Assembly (NCBI RefSeq): GCF_900291475.1 | Contig: NZ_OLMM01000005.1 | Coordinates: 822,400-886,399 of the forward strand | Length of the DNA stretch: 64,000 bases | Direction of reading: 5' to 3' | Source: Acidaminococcus hominis | GTDB lineage: Bacteria; Bacillota; Negativicutes; Acidaminococcales; Acidaminococcaceae | Shown here: positions 1 through 64,000 of the stretch, in pieces | How the letters are laid out: every line of letters starts with the position of its first letter | How positions within the stretch are numbered: position 1 is the stretch's first letter | Made by a program: the position numbers and the translations under genes | Notes under the pieces: generated by a model | Seen by the model: only the letters and a program-made list of their open reading frames with translations | What the model was told of the DNA's origin: nothing | Database searches by the model: none

Positions 1-29
1 TCCATTGTGTTAGAATGGATGTGATCCAT
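1..29 (-). CDS. 5' end of a divergent gene, cut by the window edge
   Basis: On the minus strand an ATG at 27-29 opens a frame reading MDHIHSNTM before the window ends. It is preceded by a good ribosome binding site, AAAGGAGC, seven bases upstream. Nine codons are too few to name a product. The gene diverges from trkA and shares its upstream region. A transposase is possible but cannot be shown from this fragment. Confidence 0.35.
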
Positions 30-180
30 CGTGATTGCTCCTTTGTTGATGATTTCTCGCAAAACCATTTTAGCATGAGGCTTCACTATGGATTTTTATT
101 TTTTGATTAACTGTTCAAGTTCATTTTACAACTGACCGTATAGTTATTTTCATAACAAGAAAAGTAGGAGTTTAGCGAAA

Positions 181-1536
181 ATGCAGATTATTGTTGTGGG
201 GTGCGGAAAAGTTGGGCGAACCATCACCACCCAGCTGATTCAAGAGAATAATAATGTAACGGTAATCGATACCAATGCCAGCTTGATTCGTAATATTTCT
301 ACCAATTACGATGTCATGGGAATCGTGGGGAACGGTTCCAGCTTTACGGTGCTGAGCCAGGCGGATTTAGAACACGCGGATATGCTGATTGCCGTAACCG
401 AAAGCGATGAAGTCAACCTGTTAACCTGCGTCATTGCCAAACTGAACAATACCCGATGCCATACCATTGCCCGGGTACGGAGTCCCCATTATTCGGCGGA
501 GCGCCATTTCCTTCAGCGGGGGCTGAATCTGTCCATGACCATCAATCCGGAACTGGAAGCTGCTAAGGAAATTGCCCGGCTGCTGAATTTTCCCCAAGCT
601 ATTGAAATCTTTAGCTTTGCCAAGGATCGCATTGATATGCTGCGTTTTAGGGTCCCGCGCAATTCTCCCCTTTTGGGCAAATCCCTGAAGGCTTTGGCTC
701 CTCTTACCACCAATCTATTGGTGTGCATTATCGAGCGGAACAATAAGATTATGGTCCCCCATGGGGATACGGTAATCCAGGCCGGGGATATTCTGACCAT
801 CATTGCCATGCCGGCGGACGCCCAGGAATTCTTCAAGAAAATCGGCGTGCGCACCAACAAGTGCAAGGACGTGATGATTGTAGGCGGCGGGGATATCACC
901 TATTACCTGTCCAAAATCCTTCGGGACAACCGGATCAATGTGAAAATCATTGAAAAGGATATGGACCGCTGTGAAGAATTGGTGGAAGGCCTGCCGGGGG
1001 TTACCGTGGACTGCGGGGACGGCACCGAAGAAGAGTTGTTAAAAGAAGAACATATTGAGAATATGGACGGCTTTGTAGCCTGTACCGGTATGGACGAAGT
1101 CAATGCCATCCTTTCCATGTATGCCTTGAAGCAGATGGAAGGAAAAGTGGTAACCAAGGTGAATCACGTGGACTTCGGGGACGTTATCGAAGGCTTGCAG
1201 TTGGACAGCGTGGTAAACCCTAAAAAACTTACAGCCCAGCAGATTGTCCAATACGTCCGGGCCGCCGGCAACAGCATGGAATCCAACGTGGAAACCTTGT
1301 ATCGGCTGATGAACGGGCGGGTAGAGGCCTTGGAATTTTTGATTGACAAGGAGTCCATGATTATTGGCCAAAAGCTGGTGGATATGAAAATCAAGGAAGG
1401 GGTCCTGATTGCCGGTATTGTACGCAACGGGCGTCTGATTATTCCTGGCGGCCAAGATGAATTCCATGTGGGGGATACAGTCATTGTAGTGACCGTCCAC
1501 CTGGGCTTCCATGATATCTATAACATTTTGGCCTAG
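181..1536 (+). CDS. trkA: Trk potassium uptake system NAD-binding protein TrkA
   Basis: This is the cytoplasmic regulatory subunit that gates the TrkH potassium channel in response to bound nucleotide. The 451 residues match the two-repeat TrkA layout: an N-terminal Rossmann fold with GCGKVG at residues 7-12, a TrkA-C domain, a second Rossmann fold starting near residue 222, and a final TrkA-C domain. In the second fold the glycine motif reads GGGDIT, so its nucleotide binding may be weaker. A GTAGGAG ribosome site precedes the ATG. trkH follows after 17 bases, which indicates a two-gene operon. Confidence 0.95.
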   Translation: MQIIVVGCGKVGRTITTQLIQENNNVTVIDTNASLIRNISTNYDVMGIVGNGSSFTVLSQADLEHADMLIAVTESDEVNLLTCVIAKLNNTRCHTIARVRSPHYSAERHFLQRGLNLSMTINPELEAAKEIARLLNFPQAIEIFSFAKDRIDMLRFRVPRNSPLLGKSLKALAPLTTNLLVCIIERNNKIMVPHGDTVIQAGDILTIIAMPADAQEFFKKIGVRTNKCKDVMIVGGGDITYYLSKILRDNRINVKIIEKDMDRCEELVEGLPGVTVDCGDGTEEELLKEEHIENMDGFVACTGMDEVNAILSMYALKQMEGKVVTKVNHVDFGDVIEGLQLDSVVNPKKLTAQQIVQYVRAAGNSMESNVETLYRLMNGRVEALEFLIDKESMIIGQKLVDMKIKEGVLIAGIVRNGRLIIPGGQDEFHVGDTVIVVTVHLGFHDIYNILA

Positions 1537-1553
1537 CAAAGGAGCATCTTATC

Positions 1554-2996
1554 ATGAATTATCCTGTCATTGGACAGGTGCTGTCCTGGATCCTCGCCAC
1601 CGAGGGGATGATTATGCTCCTGCCCTGCATTATTTCCCTGATCTACCATGAAGACCAGGGAATGGTCTATTTTGCACTTTCTCTCATTGCCATGGTTCTG
1701 GGCTATACGGCCAGACGCCGGAAGGTGGAAAACCGGACCATTTACCAACGAGAAGGTTTTGTGGCGGTAGGCCTTTCCTGGGTAATCCTTTCTTTATATG
1801 GGGCTTTGCCCTTTGTATTGACGGGAGAGATTCCCAGTTATCTGGATGCCCTGTTTGAGATTGTTTCCGGCTTTACCACTACCGGCTCTTCCATCCTGCC
1901 GGATGTGGAGGCCCTGTCCCATACTTCGCTTTTTTGGCGGAGCTTTTCCCACTGGATAGGGGGCATGGGGGTGCTGGTCTTTATCCTGATGCTGGTGCCT
2001 TCCAGTACCGGCGGCACCCAAATGAATCTGATGAAGGCTGAAAGTCCCGGACCGGACGTTTCCAAGTTTGTACCCCGGGTGAGAAACACGGCCATCGTGC
2101 TATACCGAATCTACCTGGGCATGACCTTACTTATGATTTGCCTTCTGGCCCTTACGGGGATGAACTGGTTCCATAACCTGTGCATTACCTTTGGCACTGC
2201 CGGCACCGGCGGCTTTGGCATTGTCAACAGCAGCTGCGCCGACTATACGCCCCTTCAACAGTGGATTATTACCATTTTTATGATTGCTTTTGGGGTCAAC
2301 TTCAGCTACTATTACCTGATGCTCATTCGGAAGGCCAAGGAAGCCTTCCGCCTGGAAGAAGTACGGGCCTATCTTTCCATTGTTGCAGCTGCGGGACTCC
2401 TGGTGACCTGGCAGATCCACAGCTATTTCTCTACGTTGGAAGAAGCCCTGCGGGCTGCCTTTTTTCAGGTGGCCAGCATTATGACCACTACGGGTTTTAG
2501 CACGGTGGATTTTGACCTGTGGCCCAGCTTTGCCAAATGCATCCTGGTGCTGCTGATGATTGTGGGAGCCTGCGCCGGTTCCACTGGCGGCGGTGTGAAG
2601 GTCAGCCGGATTGTGCTGATTTTCAAATCCATTCATTTGGAAATGGAACAGCTGATTCATCCTCACGGAATCCAGCGGATTCGGATGGATGGCAAAGTGG
2701 TGGACAGCAAAGTATTGAACTCCATTTATATTTTTCTGGTAACCTACTGTCTGATTTTTGGCATTTCCGTGCTGCTGGTCAGTCTGGATAATTTTGATTT
2801 TGAAACCAACTTTACGGCGGTGGCCGCCACCTTGAACAATATCGGCCCTGGGCTGGCCGGTGTGGGACCTACCCAGAACTTCAGCGCTTATGCGCCTTTT
2901 TCCAAATTGGTGTTGATTTTTGATATGCTGGCAGGCAGATTGGAGCTGCTTCCCATGCTGATCCTGTTCTACCCCAAAACTTGGAATCGCAACTAA
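1554..2996 (+). CDS. trkH: Trk potassium uptake system membrane protein TrkH
   Basis: This is the inner-membrane potassium-translocating subunit. Its 480 residues are normal for TrkH. Four pore-loop signatures can be seen in order: TTTGSS near residue 107, GTAGTGGFG near 215, TTTGFS near 311 and NNIGPG near 428, each between pairs of hydrophobic helices. GGAG lies just ahead of the ATG. It forms an operon with trkA and is followed by a strong hairpin terminator. No Na+/K+ selectivity call is made, because KtrB-type and TrkH-type proteins overlap; the length and the trkA partner favour TrkH. Confidence 0.94.
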   Translation: MNYPVIGQVLSWILATEGMIMLLPCIISLIYHEDQGMVYFALSLIAMVLGYTARRRKVENRTIYQREGFVAVGLSWVILSLYGALPFVLTGEIPSYLDALFEIVSGFTTTGSSILPDVEALSHTSLFWRSFSHWIGGMGVLVFILMLVPSSTGGTQMNLMKAESPGPDVSKFVPRVRNTAIVLYRIYLGMTLLMICLLALTGMNWFHNLCITFGTAGTGGFGIVNSSCADYTPLQQWIITIFMIAFGVNFSYYYLMLIRKAKEAFRLEEVRAYLSIVAAAGLLVTWQIHSYFSTLEEALRAAFFQVASIMTTTGFSTVDFDLWPSFAKCILVLLMIVGACAGSTGGGVKVSRIVLIFKSIHLEMEQLIHPHGIQRIRMDGKVVDSKVLNSIYIFLVTYCLIFGISVLLVSLDNFDFETNFTAVAATLNNIGPGLAGVGPTQNFSAYAPFSKLVLIFDMLAGRLELLPMLILFYPKTWNRN

Positions 2997-3003
2997 AAAG
3001 GGT

Positions 3004-3051
3004 AAAAAAAGGGATCTTCCTCTGTCTGCTGACAAAGAAAGATCCTTTTTT
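3004..3051. terminator. Bidirectional terminator between trkH and the convergent minus-strand pair
   Basis: The A-tract, stem GGATCTT/AAGATCC and T-tract can serve as a Rho-independent terminator for trkH on + and for the convergent gene on -. Confidence 0.8.
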
Positions 3052-3072
3052 ATGTAGCTGGAAACGGGCTGC

Positions 3073-3354
3073 TTACCGGTCCCGGTTCAGCCAGGCATTG
3101 ACCTGCTGGTTGTAATATTCGTTTTTCTTCTTTTCTACCCATTTGTCCCGTTCTTCGCAAATGGCCAGCATTTCATCGGCAATTTCTTCAGCACTGCTGG
3201 GCTGGACGTGAATCAGATACTGGGTGAGCCGGGTGATGGTGTTTTCCGTGCCCAGCTGGGCGGCCAGCAGCTGGCCGAATTCGGCGGGGTAGCCCATCTG
3301 CACCAGAACCTCTATCAGTTCGTCGGCAGCGGCTGCCGTAGTTTTAGTTGTCAT
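3073..3354 (-). CDS. Small uncharacterised cytoplasmic protein (93 aa)
   Basis: I do not recognise a family. The 93-residue product begins MTTKTTAAAADELIEV and is predicted to be helical, with no membrane segment. Its middle (GYPAEFGQLLAAQLG) resembles a compact helical bundle, and the C-terminal third is highly charged (EERDKWVEKKKNEYY). The frame stays open further upstream, but that stretch lies inside the VanZ-like gene and looks non-coding, so I chose the ATG at 3352-3354, preceded by GGAGG. It overlaps the end of the VanZ-like gene by 11 bases, so the two are co-transcribed and probably translationally coupled. Confidence 0.75.
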   Translation of the reverse strand: MTTKTTAAAADELIEVLVQMGYPAEFGQLLAAQLGTENTITRLTQYLIHVQPSSAEEIADEMLAICEERDKWVEKKKNEYYNQQVNAWLNRDR

Positions 3355-3793
3355 GTGTTTTCCTCCTTGCAGCAGGGCCTTTGAGCCGCTGCAGCAGTTT
3401 GTAGAATAAAATGGCGGCAAGGACGCCCAGGCTGTCCAAAAGAACGTCGCTGACCTGGGCGCTGCGGCCTGGGGACAGAAGCTGAAGGGTTTCATCCAGG
3501 GCTGCGGCAAGAGCGCCGCAGAAAAAAGCCCAACGGGGGCCTCTGGGGGGCTGAAAGGTGCCGCCTGTAAGCCGCAGCAGCAGGCCCAAAAGGGCAAATT
3601 CGGTCAGGTGGGCCAACTTCCGGATGGCGTAGATGTTCAAATAGGCCAGTCCGGGGAGAAAACTCCCCAGGGACAAGGTCCAGTGGAGAACCGTTTCGCT
3701 TTCTGAGGCTGAGGCGGAAGCGTTCATCAGGGAATGGCCCCAGATAAAGGCCAGCATACCCAGGGTCAAACTGCGAAGCAGCCATTTGTACAT
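3344..3793 (-). CDS. VanZ-like family membrane protein
   Basis: This 149-residue membrane protein carries a VanZ-like core: an N-terminal helix with the WGHSLM stretch, the RKLAHLTEFALLGLLL segment, and SDVLLDSLGVLAAIL in the last helix. VanZ-family proteins occur in cell-envelope contexts and some affect glycopeptide tolerance; their biochemical role is mostly unknown. The frame extends upstream without a stop, but MYKWLL is the natural start because a good promoter ends about 60 bases before it. The divergent neighbour is a cell-wall amidase, which suits an envelope role, though this is only inference. Confidence 0.82.
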   Translation of the reverse strand: MYKWLLRSLTLGMLAFIWGHSLMNASASASESETVLHWTLSLGSFLPGLAYLNIYAIRKLAHLTEFALLGLLLRLTGGTFQPPRGPRWAFFCGALAAALDETLQLLSPGRSAQVSDVLLDSLGVLAAILFYKLLQRLKGPAARRKTHDN

Positions 3794-3853
3794 GGAGGGA
3801 CCTGCCTTTCTGGAGAAATTTTCACTCAGGCAGCCCAAGGCTGCGCCTGAACT

Positions 3854-3882
3854 ATTGTACCATATCCCCAGAAAGCTGTAAA
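3854..3882 (-). promoter_or_regulatory. Sigma-70-type promoter for the VanZ-like pair
   Basis: Read on the minus strand, TTTACA (3877-3882) and TACAAT (3854-3859) are separated by exactly 17 bases, about 60 bases upstream of the VanZ-like start. Confidence 0.65.
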
Positions 3883-3997
3883 AAGCAGAAATAGCCTGCC
3901 TGCGGGGATAATTTGACAAGTTCACCAAATTGCTAAAATACAAACGTTTTCTTTGTATCAATTTTGGAAAACAGGAGGGAAGGCGAACTGTCGCGGT

Positions 3998-4059
3998 TTG
4001 ACAGGGAGCTGGAAAATATGGTAGTGTAGAAATTAATAGTAAATGCGAATGATTCGCAT
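3998..4059 (+). promoter_or_regulatory. Promoter and perfect 17-bp palindrome upstream of the amidase gene
   Basis: TTGACA at 3998-4003 is followed after 18 bases by TAGTGT (4022-4027), which is a weak -10. Just downstream, at 4043-4059, lies the perfect palindrome ATGCGAATGATTCGCAT (8-base arms around one G). It falls in the early transcribed region, a typical repressor position. The 293-base gap between the divergent genes contains no other gene. Confidence 0.5.
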
Positions 4060-4086
4060 AAAGATACAAGCTGGAGGAGGATACCC

Positions 4087-5109
4087 TTGCTGCGAAGAAT
4101 CTTATCGATTTGGGGAATCTGTCTGCTGCTGCTTCTGGGAATGGGCAGGGTACAGGCGGCACCCCGTATTCAAGCGATTACGTATGGCGTAGTTCCCCAG
4201 GAGAGACTGCGCATTGTATTAGATACCGGCCGTCCTTTGGACTACGATGTGGACCTGGACGATGAGGAGATTACCATTTCTGTGGAGGGTCAGCTTGCCG
4301 GAGCCAGGCCGGATACCTATTACCCCAAAAATACCCCCTACATCCGGCGGGTACGGGTGGAAAGTGAGAGCCGTCGGACCCTTTTGCACGTCATTATGAA
4401 GCGGGAGCCGGACAAAAAGAGTGTCCATGGGTTTTACCTAAAGGCCAATGCGGAAGCAGGCCGGCCGGGGCGAATGGTCTTTGATATTGTGGCAGGACCT
4501 GGAGAAAAGGCGGTCAACGGGTACCGAACCCGGGGCGGCATTAAGGGAAAAATCATTACCTTGGATCCTGGCCACGGCGGAACGGACCCGGGAACCCATG
4601 GCTTGGATACGGGCCTTACGGAAAAACAGGTCACCCTGCCGGTGGGACTCAAGGTCAAGGAGTTGCTGGAGGACAAAGGGGCCATTGTCCATATGACCCG
4701 CACACGGGACGTAGATGTGTACGGTCCCAATGCTACGGACCGACAGGAATTGCAGGCTCGGGTGGACGTGGGAGAAAAATACCATTCTGACCTGTTTGTG
4801 AGCATCCACTGCAATGCCAGTACCAACCGGAGCGTGCAGGGCTTTTCCAGCTATTATTATCCCAAGACCTGGTATGACCAGAAAATTGCCAGCTGCATCC
4901 AGCGCGAATTTATGAAGCTGGGGCACCACGAAAACCTGGGGGTGCGGCAGGCTGGTTTCTACGTGATGAAACATAGCTCCATGCCGGCCACCCTTGTGGA
5001 AATGCTGTTCATGACCAATCGCCGGGAGGAGCGGGAACTGAATTCCCGGAGCTTCCGGGATAAACTGGCCAAAGCTATTGCCAACGGTATCGAAAAATAT
5101 TTCTCCTAA
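4087..5109 (+). CDS. N-acetylmuramoyl-L-alanine amidase (Amidase_3 family, AMIN-like N-terminus)
   Basis: This is a periplasmic or secreted zinc amidase that cleaves the bond between muramic acid and the peptide stem of peptidoglycan. A TTG start is chosen because GGAGGAGG sits six bases ahead of it and no better start lies downstream. Residues 1-24 form a signal peptide ending RVQAA. Residues 25-140 resemble an AMIN targeting domain. The catalytic domain follows, with the zinc-binding DPGHGG near residue 162, the SIHCNAS motif near 240 and the ETLF-like segment LVEMLFMTN near 306. Length (340 aa) and order match AmiC-type enzymes used in daughter-cell separation. Confidence 0.92.
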   Translation: MLRRILSIWGICLLLLLGMGRVQAAPRIQAITYGVVPQERLRIVLDTGRPLDYDVDLDDEEITISVEGQLAGARPDTYYPKNTPYIRRVRVESESRRTLLHVIMKREPDKKSVHGFYLKANAEAGRPGRMVFDIVAGPGEKAVNGYRTRGGIKGKIITLDPGHGGTDPGTHGLDTGLTEKQVTLPVGLKVKELLEDKGAIVHMTRTRDVDVYGPNATDRQELQARVDVGEKYHSDLFVSIHCNASTNRSVQGFSSYYYPKTWYDQKIASCIQREFMKLGHHENLGVRQAGFYVMKHSSMPATLVEMLFMTNRREERELNSRSFRDKLAKAIANGIEKYFS

Positions 5110-5131
5110 GGGTGCTTGTAATTTGAATTGT

Positions 5132-5161
5132 TTCGACTTTTTGCCCAAAATGTGCTACCAT
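5132..5161 (+). promoter_or_regulatory. Possible promoter for the Lys-His repeat protein
   Basis: TTCGAC (5132-5137) and TACCAT (5156-5161) are 18 bases apart and sit 64 bases before the start codon. The match is moderate. Confidence 0.4.
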
Positions 5162-5224
5162 TTGAAGTAACGGACGTGCTGTGTACACGGCAGAGGTTTT
5201 CTTTTGAGAAAGAAGGCAGAAAAT

Positions 5225-5950
5225 ATGAAAATTGCAATTCCTTTTGCAGAAGGACAAATTTTTCAGCATTTTGGCAAAAGCACCCAATTTAAACTGGTAA
5301 CGGTGGAAGAGGGGAAGATTACGGATCAGCGGCTTTTGGACGCTGAGGGTCATGGCCACGGGGCCCTGGCTGCTTTTCTGAAGGAGCAGGGCGTGGATAC
5401 GGTAATCTGCGGCGGCATGGGAGAAGGTGCCAGAACGGGCCTGACCCAACTGGGCATTCAGATTTACGCAGGGGCCCAAGGCGATGTGGCAGCGGCCGTG
5501 CAGCAGCTGTTGGAAGGCAAGCTCACCGACGTTCCAGGGGGCTGCGGCCATCATCACGGTCATGAAGAAGGTCATGGCTGCGGCCATAAGCATGACCATG
5601 GAGAAGACGGTCACGGCTGCGGTCACCATGAACATCAGGGGCATGAGGAAAAGGACCTGCGGGCGGCAGCCAAGGCCGAGCTGAAGGAAAAGCAGCACCA
5701 GGAGAAAAAGGCGGATAAGCACGCCGAAAAACACGCAGAGAAGCACGAAGAAAAGCACAAGGATAAACACGAAGCTAAGCATGTCGATAAGCACGAAGGT
5801 AAACACGAAGACAAACATGCCGATAAGCATGAAGATAAACACGCTGATAAACACGCCGAAAAACACGCAGAAAAGCATGAAGAAAAGCATGAAGACAAAC
5901 ACAAGGATAAGCACGGCGCAAAAGAAAAGAAAGCTGCCAAAGAAAACTAA
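5225..5950 (+). CDS. NifX/NifB-like (dinitrogenase iron-molybdenum cofactor) domain protein with His-rich and Lys-His repeat tail
   Basis: Residues 1-105 form a NifX/NifY/NifB-C-like domain (MKIAIPFAEG..IFQHFGKS, then DTVICGGMGEGA), a fold that binds iron-sulfur or metal cofactors. Residues 106-141 are packed with His, Cys and acidic residues (several GHGCGH units). Residues 165-232 are 17 uninterrupted four-residue units beginning KH, usually followed by an acidic residue. The tail resembles nickel or zinc storage tails in metallochaperones, so metal binding and buffering is the natural guess. The frame opens upstream at a TTG, but the domain begins at the ATG at 5225. No nif genes are nearby. 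Cytoplasmic, as no signal peptide is seen. Confidence 0.82.
   Translation: MKIAIPFAEGQIFQHFGKSTQFKLVTVEEGKITDQRLLDAEGHGHGALAAFLKEQGVDTVICGGMGEGARTGLTQLGIQIYAGAQGDVAAAVQQLLEGKLTDVPGGCGHHHGHEEGHGCGHKHDHGEDGHGCGHHEHQGHEEKDLRAAAKAELKEKQHQEKKADKHAEKHAEKHEEKHKDKHEAKHVDKHEGKHEDKHADKHEDKHADKHAEKHAEKHEEKHEDKHKDKHGAKEKKAAKEN
5717..5920 (+). repeat. 17 tandem 12-bp units encoding Lys-His-x-x
   Basis: Exactly 204 bases are made of 12-base units that begin AAGCAY or AAACAY and keep frame throughout. The wobble and third/fourth-residue positions vary (AE, EE, KD, EA, VD, EG, ED, AD, GA), so this is an aged, selected repeat and not a fresh slippage expansion. Confidence 0.9.
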
Positions 5951-5968
5951 GCGGCAGTTGGAAGAAAT

Positions 5969-6296
5969 GGGGCTGTGAAATAATGAAACTTCTATCGTCG
6001 CCTGCGGCGACACTTTCTACACGCTTGCAGGAAGCAATCTATGCCGCTACTAGTCAAGTAATAGATTTGGGTAGTGCAGGTATTTACGAACTATGTTGCT
6101 TTGCTATACTCGTTTAGTACATGACTCGTAGGGGTCTAAGACCGGCCCATCCAAGCGTGGAGGGGCTGTCAGTCCGCAGGACTGACTGAGGAAGTTTAGT
6201 GGGATAAGGTTATAAAGAACAAGAAAAACGGCTTGCGAACTCTTTTGAACTCGCAAGTCGTTTTTCTTTTGGGGGTAGGTATTATTGCACAGCCCC
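5969..6296. mobile_element. MITE-like element or internally deleted IS remnant (328 bp)
   Basis: The ends are 16-base inverted repeats with one mismatch: GGGGCTGTGAAATAAT at 5969-5984 and ATTATTGCACAGCCCC at 6281-6296. No credible gene lies inside. The interior holds a GTCGCC/GGCGAC hairpin (5997-6011), a GTCAGTC/GACTGAC hairpin (6168-6186) and a long terminator-like hairpin near the right end. No target duplication was recognised. This element fills most of the 512-base gene-free gap between the Lys-His protein and metQ. Confidence 0.65.
6224..6265. terminator. Long terminator-like hairpin inside the MITE-like element
   Basis: The stem runs AAAAACG-CTTGCGA against TCGCAAG-CGTTTTT, one mismatch apart, and is flanked by A- and T-tracts, so it could stop transcription from either side. 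Confidence 0.65.
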
Positions 6297-6375
6297 GGTT
6301 TTGTTTTTCTATAGCTCCAAAACTGAAAAAAACGGTACAGTCTAATAGGGGAGATACAGACTTTGTGAATTTTTC

Positions 6376-6404
6376 TTGACAGGGTGGAAAAAGACAAGTA
6401 TGAT
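6376..6404 (+). promoter_or_regulatory. Strong sigma-70-type promoter of metQ
   Basis: TTGACA (6376-6381) and TATGAT (6399-6404) are 17 bases apart and leave a leader of about 50 bases. CGGTACAG occurs at 6333-6340 and again at 6408-6415, on either side of the promoter, and may be an operator half-site. I see no SAM riboswitch or T-box in the leader. Confidence 0.75.
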
Positions 6405-6462
6405 AGGCGGTACAGCAATACATACTATACAGATATGAATTAACAGATGGGAGAGATGCTTC

Positions 6463-7287
6463 ATGAAGAAAAACAAATTGGCAGCCGTGCTGGCAGGCGT
6501 TTTGGCACTGGCTCTATTAGCCGCAGGCTGCGGCGGCAGTGATTCCAAAGCTGGCGGGACAAGCAGCAAGCCCATCAAAATTGGTGCTACGGCAGGGCCT
6601 CATGCGGACGTGGTCCATGCAGTGGCTGAGGAAGCCAAAAAACAGGGCATGAATGTGGAAGTGGTGGAATTCTCCGATTACATTACGCCGGATAAGGCCT
6701 TGGCGGAAGGCGATCTGGACCTGAACAGTTACCAGCACGCACCGTTCTTGAACAACTTCAATACCCAAAACAATACCAAACTGGTGCCCATTGGCAACAC
6801 TATCCTGATGCGCATGGGTATCTACAGTGACAAGATTCATGACCTGAAGGCTGTGCCCGACGGCGCTGTAGTGGCCATTCCCAATGATCCCACCAATGGC
6901 GGCCGGGGACTGGTGCTCCTGGAAAAGGCTGGCCTGATTAAATTGAAGGCTGGGGTGGGCTTTAAGGCCACGGTCAACGATGTGGTGGAAAACCCCAAAC
7001 ATTTGCAGTTTAGAGAGCTGGAGGCTGCGCAGCTGCCCAGAAGCCTGGCAGATGTGGATCTGGCCGTGATTACCATGAACTATGTAATGAGTTCCGGTAT
7101 GGACGTGAAGAAGCAGGGCCTGTTCTGGGAAGCGGACGATGAACCGTTAGCCGTTATGGTGCTGGCTGCCCGGGAAAAGGATAAGGACAAGCCGGAATAT
7201 AAGAAGATTGCGGAAATCTTCCATTCTGCGGCAGTGAAAAAATTCATTGAAGACAAATTCAAGGGAACCATTGTTCCTGCCAAATAA
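6463..7287 (+). CDS. metQ: MetQ/NlpA-family substrate-binding lipoprotein
   Basis: This is the extracytoplasmic substrate-binding component of a methionine-type ABC importer. Residues 1-22 form a lipoprotein signal with an LAAGC lipobox, so Cys23 should be lipidated. The mature part matches the NlpA/MetQ family (KIGATAGPHADVV, SDYITPDKALAEGDLDLNSYQH, AIPNDPTNGGRGLVLLEKAGLI). The total of 274 residues is typical. It has its own strong promoter and is not accompanied by metN or metI, so the permease and ATPase must be encoded elsewhere. Methionine is the usual ligand, but other amino acids occur in the family. Confidence 0.88.
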   Translation: MKKNKLAAVLAGVLALALLAAGCGGSDSKAGGTSSKPIKIGATAGPHADVVHAVAEEAKKQGMNVEVVEFSDYITPDKALAEGDLDLNSYQHAPFLNNFNTQNNTKLVPIGNTILMRMGIYSDKIHDLKAVPDGAVVAIPNDPTNGGRGLVLLEKAGLIKLKAGVGFKATVNDVVENPKHLQFRELEAAQLPRSLADVDLAVITMNYVMSSGMDVKKQGLFWEADDEPLAVMVLAAREKDKDKPEYKKIAEIFHSAAVKKFIEDKFKGTIVPAK

Positions 7288-7290
7288 GCT

Positions 7291-7320
7291 AGGGGCTGCA
7301 GCGTGGCTGCGGCCCTTTCT
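7291..7320 (+). terminator. Terminator after metQ
   Basis: A GC-rich hairpin (GGGGCTGCAGC / GCTGCGGCCC) is followed by TTTCTTTCT. Confidence 0.6.
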
Positions 7321-7356
7321 TTCTCCGGAAAACTTTCTAAAAGTAAAAAAAGTTCG

Positions 7357-7385
7357 TTGACAAAGGGATTGCTGCATGATAGAAT
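7357..7385 (+). promoter_or_regulatory. Promoter of the tRNA-Leu gene
   Basis: TTGACA (7357-7362) and TAGAAT (7380-7385) are 17 bases apart and end 30 bases before the tRNA. Confidence 0.8.
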
Positions 7386-7414
7386 AATCACTGTTGTGAT
7401 ACCTATCACGCTTT

Positions 7415-7500
7415 GCCGAAGTGGCGGAATTGGCAGACGCACTTGACTCAAAATCAAGCGCCCTCAAAGCGTGCCGGTTCGAGTCCGGCCTTCGGCACCA
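7415..7500 (+). tRNA. tRNA-Leu (anticodon CAA)
   Basis: The 86-base gene folds as a class II tRNA. The acceptor stem GCCGAAG pairs with CTTCGGC, the anticodon stem CTTGA pairs with TCAAG around the loop CTCAAAA (anticodon CAA, reading UUG), there is a long variable arm, and the T-loop GTTCGAGTC is standard. The CCA end is encoded. Confidence 0.96.
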
Positions 7501-7510
7501 ATCAAAAAGT

Positions 7511-7540
7511 AAGACTGTGAAATTTTCACAGTCTTTTTTT
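7511..7540 (+). terminator. Terminator of the tRNA-Leu transcript
   Basis: AAGACTGTGAAA pairs with TTTTCACAGTCTT and is followed by a run of seven T. Confidence 0.85.
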
Positions 7541-7561
7541 GTGCGCCAAAAAGCTTTTGGA

Positions 7562-7592
7562 CAAAAGAAACCCGCTGGAAAGCCCAGCGGGT
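7562..7592 (-). terminator. Terminator of the DapF-fold racemase gene
   Basis: Read on the minus strand, ACCCGCTGG / CCAGCGGGT forms a nine-base stem followed by TTTCTTTTG, 18 bases after the stop codon. Confidence 0.75.
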
Positions 7593-7609
7593 ACGCAGTT
7601 CACTTTGCT

Positions 7610-8419
7610 TTATTTCAGCTCTGCAGTTTTTTCTTCCCCAAATTCCACCAGACCACCCAGGTGTAGGGAAACCACCTTGCCGTCCTGGATATCGGCACCG
7701 GCGGTTAATTTGCCTCCGGGCATGGACAGCTCTACTTCCAGGGAACGGCCTTGGCGCAGGGCCAGGGCTGCTGCCACGGAAGCCGCACCGGAACCGCAGC
7801 TGTTCTCCCAGTACAGGGTGCCGGTTTTGCACACATAGACTGCGGGAATTACCTCCAGACTGCCTGGATCTACCAGCATCAGCCCATAGGCCTCGGGTTC
7901 CGGCCACCGGGAAACTTCCCGTTGAAGGGATTGGAACAATTGTTCTTTGTCCACATAATCCAGGTTGGGGGTGAAATAAATGTAATGGTCGATGCCCGGC
8001 AGGGAAATCAGCTGGCACTCCACACTCTCCCGTTCATAGGAAAGGGGAATGGTGCCGGTTTTCAGAGGGGGCTGGAGTTTGATGACCGTTTCGTAGGTGC
8101 GGTCCTTGACCTTTTTGGCACGGGCTGGCAGGGCTTCCGAGCAGCCAGAGCAGCTGACCATAAAATCGCCCTGGTCCTTATTTTGCAGCAGCAGGGCATA
8201 GGCTGCCGAGGAACGGGAAGCGTTCCCGCAGAATTCGCCGCCCATCATGGTTACGGTAGTGTGGTTCCCGGCAACGGCAAAACAGCCAACCTGTTCCGCC
8301 GTTGGTTCCATTTCCAAAAGAAAACGATTGACCACCTTCCGCTGCTCAGGAGGGATGGAATCAAGGACAAAAAGTGTGATGTTGCCGCTGGGGTTAGCAG
8401 TGACGTAATGGATTTGCAT
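7610..8419 (-). CDS. DapF-fold amino-acid racemase/epimerase (CntK-like, substrate unknown)
   Basis: The 269-residue product belongs to the cofactor-independent diaminopimelate epimerase fold. Both catalytic cysteines are visible, in FCGNASRS (first half) and SCGSGAAS (second half), one from each pseudo-symmetric domain. The flanking residues differ from classical DapF (GNGxRC, CGTGA), and the layout is closer to racemases such as CntK, which converts L- to D-histidine in opine metallophore synthesis. No cntL or cntM partner is nearby, so the substrate stays open. I favour the ATG at 8417-8419 (AGGCGG nine bases upstream) over a TTG six bases earlier. Confidence 0.78.
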   Translation of the reverse strand: MQIHYVTANPSGNITLFVLDSIPPEQRKVVNRFLLEMEPTAEQVGCFAVAGNHTTVTMMGGEFCGNASRSSAAYALLLQNKDQGDFMVSCSGCSEALPARAKKVKDRTYETVIKLQPPLKTGTIPLSYERESVECQLISLPGIDHYIYFTPNLDYVDKEQLFQSLQREVSRWPEPEAYGLMLVDPGSLEVIPAVYVCKTGTLYWENSCGSGAASVAAALALRQGRSLEVELSMPGGKLTAGADIQDGKVVSLHLGGLVEFGEEKTAELK

Positions 8420-8477
8420 ATTCAAGGACCGCCTTTCTATGGAAACAAAGCATAATAAGCTTTTGATTTATGCCTTT

Positions 8478-8506
8478 ATTATACAGACCTAATGGGAAAT
8501 AAACAA
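8478..8506 (-). promoter_or_regulatory. Promoter of the DapF-fold racemase gene
   Basis: On the minus strand TTGTTT (8501-8506) and TATAAT (8478-8483) are 17 bases apart, about 60 bases before the start codon. Confidence 0.7.
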
Positions 8507-8620
8507 TATCAAAATTTCGATTTTTGCATGATTTCTGAAAATAAATCTGTGTATCCGATTTGTGCTACAATAAGGAACGTGCAAAACGTAAAAATAAGAA
8601 CAACCCAATGGAGGGATAGT

Positions 8621-9730
8621 GTGAAAAAGAAAGTCAAATGGTTTGGTTTTTTGTGTATGGGGCTGGCGTCCCTGCTGCCCTGGCATATAGGGGCTGCAGC
8701 CGATGCTCCCAACTGGCAGGGGGGTGTTCCTGAATACCAGGAAGTTCAGGGTAAAATTACCCAGGATGGCCCCAAGCTGGTCTTTTCTGATAGCCCAGAA
8801 ATGGTCAAGGAATGCGGCATCATGTACCGGGATACGGTGCAGGGTCCGGTGCGCCTGTTTTTTCATCATGTGAATGATATGAAAACCGATAAACGGCTGG
8901 CAGTGGTGCTGCGCCGGGTGTCCCTGCGGCCCAGTTCGGTGTTGGTGGGGAAAAATGGCGTTTCCCGGCCCAATACGGACTGGCTGGAAGCGGGCAAGGA
9001 AGCCCAGGAACGCTACTATGGATCAGTCCCCAGCCGGAAGCCCTTTGCAGTTTTAGGGGTCAAGGATCTTTTGGGCAGCGGCAAAGGCCTGGTAGTAAAG
9101 CCCCAGCAGTTGGTTACGGGAATTGTGGACCTGGAAACAGACCAGCCCGTAGAAGTGTCTGTGCTCATGATGCCCATGAATGCGGACCTGAAAATTTCTA
9201 CGGATCTGTTTTCCATTCTGCCTCCTGACGAAGGCGGCCATGTGCTGCGGGGGACCTTCAATACCTCCAACTGCCATGTAACCCTGGAGGAACCCTTTGA
9301 TGCGGATAAGAACACCATCTGGGGCCTGGAACTGGCGGATAATGCCAAGAATCCCTACGTTACCGGGGTGGACGCCACCACCGGCCAAAAGGTCATCAAT
9401 TACGGCAACTATGGGGTAATGTACGACGTGAATTTCCGGACCAAGGGCAAGCGCAATACCATTCTCCGGTTCAATCCCTACGGAGGACCCTATGCCGGGG
9501 AAGGGGTGCTGGACGTACAGGATAAGGCCGCCAAATACATCCGCCTGCCGGAAGACGCTACTTCCTTTGGTTGGAGCGGAGACGGGGAAAACATGGTGGT
9601 GGGCACCATTCCTGCGGACCGTCGGGCTACCTTCCATTTTTCGCCTCCGGGCTCCTCCAATCTGCCCATTCGGCTGTTTTGGCAGGGTGAGGAGAAAAAC
9701 GATTTTAGAAATAGATTTAATGGAAAATAA
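8621..9730 (+). CDS. Secreted protein of unknown function (369 aa)
   Basis: I do not recognise a family. A GTG start at 8621 is chosen because it is preceded by GGAGGGA and opens directly into a signal peptide (KKKVKWFGFLCMGL..HIGAAADA). The mature part, about 340 residues, is rich in beta-prone segments, Gly, Pro and Asp, has only two or three Cys, and shows no membrane helix or obvious catalytic motif. It is probably periplasmic or surface-exposed. It stands alone, divergent from the racemase gene and upstream of rubrerythrin, with no visible operon partner. Confidence 0.7.
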   Translation: MKKKVKWFGFLCMGLASLLPWHIGAAADAPNWQGGVPEYQEVQGKITQDGPKLVFSDSPEMVKECGIMYRDTVQGPVRLFFHHVNDMKTDKRLAVVLRRVSLRPSSVLVGKNGVSRPNTDWLEAGKEAQERYYGSVPSRKPFAVLGVKDLLGSGKGLVVKPQQLVTGIVDLETDQPVEVSVLMMPMNADLKISTDLFSILPPDEGGHVLRGTFNTSNCHVTLEEPFDADKNTIWGLELADNAKNPYVTGVDATTGQKVINYGNYGVMYDVNFRTKGKRNTILRFNPYGGPYAGEGVLDVQDKAAKYIRLPEDATSFGWSGDGENMVVGTIPADRRATFHFSPPGSSNLPIRLFWQGEEKNDFRNRFNGK

Positions 9731-9743
9731 TTATCAAAAATAC

Positions 9744-9772
9744 TTGCTTTTTTATTAAAAATGGCCTATAAT
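9744..9772 (+). promoter_or_regulatory. Promoter of rubrerythrin
   Basis: TTGCTT (9744-9749) and TATAAT (9767-9772) are 17 bases apart. The AT-rich stretch just upstream (9725-9745) weakly resembles a PerR or Fur operator, but the match is too poor to call. Confidence 0.7.
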
Positions 9773-9845
9773 AAACCTGTAATCGAGATGGATGCATGAA
9801 ACGTTTTTATCCGCTCGAAATGCTAGAATATAGGGGGAATTGACA

Positions 9846-10388
9846 ATGCCAGAATTAAAAGGTACTCAAACTGAAAAGAATTTACAAACTGCTTTTGCAG
9901 GTGAATCTCAAGCGTATAACAAGTATGGTTATTATGCTTCCGTAGCTAAAAAAGAAGGCTATGAAAGAGTAGCAGCCAACTTCCTGGAAACCTCCAACAA
10001 CGAAAAAGAACACGCTAAGATTTGGTTCAAGGCTCTCCATGGCGGCTCCATTCCTGATACCGTTGCCAACCTGAAAGATGCGGCTGCCGGTGAACATTAC
10101 GAATGGACCGATATGTACAAAGGCTTCGCTGAAACCGCTGAAAAAGAAGGCTTCACCGAATTGGCTTATAAATTCAGAGCTGTAGGCGCTATCGAAAAAC
10201 ATCATGAAGAAAGATACCAAGCTCTGCTGAAAAAGGTAGAAGATGGGACCATGTTCGAACGCAATGAAAAGACCGTTTGGATCTGCTCCAATTGCGGCCA
10301 CATTGTTGAAGCTGAAAAAGCTCCTGAAATCTGCCCGGTTTGCGCTCATCCCAGATCCTACTTCATGGTCAACTGCGAATGCTTCTAA
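9846..10388 (+). CDS. Rubrerythrin
   Basis: This cytoplasmic non-heme diiron protein reduces hydrogen peroxide to water in anaerobes, with electrons from NADH through rubredoxin-like partners. Residues 1-135 form the four-helix ferritin-like domain with the iron-ligand motifs [15 protein letters not shown] and EKHHEERY. Residues 140-180 are the rubredoxin-like domain with the FeS4 pairs CSNCG and CPVC. The length (180 aa) is standard. The ATG at 9846 is chosen over a TTG six bases earlier because GGGGG lies eight bases ahead of it. It is monocistronic with its own promoter and terminator. Confidence 0.95.
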
Positions 10389-10396
10389 GCTGACAC

Positions 10397-10440
10397 AAAA
10401 AAAGGTGCCTCAAAAGTTACTTTTGAGACACCTTTTTTTA
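10397..10440. terminator. Bidirectional terminator between rubrerythrin and bioB
   Basis: A-tract, stem AAGGTG-CTCAAAAG / CTTTTGAG-CACCTT, TTA loop and T-tract. The symmetry serves both convergent genes. Confidence 0.9.
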
Positions 10441-10459
10441 AAACTGTTTCAGGCTGTAC

Positions 10460-11440
10460 TTATCGGTTGGTGAGCCCCAGTTCCGCCAGCATTTCCATGT
10501 CTTCTGCAATGGTGGTGCCGGAGGTGGTGAGCATATTGCCGGTAATGGAAGCAGAAGCCCCGGTGAGCAGCGCAGACTTGCCGTTGTCCGGCAGCAGTTT
10601 ACGGCCCGCAGCCAGACGGATATTGGCCGTGGGGTTGATGAAGCGGAAAATGGCAATGGTGCGCAGGATATCTTCCGGCGGCAAGGAAGGACGACCTTCC
10701 ATACCGGTGCCGGGGATGGGCATCAGGGCGTTGATGGGAATGGATTCAATTCCCAGGCCTTGCAGCTCAAAGGCCATATCCAGCCGGTCCTGCCAGGTTT
10801 CACCCATGCCGATGATGCCGCCGGAGCATACGCACAGGCCTTCTGCCTGGGCGGCCTTGATGGTCCGGATCCGGTCATCGTAGGTGTGGGACGTGCAGAT
10901 CTGGGGGAAGTAGCGCCGGGAGGTCTCGATGTTGTGGTGGTAGCTGGTAACCCCGGTTTGTACCAGCCGGTGGAATTGTTCCTGGCTGAGTATGCCGTGG
11001 GAGGCGCACAGGTCGATGGTCAGGGTTTTGTGCATTTCCTGGTAGGTGTCCAGGGCTTTCTCAAAATCCTTACCGGTCAGGGCCCGGCCGGAAGTTACCA
11101 GGGAAAAACGGTTGGCGCCGGCATCTTGGTCGGCCTTGGCCACTTTCATAATTTCTTCTTTGGGCAAAAAGCCGTATTCTTCACAGTCCGTATGATGGCA
11201 GGCGGCCTGGGCGCAGTATTTGCAGTTTTCGCCGCAGCGGCCGCTGCGGGCGTTGATGATAGTGCAGAAATCCACATGGTTGCCGCAGAAATGCTTTTGC
11301 AGGCGTCCAGCTTCCCGCTGCAGGTCTTCCAGGGGCAGGGTCAGCATTTCCTGTACAATGGCATCGTCCTTTTGCAGGCGGTACCCAGCCATAATCCGAT
11401 CGGCAACAGCCGTTAGTGTTTCTTTCATGAAATTAGTCAT
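10460..11440 (-). CDS. bioB: Biotin synthase BioB
   Basis: This radical SAM enzyme inserts sulfur into dethiobiotin, the last step of biotin synthesis. The [4Fe-4S] motif CxxxCxxC is Cys69, Cys73 and Cys76 (ARSGRCGENCKYC). Further family signatures follow: YHHNIETS, CSGGIIGMGET and NALMPIPGT. The length (326 aa) is normal. The start at 11440 is preceded by GGAG five bases away. No other bio gene is in the window, so the host may salvage dethiobiotin or carry the other genes elsewhere. A strong promoter with a possible BirA operator lies upstream. Confidence 0.95.
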   Translation of the reverse strand: MTNFMKETLTAVADRIMAGYRLQKDDAIVQEMLTLPLEDLQREAGRLQKHFCGNHVDFCTIINARSGRCGENCKYCAQAACHHTDCEEYGFLPKEEIMKVAKADQDAGANRFSLVTSGRALTGKDFEKALDTYQEMHKTLTIDLCASHGILSQEQFHRLVQTGVTSYHHNIETSRRYFPQICTSHTYDDRIRTIKAAQAEGLCVCSGGIIGMGETWQDRLDMAFELQGLGIESIPINALMPIPGTGMEGRPSLPPEDILRTIAIFRFINPTANIRLAAGRKLLPDNGKSALLTGASASITGNMLTTSGTTIAEDMEMLAELGLTNR

Positions 11441-11464
11441 CCCTTCTCCAATGGTCTATGAGTC

Positions 11465-11493
11465 ATTATAGGGGACGGGAAAAGAACGGTCAA
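11465..11493 (-). promoter_or_regulatory. Promoter of bioB
   Basis: On the minus strand TTGACC (11488-11493) and a perfect TATAAT (11465-11470) are 17 bases apart and end 25 bases before the start codon. Confidence 0.8.
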
Positions 11494-11517
11494 CGCATAT
11501 TACAAACAGGTTAACAT
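11488..11517 (-). promoter_or_regulatory. Candidate BirA (biotin repressor) operator
   Basis: On the minus strand TGTTAACC (11510-11517 region) and GTTGACC are arranged so that the cores GTTAAC and GTTGAC are 15 bases apart, the spacing I recall for the Bacillus subtilis bio operator. The right half is imperfect (five of eight bases match the inverted partner GGTTAACA). The site overlaps the -35 element, as expected for a repressor. Confidence 0.5.
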
Positions 11518-11555
11518 AAAACTTTTTATTTCACTAGGAAAAGGAGTGTATCAAA

Positions 11556-11843
11556 ATGGACAAAAAAGAATTGCTGTTCATCTATCTGGAAGGCTGTCCC
11601 TATTGCCAAAAGGCTTCCCATGCCTTGGAAGGCATTTTTGCAGAGCATCCGGAGTACAAGAAAATTCCCCTGGTCCGGGTCAGTGAGACCAAGGAACCGG
11701 AAAAACTCCAGGGCCGGAACTATTATTACTGCCCCACTTTCTTCTACGGGGACGAAAAGGTCTACGAGGCTGCGCCCGGAGATTCCGAGGAGAAAATGGA
11801 CAAAATCCTCCGGGACTTCTACCAGAAGGCAATGCAAGGCTGA
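11556..11843 (+). CDS. Thioredoxin-fold (glutaredoxin-like) CPYC protein
   Basis: The 95-residue cytoplasmic protein begins with a beta strand (ELLFIYLEG) leading to the redox motif CPYC at residues 14-17, and then a helix, as in thioredoxin and glutaredoxin folds. YYYCPTFFYGDEKVYEA supplies the cis-proline segment (CPT) expected opposite the active site. It is shorter than thioredoxin and has no GSH-binding signature that I can be sure of. AAAGGAG precedes the ATG. It is monocistronic and its redox partner is unknown. Confidence 0.82.
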   Translation: MDKKELLFIYLEGCPYCQKASHALEGIFAEHPEYKKIPLVRVSETKEPEKLQGRNYYYCPTFFYGDEKVYEAAPGDSEEKMDKILRDFYQKAMQG

Positions 11844-11854
11844 AACACTTATAC

Positions 11855-11892
11855 AAAAAGCGGCTCCAGGCAATGGCTTGGAACCGCTTTTT
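11855..11892. terminator. Bidirectional terminator between the CPYC gene and nadE
   Basis: AAAAAGCGG-TCCA pairs with TGGA-CCGCTTTTT with one mismatch, flanked by A- and T-tracts. Confidence 0.85.
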
Positions 11893-11907
11893 CTTTGTGC
11901 GTAAAAA

Positions 11908-13818
11908 TCAGCTATTGGCACCGGACAGGGCCTTGGCTTTCATTTCCTGATACTTCCGGGAGTAGAAAGGCTTCATTTGGGCTTCCCGGTGGTCGTAGCC
12001 GTAGGCCCGCTTGGAAATGGTCAGGATGGGAGGGGCCTGAATCCGTTTGGCTACTGCCAGGCCGCAGAAGTTTTTCCACCACCGCTCCAGGTCTGCAATA
12101 AAGGCTTGGGGAGTGGGGAACAGTTCCTTGACCAGCCCTGGGGCGCAGCCCAGGTGTTCTTCCAGGGTGCCTTCCAGGTACCAGCCCAGCAGGTCTTCTG
12201 GAGAAGTCTTGTACCAGTCCTCAATAAAGGAACGGAATAGGAAGTCGTGGTAGGGGTAGACCAGGGGGTCGCCGCCGTTTCCCACGGTTTGGGCTTCGGA
12301 CAGTTCGGCACTGGGCTTAATGGTGAAAATCTGCTCTGGAATCACTTCTTTGTGGAAAACTTCTTCGTTCAGGTAGTGGCCCAGGGCGTAGACCTGGTGC
12401 TTCCACAAATCTCCCAAAAGGGCCAGGACGCCGGCAATGTCGCCGTAGAAGGTGGCGTAGCCCACGGTCATTTCCGCCTTGTTGGAGTTGCAGGAGAAGC
12501 CGCCCCCAAAGGAAGCTGCTAGTCCGGCAATTACCCGGGCACCCCGGTCCCGGGCCTGAATGTTTTCCGTAGCAAAGGGGGTAATGGTCAACTTGGAATC
12601 TTCTCCCGTAGCGTAGTTGTGGATGGGGGTCTGGCCCAGCTGCTCAATGGTCTTGTCCACTACTTCCTGGATAGGAATGATTACGTAACGGGTACCCAGG
12701 GCCTGGGCCATTTGCTGGGCCAGGTTTTTGGTAACAGAGGAATTATAGCGGCTGGGAATGTTGGCCAACAGCACATTATCCGCTCCCAGAATGTCCACAT
12801 AGAAGGCGGCCGTTACCGCAGAGTCAATGCCGCCGGAGACGCCAATGGTCATTTTTTGGATACCAATCTGTTTAAGAAATTGGGACGCCCCGTAGTGCAG
12901 CGCCGTATAAATTTCCTTGGCATCGGAAAATTCCGGTTCCGGTGCTTTGGTCAGTTCCAGCTGCTCAGTTGCAGGATCAAACCGGGCCGTAAGCAGGGTT
13001 TCCTGGAAGGCCGGTGCATCGGAGCGGCTTTGGCCATCTGCACTGTAGAAGGTGCTGCAGCCGTCAAAGGTAAAGATGTTTTTGCCGTTGTTTTGGACCC
13101 CTACGCTGTTGCAGTAGACCAGGGGAATGCCGCATTCCTTGGCTTGGGCGGCAAAAATCCGGTGCCGCTTGACATTTTTGTGGAAGGTGTAGGGGGAGCA
13201 GGAAATATTGCAGAGAAGCTGGGCTCCATTTTCTTTAAGCAGCTGGGGAATATTATAGTAGTAGTTTTCCGTCCAGCCGTCTTCGCAGAGCATAATGCCC
13301 AGCTTGACTTTCTGGCCCCGGATGGTTACCGGTACGGGCTGGAGCAGCTCCTTGAGAGACGGGGTGCCGGGCAATTCCAGCTGCAGTTTGGTGGTGCTGT
13401 GGAAATACCGACCGTCGTCAAATTCCCGGTAATTGGGCAGGGCAGTTTTGCTGATAAAGGGGTAGGGCAGACCGCCGTGGAGCAGTTTGCCGTTTTGGGC
13501 CACAAAGGCCGCGTTGTATTTGCGGATTCGGCCGTCTTCGTTGATTTTTTCAGGGTCCAGGGCAATATTGCCAAAAACGATGCAAAGGTCCTTGCTGGCG
13601 GCAATCAGTTCCTTGCCCCAGGCCTCACAGTCCCTGAGAAAAGCGTTCTGTTCCCAAAGGTCTCCCAAAAGGTAGCCGGGGATGGTCAATTCGGGAAACA
13701 GGACAATGTCCGCCTGCTGGGCTCTGGCTTTTTCCAAATAGGCCAGGGCCTTTTTTGTATTGGCTTCCGGATTGCCAGGTTCTACCTGGATCTGGGCACA
13801 AGCAATCGTGATCTTCAT
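11908..13818 (-). CDS. nadE: Glutamine-dependent NAD+ synthetase
   Basis: This enzyme makes NAD+ from nicotinic acid adenine dinucleotide, ATP and glutamine. Residues 1-280 are the nitrilase-type amidotransferase domain that releases ammonia; the glutamate in FPELTIPGY and the cysteine in MLCEDGW (near residue 177) belong to the Glu-Lys-Cys triad. The rest is the synthetase domain with the PP-loop GVSGGIDSA near residue 326. The length of 636 residues suits the two-domain type. It is transcribed alone, divergently from ybaK. Confidence 0.95.
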   Translation of the reverse strand: MKITIACAQIQVEPGNPEANTKKALAYLEKARAQQADIVLFPELTIPGYLLGDLWEQNAFLRDCEAWGKELIAASKDLCIVFGNIALDPEKINEDGRIRKYNAAFVAQNGKLLHGGLPYPFISKTALPNYREFDDGRYFHSTTKLQLELPGTPSLKELLQPVPVTIRGQKVKLGIMLCEDGWTENYYYNIPQLLKENGAQLLCNISCSPYTFHKNVKRHRIFAAQAKECGIPLVYCNSVGVQNNGKNIFTFDGCSTFYSADGQSRSDAPAFQETLLTARFDPATEQLELTKAPEPEFSDAKEIYTALHYGASQFLKQIGIQKMTIGVSGGIDSAVTAAFYVDILGADNVLLANIPSRYNSSVTKNLAQQMAQALGTRYVIIPIQEVVDKTIEQLGQTPIHNYATGEDSKLTITPFATENIQARDRGARVIAGLAASFGGGFSCNSNKAEMTVGYATFYGDIAGVLALLGDLWKHQVYALGHYLNEEVFHKEVIPEQIFTIKPSAELSEAQTVGNGGDPLVYPYHDFLFRSFIEDWYKTSPEDLLGWYLEGTLEEHLGCAPGLVKELFPTPQAFIADLERWWKNFCGLAVAKRIQAPPILTISKRAYGYDHREAQMKPFYSRKYQEMKAKALSGANS

Positions 13819-13842
13819 TTGTGTATCACTCCGTTACTTGAT

Positions 13843-13872
13843 ATAATATAAGCTTACAGATGGGCTTATCAA
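13843..13872 (-). promoter_or_regulatory. Promoter of nadE
   Basis: On the minus strand TTGATA (13867-13872) and TATTAT (13843-13848) are 18 bases apart, about 25 bases before the start codon. The same AT-rich stretch offers a TATAAT on the + strand that could serve ybaK. Confidence 0.5.
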
Positions 13873-13910
13873 ACCTGTATGCTTACTATTATAACAAAAG
13901 GAGCGGGGAT

Positions 13911-14384
13911 ATGAAAGTCAAGAAGACCAATGCGGCTCGTATTCTGGACGAAGCCCATATCAACTATGAACTGAAAAGCTATCCGGTAGATCCGGACCAT
14001 TTGGACGCCGTCCATGTGGCAGAATCTGTAGGAATGCCCCCAGAACAGGTGTTTAAGACCCTGTGCTGCCGGGGAGATAAAACGGGCGTCCTGTTTGCCG
14101 TAATTCGGGGCAACGGAGAGCTGGACCTGAAGGCACTGGCTAAGGCCAGCGGCAACAAGAAAACCGAATTGGTGCATCTGAAGGAAGTGCTGGGCCTTAC
14201 CGGCTATATCCGGGGCGGGGTAAGCCCCATCGGCGCCAAGAAGCATTATCCGGTATACCTGGACGACACGGCCAAAAACTGGGAGATTATTGCGGTCAGT
14301 GCCGGGCACCGGGGACTGCAGCTGCTGTTAAAACCCGACGATTTATTGGCGGCAGTGGAAGGCAGCTACTTTACCAATCAATAA
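13911..14384 (+). CDS. ybaK: Cys-tRNA(Pro)/Cys-tRNA(Cys) deacylase YbaK
   Basis: This cytoplasmic trans-editing enzyme hydrolyses cysteine wrongly attached to tRNA(Pro). The 157 residues match YbaK/EbsC throughout: [14 protein letters not shown] at the start, the FKTLCCRG segment, the conserved lysine of [13 protein letters not shown], and [14 protein letters not shown]. The upstream-extended frame is rejected because AAAGGAG lies directly ahead of the ATG at 13911 and the family starts there. Confidence 0.93.
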
Positions 14385-14431
14385 GAAAAGAAGAAGAAAC
14401 GGCTGAAATAGAGCGAAAATTGCCGAGGTAG

Positions 14432-14460
14432 TTGCGCACAAGGGGCGCTTATGCTATGAT
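14432..14460 (+). promoter_or_regulatory. Promoter of thrC
   Basis: TTGCGC (14432-14437) and TATGAT (14455-14460) are 17 bases apart, 31 bases before the start codon. No T-box fits in the short leader. Confidence 0.65.
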
Positions 14461-14491
14461 ACGATTGCGTAAAGCAGAAAGTAGGGGGACT

Positions 14492-15994
14492 ATGTTATAC
14501 ATTAGTACAAGAGGGAAAACAGATATGGTAAGTTCAGCCCACGCCATTTCCAATGGCTTGGCAACTGATGGAGGGTTATTTGTACCCAAAGAGTTTCCTG
14601 CAATCAGCCTGGCTGAAATTGATGCTATGCGGGGTACGCCCTACAGTGACCGGGCACTTACGGTACTGGCAAGGTTCTTGACAGATTATAGTGAAGAAGA
14701 ACTAAAAACCTGTGTGGAAACTGCCTACAGCAAAGAACGCTTTGGGGATTTTCCTGCACCGCTCCACATGCTGAAGAAAGACCTGGATGTACTGGAATTG
14801 TGGCATGGACCTACTTGTGCGTTTAAGGATATGGCCCTGCAAATTCTGCCCCTGTTCCTGACCAAGGCTGTGGTAAAGACCGGGGAAGAGAAAAAACTGG
14901 TGATTCTGGTGGCTACCTCCGGGGATACGGGCAAGGCGGCCATGGCAGGCTTTGCCGATGTGCCGGAAACGGAAGTCATCGTGTTCTATCCCCAGGAAGG
15001 GGTTAGTGACATCCAGAAATTGCAGATGGTTACCCAAAAGGGCGACAACGTTCACGCCGTTGCGGTGGAAGGCAATTTCGACGATGCCCAGACCGGCGTA
15101 AAGAAACTCTTTGGCGATAAGAAACTGGCTGAAGAACTGGATGAACACGCCTGCGCCTTCTCCTCTGCCAACTCCATCAACTGGGGCCGGCTGGTTCCCC
15201 AGATTGTATACTATTTCAGCGCTTATGCGGAAGCCGTCAACGGCGGCCGGATTGAAAACGGCGAACCCATCAACTTCTCCGTTCCTACCGGGAACTTTGG
15301 GGATATTTTGGCCGGGTTCTACGCCAAGCTCATGGGCCTGCCGGTGAACAAATTCATCTGCGCTTCCAACAGTAATAATGTGCTGACGGACTTTATCAAT
15401 ACGGGCGTCTACAACCGGAAACGTCCTTTCCATAAGACCATTTCTCCGTCCATGGATATCCTGGTTTCCAGCAACCTGGAACGGCTCCTGTTTGAGGAGA
15501 CCGGTCATAATGCAGCCAAGGTGGCCGGCTGGATGCAGGAACTGGCGGACAAGGGAGAATACAGCATTGACAGTGAGCTGCAAAGCCGGATTCTCAAGGA
15601 CTTTTTCGGTACCTGGGTGGACGAGGTGGAAACCCGGGAAACCATCGGGGATGTGTACAACAATTACGGGTATGTAATGGATCCCCATTCCGCAGTAGCC
15701 TACAAGGCACTGGAAAAATACCGGCTGATGACCAATGACCCCACGTACTCCATTGTGGTTTCTACGGCCAGCCCCTTCAAATTCAATGATGTGGTGCTGC
15801 AGTCCTTGAACCCTGATAAGTACGAACAAGCGGACCTGAATCCCTTTGAGGCCATGAAGACCCTGGCCGAGCTTACCAAGCTGACCATTCCGGCCAGCAT
15901 GAGCGAACTGCCCTATTTGCAGGTGCGGCAGAGCCAGGTGATTGCCAAGGATCAGCTGGAAGCGGAAGTGAAAAAGACCCTGGGCCTGGAATAA
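14492..15994 (+). CDS. thrC: Threonine synthase
   Basis: This PLP enzyme converts O-phosphohomoserine to threonine. The 500-residue length and the sequence match the longer (E. coli and yeast) ThrC subfamily: MLYISTRG at the start, PLP lysine in HGPTCAFKDMALQ, then ATSGDTGKAA, SANSINWGRLVPQ, VPTGNFGDILAG and the C-terminal ASPFKFNDVV. The ATG at 14492 follows TAGGGGG; a longer frame would begin inside the promoter. It is transcribed alone with its own promoter and terminator; no other threonine gene is adjacent. Confidence 0.95.
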   Translation: MLYISTRGKTDMVSSAHAISNGLATDGGLFVPKEFPAISLAEIDAMRGTPYSDRALTVLARFLTDYSEEELKTCVETAYSKERFGDFPAPLHMLKKDLDVLELWHGPTCAFKDMALQILPLFLTKAVVKTGEEKKLVILVATSGDTGKAAMAGFADVPETEVIVFYPQEGVSDIQKLQMVTQKGDNVHAVAVEGNFDDAQTGVKKLFGDKKLAEELDEHACAFSSANSINWGRLVPQIVYYFSAYAEAVNGGRIENGEPINFSVPTGNFGDILAGFYAKLMGLPVNKFICASNSNNVLTDFINTGVYNRKRPFHKTISPSMDILVSSNLERLLFEETGHNAAKVAGWMQELADKGEYSIDSELQSRILKDFFGTWVDEVETRETIGDVYNNYGYVMDPHSAVAYKALEKYRLMTNDPTYSIVVSTASPFKFNDVVLQSLNPDKYEQADLNPFEAMKTLAELTKLTIPASMSELPYLQVRQSQVIAKDQLEAEVKKTLGLE

Positions 15995-16035
15995 GGCCTG
16001 GAAAGCATGGGGCCCGGCCCCGAACTTGTATATCG

Positions 16036-16072
16036 AGAGCTTTCTGTTCCCTGGGGACAGAAAGCTCTTCTT
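16036..16072 (+). terminator. Terminator after thrC
   Basis: GAGCTTTCTGT pairs with ACAGAAAGCTC around a short loop and is followed by TTCTT. Confidence 0.8.
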
Positions 16073-16275
16073 ACGTGCAAAAAAGGCTTTTCCAGGGTAA
16101 AAAATGCGGCCACAAGTGGTGTCTAAGCTCCTGTAATAGGGGTCATAAGAAAAGTCGAATAAAGTGTTAAAAATGTTTCAGTTCAAACGTAAAATTTCGT
16201 GGGAACGCCTTATTTTTTTATAGGAAATATGGTATGATATCCAACGTAGATTACGCGATTCAGAGGGGAGAAAAA
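16073..16275 (+). promoter_or_regulatory. Leader region of the hydrogenase gene
   Basis: This 203-base stretch holds no gene. A good -10, TATGAT, lies at 16233-16238, but its -35 is weak (TTATTT). An activator could compensate. I see no riboswitch. Confidence 0.35.
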
Positions 16276-17778
16276 ATGGAAGTAACAGAAATTACCAAGA
16301 TCAGACGGAAAGTGCTGACCATGCTTGCCAAGATGACGTATGATGGGAATCTGCCGGACCACGTTTATGACGTGCTGCAGATCGTGAACGAAAACACGCC
16401 CAGACTGCGTTGCTGTGTGCACAAGGAAAGAGCCGTCCTGAAGGAACGGATCAACGTTGCCCTGGGTATGGATACGGATATGAACATTATCCAGGCATCC
16501 CAAAAAGCCTTGGAGGAACCGGTGGATCGGACCCAGCACGTGATTGCTGTATTGCCGGAAGCCTGCTCCGCCTGCCCTGTAAACAAATATATGATCACCG
16601 ATATCTGCCGCCGTTGTCTGACCCACCGCTGCATGAACGGCTGCCCCAAAAAGGCCATTTCCGTTTACCAGGGCCGGGCCCACATCGACTATGATATGTG
16701 CGTGGAATGCGGTAACTGCAAACGGGCCTGCCCCTACGGCGCTGTAGCGGAAATTGCCCGTCCCTGCGAAAATGCCTGCAAGGTACACGCCCTGCATACC
16801 GGCAAGAACAAGAAAGCGGAAATTGACAAGAACATCTGCGTAGAATGCGGTGCCTGCCGGGCTGCCTGCCCCTTTGGCGCTATCGAAGAACGCAGCCATA
16901 TTGTCCAATTGATCCAGGCCATCAAATCCGGCCAAAAAATCTATTGCCTGCTGGCACCTTCCTTCGTAGGCCAGTTCGGCCTGAAGGTACAGCCGGGCCA
17001 GATTGTGGCTGCCTGCAAGAAGCTGGGCTTCAAGGAAGTCCGGGAAGTGGCGGTAGGCGCCGATATGACCACTATTTCCGAAGCGGAAGAATATGTGGAA
17101 AAGGTGGAACACGGCACCCAGAAGCTGATGACCAGTTCCTGCTGCCCGGCCTTTGTGGCTACGGTAAAACGCCATGCACCGGCTTTGGCGGACTGCATTT
17201 CCGATACCGTATCTCCCATGGTGGCCCGCAGCAAGGCTGTAAAACATGACGATCCCGGTGCGCTGACGGTTTTTGTAGGTCCCTGCATTGCCAAAAAGGT
17301 AGAAGCCCGGGAACACCCCGAAGACATCGATTTTGTGCTGACCTTTGAAGAACTGAAATGCATGATGGACAGCATGGGCATCAACCCGGCGGACTGCGAA
17401 GCCGCTCCGTTCCACGCTGCTTCCTCTGCTGACGGCTGCAGCTTCCCGCAGGCAGCTGGGGTAAGCACCGCCGTCAATGACTACACCAAGGAAAAATACA
17501 ACCTGGAAGTAAGCGGTCAGTACTGCAACGGTTTGGACCAGTGCTTGCAGGCCCTGAAGGATTATCAAGACGGTAAGCTGGATGTGAAATATATTGAAGG
17601 CATGGCCTGTGAAAAGGGCTGCCTGAACGGACCGGGAGCCATGACAGAACCGGGCATTACCCGGGTGCTGCTCAAGCGCTTTGCCGCCACTACCGCCATG
17701 ACCTGCGCCGGGGACAACGAATTGGCCCAGCAGGGCGTGAAAAACGTGGATATGGAACGGGTATATTTGCGCAAATAA
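16276..17778 (+). CDS. Monomeric [FeFe] hydrogenase, group-B type
   Basis: This cytoplasmic iron-only hydrogenase should produce or oxidise H2 with ferredoxin. The N-terminal part carries the group-B-like segment RCCVHKERAVLKERI, a CxxC-rich stretch (CSACPVN..CRRCLTHRCMNGCP) and two ferredoxin-type [4Fe-4S] motifs (CVECGNCKRACP, CVECGACRAACP). The H-cluster motifs are L1 TSCCPAF (near residue 285), L2 PCIAKKVE (336) and L3 MACEKGCLNGPG (443). L1 ending in AF, where group A has GW, supports group B. The 500-residue product starts at the ATG after GAGGGGAG. Maturases HydEFG are not in the window. Confidence 0.92.
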   Translation: MEVTEITKIRRKVLTMLAKMTYDGNLPDHVYDVLQIVNENTPRLRCCVHKERAVLKERINVALGMDTDMNIIQASQKALEEPVDRTQHVIAVLPEACSACPVNKYMITDICRRCLTHRCMNGCPKKAISVYQGRAHIDYDMCVECGNCKRACPYGAVAEIARPCENACKVHALHTGKNKKAEIDKNICVECGACRAACPFGAIEERSHIVQLIQAIKSGQKIYCLLAPSFVGQFGLKVQPGQIVAACKKLGFKEVREVAVGADMTTISEAEEYVEKVEHGTQKLMTSSCCPAFVATVKRHAPALADCISDTVSPMVARSKAVKHDDPGALTVFVGPCIAKKVEAREHPEDIDFVLTFEELKCMMDSMGINPADCEAAPFHAASSADGCSFPQAAGVSTAVNDYTKEKYNLEVSGQYCNGLDQCLQALKDYQDGKLDVKYIEGMACEKGCLNGPGAMTEPGITRVLLKRFAATTAMTCAGDNELAQQGVKNVDMERVYLRK

Positions 17779-17832
17779 GCGTAGTGTGATAAAATAGCCG
17801 AGTAGCTATATCAAGGTAGGAGGAGAATTTGT

Positions 17833-18561
17833 ATGTCGGGACACTCTAAGTGGGCAAATATTAAATTCAAAAAAGGGAAAACAGATGCACTGCGTGGGAA
17901 GATTACCACGAAAATTGGCAGAGAAATTACTATTGCTGTCCGCATGGGAGGTTCTGATCCTACTGGCAACATGAAGCTGAAGTTGGCTCTGTCCAAGGCT
18001 AAAGCCAACAATATCCCTAAAGATAATATCAAAAGAGCCATTGCCAAGGGCGAAGGCACCACGGAAGGCTCTGATTACGAACAAATTACCTACGAAGGGT
18101 ACGGCCCTGCAGGGGTGGCCATTATGGTCAGCGCCCTGACGGATAACCGGAACCGTACGGCTGCCGATGTGCGCCACGTCTTTTCCAAAGGCGGCAACAT
18201 GGGTGAATCCGGCTGCGTAGGCTGGATGTTCAAAAACAAAGGTGTATTCACCGTGGAAAAAGAAGGCGCTCCCTCTGAAGACGAATTGATGGAAATCGCT
18301 TTGGATGCAGGCGCTGAAGACATGGAAACCACAGATGACAGCTATGTGATTACCACCGCTCCGGAAGACTACGATGCCGTGGAAAAAGCCCTGGCTGATC
18401 ATAATATTGAGGTTGCCATGAGTGAGTTGTCCCTGATTCCTGACAACACCATCACCGTTACGGGTGAAGATGCAGTAAAGGTACAGAAGATGCTCGATAA
18501 CTTCGAGGACCTGGACGACGTGCAGGACGTTTATACAAACGCTGACCTGCCTGAAGAATAA
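17833..18561 (+). CDS. yebC: YebC/PmpR-family protein
   Basis: The 242 residues match the YebC family from end to end (MSGHSKWANIKFKKGKTDALRGK, GGSDPTGNMKLKLAL, IPKDNIKRAI, YEGYGPGG-like YEGYGPAGVAI, NRNRTAADVRH). Members are cytoplasmic; some are described as transcriptional regulators and others as ribosome-associated factors that ease translation of proline-rich stretches. AGGAGAA precedes the ATG. It lies just upstream of ruvCAB, as in many bacteria, but a terminator hairpin separates them. Confidence 0.95.
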   Translation: MSGHSKWANIKFKKGKTDALRGKITTKIGREITIAVRMGGSDPTGNMKLKLALSKAKANNIPKDNIKRAIAKGEGTTEGSDYEQITYEGYGPAGVAIMVSALTDNRNRTAADVRHVFSKGGNMGESGCVGWMFKNKGVFTVEKEGAPSEDELMEIALDAGAEDMETTDDSYVITTAPEDYDAVEKALADHNIEVAMSELSLIPDNTITVTGEDAVKVQKMLDNFEDLDDVQDVYTNADLPEE

Positions 18562-18573
18562 CAAGAAGTATGG

Positions 18574-18608
18574 CCGGCCAGCTGGGGGTTTCCCCGCTTG
18601 GCCGGTTT
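18574..18608 (+). terminator. Terminator between yebC and ruvC
   Basis: CCGGCC..GGGG pairs with CCCC..GGCCGG and is followed by TTTTT. It ends only 22 bases before ruvC, so ruvC expression needs readthrough or a promoter inside yebC. Confidence 0.75.
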
Positions 18609-18629
18609 TTCACTATCAGGAGGAATTTT

Positions 18630-19127
18630 ATGCTGGTATTGGGCATCGACCCGGGAACGGCGATTTGCGGCTACGGGCTGGTTCGTCTGGAAAAAAGCCG
18701 GCTGATTCCTGTGCATTACGGAGCCGTTTTTACGGATAAGGATATGCTGCCGGAATTGCGGCTGAAGAAGATTTTTGAAGAATTGAATGGATTGATTGCG
18801 GATTACAAGCCGGATTTCATGTCGGTAGAAAAGCTGTACTTCAACCGGAACGTGAATACGGCTATTCCTGTGGGACAGGCCCGGGGCGTTATTGTGCTGA
18901 CAGCAGCCCTGGCTGGGATTCCGGTGTTTGAATACACCCCCATCCAGGTAAAGCAGGCCATTACCGGTACCGGCCGGGCGGACAAGAATCAGGTGACCTA
19001 TATGGTCCAGAAGCTGCTGCACATCCAGGAGAAACCCAAACCGGATGATGTGGCGGACGCCCTGGCCATTGGCATCTGCGGCCTGAATTCCATTCGGGAA
19101 AAAGATTTGCTGGAGAGGTTATCATGA
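18630..19127 (+). CDS. ruvC: Crossover junction endodeoxyribonuclease RuvC
   Basis: RuvC dimers resolve Holliday junctions by paired nicks. The 165 residues carry the expected acidic residues in GIDPGT (Asp7), SVEKLYF and the C-terminal DDVADALAIG. The ATG at 18630 follows AGGAGGAA; an upstream extension would run through the terminator hairpin and is rejected. Its TGA overlaps the ruvA ATG by four bases, so the ruvCAB genes are translationally coupled. Confidence 0.96.
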   Translation: MLVLGIDPGTAICGYGLVRLEKSRLIPVHYGAVFTDKDMLPELRLKKIFEELNGLIADYKPDFMSVEKLYFNRNVNTAIPVGQARGVIVLTAALAGIPVFEYTPIQVKQAITGTGRADKNQVTYMVQKLLHIQEKPKPDDVADALAIGICGLNSIREKDLLERLS

Positions 19128-19735
19128 TCGGATTTATTAACGGCAGAGTGGACCATATTGGGGTGAATTTTTGCCTTTTGGAAACCAGCAGTGGGGTAGG
19201 GTACCGGATTTTCATGAATACCGGGGACCTGGGCCGGCTGACGGTGGATCAGCGGACAAAGGTGTACACCTATCTGGCGGTCCGGGAGGACGCCCTCCAG
19301 CTGTATGGCTTTTTGACCTATGATGCCTACAATCTGTTTACCCAGTTGATTACCGTCAGCGGGATTGGCCCCAAGGTGGCACTGGGTATTTTGTCGGCCT
19401 CCAAGGTAGATGCCTTCTACCTAGCCCTAAAGAACCGGGACCTGAAGTATTTGACCAAGCTTCCCGGCATTGGGAAGAAAACGGCAGAACGGATGCTCCT
19501 GGAGCTGAAGGATATCCTGGGACCGGAAGGCACGGAAGAAGCCGGGGGCGGCGAAAATCTGGGAAGCCTGGAAGAAGGCACCGGCGTGCTGGGGGCGGTC
19601 TCTGACGGCCTGACCTATCTGGGCTATACCCAAGCAGAAATTGCGGAGGTGCTGAAAAAGCTCCCCGTAACACCTGACAGTACGGCGGAAGAACTGCTGA
19701 AGGCAGCGCTGCGGCTTATGGCCAGGAGGAGCTAA
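19124..19735 (+). CDS. ruvA: Holliday junction branch migration protein RuvA
   Basis: RuvA binds the four-way junction as a tetramer and loads RuvB. The 203 residues show the N-terminal OB domain ([13 protein letters not shown]), helix-hairpin-helix motifs ([16 protein letters not shown] and [19 protein letters not shown]), a flexible linker, and the C-terminal RuvB-binding domain ([22 protein letters not shown]). It overlaps ruvC (ATGA) and ruvB (TAATG). Confidence 0.96.
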
Positions 19736-20751
19736 TGGAAGAAACCAATCGCGTGATTGCAGGACAGGAGCAGGAGCAGGACGGCTGGCAGTACAGCCTC
19801 CGGCCCCGGCGCCTGGCGGAATATATCGGACAAACCAAGGTGAAGAAGAACCTGGAGATTTTTATCCAGGCGGCGTTGAAACGGAAGGAAGCCCTGGACC
19901 ATGTGCTGCTCTACGGGCCTCCGGGACTGGGGAAGACCACCCTGGCCAATATCATTGCCAACGAGCTGAATGTAAACATCCGCATTACCAGCGGCCCGGC
20001 CTTGGAACGGCAGGGGGATCTGGCGGCCATTCTTACCAATCTGAACGAAAGTGATGTGCTGTTTATTGATGAAATCCACCGGCTGCCCAAGACCGTAGAG
20101 GAAATCCTTTATTCGGCCATGGAAGACTACGCCCTGGACATTATCATCGGCAAGGGGCCGGCAGCCCGGAGCGTACGGCTGGATTTGCCCCGGTTTACCC
20201 TGATTGGGGCAACCACCCGGATGGGCTCCGTGGCGGCTCCCCTGCGGGACCGTTTTGGGGTCATCTGCCATTTGGAATTCTACACTCCGGAAGAATTGCA
20301 GATTATTGTGGAACGGGCTGCGGAAATTTTGCAGGTGAAGATAGACCCGGAAGGGGCCTACGAAATCGGCCGGCGGAGCCGGGGTACCCCCCGGGTAGCC
20401 AACCGGCTGCTCAAGCGGGTGCGGGACTTTGCCCAGGTGGCGGATCTGGACCATATTTCCACGGAAGTTTGCCGGGAAGCCATGCAGCGGCTGGAAATCG
20501 ACGATTTGGGTCTGGACCGGAACGACCGCCGGCTGCTGCACAAGCTGGTGGTGGACTTTGGGGGACGGCCCGTGGGGGTGGATACCCTGGCGGCGTCCCT
20601 TAACGAAGAAACGGAAACCCTGGAAGATGTGTATGAACCCTACCTGATGCAGCTGGGAATGCTGCATCGGACGCCCAAGGGACGGCAGGCTACGGCTGTG
20701 GCGTACCAGTATTTGGGCGTACCCTATCCAGAAGAGAGGAATGTACCGTGA
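19735..20751 (+). CDS. ruvB: Holliday junction branch migration ATPase RuvB
   Basis: RuvB is the hexameric AAA+ motor that drives branch migration together with RuvA. Of 338 residues, Walker [10 protein letters not shown] is near residue 61, Walker [10 protein letters not shown] near 110, and the sensor/arginine finger region [18 protein letters not shown] follows; the winged-helix end is RTPKGRQAT. The start codon overlaps the ruvA stop, and the stop overlaps the queH start. Confidence 0.97.
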
Positions 20752-21329
20752 ACCTATTGCTTCATGCCTGCTGCGGCCCCTGTTCCACCTATCCTGTAAA
20801 AACCTTGACGGAGCAGGGAAAGAGCTTTACAATTTATTACTTTAACCCCAACATCCATCCTTATAAAGAATTCAAGCGGCGGCTGAATACCCTGCGGGAA
20901 TTCTGCGAAAAACGAAAATACAAACTGGTGGTGGACAAAAGCTATCCCCTGGAGCAGACCCTCCGGGGTATGTTGGACGAACCCACCGTGCGCTGTGCCT
21001 ACTGCTACCGGGTGCGCCTGGAGGCGGCAGCCCGCTACGCCAAGGAAAACGGCTTTGATGCCTTTTCCACCACGCTGCTGGTGAGTCCCTACCAAAAGCA
21101 TGAATTGATTAAGGAAATTGCCGAAGAAATCGCAGAGCGGGAGGGGATTCCCTTCTACTATGAAGATTTCCGGGTTGGCTACCAGGAAGGAGTGGACATC
21201 AGCCTGGAGCTGGAAATGTACCGGCAGCCCTACTGCGGCTGCATCTTCAGCGAGCGGGATCGGTATGAACGGGTGAAAAAGAAGAAGCACCCGGCGGTCC
21301 AGCCCCAGCAGGAAGGTAGCAGCCTATGA
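20748..21329 (+). CDS. queH: Epoxyqueuosine reductase QueH
   Basis: QueH performs the last step of queuosine synthesis in tRNA, reducing epoxyqueuosine; it is the iron-sulfur alternative to QueG. The 193 residues carry the DUF208/QueH cysteine pairs: HACCGPCS at residues 6-13, CAYCYRVRL near 85 and the C-terminal YCGC. A GTG start is used, overlapping the ruvB stop (GTGA). Finding it in one operon with queA and tgt supports the assignment strongly. Confidence 0.94.
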
Positions 21330-22639
21330 AGAAAAAGCTGACGATCATCGGAGTTGTATGTCTGGTTCTTCTGTTCCAGGGTCTTGCCCTGGCAGCAGGA
21401 GGCGGCCCGAAAATTCGGGTGGGCCTGGCAGTGGAGCAGTTTTCCGCCCAGGTGCAGTCCAAGGGCAAAATCAAGGTCATTGACGGAAGCGGGAAAACTA
21501 CCGTGCTTTCGCCGGGCCAGCATTTTGTCAGTGTAAAAAACGGCAGCCTATATGCAGATGATAAGAAGCTTTCCGGGGGTCAGCTTTCTCTGGTAGCTGA
21601 CAACGCCAAGAACCCCATCTATATCAACCAGAAAAACTACCGGGGTGCCCTGACCGTGCTTTTAAACAGCGGCCGGAAAAACCTGACGGTGGTAAATACC
21701 CTGCCGGTGGAGCAGTATCTGTACGGGGTGGTTTCCAAGGAAGTGATTCCCCTGTGGCCCGACGAAGCCATCAAGGCCCAGGCTGTAGCTGCCCGCTCCT
21801 TTGCACTGTACCACCTGGACAAGGACCAGTACCCCAACTTTGACATCAAAGCTACGGATATGGGACAGGTCTACGGCGGGGCGGCGGCAGAACACGCCAA
21901 CACCAACAAACTGGTGGACGCAACGGAAGGAATGGCGGCTACCTACAAGGGAGACCTGATTCAGGCCTTCTTTCACAGCAGCAGCGGCGGGTATACGGAA
22001 TCCGCCTACAATGTTTGGGGAAAGGATATTCCCTATCTTCAGGCAGTGCCCGATGAGGACAAGGATTCCCCCCAGTACACCTGGACCAAAAGCTTTACCA
22101 AGGTCCAGCTGAACCGGCTGCTGAGCCAGAACGGCTACAATGTGGGGGACCTGGAGGGCATCCGGCTGTCCGCCCGGGCAGCGGCGCCCATGAAATGGAC
22201 CCCGGACCGGGGAACCTCCGGCCGGGTGAAGCGCATGACCTTTATTGGCAAGCGGGGCTCTGTGACCATCCCCGGCAATAAGGTCCGCTCCATGCTGGGC
22301 CTTAGCAGCACCCTGTTTGAAATCCAGATTGGACCGGAACGGCCGGACAAGTTAGAAGTACCCATTACCAACCGGTATGGGTATCAGATTGGGGAAAAAA
22401 CCATACCCATCCGGGAAAAGGACCAGGGCGGCACGGCCGTAGGGGATCTGCGGCTGTTTAGTGACGTACCCGGGGAAAAGGTGACCTTTACCGGAGGCGG
22501 CTGGGGCCACGGCGTTGGCCTTAGCCAGTGGGGCGCCCGGGGCATGGCCCTGTCCAGGGAAGCCCGGGGTAAGAAAGATTATTATAAAACCATCCTGGCC
22601 CATTATTATCCGGGCATTCGGGTGGAAAAAGAATATTAG
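21326..22639 (+). CDS. SpoIID/LytB-domain protein (lytic-transglycosylase-like)
   Basis: The 437-residue exported protein begins with a signal peptide ([21 protein letters not shown]). The SpoIID domain covers about residues 110-420, with the key glutamate in [25 protein letters not shown] and the C-terminal [18 protein letters not shown]. SpoIID cuts peptidoglycan glycan strands next to denuded stretches; in spore formers it acts in engulfment, while homologues elsewhere serve in growth or division. No other sporulation gene is seen here. It overlaps queH (ATGA) and sits between queuosine genes, which looks like an operon passenger. Confidence 0.9.
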
Positions 22640-22647
22640 GAGAAAAA

Positions 22648-24796
<2,149 letters not shown>

Positions 24797-24800
24797 TCGA

Positions 24801-25220
24801 ATGGAAAGTATGATTCAAATGGCCTGGCCTTTCATTCTGATGGCGGCGATCTTCTACATGATGATCTACCGTCCCCAGAAGAGAGATCAGAAAAAGAGAG
24901 TAGACATGCTCAACGCGCTGAAGGTCGGTACCCGGATTGTGACCATCGGGGGCATTTTCGGCGTTATCACCAAGGTGCAGGAAGACAAACTGCGCATTAA
25001 AGTGGCAGAAAACGTGGAATTCCATATCCGCCGTTCTGCTGTGGGCACTGTGCTGACCTCTGCTTTTGACAAGGACAACAGCCCCAAAGAAGAAACCAAG
25101 GAAGAAGTGAAGGAAGAAGCCAAGGCTCCGGAAGCTGCCAAGGCTGAAGCTCCTGCAGAAAACGCTGCCGATGCTGCCAAAGCTGAACCGGCTGCAGAAA
25201 CCAGTGAGGAGTCTAAATAA
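24801..25220 (+). CDS. yajC: Preprotein translocase subunit YajC
   Basis: YajC is a small single-pass inner-membrane protein that joins SecDF at the translocon. Here the 139 residues have one N-terminal membrane helix (MAWPFILMAAIFYMMIYRPQKRDQKKR) and the core GTRIVTIGGIFGVITKVQEDKLRI. An acidic, alanine-rich tail of about 45 residues (EETKEEVKEEAKAPEAAKAE and onward) makes it longer than most YajC proteins. It lies four bases after tgt and upstream of secDF in the usual order. Confidence 0.95.
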   Translation: MESMIQMAWPFILMAAIFYMMIYRPQKRDQKKRVDMLNALKVGTRIVTIGGIFGVITKVQEDKLRIKVAENVEFHIRRSAVGTVLTSAFDKDNSPKEETKEEVKEEAKAPEAAKAEAPAENAADAAKAEPAAETSEESK

Positions 25221-25783
25221 TGGAAAAAAAGACAGTTCGCCTGGAAATCAAAGAGAAACTCAAAAAATTGAATCAGCGGGAACTGCACAAATTCCATAAA
25301 GAAATCAACAGCCATATTTCCAACAGCCGTTTGTTCCTGGAAGGCAAAGTCATTATGGCCTACCTGGCAGTGCCAGGGGAAGCCAGCGTGGACGCCTCCA
25401 TTTCTACGGCGCTCAGTATGGGCAAAACAGTCTGCGTCCCCTTCATCCTGGAGGAAGAAGGGCAGATGCAGGCTGTTCGGCTGGTTTCTTTAAAAAAATT
25501 GGGCACGGACCGCTTCGGCATCCGTACGCCCCAGGAACCGGTGGAAGTCATCGCTCCTGAAGATATTGACCTGGTGCTGGTTCCCGGTCTGGGCTTTACG
25601 GCCCAGGGCGACCGGCTGGGCAAGGGCAAGGGCTACTATGACCGCTTCCTGCCCAGATGCACCAAAGCAGTTACCATGGCTATAGGCTATGAAGCACAGG
25701 TATTGAAAGAACTGCCTGTGAATGCGCACGACGCAAAAATTCGTTACCTGTGTACAGAAAAGGGCCTGCGGGTCTGCCGGTAA
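25220..25783 (+). CDS. 5-formyltetrahydrofolate cyclo-ligase
   Basis: This enzyme uses ATP to convert 5-formyl-THF to 5,10-methenyl-THF and so returns a storage folate to the one-carbon pool. The 187 residues match the family: the N-terminal helix KEKLKKLNQRELHK, MAYLAVPGEA, VPFILEEEGQM, and the ATP/substrate signature LVLVPGLGFTAQGDRLGKGKGYYDRFL. Its ATG overlaps the yajC stop (TAATG). Its place between yajC and secD is a local operon arrangement with no obvious functional link. Confidence 0.94.
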   Translation: MEKKTVRLEIKEKLKKLNQRELHKFHKEINSHISNSRLFLEGKVIMAYLAVPGEASVDASISTALSMGKTVCVPFILEEEGQMQAVRLVSLKKLGTDRFGIRTPQEPVEVIAPEDIDLVLVPGLGFTAQGDRLGKGKGYYDRFLPRCTKAVTMAIGYEAQVLKELPVNAHDAKIRYLCTEKGLRVCR

Positions 25784-25804
25784 CGATGTCAAGGAGGAAT
25801 CATC

Positions 25805-27043
25805 TTGAAGGGTAAAAATCGGGCCAAGCTGCTGATTTCGGTGCTGGCCATTTTGATTTCTTTTGCCGTATTCATCAAGCCGCTGGCTAGTACGGTAAAA
25901 CAGGGCCTGGATTTGCAGGGCGGCACCCACGTGGTTTTGCAGGCCCAGGATACACCGGAGTCCAAGGTGGACGATGATGCCATCAACCGTTCCATCAAAA
26001 TCATTGAACGCCGGGTCAATGAACTGGGTCTTACCGAACCGGTAATCCAGCGTCAGGGCCGGGACCGGATTATTGTGGAACTCCCCGGGGTCAAGGATCC
26101 TGAAAAAGCCATTGCCATGCTGGGCCGTACGGCCATGCTGGAATTTAAGGACATGAATGGCAACACGGTGCTTACCGGTAAGGATCTGAAGGATTCCAAA
26201 GCCAGCGTAGACCAAAGCGGTCAGCCTGTGGTTACCCTTCAGTTCAATGACGAGGGCGCCAAAAAGTTCGGTGAACTGACGGCGGCCAATGTAGGCAAAC
26301 AGATTGCCATTTTGTTAGACGGGGAAGTGCTGACGGCTCCCCGGGTCAATGAACCCATTACCGGCGGCAACGCCCAGATTACCGGCTCCAAGGATGCCCA
26401 GGAAGCAGAACATCTGGCCATCTTGCTGCGCAGCGGCTCCCTGCCGGTGAAACTGGAAATCGTGGAAAACCGGACCGTAGGACCTACCCTGGGCCAGGAT
26501 TCCAAGGATGCCAGCGTCAAGGCCTTTGCCATTGGCCTGGCCGGCGTATTCTTGTTCATGTTGCTGTACTATCGGCTGTCCGGACTGGTAGCCGACATTG
26601 TGCTGCTGCTCTATACCCTGCTGCTGCTGGCCGTGATGAAGGGGCTTAATGCAACCCTGACCCTGCCGGGCATTGCCGGTATCATCCTGTCCATTGGTAT
26701 GGCCGTAGATGCCAACGTGCTGATCTTTGAAAGGTTTAAGGAAGAAATCGCGTCGGGCAAGACCCTCCGGGCTGCGCTCAATGCCGGTTTCTCCCGGGCC
26801 TTTGTGACCATCTTCGACTCCAACGTGACCACCCTGATGGCAGCTGCTGTGCTGTTCTATTTGGGTACCGGTCCTGTAAGAGGCTTTGCCGTTACCCTGG
26901 CACTAGGTACCTTGATCAGTATGTTTACGGCCATTACCGTAACCAAATTTATCCTGAAGGCACTGGTGGGCAGTGAATTCACCAAGAATCCTGCCGTATT
27001 TGGTGCCAAGGCACCGAAGAAAAAAGAGGAGGCGGCACAATGA
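25805..27043 (+). CDS. secD: Protein translocase subunit SecD
   Basis: SecD works with SecF to pull exported proteins across the membrane using the proton motive force. The 412 residues have an N-terminal helix, the LDLQGGTHVVLQ signature, a periplasmic P1 region, and five C-terminal helices with GIAGIILSIGMAVDANVLIFERFKEEI. A TTG start is used because AGGAGG lies seven bases ahead of it. The secF ATG overlaps the secD stop by four bases. Confidence 0.96.
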   Translation: MKGKNRAKLLISVLAILISFAVFIKPLASTVKQGLDLQGGTHVVLQAQDTPESKVDDDAINRSIKIIERRVNELGLTEPVIQRQGRDRIIVELPGVKDPEKAIAMLGRTAMLEFKDMNGNTVLTGKDLKDSKASVDQSGQPVVTLQFNDEGAKKFGELTAANVGKQIAILLDGEVLTAPRVNEPITGGNAQITGSKDAQEAEHLAILLRSGSLPVKLEIVENRTVGPTLGQDSKDASVKAFAIGLAGVFLFMLLYYRLSGLVADIVLLLYTLLLLAVMKGLNATLTLPGIAGIILSIGMAVDANVLIFERFKEEIASGKTLRAALNAGFSRAFVTIFDSNVTTLMAAAVLFYLGTGPVRGFAVTLALGTLISMFTAITVTKFILKALVGSEFTKNPAVFGAKAPKKKEEAAQ

Positions 27044-27927
27044 AAAAGTTTTCCATTGTAAAACATGCCAAAATCTTCTTCTCTCTGACGGCCATTGTGT
27101 TGATTGTTGGTATTGTTTCCATGTTTACCCGGGGTTTTAACCTGGGCATCGACTTTACCGGCGGCAGCATCATTGATTTGAAGTTTGCCCAGCCGGTTTC
27201 CACTTCCCAGGTCCGGACGGTGTTGGATGACCATGATTTGGGCAGCAGCATTATCCAGCTGGGAACCAACGGCCAGAATACGGAAACCAGTGAATCCGTG
27301 CTGATCCGCACCGGCCTTATCAGCGACAGCCAGCGTAAGGCCGTTATGGACGACCTGACCGCCAAGCTGGGAGAAAACCAAGTGCTGAAGGTGGAGAACG
27401 TAGGCGCTACGGTGGGCAACGACCTGGTCAAACAGGCCATTGGCGCGGTGGTACTCAGCTGGGTGCTGATGATTGCCTATATTACCTTCCGTTTTGAACT
27501 GCGCTTTGCCCTGGCAGCCATCATCGCCCTGATTATCGACGTTATGGTGACCTTGAGCTACTTCTCCCTGCTGCATCTGGAAATCGATTCTTCCTTTGTA
27601 GCAGCCCTGCTGACGGTAGTAGGCTATTCCGTTAACGGTACCATCGTTATTTTCGACCGTATCCGGGAAAACCTGCATACCCACAGACGGAATGAAAGTA
27701 TGGAAGATATGGTGGATAACAGTATTTGGCAGACCATGACCCGGTCCATCTACACCACCCTGACCACCCTGTTTGCTGTAGTAGCCATCTTCCTGTTTGG
27801 CGGGGAAACCATCCACAACTTCTCCTTCGCCATGCTGGTGGGCTTCTCCAGCGGTTTCTATACCTCTACTTTCCTGTCCGGGACCATGTGGCTGTTCCTG
27901 CGGAAAAAATTGAAAAAAGCGGCCTGA
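27040..27927 (+). CDS. secF: Protein translocase subunit SecF
   Basis: SecF is the partner of SecD. The 295 residues contain six predicted membrane helices, the N-terminal signature NLGIDFTGGSIIDLKF, and the conserved VVGYSVNGTIVIFDRIREN segment. The last helices end in a lysine-rich cytoplasmic tail. It overlaps secD (ATGA) and is followed by a terminator, which closes the ruv-que-sec block. Confidence 0.96.
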   Translation: MKKFSIVKHAKIFFSLTAIVLIVGIVSMFTRGFNLGIDFTGGSIIDLKFAQPVSTSQVRTVLDDHDLGSSIIQLGTNGQNTETSESVLIRTGLISDSQRKAVMDDLTAKLGENQVLKVENVGATVGNDLVKQAIGAVVLSWVLMIAYITFRFELRFALAAIIALIIDVMVTLSYFSLLHLEIDSSFVAALLTVVGYSVNGTIVIFDRIRENLHTHRRNESMEDMVDNSIWQTMTRSIYTTLTTLFAVVAIFLFGGETIHNFSFAMLVGFSSGFYTSTFLSGTMWLFLRKKLKKAA

Positions 27928-27943
27928 GTTTCAGGCTCCCTAA

Positions 27944-27976
27944 GCGGATGTGCCTTCGGGTGCATCCGTTTTGTTT
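27944..27976 (+). terminator. Terminator after secF
   Basis: GCGGATG pairs with CATCCG around a CTTCGGG-containing loop, followed by TTTTGTTTT. Confidence 0.75.
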
Positions 27977-28084
27977 TCCCTGGGGCAGGAGAGTTTTCTC
28001 AGAAAAGACTATTTTTCATCGGCCGCTTCTATGGTATTATATAAAGAGAACTTTGTTGCCAAGTACTAGGAGGTCGGAGCAAAA

Positions 28085-28414
28085 ATGGGATATTTGGGAA
28101 TTGAACTTGATGAACTCATCTGTTTATTATCTAGAGGACATGAAGCAGTATTTTCCCTGAACGGCAACCAATATATTATCCAGCCGGTACAGAGCGACTC
28201 TTTATACGGGGACCTGGTGATGTACCAGTTCAAGCCCCATTTGGTTTGGCTGTGCAGAATCCCCATCAGTCCGGACCATTCCATCGATAAGGCGCCATTT
28301 ATCCGGTGGCCGGTGGGGGTTTCCATGGTGGAACAGCTGCTAAATGAACGCTGCCTGAACGGCAAGTCCTTTATGGACAGACTGCTGGAGATTCACGTGG
28401 ACGAAGTGTTTTAG
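28085..28414 (+). CDS. Small protein of unknown function (109 aa)
   Basis: I do not recognise a family. The start is secure, with AGGAGGTCGG shortly before the ATG. The product MGYLGIELDELICLLS.. is soluble, mixed alpha/beta, with a central tryptophan- and proline-rich part (MYQFKPHLVWLCRIPISPD) and a helical C-terminus. There is no signal peptide. It is monocistronic between the secF terminator and a 270-base gap; a -10-like TATTAT about 40 bases upstream suggests its own promoter. Confidence 0.65.
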   Translation: MGYLGIELDELICLLSRGHEAVFSLNGNQYIIQPVQSDSLYGDLVMYQFKPHLVWLCRIPISPDHSIDKAPFIRWPVGVSMVEQLLNERCLNGKSFMDRLLEIHVDEVF

Positions 28415-28674
28415 CGGTGAAACAAACCTGGCAGCAGCAGAAAATTAAGCCGGTGTGGTTTTCCCTGGAGGGACAGCCGGCTCCGAAAGATGGGTATATG
28501 CATTGTCATATATCCATTTTTTTGTTACACTTTTATCAGTATTTGTATAAATACAAGAAATTTGGCGAACAAAGGAACAAGTATTTGAGTCATGGGCCGG
28601 AATCTTGTAAAATAAAATAGATAAAATGCAAAATAAATTCAATTGATAATCGTTTTCTTTTATTAGGAGAAAGG
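28415..28674 (+). promoter_or_regulatory. Gap before the 2-hydroxyacid dehydrogenase with a weak Fur-like motif
   Basis: No gene is supported here. TTGATAATCGTTTTC at 28643-28657 matches the left half of the Fur consensus TGATAAT fully, and the right half at about four of seven positions. AGCCGG..CCGGCT arms at 28448-28484 could form a loose hairpin. Both calls are weak. Confidence 0.25.
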
Positions 28675-28683
28675 GTGAAGCAT

Positions 28684-29625
28684 ATGAAGATTGCAGTAAC
28701 TATGCCGGTTTTGGCTTACCATAAAACAGAATTGGAAAAGGCGGCTCCTGAAGCAGCGTTTTATTATGGCAAGGACCTGGAAAAATTAAAGGAAGCGGAA
28801 GTGATTTTGGGCAATATTCGTCCGGAATGGGTGAACCAGCTGCCCAAGCTGCGCTGGCTGCAGCTGAATTCCGCTGGCGCAGATGCCTACTGCAAGCCCG
28901 GGGTGACGCCGGAAGACGTACAGCTCACCAATGCCACCGGTGCCTACGGTCAGGCCCTTTCTGAGCATATGCTGGCACTTACCTTGGCCATGCTGAAAAA
29001 ACTCTACCGTTACTACGATAACCAAAAGCAAGGGCTGTGGCACGATGAAGGCACCGTTACCTCCCTAAAGAATGCCGTGGTGCTGGTGATTGGCTTTGGG
29101 GATATTGGCAAAGCCTACGCCAGATTGGTGAAGGCCATGGGCGCCTACGTAATCGGTGTGCGCCGCCGTCACGGGGAAAAACCGGCGGAAGCCGACGAAA
29201 TGGGTCTGATGGAACATTTGCCGGAGCTGCTTGCCCGGGCCGATATTGTGGTTTCCGTTTTGCCGGGAACCCCTGCCACCACCCACCTGTATGACGCCAA
29301 GCTTTTTGGCGCCATGAAGCAGGGTGCCTATTTCATCAACGTAGGCCGGGGCAGTGCCGTGGTCCAAAAGGACCTTAGGGCCGCCCTAGAAAGCGGTCAT
29401 TTGGCCGGCGCAGCGGTGGACGTAACGGAAGTGGAACCGCTGCCCCAGGACGACCCCCTGTGGCATACGCCCAATATGTACATTACGCCCCATATTGCCG
29501 GAGATTTCCATCTCCAGGCCACCCAGGACAACATTGTGCACATTGAAGCAGCAAATCTGCGGCGCTACGTGGCTGGCGAGCCTCTCCAGAACATCGTGGA
29601 CCGGAAAACCGGCTACAAGAAGTAA
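28684..29625 (+). CDS. D-2-hydroxyacid dehydrogenase family protein
   Basis: This NAD(P)-dependent oxidoreductase is of the D-isomer-specific family; the substrate is unknown. Of 313 residues, the Rossmann motif is VLVIGFGDIGKAYA, the catalytic arginine lies in NVGRGSAVVQ, the glutamate in DVTEVEPLPQDDPLW, and the histidine in ITPHIAGD. The glycine motif GFGDIG differs from the usual GxGxxG only in the side residues. Either the GTG at 28675 or the ATG at 28684 could start it; I chose ATG, where AAGGGTG gives a proper spacing. Confidence 0.85.
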   Translation: MKIAVTMPVLAYHKTELEKAAPEAAFYYGKDLEKLKEAEVILGNIRPEWVNQLPKLRWLQLNSAGADAYCKPGVTPEDVQLTNATGAYGQALSEHMLALTLAMLKKLYRYYDNQKQGLWHDEGTVTSLKNAVVLVIGFGDIGKAYARLVKAMGAYVIGVRRRHGEKPAEADEMGLMEHLPELLARADIVVSVLPGTPATTHLYDAKLFGAMKQGAYFINVGRGSAVVQKDLRAALESGHLAGAAVDVTEVEPLPQDDPLWHTPNMYITPHIAGDFHLQATQDNIVHIEAANLRRYVAGEPLQNIVDRKTGYKK

Positions 29626-29678
29626 GCAATGGAAAGTGCGGTGGGGACTTGCCTGAGGGCGGAAAGGAAGGGATGTAA

Positions 29679-30053
29679 ATGCTGTATATTATTCTCATGG
29701 GAATCATTTCCCTGGCTGTAGCGATTTTTGCCATTCAAAATGCCGTATCGGTGGAAATCAGCTTTTTGTTCTGGCACTTTACCATGAGCTTGGCCCTGAT
29801 TATCCTGGGGTGTTTGATTTTGGGCTTTATCATCGCCAGCCTGTGGACTTTAAAGGCCAAAACCAGTCATTTTATGAAAGAAAGAAAATATAAGGAGCAA
29901 ATCCGCCAGCTGGAAGAAGAACTGGATGAAATGCAGGCTGCCGCACCACGGTTTACCGAAACCAAGGTGCCCCGGTCCGATTTCGCCGGAAAGGGCTATG
30001 ACCCCAAAAAGGATCAGAATCCCATTATCAGACCCTTCCGGCCGGAGGACTAG
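29679..30053 (+). CDS. LapA-domain (DUF1049) membrane protein
   Basis: The 124-residue protein has two N-terminal membrane helices (LYIILMGIISLAVAIFAIQN and LALIILGCLILGFIIASLW) with the short VSVEISFLFWHF loop between them, as in LapA/YciS. In E. coli LapA acts in lipopolysaccharide assembly with LapB. A coiled-coil stretch (KEQIRQLEEELDEMQ) and a Pro/Lys/Asp-rich tail follow. A LapA-like protein is compatible with an outer membrane, but the domain is also found in Gram-positives. It lies eight bases upstream of recJ. Confidence 0.82.
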   Translation: MLYIILMGIISLAVAIFAIQNAVSVEISFLFWHFTMSLALIILGCLILGFIIASLWTLKAKTSHFMKERKYKEQIRQLEEELDEMQAAAPRFTETKVPRSDFAGKGYDPKKDQNPIIRPFRPED

Positions 30054-30061
30054 AACGCTGT

Positions 30062-32407
30062 ATGCTATATAGAAAAATCGAAGCCATACCGGAACAGGAA
30101 CAGGACCAGGCCCGGCAGCTCAGCCGGGACACAGGAATTTCGCCGCTTTTGGCGGAAATCCTGGTACGCCGGAAAATTACGGAGCCCAATCAAATCAAGG
30201 AATTTCTGGAAGGAGTGGAGCAGCCCTACCTGGACCCCTTCCTGCTGCTCAATATGGACAAGGCTGTGGACCGGATTCTTAGGGCCCTGGAACAAAAGGA
30301 AACCATTACGGTCTACGGGGATTACGATGTGGACGGGACCACGGCCAGTTCCCTGCTATATCGCTATCTCACCGGGGAAGGGGCTAAAATCAAGGTGTAT
30401 ATTCCCCGGCGGGATACAGAAGGCTACGGCCTTAACAGCACCGCCCTGGAAACTCTTGCGGCAGGGGGCACTACCTTGCTGGTTACGGTGGATACGGGCA
30501 TCAGCGGGTACCAGGAAGTAGCTGGGGCGCCCAGTTCCATGGACATTATTGTTACGGACCACCATCTGCCGCCGGCCCAATTGCCCCCGGCCTATGCAGT
30601 GGTAAATCCCAACCAGCCCGGAGACCAATATCCCAATAAGGGAATCTGCGGGGTAGGGGTGGCCCTAAAGCTTTGCCAGGCCCTGTACCAGCGGCTTCAC
30701 CACACCCAGGAATACTGGGACGAACTGATAGAACTGGTGAGCCTGGGTACCGTGGCGGACATGGTTCCCCTCTTGGGAGAGAACCGGGAAATTGTCCGCC
30801 GGGGGCTTGCCAAAATGCGCAAGACGTCCCTGCCGGGACTAAAGGCGCTGTTAGACGTTTCCATCAGCCCGGACGCAGCTGTCAACGCGGGCACCATTGG
30901 CTTTGGCCTGGGCCCCAGAATCAACGCTGCTGGCCGGCTAGATGACGCCATGGCAGCGGTGCAGCTGCTCACCACCGATGACCCTAAGAAAGCCCAAAGC
31001 CTGGCCCAGAAGCTGAATACGGCCAACCAGGAACGGCAGGCCATCAGCCAGGAGATTTTCCAGGCAGCAGAAGAACAGCTGTCCCAGCTGGGCAGTCCGG
31101 AATGGGGCATTGTGCTGGGAGCCGAAGGGTGGCACCCAGGGGTTATCGGCATTGTGGCCTCCCGGATAACGGAAAAGTACCATTTGCCTTCGGTGCTGCT
31201 GTCCATCCAGGGGGAAACGGCCAAAGGCTCCTGCCGAGGCATACCGCCTCTGCAGCTGTACAATGCACTGCAAAGCTGCAAGGAATACCTGCTCCAGTTT
31301 GGCGGCCACGCCCAGGCGGCGGGACTGACTTTGGAAACCCGGCAATTGCCGGCCTTTCGGCAGGCTTTCCAGGCTGCCGTCAAGGAGCAGCTTCAGGGCA
31401 TTCCCTACCAGCCCTCCCTCCAGCCCGATTATTTTGTGCCGGAAGGAATGCCGGTGGACGAACACCTGGTAGAAGAATTGGATCAGCTGGCACCGTTTGG
31501 CATGGGGAATCCTTCTCCTGTGCTGGGCTTTGCCAAGGCAAAAATTACGGAGGTTGCGCTGCTGGGCCGGGATAAAACCCATTTGAAACTCACGGTGGCC
31601 CACGGCAAAAGCAATTATAAGGGTCTTCTGTGGAAGGCAGGGGACCAGTACCATACGTTTTACGGCGGGGAACAGGCGGTGGTTGCCTTTTCACCCCGTC
31701 TCAATGTTTTTCGGGGCAAAACGTCGGTGGACCTAGAAGTATGCGGGGTTATGTCCCCCTATACCATCTTGGACTGGCGGCAGGACAATACGGACCGAAA
31801 AACACTTTTGCAGGGGATTTTACAAGAACACAAAAAAACGGTAGTATATGTCCAGGATATGGAGACCCAGGCTGCCCTCAGCGGCAAGGCCCAGGTCCTG
31901 ATTTACGGGGAGCCCCTTCCCAAGGAAGCGGAGGCAGTGGTGTTTTACGACAGCGGGGCCCGGCGGGTGATGAACCCCAAGGACTTTCCCCTGGGCCCAG
32001 ACCAGCCTGCCCTGCTGTACCTGCTCTACGACCGGGATGAACTGGTGGCAGAGGTGGAACAGCTGCGCCGGCAGTATCCGGATTTGAACGGTATGCGCCG
32101 CTGCTATGCAGCCCTTAGGGAAATGCTGCGGGAAAAGCCGGCGCTGCCGGTGGAGCAGGTGCTGGGGCAGACCACCCGGGAGGGGTACCTTCTGGGCTCC
32201 CAGGTCCTTGCCGTTTTTTGTGAACTCAATTTGCTGCACCAGGAAAAGGGGCTTCTTTCCATGGGGGAGACAACCCGGAAAAATATGCAGGATTCCGTGC
32301 GGTTCCAGGAAATGCGGGAACTGTACCGGGAAAAATTTGAGGAACTGAACCGTTTATGGAAGCTCCCCGCCGGGGAAATTGCGGAATTCTGGTCTCAAGG
32401 AAGGTGA
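30062..32407 (+). CDS. recJ: Single-stranded-DNA-specific exonuclease RecJ
   Basis: RecJ degrades single-stranded DNA 5' to 3' in recombination and mismatch repair. The DHH-family motifs appear in order: YGDYDVDGTTAS (near residue 87), VDTGIS, VTDHHLPP (165), GICGVGVALKLCQ, the SLGTVADMVPL stretch, and the DHHA1 domain with GGHAQAAGLTL. The 781 residues exceed the minimal RecJ of about 570 and include the OB domain plus a C-terminal extension common in Firmicutes. The small spacing to the LapA-domain gene and to relA shows an operon. Confidence 0.94.
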   Translation: MLYRKIEAIPEQEQDQARQLSRDTGISPLLAEILVRRKITEPNQIKEFLEGVEQPYLDPFLLLNMDKAVDRILRALEQKETITVYGDYDVDGTTASSLLYRYLTGEGAKIKVYIPRRDTEGYGLNSTALETLAAGGTTLLVTVDTGISGYQEVAGAPSSMDIIVTDHHLPPAQLPPAYAVVNPNQPGDQYPNKGICGVGVALKLCQALYQRLHHTQEYWDELIELVSLGTVADMVPLLGENREIVRRGLAKMRKTSLPGLKALLDVSISPDAAVNAGTIGFGLGPRINAAGRLDDAMAAVQLLTTDDPKKAQSLAQKLNTANQERQAISQEIFQAAEEQLSQLGSPEWGIVLGAEGWHPGVIGIVASRITEKYHLPSVLLSIQGETAKGSCRGIPPLQLYNALQSCKEYLLQFGGHAQAAGLTLETRQLPAFRQAFQAAVKEQLQGIPYQPSLQPDYFVPEGMPVDEHLVEELDQLAPFGMGNPSPVLGFAKAKITEVALLGRDKTHLKLTVAHGKSNYKGLLWKAGDQYHTFYGGEQAVVAFSPRLNVFRGKTSVDLEVCGVMSPYTILDWRQDNTDRKTLLQGILQEHKKTVVYVQDMETQAALSGKAQVLIYGEPLPKEAEAVVFYDSGARRVMNPKDFPLGPDQPALLYLLYDRDELVAEVEQLRRQYPDLNGMRRCYAALREMLREKPALPVEQVLGQTTREGYLLGSQVLAVFCELNLLHQEKGLLSMGETTRKNMQDSVRFQEMRELYREKFEELNRLWKLPAGEIAEFWSQGR

Positions 32408-32411
32408 CATT

Positions 32412-34634
32412 GTGGAACAATTAGATGATAAGCCGGTCAGTGCGGAAGAATTTTATGCTATGATCGGAAAATATTTGACTCCCAGACAGGTGGAATTTGT
32501 CCGGGAAGCCTATAACTTTGCAGCAGAAGCCCACGCCAAGCAAAAAAGAGCCTCCGGAGAACCGTACATTATCCATCCCCTGGGAGTGGCCACCATTCTG
32601 GCCCAGCTCCAGATGGACGATGTTACCCTGGCAGCCGCTTTTCTCCATGATGTGGTGGAAGATACGGATGTGACCATGGAACAGCTTCAGGACATTTTTG
32701 GCCTGGAAGTGGCCATGCTGGTGGACGGCGTAACCAAATTGGGCCGGATTGAGTATATCTCCCGGGAAGAACAGCAGGTGGAGAACTACCGGAAAATGTT
32801 TTTGGCCATGGCCAAGGATATCCGGGTAGTGCTCATCAAACTGGCAGACCGGCTGCACAATATGCGGACCATGAAGTATATGCCGCCCAATAAACAAAAA
32901 CGGATTTCCAGTGAAACCCTGGAAATCTACGCTCCTTTGGCCCACCGGCTGGGCATTTATGCCATCAAGTGGGAACTGGAGGATTTGGCCTTCCGCTACA
33001 TGGAACCCCAGCATTACTACGAGCTGGTGGAACAGGTAAAGGTAAAGCGCCATGAGCGGGAAGCCATGGTCCAGGAGGCCATGGACGAGTTAAAGAAGCT
33101 GTGCGGCGAAGCCGGCATCAACTGCGAAATCCAGGGCCGTCCTAAGAGCTTCTACAGCATCTACAAAAAGATGCAGCGGGACAACAAGACCATCAACGAA
33201 ATCTACGACCTTTTGGCCGTCCGGGTGCTGGTGGATACGGTAAAGGACTGCTACGGGGTTCTGGGGATTGTCCATGGCAAATGGAAACCCATTCCCGGCC
33301 GGTTCAAGGACTACATCGCCGTGCCCAAATCCAACGGCTACCAGTCCCTGCACACCACGGTGGTGGCCACCAGCGGCCAGCCCCTGGAAATCCAGATCCG
33401 CACCTTTGAGATGCACAAGATTTCCGAATACGGCGTGGCAGCCCACTGGCGCTACAAGGAATCCGGGGGCTCCAAAATGCCCAGCTCTTCCGACAAGAGT
33501 ACCGATGCCAAAATGGCCTGGCTGCGCCAGCTGCTGGATTGGCATAAGGATATGCGGGATCCCCATGAATTTGTGAACACGGTAAAAATGGACGTGTTCT
33601 CCGATGAGGTGTTTGTGTTTACGCCCCAGGGGGACGTGCTGGACCTGCCGGAAGGCTCCGTGCCCATCGACTTTGCCTACCGGGTGCATACCGGGGTGGG
33701 CAACAGCTGCGTAGGGGCCAAGGTCAACGGAAAAATCGTGCCCCTGGACTACAAGCTGAAAAACGGGGATATTGTGGAGATTATCACCTCCAAGCAGTCT
33801 CCGGGACCCAGCCGGGACTGGCTGAACTTTGTAGGTTCCAGCCAGACCAAGAACAAGATCAAACAGTTCTTCAAAAAGGAAAGACGGGAAGAAAACATCG
33901 CTACTGGCCGGGAAATGCTGGAACGGGAATGCCGGCGCCTGGGCTACGACGTGAATACCATGCTGACTTCCGAAAATCTCAAGGAAGTAGCGGCCCGGAG
34001 CCATATGGACGGCAGTGAGGAAAACCTGCTGGCAGACCTGGGCTACGGCGGCCTTACGGTAAACAACGTCATGGTCAAGCTGGTGGAAATCTACAAGAAG
34101 GCCCAGCGCCAGAACACCACCAAGAACCTGTCCCAGCTGCTGAACGAATTGAAGCCCCGGACCATCAAGGCCCATAAGGGCAGCCACGGCATCCTGGTCA
34201 AAGGGGAAGACGACATTATGGTCAAGCTGGCCAAGTGCTGCAACCCCATTCCTGGGGACGCCATTGTGGGCTACATTACCCGGGGCCACGGGGTTTCCGT
34301 CCATCGGGCCGACTGCCCCAACGTGCTGGCCAATAAGGAAGACGCGGACCGGATGATTGAAGTGTCCTGGAACGTGGCTACCGATGTGACCTACAAGGTG
34401 GTGCTGCGACTGACCTGCATGGACCAGACCGGGGTGATGGCCAATATTATGACGGTCACCAGCGAAACCAAGGTGAACATCAACTCCCTGAATGCCCATA
34501 CGGACGCCAACCGTACGGCCTATGTGGATATGGGCCTGGACATTACCAGTCTGGAACAGCTCAACTACGTGATTGGCCGGCTGCGTCGGATTAAAGGCGT
34601 TATTCGGGTAGAGCGGAAAATTTCGGGGGTGTAG
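32412..34634 (+). CDS. Bifunctional (p)ppGpp synthetase/hydrolase RelA/SpoT (Rel)
   Basis: Rel makes and degrades the alarmone (p)ppGpp. The hydrolase HD motif [12 protein letters not shown] (near residue 78) is intact. The synthetase has [25 protein letters not shown] and [22 protein letters not shown] (near 296). The TGS domain begins [25 protein letters not shown], followed by the helical/zinc-finger region with CCNPIPGD, and a C-terminal ACT domain. The start is taken as the GTG at 32412, where GGAAGG lies seven bases upstream; earlier codons overlap recJ. Length 740, typical of long Rel proteins. Confidence 0.95.
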
Positions 34635-34635
34635 G

Positions 34636-35085
34636 ATGAGAGCCGTAGTACAGCGGGTGACAAGAGCGTCCGTTACCGTGGAAGGCCGGGAAATCAGCGC
34701 CATTGGACCGGGCCTGATGGTACTTTTGGGTGTGGAAAAGGAAGACACCGAAAAAGATGCCGCCTATTTGGCAGAAAAAATCACCGGACTAAGGATTTTT
34801 GAAGACGAAAATGATAAAATGAATCTATCCCTGCTGCAATCGGGAGGAAGCCTCCTGTTGGTGAGCCAATTCACCCTTTTGGGAGATGTGCGCCACGGAA
34901 GACGCCCTTCCTTTACCCAGGCAGCGCTTCCGGACGCAGCCAGGGAATTATACGAAAAGACAGCGGAGCTGATCCGCAGCCAGGGAGTAACGGTGGCTAC
35001 CGGCCAGTTCCAAGCCCATATGCAGGTGGAGCTGGTAAATGACGGCCCGGTTACCCTGCTGCTGGACAGCCGTAAAACGTTTTAG
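34636..35085 (+). CDS. dtd: D-aminoacyl-tRNA deacylase
   Basis: DTD removes D-amino acids and glycine from wrongly charged tRNAs. The 149 residues match the family: [17 protein letters not shown], the catalytic-site motif [20 protein letters not shown] (SQxT), and the Gly-cisPro motif [11 protein letters not shown]. It begins one base after the rel stop and is followed ten bases later by the MBL hydrolase gene; this rel-dtd-MBL order is common. Confidence 0.96.
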
Positions 35086-35094
35086 GAGGAACCG

Positions 35095-35718
35095 ATGAAG
35101 ATTTATCGCGTAGTGGTGGGCCCCATCCAGGAAAACTGCTATATTATCAAAAACGACGAAAACAACGAAGGCATTATTGTGGATCCCGGTGATGAAGGCG
35201 ACCGGATTATGGAAGCGGTGAAAAAGGCGGAAATCACCAAGATTGCAGCCATTTTCATTACCCATGGTCACGGCGACCACGTATCGGCCCTGGATGAAGT
35301 GAAAAAAGCCACGGGCGCTCCGGTGTACATGAGCGAGGCCGATGCGCCCATGCTCAGGGTCTGGAACAGCAGCCTGTCCTATTCCACGGACCGGAACAAA
35401 AGCTTTGATCCCCCGGATTATTATTTTAAGGACGAGGAAAAACTCACTGTGGCCGGGCTGGATTTCCGGATTGTGGCCACGCCGGGCCATACCCGGGGCG
35501 GTGTCTGCATCATTACGGACGGGGTGGCCTTTGTAGGGGACACCATCTTCCTGGAATCCATCGGCCGGACGGACCTGCCCGGGGGTTCCTACGATGCCCT
35601 GCTGAATTCCATCCATACCAAGCTGCTGACCCTGCCCGATGACACCAAGCTGCTGCCGGGTCACGGACCTGGCACGACGGTGGGCTGGGAAAGACGCAGA
35701 AATCCGTTCCTCCAATAA
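35095..35718 (+). CDS. MBL-fold (glyoxalase II-like) metallo-hydrolase
   Basis: The 207-residue protein belongs to the YcbL branch of the metallo-beta-lactamase fold. The zinc ligands are in THGHGDHVSALDEV (HxHxDH), in GHTRGGVC, in the DTIF segment (FVGDTIF) and in the final GHGPGT. Related proteins have glyoxalase II-like thioesterase activity, but the substrate here is not known. GGAGGAACCG precedes the ATG. Confidence 0.9.
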   Translation: MKIYRVVVGPIQENCYIIKNDENNEGIIVDPGDEGDRIMEAVKKAEITKIAAIFITHGHGDHVSALDEVKKATGAPVYMSEADAPMLRVWNSSLSYSTDRNKSFDPPDYYFKDEEKLTVAGLDFRIVATPGHTRGGVCIITDGVAFVGDTIFLESIGRTDLPGGSYDALLNSIHTKLLTLPDDTKLLPGHGPGTTVGWERRRNPFLQ

Positions 35719-35736
35719 AAAAGGAGCATGAATTCC

Positions 35737-36819
35737 ATGATGAGTTCTGGAAGAAAACCCCGGGGACTGATCAGCAAGCTGCTGATTGCGGTCCTGGCCT
35801 TTTTGGCCTTTTATCTGGCGGCCAGTATCTTTCTTCCGGTATTTCTAGCCATCGCCTTGAGCTTTCTTTTGTATCCCATTGTGAACCGACTGGAAAACAC
35901 GGAAATCCTGGGCAGGCACCTGCCCAACACCCTTTCGGTGCTGATTGCCTTTCTGGTGTTTGGGCTGTTTCTGTACCTGGCCTCCCTGGTGCTGATTGTG
36001 CCCCTGGTCAATCAGGTGAACACCCTGATTAAGGCCATGCCTTTTCTGGCCTCCCGGGCCAACGAAAGCATTACCCTGTTTCTGGGGTCCGGAGCCCAGC
36101 AGCTGCCGCCCAATGTGCGGGACATGCTGCAGCAGGCTACCAGCACCTTGAGCACCAACCTGATGGCCGTGCTGCGGGATATGCTCAATTCCACCTTCAA
36201 GATGGCCAAAAGCCTGGTCAGCCTGGTACTGGTGCCGTTCCTGTCCTTCTATTTCCTGAAGGACTGGCGGACCTTAAAGGGCATGGTGGTACGGATTTTC
36301 TCCTACGACCAGCAGGCACTGGCGGACCAGGTATTCTCGGACATTGGCAAAATGCTCTGCGCCTACGTGGACAATATGTTCAAGCTGTGCTTTGTGGCAG
36401 CAGGCTGCCTGACCGTGGGCAACTATATCCTGGGTGTCCAGTACACCCTGGTATTGGGCTTTCTGGCCATGATTACAGAAATGATTCCCTTGGTAGGGTC
36501 CGTGGTGGGAACAGTTTCGGCGGTGTTTATCGCCCTGCTGCAGAATCCCCAGCTGGCCCTTAAAGTATTGATCTTATATTTGGTTTATTATCAGGTAGAT
36601 GCCCAGATTATCATGCCCAACATGATGGGGCACAGTATTACCCTGCACCCTGTACTGATTATCCTGGCTGTCATGGTAGGCGGCCAGCTGGGCGGCGTGG
36701 CCGGCTTGATTTTTGCCGTGCCGGTGCTGACCATCATCAAGGTACTGTACCAGTATTTCTGGCATGCAGGGGAAAAAAAGGCCGGGACAGCACTTCCCTC
36801 AGAAACAAAACAGGGATAA
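35737..36819 (+). CDS. AI-2E family transporter (PerM/YdiK-like permease)
   Basis: The 360-residue polytopic membrane protein has seven or eight predicted helices and the AI-2E family core LVSLVLVPFLSFYFLKDWRTLK and GFLAMITEMIPLVGSVVGT, ending in VAGLIFAVPVLTIIKVLYQY. Family members have been linked to AI-2 export or Na+/H+ exchange; most are uncharacterised. The first ATG (35728) is only one base from AAGGAG, so I prefer the second at 35737, ten bases from GGAG. Confidence 0.88.
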   Translation: MMSSGRKPRGLISKLLIAVLAFLAFYLAASIFLPVFLAIALSFLLYPIVNRLENTEILGRHLPNTLSVLIAFLVFGLFLYLASLVLIVPLVNQVNTLIKAMPFLASRANESITLFLGSGAQQLPPNVRDMLQQATSTLSTNLMAVLRDMLNSTFKMAKSLVSLVLVPFLSFYFLKDWRTLKGMVVRIFSYDQQALADQVFSDIGKMLCAYVDNMFKLCFVAAGCLTVGNYILGVQYTLVLGFLAMITEMIPLVGSVVGTVSAVFIALLQNPQLALKVLILYLVYYQVDAQIIMPNMMGHSITLHPVLIILAVMVGGQLGGVAGLIFAVPVLTIIKVLYQYFWHAGEKKAGTALPSETKQG

Positions 36820-36843
36820 AAGTACAGAATTAGCCCCATGCCG

Positions 36844-36872
36844 TTGAAAAATTGGTCGAAATTGTGTTACAC
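36844..36872 (+). promoter_or_regulatory. Possible promoter of hisS-aspS
   Basis: TTGAAA (36844-36849) and TTACAC (36867-36872) are 17 bases apart. The gap of 91 bases before hisS is too short for a T-box leader. Confidence 0.45.
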
Positions 36873-36910
36873 TTATAAAGTTCAAACAATGTGTGGACGG
36901 AGGGATTTTT

Positions 36911-38161
36911 ATGTTAACAGGTGCACCGCGTGGTACCAAGGATATTTTGCCAGGCACAATCAATGGCTGGCGGTATGCAGAACAGATTATCCGGGAAGTT
37001 TGCCGGGAATTCAACTACCAAGAAATCAGAACCCCGATTTTTGAACATACGGAACTCTTCCAAAGAGGCATTGGCGACGGCACGGACGTAGTGGATAAGG
37101 AAATGTACACGTTCAGCGACCGGAGCGGCCGCAGCCTGACGCTGCGCCCGGAAAACACGGCCTCCGTGGTCCGTTCTTTTGTAGAAAACAAATTGTATGC
37201 GGAACCCATGCCGTTAAAGGTCTATTACATTGGACCCATGTTCCGGTATGACCGTCCTCAGGCTGGCCGGATGAGACAATTCCACCAGTTTGGGGTAGAA
37301 GCCCTGGGCTCCCAGTCCCCGGTGGTGGACGCAGAAGTGATTCTGCTGGCCCTGACCGTGCTGCAGCGCTTCGGCCTGAAGGATCTGAAACTGAAAATCA
37401 ACTCCGTGGGCTGCCCCAAGTGCCGCCCTCAGCACAGACAATTGCTGCAGGACTACTTCCGTCCGCATCTGGACGAATTGTGCGAGGACTGCCAGCACCG
37501 CTTTGACAGAAGCCCCCTGCGGATTTTGGACTGCAAGGAAGATGCAGCCAAACCGTTTATGGCAGGCGCTCCCAAAATTACCGACCACCTGTGCGACGAA
37601 TGCAAAGAGCATTTCGAAATGGTCAAGAAGCTCCTGACCGAAGCCGGTGTGGACTACGAAGTGGACAGCAACCTGGTGCGCGGCCTGGACTACTACACCA
37701 AGACTGCTTTCGAAATCCAATATTCCCCGCTGGGTGCCCAAAGTGCTGTGGGCGGCGGCGGCCGGTATGACGGCCTGGTAGAAGAACTGGGCGGTCCGTC
37801 CACTCCGGGCGTAGGCTTTGCCATGGGTCTGGAGAGAATCCTCCTGGCCCTGGAAAAACAGAACCTGCTGCCGGTGGGCAAAGAATCCATCGACGTATTT
37901 GCCGTTATTCCTGATGAAGGCGGCGTAGCCGATGCCTTCCGGGTAATGCAACAGCTGCGGGCTCAAGGCCTGTCCTGTGACATGAACCTGGTAGAACGCA
38001 GCCTGAAAGCCCAGATGAAGCAGGCCAACCGGGATCAGGCCAAATTTGCCCTGATCTTTGGGGAAGACGAACGGAGCCGGGGTGCTGTGACTGTCCGCAA
38101 CATGGCAGACAGCAGCCAGACCGAAGTCAAAATGTCTGAGCTTGAAACATTTTTTAAATAA
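36911..38161 (+). CDS. hisS: Histidine--tRNA ligase
   Basis: This class II synthetase charges tRNA(His). Of 416 residues, it starts [15 protein letters not shown], has motif 2 [24 protein letters not shown], the histidine signatures [16 protein letters not shown] and GGGRYDGL, motif 3 [15 protein letters not shown], and the C-terminal anticodon-binding domain. Four cysteines in CPKCRPQ and CEDC..CDEC form an extra zinc-ribbon-like insert seen in several Firmicutes. The ATG at 36911 follows GGAGGG. aspS follows 17 bases later. Confidence 0.96.
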
Positions 38162-38178
38162 ACCAGAGGTGTAAACGA

Positions 38179-39972
38179 ATGAGTACAAAACGCAGCCATC
38201 ATTGTGGTGACTTGAGAAAAACAGATGCCGGCAAACAGGTAACGTTGTGCGGCTGGGTAAGCAAACGCCGTGACCACGGCGGCATTATCTTCATTGATTT
38301 GCGGGATCGGTACGGTCTGGTCCAGGTCATCATTGACCCGGCCCATGACGAAAAGGACTTCCATGCTGCTGAAGCCGTCCGCAGCGAATACGTGCTGCAG
38401 GTTACCGGCGTAGTACGGGAACGTTCCGCCGAAACCGTCAATGCCAACCTGCCCACCGGCGAAGTAGAAGTAGTGGTCAAAGATCTGGAAGTATTGAACC
38501 CTTCCAAGACTCCTCCTTTCTACATCCAGGATGGGGTGGACGTGGACGAAAACGTACGGCTGCGCTACCGCTATCTGGACCTGCGCAGACCGGAAATGCA
38601 GAAGAACCTGATCCTGCGCCACAAAGTGACCAAGGCTGTCCGGGATTTCCTGGATAACCGTGATTTCCTGGAAATCGAAACTCCTATGCTGACCAAGAGC
38701 ACGCCGGAAGGCGCCCGGGATTACCTGGTGCCCAGCCGTGTTAACCCTGGCAAATTCTACGCTCTGCCCCAGTCCCCTCAGCTGTTCAAACAGATTCTGA
38801 TGATTGCCGGCATGGAACGGTATTTCCAGATTGCCCGCTGCTTCCGGGATGAAGACCTGCGTGCTGACCGCCAGCCGGAATTTACCCAGCTGGATATGGA
38901 AATGTCCTTCATTGATGAAGACGACATTATGACCCTGACGGAAAACCTGATTGCCTATGTCTTCAAGGAAACCCTGAACGTAGACCTGAAGGTTCCCTTT
39001 GGCCGGATGACCTGGGACGATGCCATGGACAAGTACGGCAGCGATAAGCCGGACCTGCGTTTTGATATGCCTCTGGTAAACATGAACCCTGCCCTGGAAG
39101 GCACCAGCTTTAAGGTCTTCAAGGATATCCTGGAAAAGGGCGGCCTGGTAAAAGCCATCAACGTCAAAGGCTACAGCGCCATTCCCAGACGTGAACTGGA
39201 TGGTCTGGTAGACTTCGTAGGCATTTACGGTGCCAAGGGCCTGGCTTGGATTATCGTCAACGAAGATGGTTCCATCAAGTCTCCTATTGCCAAATTCTTC
39301 TCCGACGAAGAAATGAAGAAAATCCTGGAAGCCGGCAAAGCAGAAAACGGCGACGTGCTGCTGTTTGTGGCTGACCGGAAACCGCTGGTGGTTGCTGCTG
39401 CCCTGGGTGCCCTGCGTATCGAAATGGCCAAGAGACGCGGCCTGATTGATCCCAACAAGCTGGCCTTTACCTGGGTTGTGAAGTTCCCCATGTTCGAATA
39501 CAGCGAAGAAGAACATCGCTATGTGGCTATGCACCATCCGTTCACCGCTCCCTGCGATGAAGACCTGGATAAGTTGCTTACCGATCCTGCCCACGTGTAT
39601 GCCAAGGCCTACGATATGGTCCTGAACGGCGTGGAAATCGGCGGCGGTTCCATCCGTATCCACAGAGAAGATGTACAGAAGAAGGTCTTTGAAGCCATCG
39701 GCCTGACGGACGAACAAGCCCGTGAAAAATTTGGCTTCCTGATGACGGCCTTTGAATATGGTGCACCTCCCCATGGTGGTCTGGCCTTCGGTCTGGACCG
39801 GCTGGTGATGCTGATGGCCAAACGCCCGTCCATTCGTGACGTTATCGCCTTCCCCAAGACCCAGAGCGCTATGGACCTGATGTGTCAGGCACCTAACGTA
39901 GTTGAAGATAAGCAGATGCGTGAACTGCATATCCGCAGCACTGTGGTGAAAAAAGAAGAAGACAAGAAATAA
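38179..39972 (+). CDS. aspS: Aspartate--tRNA ligase
   Basis: This class II synthetase charges tRNA(Asp). The 597 residues give the bacterial-type architecture: N-terminal OB anticodon domain ([28 protein letters not shown]), motif 2 ([29 protein letters not shown]), the bacterial GAD insertion domain (about residues 290-420), and motif 3 ([14 protein letters not shown]). It may be discriminating or non-discriminating toward tRNA(Asn); this cannot be decided here. It is the last gene of the operon, ending at a terminator. Confidence 0.97.
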
Positions 39973-39978
39973 AATTTT

Positions 39979-40010
39979 GAGACTGTGTACGCTTGTGTAC
40001 AGTCTCATTT
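39979..40010 (+). terminator. Terminator after aspS
   Basis: GAGACTGT pairs with ACAGTCTC and is followed by ATTTTG. Confidence 0.75.
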
Positions 40011-40037
40011 TGCATTCTCTGGGAAATCACAGCCCTT

Positions 40038-40045
40038 ATAAAATT
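40038..40045. repeat. Left copy of the 8-bp target duplication ATAAAATT
   Basis: Identical to 41594-41601 on the other side of the insertion sequence. Confidence 0.9.
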
Positions 40046-41593
40046 GGCTCTTCACGTTTTATTGTGGGATGGCAGATTTCTGCCATCCTTCTTTTATGTC
40101 TAGCAACATCCCACTGTCGCAATCTCTAGACAGTGCCGTTTCGTATAGATGGTAATGCTGAATATCGAATCAGAGTGAAAAAATATTCATCATTTTTGTA
40201 TCCATACCCTATTCGTTTTGCAACCTTAATCTTGTTATTGAAGCCTTCAAGCTTTCCTGTGGTAATCGGATGGGCTGAGTGAGCAATCAAACCCTCTTTG
40301 CGTTTTCGCTTTAAGCGGGCAAACTTTTGCAGCTGCGGTATGTTGCTCTCCTCGGCTCCTTTAAACCATTTTTCCCATTCTACGGCAGCTAAATCGGGGT
40401 TTCTAAGCTCGAATAGATCACTTAGTTCCTCTTTCATTGTATGGCAAACTGTCAAATTTTCATGTTTTTTAAGGATTTCCTTGAGATTTTCTGCCTTTTT
40501 ATCGCTTAGTGTTTCTTCCTTGCAAAGCAGCGTCCAGCGAGCTTGTTTTACTTCCTTGTAAAGCCGATTCTCCTCTTTAATTGAATCCTCTGCTTTTGTT
40601 GCCTGCTCTTCAGCAATATTCTCTGTAATCCCAAGCTTTAGGTTATCTTCTTACTGTTTGTGCTGTCTTTCTTCATACAGCCTTACGGCTACCAGCTCAT
40701 CTCGTCCATACTGGGCTTGCATATGGTAGCGGTCGTATACTATTGCCGCATGAGGCAGATACTTTTCTACCAGGGTGTTGAACGATGCGTTCATGTCCAT
40801 TGCGACAGCTTCTACTTCAGACAAATACTCCAGGTCTGTCTCTTCAAAAAACTTTGTAAAGGCAGCTATAGAGCGTCCCGCACCAACCCAGAGGATGTCT
40901 CCCATATCAAGGTCCATAACACAGGTTGCGTAAGTATGGCCTTTGTGCATTGCAAACTCATCAACGGCAAGATGCTTAGGACGGTAGCCACTTTTGCGAA
41001 GTTCCTCGCTTCGCGTTTTGAGAGCCTCGTCCATAATTTCCTTATGGATTTTAGAAACTGTTCCCCAATGGATACCGGTCAAATCGCTGACTGCTTTAAT
41101 CGTCATTTGATGCATAAGCAAAATCTTGATCCATAAAGCGGCACGAGAAGTGACTCTGGTTCCAGGATACTTAAAGGTTATGTTTTCATTGAAGGTATGC
41201 CCGCATTTTTGGCACCGGTAGCGGTGGAATCTCACACGAAGAATCCGTGGCTTTCCGGGTATCCAGGACATGTCTTTAAGTGTAGTTACAGGGTTGTCAT
41301 GGACATGGACCTTACCGCCGCAGCAAGGGCATACAACGTCGGCTGTAGGCCGGGTACTATTTACATCTATGATCTCTTCAAAAAGAGAAGCAATACTCGT
41401 AGGAATATTAAAATTGTCCTGTATGTTTTTGCATAAATTTGCTATACTTGAGGTTGAGAGCACGTGGATCATTCCTTTCGTAGTTTTGTCGCTATTACTT
41501 AGAATGGAGCATCCCGTGCTCTTTTTCAATACCTTTTTTCAGTTTTTAAATTCTGTCTTAGATTTCGTATCCCCCAATTTTCCGTGATGAGCC
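40046..41593 (-). mobile_element. ISL3-family insertion sequence, complete, 1548 bp
   Basis: The left end begins GGCTCTTCACG (40046) and the right end, read on the minus strand, begins GGCTCATCACG (41593). The 19-base terminal repeats agree at 14 positions. Both sides are flanked by the identical 8-base sequence ATAAAATT (40038-40045 and 41594-41601), the target duplication size known for ISL3 elements. It sits between aspS and the alpha-CTD/sigma4 gene, in non-coding DNA, so no gene is visibly interrupted. Confidence 0.93.
40126..41472 (-). pseudogene. ISL3-family transposase, split by one in-frame stop codon
   Basis: The frame is continuous over 449 codons except for one TAA at 40651-40653 (codon 274). 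The first part has the ISL3 zinc finger (CPCCGG..RCQKCGHTF), helix-turn-helix, and the first two catalytic aspartates in LAVDEFAMHKG and IVYDRYHMQ. The third catalytic residue, Glu in TTGKLEGFNNKIK, lies beyond the stop, so the truncated product should be inactive. There is no frameshift. Upstream codons to 41529 are open, but the real start is probably the ATG at 41472 or a GTG nine bases on, after AAAGGA. Confidence 0.88.
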
Positions 41594-41601
41594 ATAAAAT
41601 T
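41594..41601. repeat. Right copy of the 8-bp target duplication ATAAAATT
   Basis: Identical to 40038-40045. The perfect match means the insertion is recent or has not been disturbed since. Confidence 0.9.
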
Positions 41602-41840
41602 TCTTTGGGAAAAGAATACTTTACGGAAATTTTACATACAGGAAAAACAAGTAGTACAAAATAAAGAAATTTTGCTATAATCCCGGCGAATATGGTACAC
41701 TATAGATTGAAAAAGTACAGGCAGAAGTACATAGGAATTCTTGTTCCGAGCACTTACCTGAAAACCTTTATAAGCAAGCTATAGCTTAGGGAGGGGAACC
41801 TTTCCCTTCCTAAAATCCTGGAAAAAAGCTGGTGAGACAG
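41602..41840 (+). promoter_or_regulatory. Gene-free leader upstream of the alpha-CTD/sigma4 fusion
   Basis: The stretch is AT-rich. A consensus TATAAT lies at 41676-41681 without a good -35. TTGCTA at 41673-41678 could itself be a -35 for TACACT about 18 bases downstream. A purine-rich GGGAGGGG followed by TTTCCCTTCC lies about 40 bases before the start. Nothing else is recognisable. Confidence 0.4.
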
Positions 41841-44525
41841 ATGGCAGACACTCCTCTTGCAGTATTGACATTTTCCGTCCGTGCCTCCCATGTGCTGAAA
41901 GGCATGGGGATTGGCACCGTGGAGCAATTATTGGCCACACCCTCTAAAAGGATTGCGGTTCAAAAGAATGCCGGCCGTAAAACCCTGGAAGAAATTGAAC
42001 GCATCCGGCAGGATATTCTGTCGGGTAAAATTGATTTGGCAGCCCTGGAACAAAAAGGCAGGGCTCCCGGGGCTGTTCCCAGGCAATTTTCCCAGGATCA
42101 GTTGTCCGAACTTTCCCGGCACTCCATTGGGGAGCTGGGGCTCTCGGCCCGGCCCTACCACGCCCTGATTCATCGGGAACTGGTGACCCTGGACCAGGTG
42201 GCGGTGCTGACTGTCGAAGAAATGGAAAAATGGACCGGCTTTGGTCATAAATCCCTGGTGGAGCTCCAGACCGTGCTGGGCCAGTGGCTTGCCAAGAACC
42301 TGGTACCCGCGGCTGCTGCCGAGGAGGAGCTGCCAGGGGAGGGGGAGATTTCTGAAGCCTGCCGGAGCTATTTTCAGAACCTGGCCCAGAACCTGAGACC
42401 CCTCCAGTGGGTGTCCTGGCACCAGTTAAAGGAGGCGGCGGACAAGGCCGGCCTAACCGAAGCTTTGGTGTATTATGGGGACCAGCTGCCCCGGCAGCTC
42501 CAAATGGATCTGCTGTCCATGCCCGTTTTGGCACCGGCGCTCAGAAAACTGTTTTTCCAGCTGGCACCGGAAGGGATTCTCAAAACGGAAGAACTGAAAA
42601 AAGAACTGGATCAGCTGGACCTGCCCATTGCCGGGGACGTGCTGTTTCAGGTATTTCTGCGCCGCCACGTGGGAGCCCTTTTGGGGAACGCCTGCTATTT
42701 TCCCCGGCCCAATCTCAGCCGGTACCTGCGGCGGCATGCCAAGGAGTGGGATGCCCGGGTGCTGTCCATGCTGCGGCTGCGGCTCCAGGGAGAAACCCTC
42801 CAGGCCATCGGCAACCGGTTTTCCGTAAGCCGGGAGCGGGTGCGGCAGATTACTTCCAAAATGGCTCGCAAATTCCCGCCCCTGTACGAAGACTACTATG
42901 AACGGCCCTTTACCTATTTCAAATTTACCAAGGAAGAATTCTGTCAGGCCTTTCCCCAGTGCGGCGGCCAGGGCTACGAGTTCCTGGCCCTTCGGTGGGA
43001 GCGGGGGACCCACAAGGTAAACCGGGAAAATATCGAGGCCTACCAGGATGTTTTCAGAGGCCAGCTGGTGCGCTGCCTGGTGGCCAAGGACAAGCAGAGC
43101 ATTACCCGGACGGCCCTGGCTTACCGGGTGCTGCTCAGCAACAGTGAAAATGCCCTGACCATGGAAGAACTGGCCCAGGCCTACAACCGGTACCTGAAGG
43201 ACAACGGCTACCCCAAGGAGCGGCTCCACCTGAACATCCATACCCTGACCAATACCCTGCGCAATTCTTCCCATGTGGTGTGGGACCAGAACAGCCGGGT
43301 GCGGTACTGCGAAGCGGACGGGGAGCGGCTGTGGGAGGAAATCGACTTCCAGCGGTACAAGGACAAGGTGATTTCCACAGAGCTCATCTACCGGGATTAT
43401 CCGGACCTGATGGAAGCCCTGGACCTGCGGGATGGCTACGAGCTGTTCTATGCCCTAAAGACGTCCCAGCCCCAAGCTGCCCCAGGCGGCCTTTCCGTGG
43501 TATTTCGCCGGGTGCCGGTGGTGGTCATTGGGGACGGCCGGGAGGACCAGCAGGCCCTGGACCTGCTAAAGGAACTTTCCCCGGTAAGCTACCACGACTT
43601 TTACCAGGCCTACGAGGAGCGCTATGGGGTCAAGAAGGAAACGGCCCAGGGGAACGGGGAACTGAACCGGCCTCTGCTGCCCTATTATGCCCACGGGGAA
43701 TATACCCTGGAAGTGCCCACCCTGGACCCCCGGGACCGGGAGCCCTTTCTCCATGCCCTGGGCCAGAAAAAGTTCTGGTTCTGGGATGATTTGAAGCGGG
43801 TGTTTGCCGCGGTCTGCATCCATTCGTCCCCGGATGCCTTAAACCGGGCAGCCTTTCAGCGGATTGGCTACGCTTTCCAGACCGGCTACGCCTACAAAAG
43901 CGAATACGGTACAGCCCTGCGGTTTTTCGACCAGGAAATCTTTAACGGCAAGGTGGTACAGCTCAGTCAGCTGGATCCCCGGCTTACTTCCCTGCCCACC
44001 TTCCAGTCCGCCCTGAACCATAAGCGGAACAAACTGGAATACATCGAAACCCGGCCCAAGGTCCTGGAACCGGCTGCCCAGGTGGAACGCAAGTACGGCA
44101 TTAGCCGCCAGGAAATCAAGGCCTTCCAGAAATGGGTAAACAGCCAGTGCCGGGAACCCTATTTCAATGGCTACAGCCTGTGGTCCCAAATCCGGGACTA
44201 CCCTTTGGTCCGGAAAATCCAGGGGAAAAAATGGCTGTACACGGCCCTGCTGCGGCAGCAGGCTGGGGTTTCCTCCCTGGTGGTTACCGGCGGCCTGGTG
44301 CTCAGCCGGGAAAACCAGACTCTCAATCTGAGAAAAATCTGCCTGTGGCTGGCGGACCGGTACGGCAAAAAGAGCCTGGAAGAAATGACCCGGTTGTTCA
44401 ACAAACAATTCGGCACCCAGGTGCCTTCATACAAACTGGCGGAAAAACTGCGGGGCAAAGGGGTCTGGGAACAGGTGATTACCGATTCCCTGGAATCCTA
44501 CCTGGATCAGCTGCTGCCGGAGTAA
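41841..44525 (+). CDS. Large protein with two RNA-polymerase alpha-CTD-like domains and a sigma-70 region-4-like HTH
   Basis: No function is known to me. Residues 5-60 match the alpha C-terminal domain (LTFSVRASHVLKGMGIGTVEQLL..NAGRKTLEEI), and residues 95-150 match it again (LGLSARPYHALI..GFGHKSLVEL). The DNA-contact residues equivalent to E. coli Arg265, Gly296 and Lys298 are kept in both copies (Arg14/Gly45/Lys47 and Arg104/Gly135/Lys137). Residues 305-345 match sigma region 4.2 (TLQAIGNRFSVSRERVRQI). About 550 further residues are unassigned; 430-490 look like a winged helix. A GTG nine bases upstream is an alternative start. The gene stands alone beside the insertion sequence. Cytoplasmic. 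Confidence 0.85.
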   Translation: MADTPLAVLTFSVRASHVLKGMGIGTVEQLLATPSKRIAVQKNAGRKTLEEIERIRQDILSGKIDLAALEQKGRAPGAVPRQFSQDQLSELSRHSIGELGLSARPYHALIHRELVTLDQVAVLTVEEMEKWTGFGHKSLVELQTVLGQWLAKNLVPAAAAEEELPGEGEISEACRSYFQNLAQNLRPLQWVSWHQLKEAADKAGLTEALVYYGDQLPRQLQMDLLSMPVLAPALRKLFFQLAPEGILKTEELKKELDQLDLPIAGDVLFQVFLRRHVGALLGNACYFPRPNLSRYLRRHAKEWDARVLSMLRLRLQGETLQAIGNRFSVSRERVRQITSKMARKFPPLYEDYYERPFTYFKFTKEEFCQAFPQCGGQGYEFLALRWERGTHKVNRENIEAYQDVFRGQLVRCLVAKDKQSITRTALAYRVLLSNSENALTMEELAQAYNRYLKDNGYPKERLHLNIHTLTNTLRNSSHVVWDQNSRVRYCEADGERLWEEIDFQRYKDKVISTELIYRDYPDLMEALDLRDGYELFYALKTSQPQAAPGGLSVVFRRVPVVVIGDGREDQQALDLLKELSPVSYHDFYQAYEERYGVKKETAQGNGELNRPLLPYYAHGEYTLEVPTLDPRDREPFLHALGQKKFWFWDDLKRVFAAVCIHSSPDALNRAAFQRIGYAFQTGYAYKSEYGTALRFFDQEIFNGKVVQLSQLDPRLTSLPTFQSALNHKRNKLEYIETRPKVLEPAAQVERKYGISRQEIKAFQKWVNSQCREPYFNGYSLWSQIRDYPLVRKIQGKKWLYTALLRQQAGVSSLVVTGGLVLSRENQTLNLRKICLWLADRYGKKSLEEMTRLFNKQFGTQVPSYKLAEKLRGKGVWEQVITDSLESYLDQLLPE

Positions 44526-44568
44526 ATTGTATAATTACGTAAAAATATACCGATATAGTGAATTAATA

Positions 44569-44597
44569 TTCACAATAAGCGGGTTTTATGGTATAAT
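44569..44597 (+). promoter_or_regulatory. Promoter of the DUF4127 gene
   Basis: TTCACA (44569-44574) and a perfect TATAAT (44592-44597) are 17 bases apart, 29 bases before the start codon. Confidence 0.75.
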
Positions 44598-44626
44598 GCG
44601 TGCATGCGCAGAAAGGTGGTTTTGTT

Positions 44627-46222
44627 GTGCATTGGAAGAAAATTCTCGGAATCTGTACGGCCGGCCTGCTGTCCCTGCCCGGGGCAGTGAGCGCTGGGGA
44701 AAAGCTGGTGTTTGTCCCCTTGGACAACCGGCCCGTTTCCCTGGCCTATACAGCGGACAGTTTCCGCAAAGCAGGGTATCAGGTGGTAACGCCTCCTGCA
44801 GAGCTTTTGGCCTCGGACCGGCAGCAGGGGAAACCGGAACAGCTGGAAAAATGGCTGGAGCAGGAAATTCCCGGGTCCATAGGGACCGTGGTTTCGGCAG
44901 ATACCCTGATTTATGGGGGCCTTACCGGGTCCAGGACCCATGAGCTGCCGGCGGGGGTTCTGGCCAAACGGACCCAAAGCCTTTTGAACCTGAAAAAGAA
45001 ATTTCCCTTGGTTCCGGTCTATGCTTTTGCAACCATTATGCGGTCTCCCCGCTACAGTGCAGCGCCGGCCGAACCGGCCTACTACGCCCAGTATGGGCCC
45101 CAGATTTTTCGCTGGGGGGAACTCCGGGACCGGCAGGAATTGCAGCTGCTGAACAAAAAGGAAACCCAGGAGCTGGAACAGTTGGAAAAGAGCCTGCCCC
45201 AGGAGGTTCAGACGGACGTTCTTTCCCGCAGAAGCAAGAACCTGCGGGTGCTGGAGCAGCTGGCCCAGGGGATTCCGGAAGGCCGGCTGGATTACCTGGT
45301 CATTGGCCGGGACGATTCGGCGCCTTTTTCGGAAGCCCACCGGGACGCCAGGGCCTTTTTCCTGACCACGGGAGATGTACCTTCCTATAAGCTGCGCTCC
45401 TTCTCCGGAACCGATGAACTTGGGATGCTGATGCTGAACCGGGCAGTGAACCGGAGCAAGGGGGTTACCCCCCTGGTGTACGCCTACTATACCGGCGGCA
45501 CCGGCGGCAGGACCGTGCCCAGCTACGAGGACGGCACCATCCGCCAGAGCTATCGCCAGCACGTGCTGGCTGCCGGCGGGTACCCGGCCCTGCTGGATAA
45601 GAATGCGGACCTGGTGCTGGGGATTTACACCCCGGTCAACGGCATTACCGCCGGGGCCGATACGGACGCCAACACCAGTCGTTTGGATGACCGGCAGGAA
45701 AGTTTTTTGGCGAAAACCAGACGGTACGTGGACGCAGGCCGGAACGTGGGCCTGGCGGACATTAACGTCAGCAACGGGGGCAGCAATGGCCTGGTAAAGC
45801 ATCTGCTTACCGCCCGCCAGGGCAAAACACCCCTGGGCTGGGAGCTGGGCTCCTACGCCGGCTGGAATACGGCCGGCAACTCCCTGGGCTATGCCCTGGG
45901 GCAGGGGCTGCTCCGCAAGCGCCTGTCCGACCAGAACCGGAAGGACCTGCTCACGGTCCGCTACCTGGACGACTGGCTGTACCAAAGCAAGGTGCGCCAG
46001 GAAGTGCGCCAGCAGCTGATCTACCCCAAAGGGTACCCGGATGGGGCCCTGACGGACCAGGAAACCCTGGAAGCACAGCAGTTTATTGCCAAAGCCATGC
46101 CAGAAGCTGGGAAAAAGTACTTTGTGCCCCAGGTCTGGCAGGCATATACCTTTACTTTGCCCTGGCACAGGACCTTTGAAGTCTATGTCAAGCCAGCGAC
46201 AAAACCGGAAGCACGTAAGTAA
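44627..46222 (+). CDS. DUF4127 family exported protein
   Basis: The product of 531 residues has a signal peptide (HWKKILGICTAGLLSLPGAVSAG) and then the DUF4127 hallmark KLVFVPLDNRPVSLAYTADSFRKAG. Other conserved stretches are SADTLIYGGLTGSR, YLVIGRDDSAPFS, DELGMLMLNRAVNR and GWNTAGNSLGYALGQG. The family is uncharacterised; the fold may be enzyme-like, given the many conserved Asp, Arg and Gly residues. The GTG at 44627 is chosen, with AAAGGTGG seven bases upstream. It is 14 bases from the AbgA-like gene, so both probably form one operon. Confidence 0.85.
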   Translation: MHWKKILGICTAGLLSLPGAVSAGEKLVFVPLDNRPVSLAYTADSFRKAGYQVVTPPAELLASDRQQGKPEQLEKWLEQEIPGSIGTVVSADTLIYGGLTGSRTHELPAGVLAKRTQSLLNLKKKFPLVPVYAFATIMRSPRYSAAPAEPAYYAQYGPQIFRWGELRDRQELQLLNKKETQELEQLEKSLPQEVQTDVLSRRSKNLRVLEQLAQGIPEGRLDYLVIGRDDSAPFSEAHRDARAFFLTTGDVPSYKLRSFSGTDELGMLMLNRAVNRSKGVTPLVYAYYTGGTGGRTVPSYEDGTIRQSYRQHVLAAGGYPALLDKNADLVLGIYTPVNGITAGADTDANTSRLDDRQESFLAKTRRYVDAGRNVGLADINVSNGGSNGLVKHLLTARQGKTPLGWELGSYAGWNTAGNSLGYALGQGLLRKRLSDQNRKDLLTVRYLDDWLYQSKVRQEVRQQLIYPKGYPDGALTDQETLEAQQFIAKAMPEAGKKYFVPQVWQAYTFTLPWHRTFEVYVKPATKPEARK

Positions 46223-46236
46223 AAGGAGGGAAAATC

Positions 46237-47541
46237 ATGACATTATTGGAAGAAGCTATGGGACTGCGGGAGGAAATGGTAAAAAGACGACGGGACCTGC
46301 ACGCCCACCCGGAAACAGCCTGGACGGAATTTCGCACCACCAGCATCATTGCCACGGAACTGAAGAAACTGGGGTATGAAGTGCTTATGGGAGCAGATAT
46401 TATGAAAGCTTCCGAGAGAATGCTGGTACCTTCTGAAGCGGAGCTGGAAAAATGCGCCAAACGGGCCATTGCCGAAGGGGCGGACCCGGAGCTGGTGGCC
46501 AAAATGCAAGGCGGCATGACCGGCTGCGTGGGGGTCATGCATTTTGCCAAACCGGGTAATACCGTTGCCCTGCGCTTTGATATCGACTCGCTCTTTGTGG
46601 CAGAGGACCCGGACAAAAAGCACCGGCCCACTGCAGAGTGCTTTGCTTCCCAGCACCCCGGCCTGATGCACGCCTGCGGCCATGACGGTCACGCCACCAT
46701 CGGCCTTGCGGTAGCCAAACTGGTGGCAGCCCACAAGGACGAAATGGCCGGCACCTTGAAAATCTGCTTCCAGCCCGGTGAAGAAGGGGTGGTAGGAGCC
46801 AAGGGCATGGTGGCCAGCGGTATCGTGGATGATGTGGACTACTTCCTCAGCGGCCATATCGGCCTGGGAGCTGAAAAGAACAACGCCCTGGTCTGCATGA
46901 CTACGGGCTTTTTGGCCACGGATAAAATGGACGCGGTCTTTACCGGGGTTCCCGCCCATGCCGGCGCCGACCCGGAAAAAGGCCGCAATGCCTTGCTGGC
47001 AGCGGCCCAGGCGGCCATTTCCCTCCATACCATTGCCCGGCACAGCGAAGGGGTCTCCCGCATCAATGTGGGGGTCCTGGAAGCCGGTACCGGCCGGAAC
47101 GTAATCCCGGCCAATGCCCGAATCAAATTTGAAACCCGGGGCTCCACGGCCAAAATCAACGATTATATGGCCAGCGAAGCCAAGCGCATGGTGAAGGCCG
47201 CTGCAGACCTGTACGGGGTCCAGGTGGAAATTCTCCCCATGGGCAGCGCCACTGCCTCCGGCTCCGACGCCGATATGGGCCAGGAAATCTATGACCTCAT
47301 CAAACCTCTGAACGTTTACAAGGAACTCAAATTGGAAGACCAGGTAGGCGGCAGTGAAGATTGCTGCTACTTCATGAGCCGGGTACAAAGCCACGGCGGA
47401 AAAGCTGTCTACATGCTCTACGGAACGGAACTGGAAGCCGGACACCACCAAAGTGATTTTGACTTCAACGAAGATGTTTTGCCCCGCACAGCCTTTACCA
47501 TTACCTATCTGGTCAAACACTTTGGCAATAAGGCGAAGTGA
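46237..47541 (+). CDS. M20 family amidohydrolase, AbgA-like
   Basis: This dizinc peptidase-family enzyme is similar along its whole length to AbgA, a subunit of p-aminobenzoyl-glutamate hydrolase. The AbgA-style start is KRRRDLHAHPETAWTEFRT, with SERMLVPSEAEL, the metal site MHACGHDGHATIGLA, QPGEEGVVGAKGM, SEGVSRINVGVLEAGTGRN and GSEDCCYFMSRV. The 434 residues fit AbgA (436). No abgB partner is adjacent, so it may be a homo-oligomer or act on another N-acyl or glutamyl amide. AAAGGAGGG lies ahead of the ATG. Confidence 0.85.
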   Translation: MTLLEEAMGLREEMVKRRRDLHAHPETAWTEFRTTSIIATELKKLGYEVLMGADIMKASERMLVPSEAELEKCAKRAIAEGADPELVAKMQGGMTGCVGVMHFAKPGNTVALRFDIDSLFVAEDPDKKHRPTAECFASQHPGLMHACGHDGHATIGLAVAKLVAAHKDEMAGTLKICFQPGEEGVVGAKGMVASGIVDDVDYFLSGHIGLGAEKNNALVCMTTGFLATDKMDAVFTGVPAHAGADPEKGRNALLAAAQAAISLHTIARHSEGVSRINVGVLEAGTGRNVIPANARIKFETRGSTAKINDYMASEAKRMVKAAADLYGVQVEILPMGSATASGSDADMGQEIYDLIKPLNVYKELKLEDQVGGSEDCCYFMSRVQSHGGKAVYMLYGTELEAGHHQSDFDFNEDVLPRTAFTITYLVKHFGNKAK

Positions 47542-47549
47542 GCCGCGGT

Positions 47550-47578
47550 TTGACTTTTTAGGCCTCCCGTGGTAAACT
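47550..47578 (+). promoter_or_regulatory. Promoter of the pyr operon
   Basis: TTGACT (47550-47555) and TAAACT (47573-47578) are 17 bases apart and lie about 30 bases before the leader hairpins. Confidence 0.7.
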
Positions 47579-47609
47579 TGTAGCAACTTCAAATGATTAC
47601 CTTTAAATC

Positions 47610-47697
47610 TAGTCCTGTGAGACTAAGAAAGGGACTTTTATTTCAGGAGCTATTTAGAAGCCTTCTTGTCTTAGGACGAGAAGGCTTTATTTTGTTG
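47610..47697 (+). promoter_or_regulatory. PyrR-type attenuator in the pyr leader
   Basis: A first hairpin at 47611-47636 carries AGTCCTGTGAGACT, close to the PyrR-binding loop consensus (UCCnGnGAGG), with AGTCC pairing to GGACT. It is followed at 47658-47687 by a 13-base-pair terminator stem (AAGCCTTCTTGTC with GACGAGAAGGCTT) and TTATTTTGTT. By analogy with Bacillus, UMP-bound PyrR would stabilise the first hairpin and so allow the terminator. The pyrR gene is not in the window. A 239-base gap holds this and the promoter. Confidence 0.8.
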
Positions 47698-47780
47698 ATA
47701 AAAGCCTTTTTGGAAAGTTGAACAGTTGTGAAGCAGGATTGTGTAAAGCGTTTGCAGTCAATCAGTGAGGAGGCTATTCC

Positions 47781-48737
47781 ATGACCAAAGCAGCAGTCAG
47801 CCTTTCCGGGCGGGATATTCTAGATCTGGCGTCCCTGTCCGTGGAGGAATATGAACTCATTATGCGCACCGCCGCAGAAATGAAAAAAATTATGAAGCGG
47901 GACATTAAAAAGGTTCCCTCCCTGCGAGGCAAGTCCATCATTAACCTGTTTTACGAAAACAGCACCCGTACCCGTTCGTCCTTTGAACTGGCCGGCAAGT
48001 ACCTGGGAGCTGATGTCATCAACATTTCTACCGCAGGTTCCAGCGTGGCCAAGGGCGAATGCCTGAAGGACACCATCCTGACCGTACAGGCCATGGCCTG
48101 CGATGCCATCGTCATGCGGCACCCCATTGAAGGGGTTGCCAAATACGCAGCGGATATCGCAAGTCCCGTGGTCATCAACGCCGGGGACGGTGCCCATGCC
48201 CATCCCACCCAGGGCCTTTTGGATATGTTCACCATCCTGGAACACGGCAAAAAGTTTAAGGGCCTGAAGATGGCCATCATCGGCGATATCCTCTACAGCC
48301 GGGTAGCCCGCAGCAACATTGCGGCCTGGACCAAACTGGGCGCCGACGTCCATGTGGCCGGTCCCATGACCCTGATTCCCCATGACGCTGAGGCGCTGGG
48401 GGTCACCGTCCACAAACGGGTAGAAGACGCCATTGAGGGCGCCGACGTGGTGGACGTCCTGCGGATTCAGCTGGAACGCCAGGAAAAAGGCATGTTCCCC
48501 ACACCCCGGGAATACGCCCGGATTTTTGGGGTAAACGAAGAAAAAATGAAACTGGCCAAACCCGACTGCCTGGTGATGCACCCGGGTCCCATGAACCGGG
48601 GACTGGAAATTTCCTGGGAAACCGGCTACTCTGACCAGGCCGTAATCCGGGAACAGGTAACCAACGGGGTTGCCGTACGGATGGCACTGTTATTCTTGAC
48701 GCTGACGGGAGGTAAACAAGTTGAAAACGCTAATTAA
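47781..48737 (+). CDS. pyrB: Aspartate carbamoyltransferase catalytic subunit
   Basis: PyrB joins carbamoyl phosphate and aspartate, the first committed step of pyrimidine synthesis. The 318 residues have the carbamoyl phosphate motif FYENSTRTRSSFELAGKYLGA, the MRHPIEGVAKYAA segment, NAGDGAHAHPTQGLLDMFTI and HPGPMNRGLEI. No regulatory subunit pyrI is present, which fits the Bacillus-like unregulated enzyme with transcriptional control by the leader. GAGGAGG precedes the ATG. Its 3' end overlaps pyrC by 17 bases. Confidence 0.97.
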   Translation: MTKAAVSLSGRDILDLASLSVEEYELIMRTAAEMKKIMKRDIKKVPSLRGKSIINLFYENSTRTRSSFELAGKYLGADVINISTAGSSVAKGECLKDTILTVQAMACDAIVMRHPIEGVAKYAADIASPVVINAGDGAHAHPTQGLLDMFTILEHGKKFKGLKMAIIGDILYSRVARSNIAAWTKLGADVHVAGPMTLIPHDAEALGVTVHKRVEDAIEGADVVDVLRIQLERQEKGMFPTPREYARIFGVNEEKMKLAKPDCLVMHPGPMNRGLEISWETGYSDQAVIREQVTNGVAVRMALLFLTLTGGKQVENAN

Positions 48738-50013
48738 GAATGGTCGCCTTGTAGATCCCAGCCAGAATCTGGATGCAGTGCTGGATCTGTTGATTGAAGA
48801 CGGAAAAATCAAGGAAACGGCTCCCCACATTGATGTGGACGCCGACGAAGTCTACGATGCCACGGGCCTTGTGGTAGCCCCTGGCTTTATTGACCTGCAC
48901 ACCCATTTGCGGGAACCTGGCCTGGAAGCCAAGGAAGACCTGGTCACCGGGACCATGGCAGCCGCTGCCGGGGGCATTACCCGGGTAGCCTGTATGCCCA
49001 ATACCAAACCGGTGATTGATTCCTCCATTATTGTCAGCGGCGTCAAAAAACGCGCGGAAGAAGAAGGTTATGTCCATGTGGAAGTCATTGGTGCCATCAC
49101 CAAAGGCGAAAAGGGACAGGAAATCACCGAAATGGGGGATATGGCCATGCGGGGCGCTATGGCCTTCTCCGACGATGGTCACTATGTGGACAGTGCCCAC
49201 ATTATGCTGCTGGCTGCCAAATACGCCGGCATCTTTGATAAAGCACTCATCTGTCATGATATTGAAACGGAACTGAACCACGAAGGCTATATGCACGAAG
49301 GGGCTGTTTCCGCCCGCCTGGGGGTTCCTGGGGTACCGGCCATTGCAGAAGACATTGCCGTCGCCCGGGATGCCATCATCGCGGAATATACCGGCACCCA
49401 CGTACACATTGCCCACATCGCCAGCAAGGGCGCCGTGGACATTGTACGCCAGGCCAAAAAGAAAGGCATTCCCATTACCTGCGAAGTGGCCGTCCATCAC
49501 CTGACTTTGACGGACGAAATGTGCTCCTCCTACAGCACCGCCACCAGGGTATCTCCGCCTCTGCGGTCTTGGGACCATGTGGAAGCCCTGCGGGAAGCCC
49601 TGAAGGATGGCACCATCGATGCCATCGTTACCGACCATGCACCCCATGCGCCGGAAGAAAAGGATGTGGAATTCCGCTACGCCCCCAACGGCTTCTGCGG
49701 ACTGGAAACGTCTGTTGGGGTGATTCTTACCGAGCTGTACCAAACCCATGAGTTCACCATCAACGAAATCGTGGACAAAATGAGCACCAGCCCGGCCAAG
49801 CTGTTCAACCTGGATGCAGGCACCTTGCAGGTGGGCAAAAATGCCGATATCACCCTGCTGGACCTGGACAAGGAATGGACTGTGGACAGCAATAAATTCT
49901 ATACCCGGGGCAAAGTAACGCCCTTTAACGGGAAACATTGTAAAGGTAAAGCTGCGGCCACCATCGTAAATGGCCAATTCGTTATGAAAGACGGTGTAGT
50001 ATGCAAAAAATGA
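48721..50013 (+). CDS. pyrC: Dihydroorotase
   Basis: This type I dihydroorotase cyclises carbamoyl aspartate to dihydroorotate. Of 430 residues, the metal-binding motif is FIDLHTHLREPG near residue 59, with further His in GYMHEGAVSARLGVPG and HIAHIAS and the catalytic Asp in IVTDHAPHAPEEKD. A TTG start is used: GGGAGGT lies nine bases ahead and KTLIKNGRLVDPSQ is the family's N-terminus. It overlaps pyrB by 17 bases and carA by 13, so the operon is tightly coupled. Confidence 0.96.
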   Translation: MKTLIKNGRLVDPSQNLDAVLDLLIEDGKIKETAPHIDVDADEVYDATGLVVAPGFIDLHTHLREPGLEAKEDLVTGTMAAAAGGITRVACMPNTKPVIDSSIIVSGVKKRAEEEGYVHVEVIGAITKGEKGQEITEMGDMAMRGAMAFSDDGHYVDSAHIMLLAAKYAGIFDKALICHDIETELNHEGYMHEGAVSARLGVPGVPAIAEDIAVARDAIIAEYTGTHVHIAHIASKGAVDIVRQAKKKGIPITCEVAVHHLTLTDEMCSSYSTATRVSPPLRSWDHVEALREALKDGTIDAIVTDHAPHAPEEKDVEFRYAPNGFCGLETSVGVILTELYQTHEFTINEIVDKMSTSPAKLFNLDAGTLQVGKNADITLLDLDKEWTVDSNKFYTRGKVTPFNGKHCKGKAAATIVNGQFVMKDGVVCKK

Positions 50014-51071
50014 AGGGTAAGTTAGTGTTGAAGGACGGCGGCGTCTACGAAGGCATCCTGTACGCCAATCGGAATGCTGTAGGCGAAGTAGTTTTCACTA
50101 CCGGTATGAGCGGGTATCAAGAAACCCTCACCGATCCTTCTTTCTATGGACAAATTGTAGTCTTCACCTATCCGCTGATCGGAAACTATGGCTGCAATGA
50201 CCTGTTTAAGCAATCCGAAGGCTGCTGCTATCAGGGCCTGATTGTGGATGAACTGTGCGACGAACCCAGCTCCTGGCGGGATGAAGGCACGGTACTGGAT
50301 TTCCTGGACAAAAACGACATTCCGGTGCTTACCGGTGTGGATACCCGGGCCATTACCCGGAGAATCCGTTCCTACGGTACCCTCCAGGGAGTGCTGGTGC
50401 CCGCCGATATGCCGGACGCAGAAGTCCAGGCCCTGCTCGCCACCCCGGACCGGCACGACCAGGTAGCCCAGGTGACCACCAAAGAAGTGTACACCATGGG
50501 TGACGGTCCTTACCACGTAGCCGTTATGGACTACGGTATCAAGAGAAACATTCTGCTGTCCCTGGTACATTACGGCTGCCGTTTGACGGTATTCCCGGCA
50601 GAAACCCCTGCCGAAGACGTCCTGGCCATCAATCCCGACGGTATTTTCCTGTCCAACGGTCCTGGCGACCCGGCAGACCTGACGGTGGAAATCGAAAACC
50701 TGAAGAAAATGCTGGGCAAGAAACCCATTTTCGGCATCTGCATGGGACATCAGGTCATGGCCCTGGCCAACGGCGCCAAGACCAAAAAAATGCTCTTTGG
50801 CCACCGGGGCATCAACCAGCCCGTACGGGACCTGGTGGACCACAAAATTACCATTACCTCCCAAAACCATGGCTTCATGGTGGACGAGGATTCCTTAAAG
50901 GGCCTGCCTGTGGAAGTGACCAACCGCTCCCTGAATGACGGCACCATTGAAGGTCTCCGGTATCTGAATCATCCGACCTTCACCGTTCAGTATCACCCGG
51001 AAGCCTGCCCTGGACCCAGCGGCAACGCCTACTTGTTTGAACGGTTTATCAAAATGATGGGAGGGCATTGA
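50001..51071 (+). CDS. carA: Carbamoyl-phosphate synthase small subunit
   Basis: CarA hydrolyses glutamine and passes ammonia to CarB. The 356 residues have the N-terminal domain ([30 protein letters not shown]) and the class I amidotransferase with the nucleophile in FGICMGHQ and the His/Glu pair in YHPEACPGP. The start could be 50001 or the ATG at 50010, which overlaps the pyrC stop as ATGA; no clear ribosome site decides it. Being inside the pyr operon, it probably serves pyrimidine rather than arginine synthesis. Confidence 0.96.
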
Positions 51072-51072
51072 T

Positions 51073-54000
51073 ATGCCAAAAAAAGAAAATATCAAGAAAG
51101 TCATGGTAATCGGTTCCGGTCCTATCATTATCGGCCAGGCTGCAGAGTTTGACTATGCAGGGACCCAGGCTTGCCGGGCCCTGAAAGAAGAAGGGCTGGA
51201 AGTGGTGCTGGTCAACAGCAACCCGGCCACCATTATGACCGACGTACACATTGCCGACCGGGTTTATGTAGAACCCCTGGATGTGGAATTTTTGGAAAGC
51301 GTTATTGCCAAGGAACGCCCGGATTCCCTGCTGGCCACCCTGGGCGGCCAAATGGGCCTGAACCTGGCCATTGAGCTGGATAAAAAAGGCATCCTGAAAA
51401 AATACAACGTGCAGCTGCTGGGCACCCAGATTGCCAGCATCATGAAAGCCGAGGACAGAGAACTGTTCAAGGAAACCATGGAAAAACTGCACCAGCCCAT
51501 TCCTCCCAGCACCATTGTGGAAAGCGTGGCTGAGGCCAAGGAATTTGCCAAGACCGCAGGCTACCCCCTGATTGTGCGCCCGGCCTACACCCTGGGCGGC
51601 ACCGGCGGCGGTATTGCCCACAACGACGAAGAACTGGACGATATCACCACCAAGGGTCTGATGTACTCCCTGATTGGCCAGGCCCTGATTGAACGCAGCG
51701 TGGCAGGCTGGAAAGAAATCGAATTCGAGGTTATCCGGGACAGCGCCGACAACTGCATCACCGTCTGCAACATGGAAAATATCGACCCGGTGGGCGTGCA
51801 TACCGGCGACAGCATCGTGGTAGCGCCCTGCCAGACCCTGACGGATCGGGAAGTCCAGATGCTTCGTACCGCCGCCATCGACATCGTGCGGGAACTGGGC
51901 GTAGAAGGGGGCTGCAATGTGCAGTATGCCCTGAACCCGGAATCCGAAGAATACATTGTTATTGAAGTAAATCCCCGGGTCAGCCGTTCTTCTGCCCTGG
52001 CTTCCAAGGCAACGGGCTATCCCATTGCCAAAGTGGCCTCCAAGATTGCAGCCGGCTACACCCTGGACGAAATCGAAAATGCCGTTACCAAGAAGACCTC
52101 TGCCTGCTTCGAACCCACCCTGGACTATGTGGTCCTGAAGATTCCCCGCTGGCCCTTTGACAAGTTCGTTCATGCTGACCATACCCTGGGCACCCAGATG
52201 AAGGCCACCGGCGAAGTCATGGCCATTGAACGGAACATGGAAGCCGGCCTGCTGAAGGCAGTGCGGTCCCTGGAAATCGGCCTGATCCATATGGATATGC
52301 CCGAACTCCACAAGCTTACCGACGCCGAAGTGTTTGCAAAGGTAAAGAAAGTGGACGATGAGCGGCTGTTCACCATTGCTGAAGCGTTCCGCAGAGGCAT
52401 GACCGTGGACCAAGCCCACGACATCACCAAGATTGACAAGTTCTTCCTGCGGAAGATTCGCCATATTACCGAAATCGAAAAGCAGCTGGCTGCCGGCCCC
52501 CTGACCCCGGAACTGCTCCGGGAAGCCAAGGTAAGAGGCTTTGCCGATGAGGCCATTGGCCACTTTACCGGCAAGAAGGGCCTGGAAATCCGCAGCCTGC
52601 GGAAAGAATGGAAGATCATTCCTACCTTCAAGATGGTAGATACCTGCGCCGCCGAGTTCGATGCGGAAACGCCCTACTACTATTCCACCTATGGGGTAGA
52701 GGACGAAGTGGAAGACACCGACAAGAAAAAGGTGGTTGTGCTGGGTTCCGGTCCTATCCGGATTGGCCAGGGCGTAGAATTCGACTACTGCTCCGTACAC
52801 TCCGTGTGGGCCCTGAAGGACCTGGGCTACGAAACCATCATCATCAACAACAACCCAGAAACCGTCAGCACGGACTTTGATACCGCTGACCGGCTGTACT
52901 TTGAACCGCTGACCCTGGAAGACGTACTGAACGTGATCGACCGGGAGCAGCCGGAAGGGGTTATCGTCCAATTCGGCGGCCAGACCGCCATTAACCTGGC
53001 CGGCCCCCTGCACGAATGCGGCGTGAAGATTCTGGGTACCTCTGTCGACGATATTGACCGGGCAGAAGACCGGGAACGGTTTGAACAGCTGCTCACCGCC
53101 GTGAACATCGACCGTCCCAAAGGCTGCACCGTATTTGATATTGACGGCGCCCTGAAGGCTGCCGAAAAAGTCGGTTATCCTGTGATGGTGCGTCCTTCCT
53201 ACGTACTGGGCGGCCGGGCCATGGAAATCGTCTACAACCCGGAAGAACTGCGCTACTATATGAACAACGCCGTTAAGGCTTCCCATGAACACCCTGTACT
53301 GGTGGACCATTACCTGATGGGCACCGAAGTGGAAGTGGACGCCATCTGCGACGGCAAGAACGTTCTGATTCCTGGGATTATGGAACACGTGGAAAGAGCC
53401 GGGGTCCACTCCGGGGACAGCATCGCGGTATATCCGCCCCGGACTCTCAGCCAGCACATCATTGACACCATCATTGACCATACCAACAAACTGGCCCTGG
53501 GCCTTTCTGTACACGGCCTGATCAATATCCAGTACATCGTCCGGGACGACCAGCTGTACGTCATTGAAGTGAACCCCAGATCCAGCCGTACCGTACCCTT
53601 CCTGAGCAAGGTTACCGGCATCTCCATGGTGGACGTGGCCACCAAATGCGCCATGGGCGTCAGCCTGCCGGAACAGGGCCTGAAGGCCGGCCTGAAACCT
53701 TTCCCGGATTACGTGGCGGTGAAGGCTCCGGTGTTCTCCTTCAACAAGATGACCGATGTGGACATCACCTTGGGACCTGAAATGAAATCCACCGGTGAAG
53801 TCATGTGCATCGATGACAAGTTCCCCAAAGCCCTGTACAAGGCCTGCATTGCTGCCGGCATCGAAGTACCGGAAAAAGGAACCATCCTCATTACCGTAGC
53901 CAACCAGGATAAGGAAGAAGTAGTACCCATTGCCAAGGGCTTTACAGACCTGGGCTATGACCTGGCTGCTACCAAGGGCACCGCAGAATACCTGAAGAGT

Positions 54001-54279
54001 CACGGGATTCCTGTAAGCCATGTGGAAAAAGCCAGCGCCGGCAAGCCCAACCTGCTGGACGATATCAAGGAAGGCCGCATCTGCATGGTAGTGAACACCT
54101 TCACCCATGGCCAGGATGCCACCCGGGATGGCTTCAAGATTCGTCGGTCCACGGTAGAACACGCCATTCCCTGCCTGACTTCCCTGGATACGGCCCGGGC
54201 TCTCCAGCACGCTATGGCGGCTATGGCCCACCAGCGGATCAACAGCGTCATTGCGCTGCAAGATCTGAAAACGGAGTAA
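51073..54279 (+). CDS. carB: Carbamoyl-phosphate synthase large subunit
   Basis: CarB makes carbamoyl phosphate from bicarbonate, ammonia and two ATP. The 1068 residues show the internal duplication: the first ATP-grasp half begins [23 protein letters not shown] and the second [23 protein letters not shown]. Metal and ATP-binding stretches [27 protein letters not shown] and [24 protein letters not shown] correspond between halves. The C-terminal methylglyoxal synthase-like domain, the allosteric site, begins near residue 935. It starts one base after carA. Confidence 0.97.
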
Positions 54280-54282
54280 GGT

Positions 54283-55050
54283 ATGACTGCATATAAGGTT
54301 GAAGGGACCCTGCTGTTCAAGAAACAGCTGTCCCAGGATATACGCCTGATGGAAATCAAGGCACCGGAAATTGCCAAAACGGCACAGCCGGGACAATTTG
54401 TAACCCTCAAACTGAACCACCTTTCCGTTCCCCTGCTGCGCCGCCCCTTTGGGGTGGCCGGGGTGGACCGGGACCGGGGAACCCTGCAATTGATGTACCG
54501 GATTGTAGGGGAGACCACGGAACTGATGGACAAACTGGCCGTGGGCAGCCCCGTGGATCTTTTGGGGCCCCTGGGCCACGGCTTTGCTATGGAGGCCAAG
54601 CGGCCGCTATTAGTCGGCGGCGGCATGGGTCTTGCTCCCCTGCATTTTCTGGCAGCCGAGTACAAGGGCGCCAAGCCCGACGTGCTCATTGGCGGCCGGA
54701 CCAAGGCGGAACTGTTCTGGGTGGACCTGTTCAAGGACAAGACGGGCCTCCAGTACGAAACCACCGATGACGGCTCCTGCGGCGTCATGGGTACGGTAAA
54801 CGCTGTGCTGCCCCAGCTGCTGGCCAAGGGTCTGTATGACTGTGTGTACGTCTGCGGCCCCTCCAAAATGATGCGGGCAGTGGTGGCCGAAGTGGACAAG
54901 GCCGGCGTACCCTGCCAGATTTCCCTGGAAAAATACATGGGCTGCGGCTTGGGCGCCTGCCTGTCCTGCACCTGCAGCGGCATCGGCAAACGGGTAAAGG
55001 TCTGCAAGGACGGCCCGGTATTTTGGAGCGGGGAGGTGACAGAATGGTAA
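54283..55050 (+). CDS. pyrK: Dihydroorotate dehydrogenase electron transfer subunit PyrK
   Basis: PyrK carries FAD and a [2Fe-2S] cluster and links PyrD (type 1B) to NAD+. The 255 residues resemble the ferredoxin reductase fold, with the flavin-binding [13 protein letters not shown] and RIVGETT, the nucleotide motif [15 protein letters not shown], and the cluster cysteines in [13 protein letters not shown] and KVCKDGPVF. Its end overlaps pyrD by seven bases. Presence of pyrK means pyrD is the NAD-linked heterotetramer type. Confidence 0.95.
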
Positions 55051-55988
55051 AACCCTGTGAGGATCCCAGAATGACGGTGAAAATCGCCGGCATGACTATG
55101 AAAACCCCGGTGACCACGGCTTCCGGCACCTTTGGCTTTGGCCTGGAATTTACGGATTTCCTGGACCTTGACCAGGTGGGGGCCATTACCGTAAAAGGCA
55201 CCACCCTGGAACCCCGGGCGGGGAACAAGGGCCAGCGTATTGTGGAAACCCCTTCGGGTATCCTGAACTGCGTAGGCCTGGAAAACCCCGGCGTGGAAGT
55301 GTTCCTGAAGGAAACCCTGCCCCACCTGCGGCAGGTGACGAAAAGCCCCATCATCGTCAACATTGACGGCAATACCCCAGAAGAATACGGGGAGCTGGCG
55401 GCCATGCTGGACGTGGAAGGGGTAGATGCCATCGAACTGAACGTGTCCTGCCCCAACGTGGCCCAAGGCGGTCTGGCCTTTGGTACGGACTGCGGGGCTG
55501 CGGCCCAGGTGGTGAAAGCCGCCAAGGCCCGGACCAGCAAGGTGGTAATCACCAAACTGTCCCCCAATGTAACAGATGTTACGGAAATTGCCCGGGCGGT
55601 GGAAGCTGCCGGTACCGATGCCATTTCTCTCATTAATACTTTGGTGGGAATGAAAATCGACATTACCACCCAAAAACCCGTTTTGGGCAATATTATGGGC
55701 GGGCTCTCGGGCCCGGCGGTGCGGCCGGTGGCCGTGCGGATGGTGTACCAGGTGGCCCAGGCTGTTAAGGTGCCTCTTATCGGCATGGGCGGCATTACCT
55801 GCTGGCAGGATGCAATAGAATTTATCCTGGCCGGCGCCACTGCGGTAGCTGTTGGTACGTCCAACTTTACGGATCCGGGCCTGGCCCAGCACATCAGTGA
55901 GGGGATTCAGGGCTATTTGGAAGCCCAGCAGCTTTCTTCCCTGGAAGAACTGAGGGGACGTGCCCTGCCCGGCAGAGGAGAAGCCTAA
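55044..55988 (+). CDS. pyrD: Dihydroorotate dehydrogenase (type 1B) catalytic subunit
   Basis: PyrD oxidises dihydroorotate to orotate with FMN. The 314 residues have [12 protein letters not shown], the KGTTLEPR phosphate region, the catalytic cysteine in [14 protein letters not shown], and [27 protein letters not shown] cysteine base, as opposed to serine, is the class 1 mark. The ATG at 55044 follows GGGAGGTGA; the longer reading frame begins inside pyrK and is rejected. The stop overlaps the pyrF ATG. Confidence 0.96.
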
Positions 55989-56710
55989 TGGACCCTAAAG
56001 ATCGCTTGATTACAGCTTTGGATTTCCCGTCCTTTGCTGAGGCCAAGGCCTTTGTGGAGGAACTGGGGGATTCCCTGAGCTTTTATAAAGTGGGTATGGA
56101 GCTGTTTTATGCAGCCGGCCCGGAAATCATTACCTATCTCAAAGAAAAGAACAAAAAGGTGTTCCTGGACCTGAAGCTCCAGGATATTCCCAATACGGTG
56201 GCCCATTCCTTGGCGGTACTTACCCGGCTGGGAGTGGACATCTTGAACGTCCACGCAGTGGGCGGCGCCAAAATGATGGCAGAGGGTGCCAAGGCGGTGC
56301 GGATTGCTGCGGCGGCCCTGCATAGACCCGCTCCCAAACTCATTGCCGTTACCGTGCTTACCAGCATGGATGACGCCCAGTGGGAGCAGCTCCATTATGC
56401 CCAGCCCATTGCCCAGCAGGTGCTGAGCCTGGCCCAGCTGGCCAAGGAAAGCGGCCTGGATGGGGTAGTGGCTTCTCCCCGGGAAGCTGGGGAAATCCGC
56501 AAGGCCTGCGGCAAGGATTTTCTCATTGTAACCCCGGGCGTTCGGCCGGCCTGGTCCGCAAAGAACGACCAAAGCCGGATTGCCACTCCTAAGGCAGCCC
56601 TGGAAAACGGTTCCACCCATTTGGTGGTGGGCCGGCCCATTACCCAGGCTGCGGATAAAAAGGCAGCGGCAGCAAAAATCTTGGAAGAAATGAAAGAGGC
56701 GGCAATATGA
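55988..56710 (+). CDS. pyrF: Orotidine 5'-phosphate decarboxylase
   Basis: PyrF decarboxylates OMP to UMP, the last step of the pathway. The 240 residues include the TIM-barrel signatures LITALDFPSFAEA, the catalytic DLKLQDIPNTV (Asp-Lys-x-x-Asp), VHAVGGAKMM, VTVLTSMDD, VTPGVRPAW and VVGRPIT. It overlaps pyrD by one base and pyrE by four (ATGA). Confidence 0.97.
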   Translation: MDPKDRLITALDFPSFAEAKAFVEELGDSLSFYKVGMELFYAAGPEIITYLKEKNKKVFLDLKLQDIPNTVAHSLAVLTRLGVDILNVHAVGGAKMMAEGAKAVRIAAAALHRPAPKLIAVTVLTSMDDAQWEQLHYAQPIAQQVLSLAQLAKESGLDGVVASPREAGEIRKACGKDFLIVTPGVRPAWSAKNDQSRIATPKAALENGSTHLVVGRPITQAADKKAAAAKILEEMKEAAI

Positions 56711-57279
56711 ACGATAAGAATGTACTGCGTATGCTCGAAGAAACCCAGGCTGTCATGCACGGCCATTTCCTTTTGACCAGCGGCCTGCACAGCCCCATGT
56801 ACGTGGAAAAATTTAACGTACTGCGGCAGCCCCGGTATACCGAAGCCCTGTGCAAGGAACTGGCCAGCCGCTTTATCAACGATAATGTGGAACTGGTGGT
56901 AGGCCCCATGACCGGCGGTATTCTCCTGGCCTATGAAGTGGCCAAGAACCTGGGCACCCAGTTCTTCTTTACGGAACGGGTCAACGGGAAAATGACCTTC
57001 AAACGGGGCTTCCACATTGAACCGGGCACCCGGGTGCTGATTGTGGAAGATATCGTAACCACCGGCGGCAGCGTCAAGGAAGTACTGGACGTGGTCAAGG
57101 GCGAAGGCGGCGTGCCGGTAGGCGTGGGCCTGTTGGTAGACCGGAGCGGCGGCAAGGTGGACTTTGGCGTGCGCACGGAACCCCTGCTGCAATTGGAAGT
57201 GGAAGCTTTCAAACCTGAGGACTGCCCCCTGTGCAAGGCCGGCGTACCGTTGACCCAACGGGGCCGTACCGGCAAATAA
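56707..57279 (+). CDS. pyrE: Orotate phosphoribosyltransferase
   Basis: PyrE converts orotate and PRPP to OMP. The 190 residues show the type with HFLLTSGLHSPMYVEKF at the N-terminus, the FFTERVNGKMTFKRGF segment, and the PRPP-binding loop VLIVEDIVTTGGSVKEV. The C-terminus CPLCKAGVPLT has a CxxC pair. It is the last pyr gene. A GGGGCCG/CGGCCCC hairpin spans its stop codon (57260-57288) without a T-run, so it may protect the mRNA end rather than terminate it. Confidence 0.95.
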   Translation: MNDKNVLRMLEETQAVMHGHFLLTSGLHSPMYVEKFNVLRQPRYTEALCKELASRFINDNVELVVGPMTGGILLAYEVAKNLGTQFFFTERVNGKMTFKRGFHIEPGTRVLIVEDIVTTGGSVKEVLDVVKGEGGVPVGVGLLVDRSGGKVDFGVRTEPLLQLEVEAFKPEDCPLCKAGVPLTQRGRTGK

Positions 57280-57374
57280 GCCGGCCCCTTCCTGGGAACG
57301 CTTCCCACGGGCGGCCTTATTGACAAATTATGGTATAATAGGGTTAGATAAATAGATTCTTGAGGAGGATTCCC

Positions 57375-57593
57375 ATGGAAAAAGTTACTGCAGATTCCAG
57401 CATTATAGAAACGGTGCAGTTGCACCCCGAAATTATTGACATTTTCATGCAATATGGTTTGGGCTGCATCGGCTGCATGGCTGCCAACTTCGAAACCATC
57501 GGCCAAGGCGCCTCCGCCCATGGCATTGATGTAGAAGCCCTGATTGCAGACATCAACGACTGCATTGCCGCTGTGGAAGGCGGAGAAAACTAA
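57375..57593 (+). CDS. DUF1858 / hybrid-cluster-associated redox disulfide domain protein
   Basis: The 72-residue cytoplasmic protein matches the small domain found next to hybrid cluster proteins: VTADSSIIETVQLHPEIIDIFMQYGLGCIGCMAANFETIGQGASAHGID. The CIGC pair is likely a redox disulfide or metal site. The function is unknown, with a suggested role in nitrosative or oxidative stress. GAGGAGGAT precedes the ATG at 57375. A TTGACA at 57320 and a TATAAT at 57334 lie upstream but are only eight bases apart, so at most one of them is used. A strong terminator follows. Confidence 0.85.
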   Translation: MEKVTADSSIIETVQLHPEIIDIFMQYGLGCIGCMAANFETIGQGASAHGIDVEALIADINDCIAAVEGGEN

Positions 57594-57615
57594 GAGCTGG
57601 CTAGACTGGCTGCGT

Positions 57616-57660
57616 AAATCCCTTTACCGAGAGAAGTTCTTTCGGTAAAGGGATTTTTTT
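57616..57660 (+). terminator. Terminator after the DUF1858 gene
   Basis: AAATCCCTTTACCGA pairs with TCGGTAAAGGGATTT and is followed by a run of T. Confidence 0.92.
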
Positions 57661-57680
57661 GCGTTTTGGGGGGAATAGAG

Positions 57681-57717
57681 CTGTACTGAAACTGATAACA
57701 GTTCGAAAACGGTACAG
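57681..57717. repeat. Nested palindrome upstream of mraZ
   Basis: Outer arms CTGTAC (57681-57686) and GTACAG (57712-57717) enclose inner arms AACTG and CAGTT around ATAA. The right arm with its flank, AAAACGGTACAG, recurs at 6329-6340 before metQ. It could be an operator. The rest of the 347-base gap up to mraZ holds only the neighbouring terminator, the mraZ promoter and MraZ boxes. Confidence 0.5.
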
Positions 57718-57869
57718 CCCAAATACCCTTGTAATGTACTAGCTATTGTTTATAGAACGTTTAAAACAAAGAAAATAAGTGAGTAAAAATAATTTTATGC
57801 ATATTTTCGGCCATAAATGGCGAGAACACCGAAACTTCAGTTAAATTGTCACGATTCGGCGTGAATTCG

Positions 57870-57898
57870 TTGATTTTTTGCCGAAAAGGTTTTATAAT
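57870..57898 (+). promoter_or_regulatory. Promoter of the mraZ-dcw cluster
   Basis: TTGATT (57870-57875) and a perfect TATAAT (57893-57898) are 17 bases apart. Confidence 0.8.
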
Positions 57899-57932
57899 GG
57901 TGAAAAATGGTGAAAAGTGGAGCGAAGGGGGT
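57898..57932 (+). promoter_or_regulatory. MraZ box array (four direct repeats, 10-bp period)
   Basis: TGGTG at 57898, TGGTG at 57908, TGGAG at 57918 and GGGTG at 57928 are each separated by five bases, mostly GAAAA-like. This is the layout described for MraZ binding sites (TGGGN repeats with 5-base spacers). The array overlaps the -10 and the transcription start, as expected for autorepression. Confidence 0.8.
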
Positions 57933-57940
57933 GAACAGAT

Positions 57941-58372
57941 ATGCTGATGGGAGAGTTCGAACATACCATTGATGCCAAAGGCCGTCTGTTCATGCCTGCA
58001 AAGCTTCGTGAAACCTTGGGCACACCGTTTGTAGTTACCAAAGGCGTGGATGGGTGTTTGGATGTGTATCCCATGGCAGCCTGGGAAAAACTGCAAGTTA
58101 GCTTTTCCCAAAAAATGATGCCCAAACATAAGGAAAGAGACGTTTCCCGTTTTATTTTCGGCGGCGCCGCAGAAGTGGAGCCGGACAAGCAGGGGAGAAT
58201 CCTCCTGCCGTCCAACCTGCGTACCTATGCCAAAATCCAGGACCGGGTCCTGATTGTAGGGGTGGGGAGCAAGGCCGAAATATGGGATGCTGAGCGGTAC
58301 GCCGCTTACACCAGTGCTGTAGAAGATGATGTAGCGCAATTGGTAGAAGAACTGGATTTTGAATCATTGTAA
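57941..58372 (+). CDS. mraZ: Transcriptional regulator MraZ
   Basis: MraZ is a ring-forming AbrB-fold DNA-binding protein that regulates the division and cell-wall cluster. The 143 residues contain two SpoVT/AbrB-like repeats, each with the DxxGRxxxP signature: [15 protein letters not shown] and [24 protein letters not shown] lies ahead of the ATG at 57941. The binding-box array directly upstream fits autoregulation. Confidence 0.97.
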
Positions 58373-58385
58373 ACGGGGACTGAAT

Positions 58386-59315
58386 ATGGAATTTGTACAT
58401 AAAAGTGTGTTGTTAGAAGAAAGTGTCTCCTGGCTGGTTACCGACCCCCAGGGGATTTATGTGGACTGCACCCTGGGCGGGGCTGGCCATTCCAGCCGGA
58501 TTGCCCAAAAGCTGGCTCCGGAAGGGCTGCTGATTGGCATCGACCAGGACGAGGACGCCATTGCCGCCGCCACCGAAAAGCTCAAGGGAGCACCCTGCCA
58601 GGTCCGGATTGTGCACAACAATTTTCGGAATCTGGGAGACATTCTGGACCAACTGGGACTTGCCGCCGTGGACGGTATTTTTTTTGACCTGGGGGTATCC
58701 TCCTATCAGCTGGATACGCCGGAGCGGGGCTTTTCCTATATGCATGACGGGCCCTTGGATATGCGCATGGACCAGGAACGGTCCCTGACCGCTGCCAAGG
58801 TGGTCAATACCTATTCAGAAGAAGCCCTGGCAGAGCTGATCTACAAGTACGGGGAAGAACGCTGGAGCCGCCGGATTGCCCAGTTTATTGTGGCTGCCCG
58901 GAAAGAAAAGCCGCTTGCGACCACCTTTGACCTGGTGCATGTGATCAAGGCAGCCATTCCCAAGGGCGCCCGGCAGGATGGACCCCACCCTGCCAAACGG
59001 ACCTTCCAGGCCATTCGGATTGAGGTCAACGATGAACTGAAAATCCTGGACAAAACCATGGAAACAGCCGTGGCCCATCTGAAAAGCGGGGGACGGATTG
59101 GGGTTATTACCTTCCATTCCCTGGAAGACCGGATCATCAAGCAGGCTTTCAAGCGCATGGCCAAGGGCTGCATCTGCCCGCCGGAACTGCCGGTGTGCGT
59201 CTGCGGCCATAAGCCGGAACTCAAGAAACTGAAAGACTTTACCCCCTCGGAAGCAGAACTGGCCGATAACCCCCGGGCCAGAAGCGCCCGGCTAAGAGGC
59301 GCCATTAAGATTTGA
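58386..59315 (+). CDS. rsmH: 16S rRNA (cytosine(1402)-N(4))-methyltransferase RsmH
   Basis: RsmH methylates N4 of C1402 in 16S rRNA with SAM. The 309 residues match the family: [15 protein letters not shown], the SAM site [55 protein letters not shown] and [20 protein letters not shown]. The ATG at 58386 is where homologues start; the longer frame overlaps mraZ. Confidence 0.97.
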
Positions 59316-59331
59316 CTTGAGGAGAGAAGCG

Positions 59332-59757
59332 ATGTATACTCGGAAGAATTCGCGCCATGAACTATGGTCTAAAGATATCAGCTATAATTACGGATCTTCC
59401 GCTGTACAGGAAGAGCCGGAAACTACCGAAGAAGAACCTTCGGAAAAAAATAAACAAAGGGAGACGAAGATTTTGCGTCGCCAGGTTGTGTTTTTGTTCT
59501 TGTTGGGTGTATTATGTTACTTCGGGAACGTGGTGCTGAGCCAGCAGTACATTGTGAAAAGCAATGAGCTGGTCCAGCTGAAAAAAGTTGAGGCGGAATG
59601 CCTGGACGAGAACGAAACCCTGAAAATTGATGTGGAGCGGCTGAAAAGTCCGGAACGGATTACCAGCATCGCCAGCAAAGAGCTGGGGATGAGCACAGCC
59701 CGAAGCAATATTTACGTGCGGGTGGATGGAACTGATAACGCGCCCGGGAAAAAATAA
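59332..59757 (+). CDS. ftsL: FtsL/DivIC-like septum formation protein
   Basis: The 141-residue single-pass membrane protein has an acidic, hydrophilic cytoplasmic stretch of about 50 residues, one helix (QVVFLFLLGVLCYFGNVVL), then a coiled coil (NELVQLKKVEAECLDENETLKIDVERLKSPERI) and the IASKELGMS motif typical of FtsL. It would act in the FtsQLB divisome complex. Sequence identity in this family is low, so the call rests on size, topology and position after rsmH. AGGAGAG precedes the ATG at 59332. Confidence 0.8.
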   Translation: MYTRKNSRHELWSKDISYNYGSSAVQEEPETTEEEPSEKNKQRETKILRRQVVFLFLLGVLCYFGNVVLSQQYIVKSNELVQLKKVEAECLDENETLKIDVERLKSPERITSIASKELGMSTARSNIYVRVDGTDNAPGKK

Positions 59758-59760
59758 CAC

Positions 59761-59833
59761 GGCAGGCGGAGTACCGGACTCCCCCTTGCCGCGGTACATT
59801 ACACAGAAGCAGCCGGAAAGGCTGCTTTTCTTA
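59761..59833 (+). terminator. Two consecutive hairpins between ftsL and murE
   Basis: The first hairpin (59761-59790) pairs GGCAGGCGGAGT with ACTCCCCCTTGCC. The second (59808-59826) pairs AGCAGCC with GGCTGCT around GGAAA and is followed by TTTCTTA, which looks like a Rho-independent terminator inside the cluster. Confidence 0.65.
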
Positions 59834-59851
59834 TAATTGGAGGAATTGAAC

Positions 59852-61345
59852 ATGGAAAAAAAGCTGGCAGCCGTGCTGCAGCAGCTGCCCCAGGCAGTGG
59901 TGACAGGAACAGTAGAAAATCAGGTAATCACGGATTTGACCATTGATTCCCGTACGGCAGGTCCTGGCGGCCTGTTCATCTGTTTAAAAGGCGTGCATAC
60001 CAATGGCCACGCCTACATTGGCAAGGCTGCGGCCCAAGGGGCTGCTGCCATTTTGGTGGAGGAGGACGTGCCCACTGTGCCCGGCGTGGTGCTGATCCGG
60101 GTAAAGGATACCACGGCCGCCATGACGGCCCTGGCCCCCTGGTTCTACGATTATCCCGCAGAGAAAATGCGGGTCATCGGGGTAACCGGCACCAACGGCA
60201 AGACCACCACCACGACGATTCTGCGCAATCTGCTGACCCGCTGCGGTCATAAGGTGGGCCTGATTGGCACCATCTCCATTATGATCGGCGAGGAAAGTGA
60301 AGTCAGCCATAATACCACCCCCGATGTGGTGGATTTGCAGCGGACCCTGTACCGCATGGAGCAGGCCGGCTGCGACTACGTGGTGATGGAAGTGTCTTCC
60401 CACGCTCTGGCCCTTAATCGGGTGGCCGGCATCGAATACGATACGGCGGTGCTCACCAATATTACCCAGGACCACCTGGATTTCCATAAGACCATGGAAA
60501 ACTACCGGGAGGCCAAGGCCCTCTTGTTTACCCGGCTGCACCTGGGGAAGAAACCTGGCAAAACGGCCATCTTCAATAGCGATGACCCCAGCTCCCCGCT
60601 GATTATGAACCGGGTGAAAACCAAAATCCTGACCTACGGCAAGGGCCCGGAGAACGCTGTATATCCCCTGTCCTTCCACGTAGGTGCCCGTCATATGGAA
60701 CTGAACCTCCAGACCCCTGCTGGGGAAATGGACCTGCAGCTCCATATTACCGGGGAATTTAACGTATATAATGTAATGGCGGCGGTTTGCGCCGCCCTGG
60801 CCGAAGGTCTCAGCCGGGAAGAAGTCATTCAGGGCCTGGACCAGTTCGGCGGGGTGCCTGGCCGCTTCCAGCTCATTGACGCCGGCCAGGACGCTACCGT
60901 GGTGGTGGACTATGCCCATACCCCGGACGGCCTGGAAAACGTGCTCCATACCGCCCGCCAGATTACCCAGGGCAAGCTGTGGGTGGTCTTTGGCTGCGGT
61001 GGGGACCGGGATGCCAAAAAGCGCCCTATTATGGGCAAATTGGCCTTGGATTTGGCCGACCAGATTGTGGTTACCACCGACAATCCCCGGAGCGAGGATC
61101 CGGAAGCTATTATCCGGGATATTGAAGCCGGTATGCAGGGCGCTGCCCCCGGCAAGGAAATCCACAAGATTACCGACCGGAAGGACGCCATTGAATTTGC
61201 CGTAGGCCACGCCCAAAAAGGCGACGTGGTGCTCATTGCCGGCAAAGGCCATGAGAATTACCAGATTTTGAAGGACCGCACCATCCATTTCGATGATGGG
61301 GAAGTAGTAAGAGACTTTGTACAAAAGGGGAAACTCCATGATTGA
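59852..61345 (+). CDS. murE: UDP-N-acetylmuramoyl-tripeptide synthetase MurE
   Basis: MurE adds the third amino acid to UDP-MurNAc-L-Ala-D-Glu. The 497 residues have the ATP site GVTGTNGKTTTTTIL near residue 110, NTTPDVVDLQRTLY, VMEVSSHALALNRV, the carbamate and lid region DHLDFHKTMENY, and VDYAHTPDGLENVL. The motif TTDNPRSEDP near 409 (DNPR) is the mark of meso-diaminopimelate enzymes. The ATG at 59852 follows GGAGGAA. Its end overlaps murF by eight bases. Confidence 0.96.
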   Translation: MEKKLAAVLQQLPQAVVTGTVENQVITDLTIDSRTAGPGGLFICLKGVHTNGHAYIGKAAAQGAAAILVEEDVPTVPGVVLIRVKDTTAAMTALAPWFYDYPAEKMRVIGVTGTNGKTTTTTILRNLLTRCGHKVGLIGTISIMIGEESEVSHNTTPDVVDLQRTLYRMEQAGCDYVVMEVSSHALALNRVAGIEYDTAVLTNITQDHLDFHKTMENYREAKALLFTRLHLGKKPGKTAIFNSDDPSSPLIMNRVKTKILTYGKGPENAVYPLSFHVGARHMELNLQTPAGEMDLQLHITGEFNVYNVMAAVCAALAEGLSREEVIQGLDQFGGVPGRFQLIDAGQDATVVVDYAHTPDGLENVLHTARQITQGKLWVVFGCGGDRDAKKRPIMGKLALDLADQIVVTTDNPRSEDPEAIIRDIEAGMQGAAPGKEIHKITDRKDAIEFAVGHAQKGDVVLIAGKGHENYQILKDRTIHFDDGEVVRDFVQKGKLHD

Positions 61346-62720
61346 TATAGCTTTAGTGACCCGCGCCCTGCCGGTGGAAACCAGTCTGCCGGCGGACACC
61401 GTATTTACCGATGTAACCACCGATTCCCGACAGCTTGCGCCGGGAACTCTTTTTGTCGCCCTCCGGGGAGAAAAGTTTGACGGCCACGCCTTTGTCAGCA
61501 AGGCCCTTGCCGCCGGTGCAGCTGCCGCCGTGGTGGACCATGTGCCGGAAGGGGTGGACCCGGGCAAATGCCTGGTGGTCAAAGACACCCTGGACGCCTA
61601 CCAGAAGCTGGCCTCTGCCTACCGGCTCAGCAAGCCAAAGGTAACGGTGATTGCCATTACGGGTTCCAACGGAAAAACCTCCACCAAGGACCTGATTAGC
61701 GCCTGCCTGTCCGCCAAGTACCGGGTCATCAAGACCCAGGCCAACTTCAACAACGAAATCGGCCTGCCCAAGACCCTGTTCACCATCCAGGACGACACGG
61801 AATTTGCCGTAGTGGAAATGGGAATGCGGGGCCTGGGCCAGATTCGGGCCATGAAAAAACTGGCCCTGCCCGACGCAGCAGTGATTACCAATGTGGGGGA
61901 CACCCATTTGGAGCTGCTGGGCAGCCTGGAAAATATTGCCAAGGCCAAAAGTGAAATCCTGGAAGACTTTACCCCAGCCAATCACGCCTTCCTGAACGGA
62001 GATGACCCCCGGGTGTCCGTGATGCCCACCGGCGCTAAGGTAACCACCTACGGCATCGACGCAGACTGCGACGTGAAAGCCCTCTCCCTTACGCCTACCG
62101 GCCTGGGCACGGACTTTACCTACCGCAGCCGGGTTACCGGCCAGACCCAGGCGGTGCACCTGCCCCTGGCCGGCCGGCACAACGTAATGAATGCCCTGGC
62201 GGCCATTGCCGTGGCTGAAGTCTACGGGGTGGCCGATGGAGCCATTGCTGGGGCTCTGGAGCACCCTGCCATGACGGGGATGCGCCAGGAAGTCCTGCAC
62301 TTTGGGGACATTACGGTTATCAACGACGCCTATAACGCCAGCCCTGCCTCTATGAAGGCGGGCCTGGAAACCCTACGAGACCTGGTCAAAAACCAGGGCC
62401 GGGGCCGGGCGGTTGCCGTTCTGGCCGATATGCTGGAACTGGGAGCCCACTCCCAAAGCGGCCATACCCAGGTAGGGGAATGGGCTGCGGACTGCGGCGT
62501 GAAAGAGTTGATTGTCTACGGCACCGAAGCTAAATATATAGGTGAGGCTGCCGCCAAACGGGGCGTCATCGTTACCTATGCGGCAAACAAGGAAGAAGCC
62601 GCCCGGCTGCTCCAAAAAATTCTTCAGCCGGGGGATGTGGTCCTGTGCAAGGGCTCCCATTCCATGGCAGTGGACCAGGTGATTCCCCTGGTCTTTGGGA
62701 AAGAAGGCGCTGACGCATGA
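61338..62720 (+). CDS. murF: UDP-N-acetylmuramoyl-tripeptide--D-alanyl-D-alanine ligase MurF
   Basis: MurF attaches D-Ala-D-Ala to complete the pentapeptide precursor. The 460 residues have the ATP site AITGSNGKTSTKDLI near residue 110, NFNNEIGLPKTL, VVEMGMRGLGQI, DAAVITNVGDTHLELLGS and DAYNASPASMKAGLETL. The ATG at 61338 follows AAAGGGGAA. The stop overlaps the mraY ATG (ATGA). Confidence 0.96.
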   Translation: MIDIALVTRALPVETSLPADTVFTDVTTDSRQLAPGTLFVALRGEKFDGHAFVSKALAAGAAAAVVDHVPEGVDPGKCLVVKDTLDAYQKLASAYRLSKPKVTVIAITGSNGKTSTKDLISACLSAKYRVIKTQANFNNEIGLPKTLFTIQDDTEFAVVEMGMRGLGQIRAMKKLALPDAAVITNVGDTHLELLGSLENIAKAKSEILEDFTPANHAFLNGDDPRVSVMPTGAKVTTYGIDADCDVKALSLTPTGLGTDFTYRSRVTGQTQAVHLPLAGRHNVMNALAAIAVAEVYGVADGAIAGALEHPAMTGMRQEVLHFGDITVINDAYNASPASMKAGLETLRDLVKNQGRGRAVAVLADMLELGAHSQSGHTQVGEWAADCGVKELIVYGTEAKYIGEAAAKRGVIVTYAANKEEAARLLQKILQPGDVVLCKGSHSMAVDQVIPLVFGKEGADA

Positions 62721-63676
62721 GTGCTCTTGGCATGCTGGTAACCTCCTTTGTCCTTACCGTACTTTTTGGCCGGCTGCTGCTGCCGCTGCTGCACAAATGG
62801 CATTTTGGCCAAAGCATCCGGGAATGCGGCCCCAAGGAACATTTGAAGAAAAGCGGGACCCCCACCATGGGCGGTCTCATGATGATTGCAGCCCTTTTGG
62901 TTTCCACCCTGGTGTGGATTCCCCTGAGCGGCCGGGTCTTTTTGGCCCTGTGGCTGTTCTTGGGCTATGCGGTCATTGGTTTTATTGACGATGGTCTGAA
63001 GATTTTCTTCCATCGGAATTTGGGCCTGACCTCCAAGCAGAAAATGCTGCTCCAGATTCTGGTAGCCGCCGTGTATCTGCTGTATCCGGGAGCCGTCAGC
63101 GTCTACAGCACCAGCGTGTGGATTCCCCTGGTCAACACCACGGTTTCCCTGGGTGCCGGTTACTATGTTTTCCTGCTCCTGCTGCTGGTGGGAACCACCA
63201 ACGCAGTGAATTTGACCGATGGTCTGGATGGCCTGGCAGCCAGTGTTACGGTGCCGGTCATGCTGGCCTTTGCTTACATTGGGTATCTCAGCCACCTGCC
63301 GGCGGAAATGCTGTTTGCGCTGGGCGTTTGCGGCTGCTGCCTGGGTTTTTTGGTGTACAACCACCATCCTGCCCGGGTGTTCATGGGTGATACCGGTTCC
63401 TTGGCCCTGGGCGGCGCTGTAGCGGCCTGTGCCATTGCAACCCATACGGAACTGCTCCTGGTCCTGATTGGCGGCATTTACGTGCTGGAAGCCCTGTCAG
63501 TGATTATGCAGGTCACGTATTTCAAGCTGACCCATGGCAAGAGAATCTTCCGGATGAGCCCCCTGCATCACCATTTTGAGCTGGGCGGCTGGCCTGAAGT
63601 GCAGGTGGTCAAGAGATTTTTCCTGATCAGTTGCGTTTTCTCCCTTTTGGGAGTACTATTATTTATCTGTCGATAA
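62717..63676 (+). CDS. mraY: Phospho-N-acetylmuramoyl-pentapeptide-transferase MraY
   Basis: MraY forms lipid I on undecaprenyl phosphate in the inner membrane. The 319 residues have about ten membrane helices and the catalytic loops GTPTMGGLMMI, FIDDGLKIFFHRNLGLTSKQKM (Asp-Asp-Gly near residue 90), NAVNLTDGLDGLA (near 166), FMGDTGSLALGGAVA and the histidine loop SPLHHHFELGGW. It overlaps murF by four bases, and murD follows 18 bases later. Confidence 0.97.
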   Translation: MSALGMLVTSFVLTVLFGRLLLPLLHKWHFGQSIRECGPKEHLKKSGTPTMGGLMMIAALLVSTLVWIPLSGRVFLALWLFLGYAVIGFIDDGLKIFFHRNLGLTSKQKMLLQILVAAVYLLYPGAVSVYSTSVWIPLVNTTVSLGAGYYVFLLLLLVGTTNAVNLTDGLDGLAASVTVPVMLAFAYIGYLSHLPAEMLFALGVCGCCLGFLVYNHHPARVFMGDTGSLALGGAVAACAIATHTELLLVLIGGIYVLEALSVIMQVTYFKLTHGKRIFRMSPLHHHFELGGWPEVQVVKRFFLISCVFSLLGVLLFICR

Positions 63677-63694
63677 ATGAGGGGGTAATGTAAA

Positions 63695-64000
63695 ATGGCA
63701 GACAATCGGGCAATTTTTGTATACGGAGCAGGTATTAGCGGGCAAGGTGTGGCCGAAGTCCTGGCAGACCAGGGCGAGGAGGTCGTTTTATATAATGATA
63801 CGGACGTGGATCTGGAACCGGAATGGTGCACTGCCTTTGGGGCAGTGGGCGGCCTGTTTATGACCGAAGTGGATCCCACCGATGAACTGAAAAGAAGTAA
63901 GCTGATGATCATCTCCCCGGGGATTCCCTTTACCACCGATACGGTGAAAAAAGCCAGGGAACTGGGCGTAGAAATCATCGGGGAAGCAGAAGAAGCCAGC
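63695..64000 (+). CDS. murD: UDP-N-acetylmuramoylalanine--D-glutamate ligase MurD (5' part)
   Basis: The window ends inside this gene after 102 codons. The N-terminal UMP-binding Rossmann domain is visible (FVYGAGISGQGVAEVLADQG), followed by LMIISPGIPFTTDTVKKARELGVEIIGEAE, which is characteristic of MurD. GAGGGGG lies ahead of the ATG. The position after mraY is the usual one. Confidence 0.93.
   Translation, partial: MADNRAIFVYGAGISGQGVAEVLADQGEEVVLYNDTDVDLEPEWCTAFGAVGGLFMTEVDPTDELKRSKLMIISPGIPFTTDTVKKARELGVEIIGEAEEAS

Follow-up and report, generated by a model that had tools for sequence, protein, structure and literature searches.

The window analysed here is a stretch of 64,000 nucleotides of the Acidaminococcus hominis contig NZ_OLMM01000005.1, and the gene under study occupies 41832..44525 on its forward strand. 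Based on its open reading frame, Pfam matches and an AF2 model, this sigma-like gene encodes, in order, two RNA polymerase alpha C-terminal domains (alpha-CTDs), one sigma-70 region 4 and an array of winged helices. Translation may start at GTG 41832 (897 aa) or at ATG 41841 (894 aa); the stop codon ends at 44525 and all 897 codons are intact. The gene is flanked on one side by aspS (assigned by eye) and an ISL3-type transposase gene on the reverse strand (40126..41529), which is broken over two reading frames and shows a Pfam DDE_Tnp_ISL3 match on both halves. On the other side lie a DUF4127 gene (44600..46222, forward strand; Pfam PF13552) and then an M20 peptidase gene. We consider the transposase, DUF4127 and M20 peptidase genes to be neighbours outside the system, and the locus lacks the appearance of a defence island. 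A scan for sigma-70-type promoters revealed no site just upstream of the sigma-like gene and no excess over shuffled sequences.

The DUF4127 and M20 peptidase genes are adjacent in the stretches from 8/8 other genomes of the same genus, and the sigma-like gene, aspS and the ISL3 element are absent from all eight (one of them with only ~0.4 kb upstream). The genes upstream of DUF4127, listed for six of these stretches, are common to two (L090 and L091) and different in the other four. Because of this variation no clean empty site was readable, and the search for an insertion scar at the window locus was abandoned. The sigma-like gene has a GC3 of 0.73, among the highest values for the long ORFs of the window and the same as that of the adjoining DUF4127 gene, against 0.40 and 0.46 for the two ISL3 halves, suggesting that the gene is probably a long-standing resident.

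The two alpha-CTDs are found at residues 4-64 (41841..42023, forward strand) and 87-155 (42090..42296, forward strand). Two stretches of the protein match Pfam RNA_pol_A_CTD (PF03118), with 75.3 bits for the whole protein (E 3.2e-21; cut-off 23.8 bits). In the VIA structure comparison the first copy superposes on 1z3e_B (Z 9.6, rmsd 1.6, 64 residues) and the second on 8y5l_A2 (Z 10.5, rmsd 1.5, 63 residues). A search of the whole genome with the alpha-CTD family matched three places, namely rpoA (by eye, E 7.8e-24) and the two copies in the sigma-like gene (E 2.0e-10 and 5.6e-10), which excludes a chance match. The sigma-70 region-4-like domain lies at residues 295-350 (42714..42881, forward strand) and contains the helix SRERVRQI. 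Sigma70_r4 (PF04545) matched residues 309-343 with 29.1 bits (cut-off 24.1 bits; E 7.2e-7), and the corresponding unit of the model, with all four helices present, superposes in VIA on domain 4 of S. aureus sigmaA (4g6d_A; Z 8.2, rmsd 2.1, 57 residues, 35% identity). An earlier sequence-only reading of this DNA had proposed two alpha-CTDs and one sigma region 4 fused in a stand-alone protein, and the Pfam matches over cut-off, together with the superposition of all three units on solved domains, bear this out. It had also seen no polymerase assembly domain, in agreement with the lack of any Pfam match to the alpha N-terminal domain up to E 10; the NCBIfam rpoA models match the protein only via their C-terminal part, far below cut-off. 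Likewise, sigma-70 region 2, the part for core and -10 binding, gave no Pfam match up to E 10, region 4 alone being matched.

Both alpha-CTD copies retain R17/G48/K50/E54 and R107/G138/K140/E144, respectively, which we take to be the equivalents of E. coli alpha R265/G296/K298/E302; the first three of these had been reported as kept in both copies, and they are. At the position of alpha N268 both copies have H. Among the 33 aligned rows, window included, the Arg265 equivalent is R in 31 rows for copy 1 and 28 for copy 2, the Gly296 equivalent is G in 32 and 25, and the Lys298 equivalent is K in 21 for either copy. In the sigma-4 unit the helix RERVRQI, which carries the RxRxRQ pattern of the family, spans residues 334-340, and its R334/E335/R336/R338/Q339 are presumably the counterpart of the sigma-70 region 4.2 helix; R336 and Q339 are identical in 33/33 rows. 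Given these retained residues, whose positions contact DNA in RNA polymerase, binding of the window protein to promoter-like (UP/-35) DNA is plausible.

The AF2 model of the window protein (mean pLDDT 82.5) shows one winged-helix-like unit ahead of sigma-4 and a run of further units after it, up to the C-terminus, and at a pTM of 0.40 the arrangement of the domains is not readable from it. The unit preceding sigma-4 (residues 231-291; 42522..42704, forward strand) was delimited by eye from its helix and strand pattern and had no specific structural match. A unit at residues 424-494 (43101..43313, forward strand) is supported by VIA matches to Zur (3mwm_A on residues 422-533; Z 8.7, rmsd 2.5, 63 aligned) and Fur (9ire_B on residues 424-495; Z 8.4, rmsd 1.9, 63 aligned). 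It is followed by a unit at residues 496-567 (43317..43532, forward strand) with the motif D-x-Y-E-L, whose D534, Y536, E537 and L538 are identical in 33/33 rows. Conservation in the family peaks in this winged helix, where 16 columns of the 33-row alignment A3 reach at least 90%, and not in the promoter-reading part. Residues 570-895 (43539..44516, forward strand) appear to hold further winged-helix-like repeats, with boundaries set by eye on the AF2 secondary structure. Tandem winged-helix proteins (UFL1/DDRGK1, SelB, STK19) were among the Foldseek matches of the whole model, only UFL1/DDRGK1 at E <0.001, and the HARE-HTH domain gave no Pfam match up to E 10, though the model shows winged-helix-like units. 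The suggestion that residues 350-894 might harbour an effector was not upheld: no enzyme domain was matched by Pfam or recognised in the AF2 model or structure comparisons, and the model shows winged-helix-like repeats there, in a part barely probed by VIA, whose listing was dominated by alpha-CTDs, so that a cryptic fold there is possible.

Judged from its sequence, the window gene belongs to a sparse family with the (alpha-CTD)2 - sigma-4 - winged-helix architecture. Searched with as a single sequence, the window protein matches a protein of Desulfosporosinus acididurans nearly end to end (L028; window residues 8-888, E 3.6e-59). Counting the window genome itself, full-length relatives occur in 1 of the 59 genomes of the taxonomic family (13 more match short stretches only), in 1 of the 63 genomes of the order, which contain those 59, and in 4 of 398 genomes drawn from the phylum. 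The profile of alignment A3 matched 236 of these 398, only four of them at full length, and the next best match (E 2.4e-23) covers positions 9-155 only. A scan of a contig collection gave 54 pattern matches, 48 of which were relatives; it used one peptide pattern around D-x-Y-E-L, so that members without the motif were missed and the neighbourhood fractions given below are valid for this sample. According to the titles of their records, the relatives are mainly from Bacillota, with others from Treponema, Spirochaetia, Verrucomicrobia and Melainabacteria MAGs, and the MAG contigs may be misbinned.

The fusion is not the singular case that had been supposed, with relatives at 52 loci. Among 42 relative ORFs of at least 800 aa, 32 have at least two alpha-CTDs when matches as weak as E 1 are counted (25 when the limit is E 0.01), two have one and eight have none detectable, as counted with an HMM built from five rpoA sequences, which scores the window's own second copy at only E 0.015. 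Three alpha-CTDs at E up to 0.01 were found in L059 and L060. Six of the eight ORFs with none (L019, L021, L065, L069, L070 and L074) lie in defence-type loci with ParB-like or Ssp genes, showing that alpha-CTDs are dispensable in such loci.

The 52 loci, window excluded, come from 3 plasmids, 48 genome contigs and 1 viral contig. In 29 of them a ParB-like gene lies 0-55 bp from the sigma-like gene (28 by the first tagging; tblastn added L036, where an antisense ORF hid the frame), and in 25 of the 29 a SNF2 helicase gene adjoins the ParB-like gene. Of the other four, L038 and L040 stop at the contig edge, L045 has no SNF2 gene in its remaining 2.2 kb, and L060 shows none. The sigma-like gene precedes the ParB-like gene in 28 of these 29 loci, L060 having the reverse order. 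With the genes of one such locus as queries, tblastn detected a C5 methyltransferase and a MutH-type nuclease in five of the 52 loci (L046, L056, L062, L065 and L074), all five among those with a ParB-like gene; Pfam supports both in L027, which is the same locus as L065, and in L074 finds a MutH domain on one polypeptide with sigma-4. Genes of phosphorothioation (Ssp), BREX type 4 or PbeA-like kind are nearby in four of the 52 (L064, L069, L071 and L076), those of Ssp or BREX type 4 type being near L069, L071 and L076; PADLOC identified BrxP, SspB, SspC and PbeA in L069, BrxP and BrxC in L076, and PbeA in L064. Tabulated in this way, the neighbours place many relatives beside restriction-type defence genes. 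The idea of a defence protein, put forward from sequence, fits many relatives, through the ParB-like and the phosphorothioation, BREX4 or PbeA-like neighbours.

Defence is not the whole story, since 15 of the 52 loci show none of the sought partners despite at least 4 kb downstream, some of them with little upstream sequence. Among these 15, the gene of L057 is split over two frames, L050 is near a type I modification-type gene, and L049 and L067 have the same neighbours in differently named genera, which looks like the setting of a resident regulator. Four loci (L028, L048, L053 and L058) were left unclassified for partners; in L028 a transposase-like frame follows the sigma-like gene, and ParB-like and helicase genes open another contig. 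Solo and triad members do not form two clades. Mapped on a quick tree of 53 rows, 'solo' has to change 11 times, and supported branches force at least 9 of these changes; the labels predate the final locus classes (L048, L058 and L063 as solo; L060, without helicase, as triad) and leave out L057, L071 and ORFs under 540 aa. Shuffled labels needed 14.5 changes on average and as few as 11 in 12 of 500 cases, indicating some clustering. Six pairs without a seen partner, the window copy being outside this comparison, all have dN < dS, with dS usable in one pair (0.43, dN 0.19) and saturated in five; three of the six pairs include L048 or L058, for which there is little sequence downstream.

The ParB-like partner had no Pfam match (P0003 at E 0.1, P0010 at E 0.01), and P0003 matched no PADLOC model up to E 0.1. 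Seven of 20 members touched ddrB-ParB (best E 0.0013), and a profile search of solved structures with this partner gave no ParB. A model of the partner from L065 (pLDDT 85.9, pTM 0.74) had ParB or Noc as its ten best Foldseek matches (probability 1.00, best E 9.2e-4, TM-scores to targets 0.36-0.58). The helicase partner is of SNF2 type, its long form having a PLD-like part below the Pfam cut-off, and P0004 matches the PADLOC models DpdE, ZorD, DrmD and BrxH. In the 398 phylum genomes the ParB-like protein occurs five times, twice with the sigma-like protein (G401 and G065) and three times without a full-length one (G204, G251 and G297). In G251 and G297 it stands together with C5 methyltransferase and SNF2 genes, suggesting that the pair belongs to methylation-linked loci, and L130 and L131 show the pair beside C5 methyltransferases, with no sigma-like gene in the stretches covered. 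The sigma-like protein looks like one way of completing the ParB-like/SNF2 pair.

Several known systems resemble parts of this one. PglW of BREX type 2 is a defence protein in which an alpha-CTD-like unit precedes several winged helices, and has 1400-1600 aa, NERD nuclease and kinase domains and an inactive C-terminal STAND (PMC12839542). The NCBIfam and PADLOC models of PglW match the window protein best at alpha-CTD 1, but with 32.6 bits against a cut-off of 990 and no Pfam match to kinase, NERD or STAND. MzaA of the MZA system similarly has a sigma-4-like helix inside a large defence protein, but the match in the window protein is limited to ~30 residues and scores 19.7 bits, where the cut-off is 800. 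A search for MzaA proteins to compare yielded none: the MzaA model matched 395 of 398 genomes, none over cut-off, and the rows listed fell mostly at positions 474-716 and were taken as ordinary sigma factors. PDB 3n97, in which an alpha-CTD and sigma region 4 sit on UP/-35 DNA, has the same two reading heads, on separate RNA polymerase subunits and not on one chain as in the window protein; alpha-CTD 1 superposes on 3n97_C in VIA (Z 8.9, rmsd 1.4, 63 residues). The multi-winged-helix BrxA/DUF4007 and the sigma-HTH units of BrxL and some DndH are DNA readers in BREX and Dnd proteins, none described with tandem alpha-CTDs and sigma-4 in the available parts of these sources (PMC12839542, PMC10853773). 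The ParB-like partner shares ParB-fold superfamily likeness with DndB and other ParB/Srx proteins, and the triad helicase likeness at the same level with the SNF2 helicases of Dpd, Zorya, DISARM and BREX. In the literature covered, with bioRxiv and most subscription papers outside its scope, we found no description of this architecture or triad.

The window copy is not part of a triad, its partners being neither adjoining nor found in the genome. The search covered the ParB-like protein, the SNF2 helicase and the C5 methyltransferase. No ParB-like protein was found by single sequence or by profile at E 1e-20 (the profile matched 5/398 genomes), the helicase matches for SNF2 were all weak (E 3.0e-5 and 5.2e-5), and no C5 methyltransferase was detected by a search that was positive in 10 of 14 control genomes. 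In the 53-row quick tree the window copy has a long branch (2.21) and its placement is unsure.

We propose that the window protein comes from a lineage of proteins that recognise DNA for restriction-like defence, and that this genome has retained it as a DNA-binding protein on its own, probably acting at promoters; we give this reading a probability of about one half. The observations behind it are the domains, the conserved contact residues, the gene neighbourhoods and the absence of the sought partners from the genome, and from these we infer DNA binding, its sequence preference, the defence role and the function of the orphan. The protein would be a DNA-recognition scaffold and not an enzyme: its two alpha-CTDs would grip the minor groove of AT-rich DNA, sigma-4 would occupy the major groove at a -35-like site, and the winged-helix chain would contact further DNA or partner proteins. 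Reading heads of this promoter type point to UP/-35 DNA as a likely target, but the members of defence-type loci that have no detectable alpha-CTD show that this part is dispensable there. In many relatives the same scaffold would read DNA for a restriction-like defence module whose other members are a ParB-like protein and an SNF2 motor, joined in some loci by a MutH-type nuclease and a C5 methyltransferase. Such partners may once have accompanied the window copy or may never have done so. In our view the family consists of scaffolds for DNA recognition in restriction-like defence loci, and its members have more than once become, or remained, solitary. If so, an alpha-CTD and a sigma region 4 have been lifted from RNA polymerase onto one chain for defence or regulatory DNA reading, and a family whose members are currently annotated as 'hypothetical' or 'sigma factor-like helix-turn-helix' proteins would gain a name, and whether defence can be directed at promoters would become a testable question. 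The window orphan would offer a natural case of what such a DNA reader does without its partners.

The main rival is that the protein is a transcription regulator throughout, binding promoters and merely controlling the expression of ParB-like, SNF2 and restriction-modification genes in defence loci, while solo copies regulate host genes. The promoter-reading domains, the upstream position of the sigma-like gene in nearly all ParB-like loci, the common neighbours of L049 and L067 and the excess of dS over dN in the compared pairs are all consistent with this role. However, the MutH-type nuclease fusion in L074 and the tight coupling of the genes suggest a structural part, and ~900 aa is large for a regulator; we regard a purely regulatory role as possible and the less probable of the two. 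A bolder form of the defence-scaffold reading is a restriction-type defence aimed at promoters, in which the sigma-like reader of UP-element and -35 would mark transcription-ready incoming genes, a ParB-fold clamp and an SNF2 motor would act on them, methylation would provide the self/non-self check, and the window protein would then be a captured reader that stands on its own. We consider this rather unlikely.

The protein might instead bind RNA polymerase and not DNA, with sigma-4 docking on the beta flap and the alpha-CTDs mimicking activator contacts, so as to modulate or block transcription. The complete four-helix sigma-4 unit of the model would suit such docking, but conservation is among the highest at the residues for DNA contact (R336 and Q339 above all) and no other polymerase-binding domain was matched in Pfam, which makes this improbable. 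We give equally little credence to the window copy being a functionless remnant, in decay since the loss of the defence operon it belonged to, as the missing partners, the adjoining broken ISL3 element, the long branch and the single full-length copy among the 59 genomes of its family might suggest, in view of its intact reading frame, the contact residues kept in both alpha-CTDs and a GC3 that speaks for long residence.

A phage origin of the family was also considered and set aside. The 50,697 phage records gave no match at E 1e-5, a viral structure search with the model returned nothing at E 0.001 or better, and an IMG/VR scan with the single protein confirmed 0 of 7 pattern matches; the one IMG/VR relative, found by an alignment-based scan, sits with BREX type 4 genes. 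A weak match to phrog_351, a phage 'RNA polymerase sigma factor', covers residues 304-474 (E 2.3e-4). On plasmids, 48 Enterococcus records gave partial matches covering roughly half the query, with 30 of the 48 among the matches listed, and 45 of the 48 are typed as mobilizable or conjugative. The complete sigma-like/ParB-like/SNF2 triad is present in 3/3 Enterococcus plasmids examined, which, if our reading is correct, points to a new operon carried on these plasmids and in other Bacillota.

A shorter combination of alpha-CTD and sigma-4 domains was found in proteins of 571-592 amino acids encoded by three loci from other genomes (L102:1021-2799, L103:652-2394 and L104:658-2373). In the L102 protein, Pfam matches the alpha-CTD over four stretches (E 4.1e-52); a sigma-4 unit is also present, followed by a segment that, by eye, resembles a HARE-type winged helix. 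The L103 and L104 proteins, also compared by eye, resemble the L102 protein. On such inspection, the three look like a second, shorter architecture built with the same domain grammar as the family of the window protein.

In two relatives, the operon carries, 3' of the first sigma-like gene, a second and shorter paralogue (L032:12742-14724 and L033:12694-14685), in neither of which alpha-CTDs were detectable. Another sigma-like protein, with 1449 amino acids (L076:9989-14338), adjoins the BREX type 4-type genes BrxP and BrxC and bears a long C-terminal extension without Pfam match at E 0.001. At L071:312-6727 the sigma-like gene is split into several reading frames, next to PAPS-reductase, DUF4007 and SspC-like genes.

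Two ParB-like proteins have an N-terminal Swt1-like HEPN domain (L060:8245-9993, Pfam E 1.4e-26; L129:7345-9462, Pfam E 7.4e-23), which is possibly an RNase effector. A Z1 gene also lies near the L129 gene. C5 methyltransferase, ParB-like and SNF2 genes are clustered at L130:6196-11761 and L131:5054-11315, the latter additionally with a Vsr nuclease gene, and no sigma-like gene was found within the stretches read of these two loci.

Small genes immediately 3' of the sigma-like gene in two relatives (L053:2629-3117 and L060:12901-13383) resemble each other by eye. In the window, an ISL3 transposase gene is divided between two reading frames (40126-41529) and has a low GC3 compared with its neighbours.
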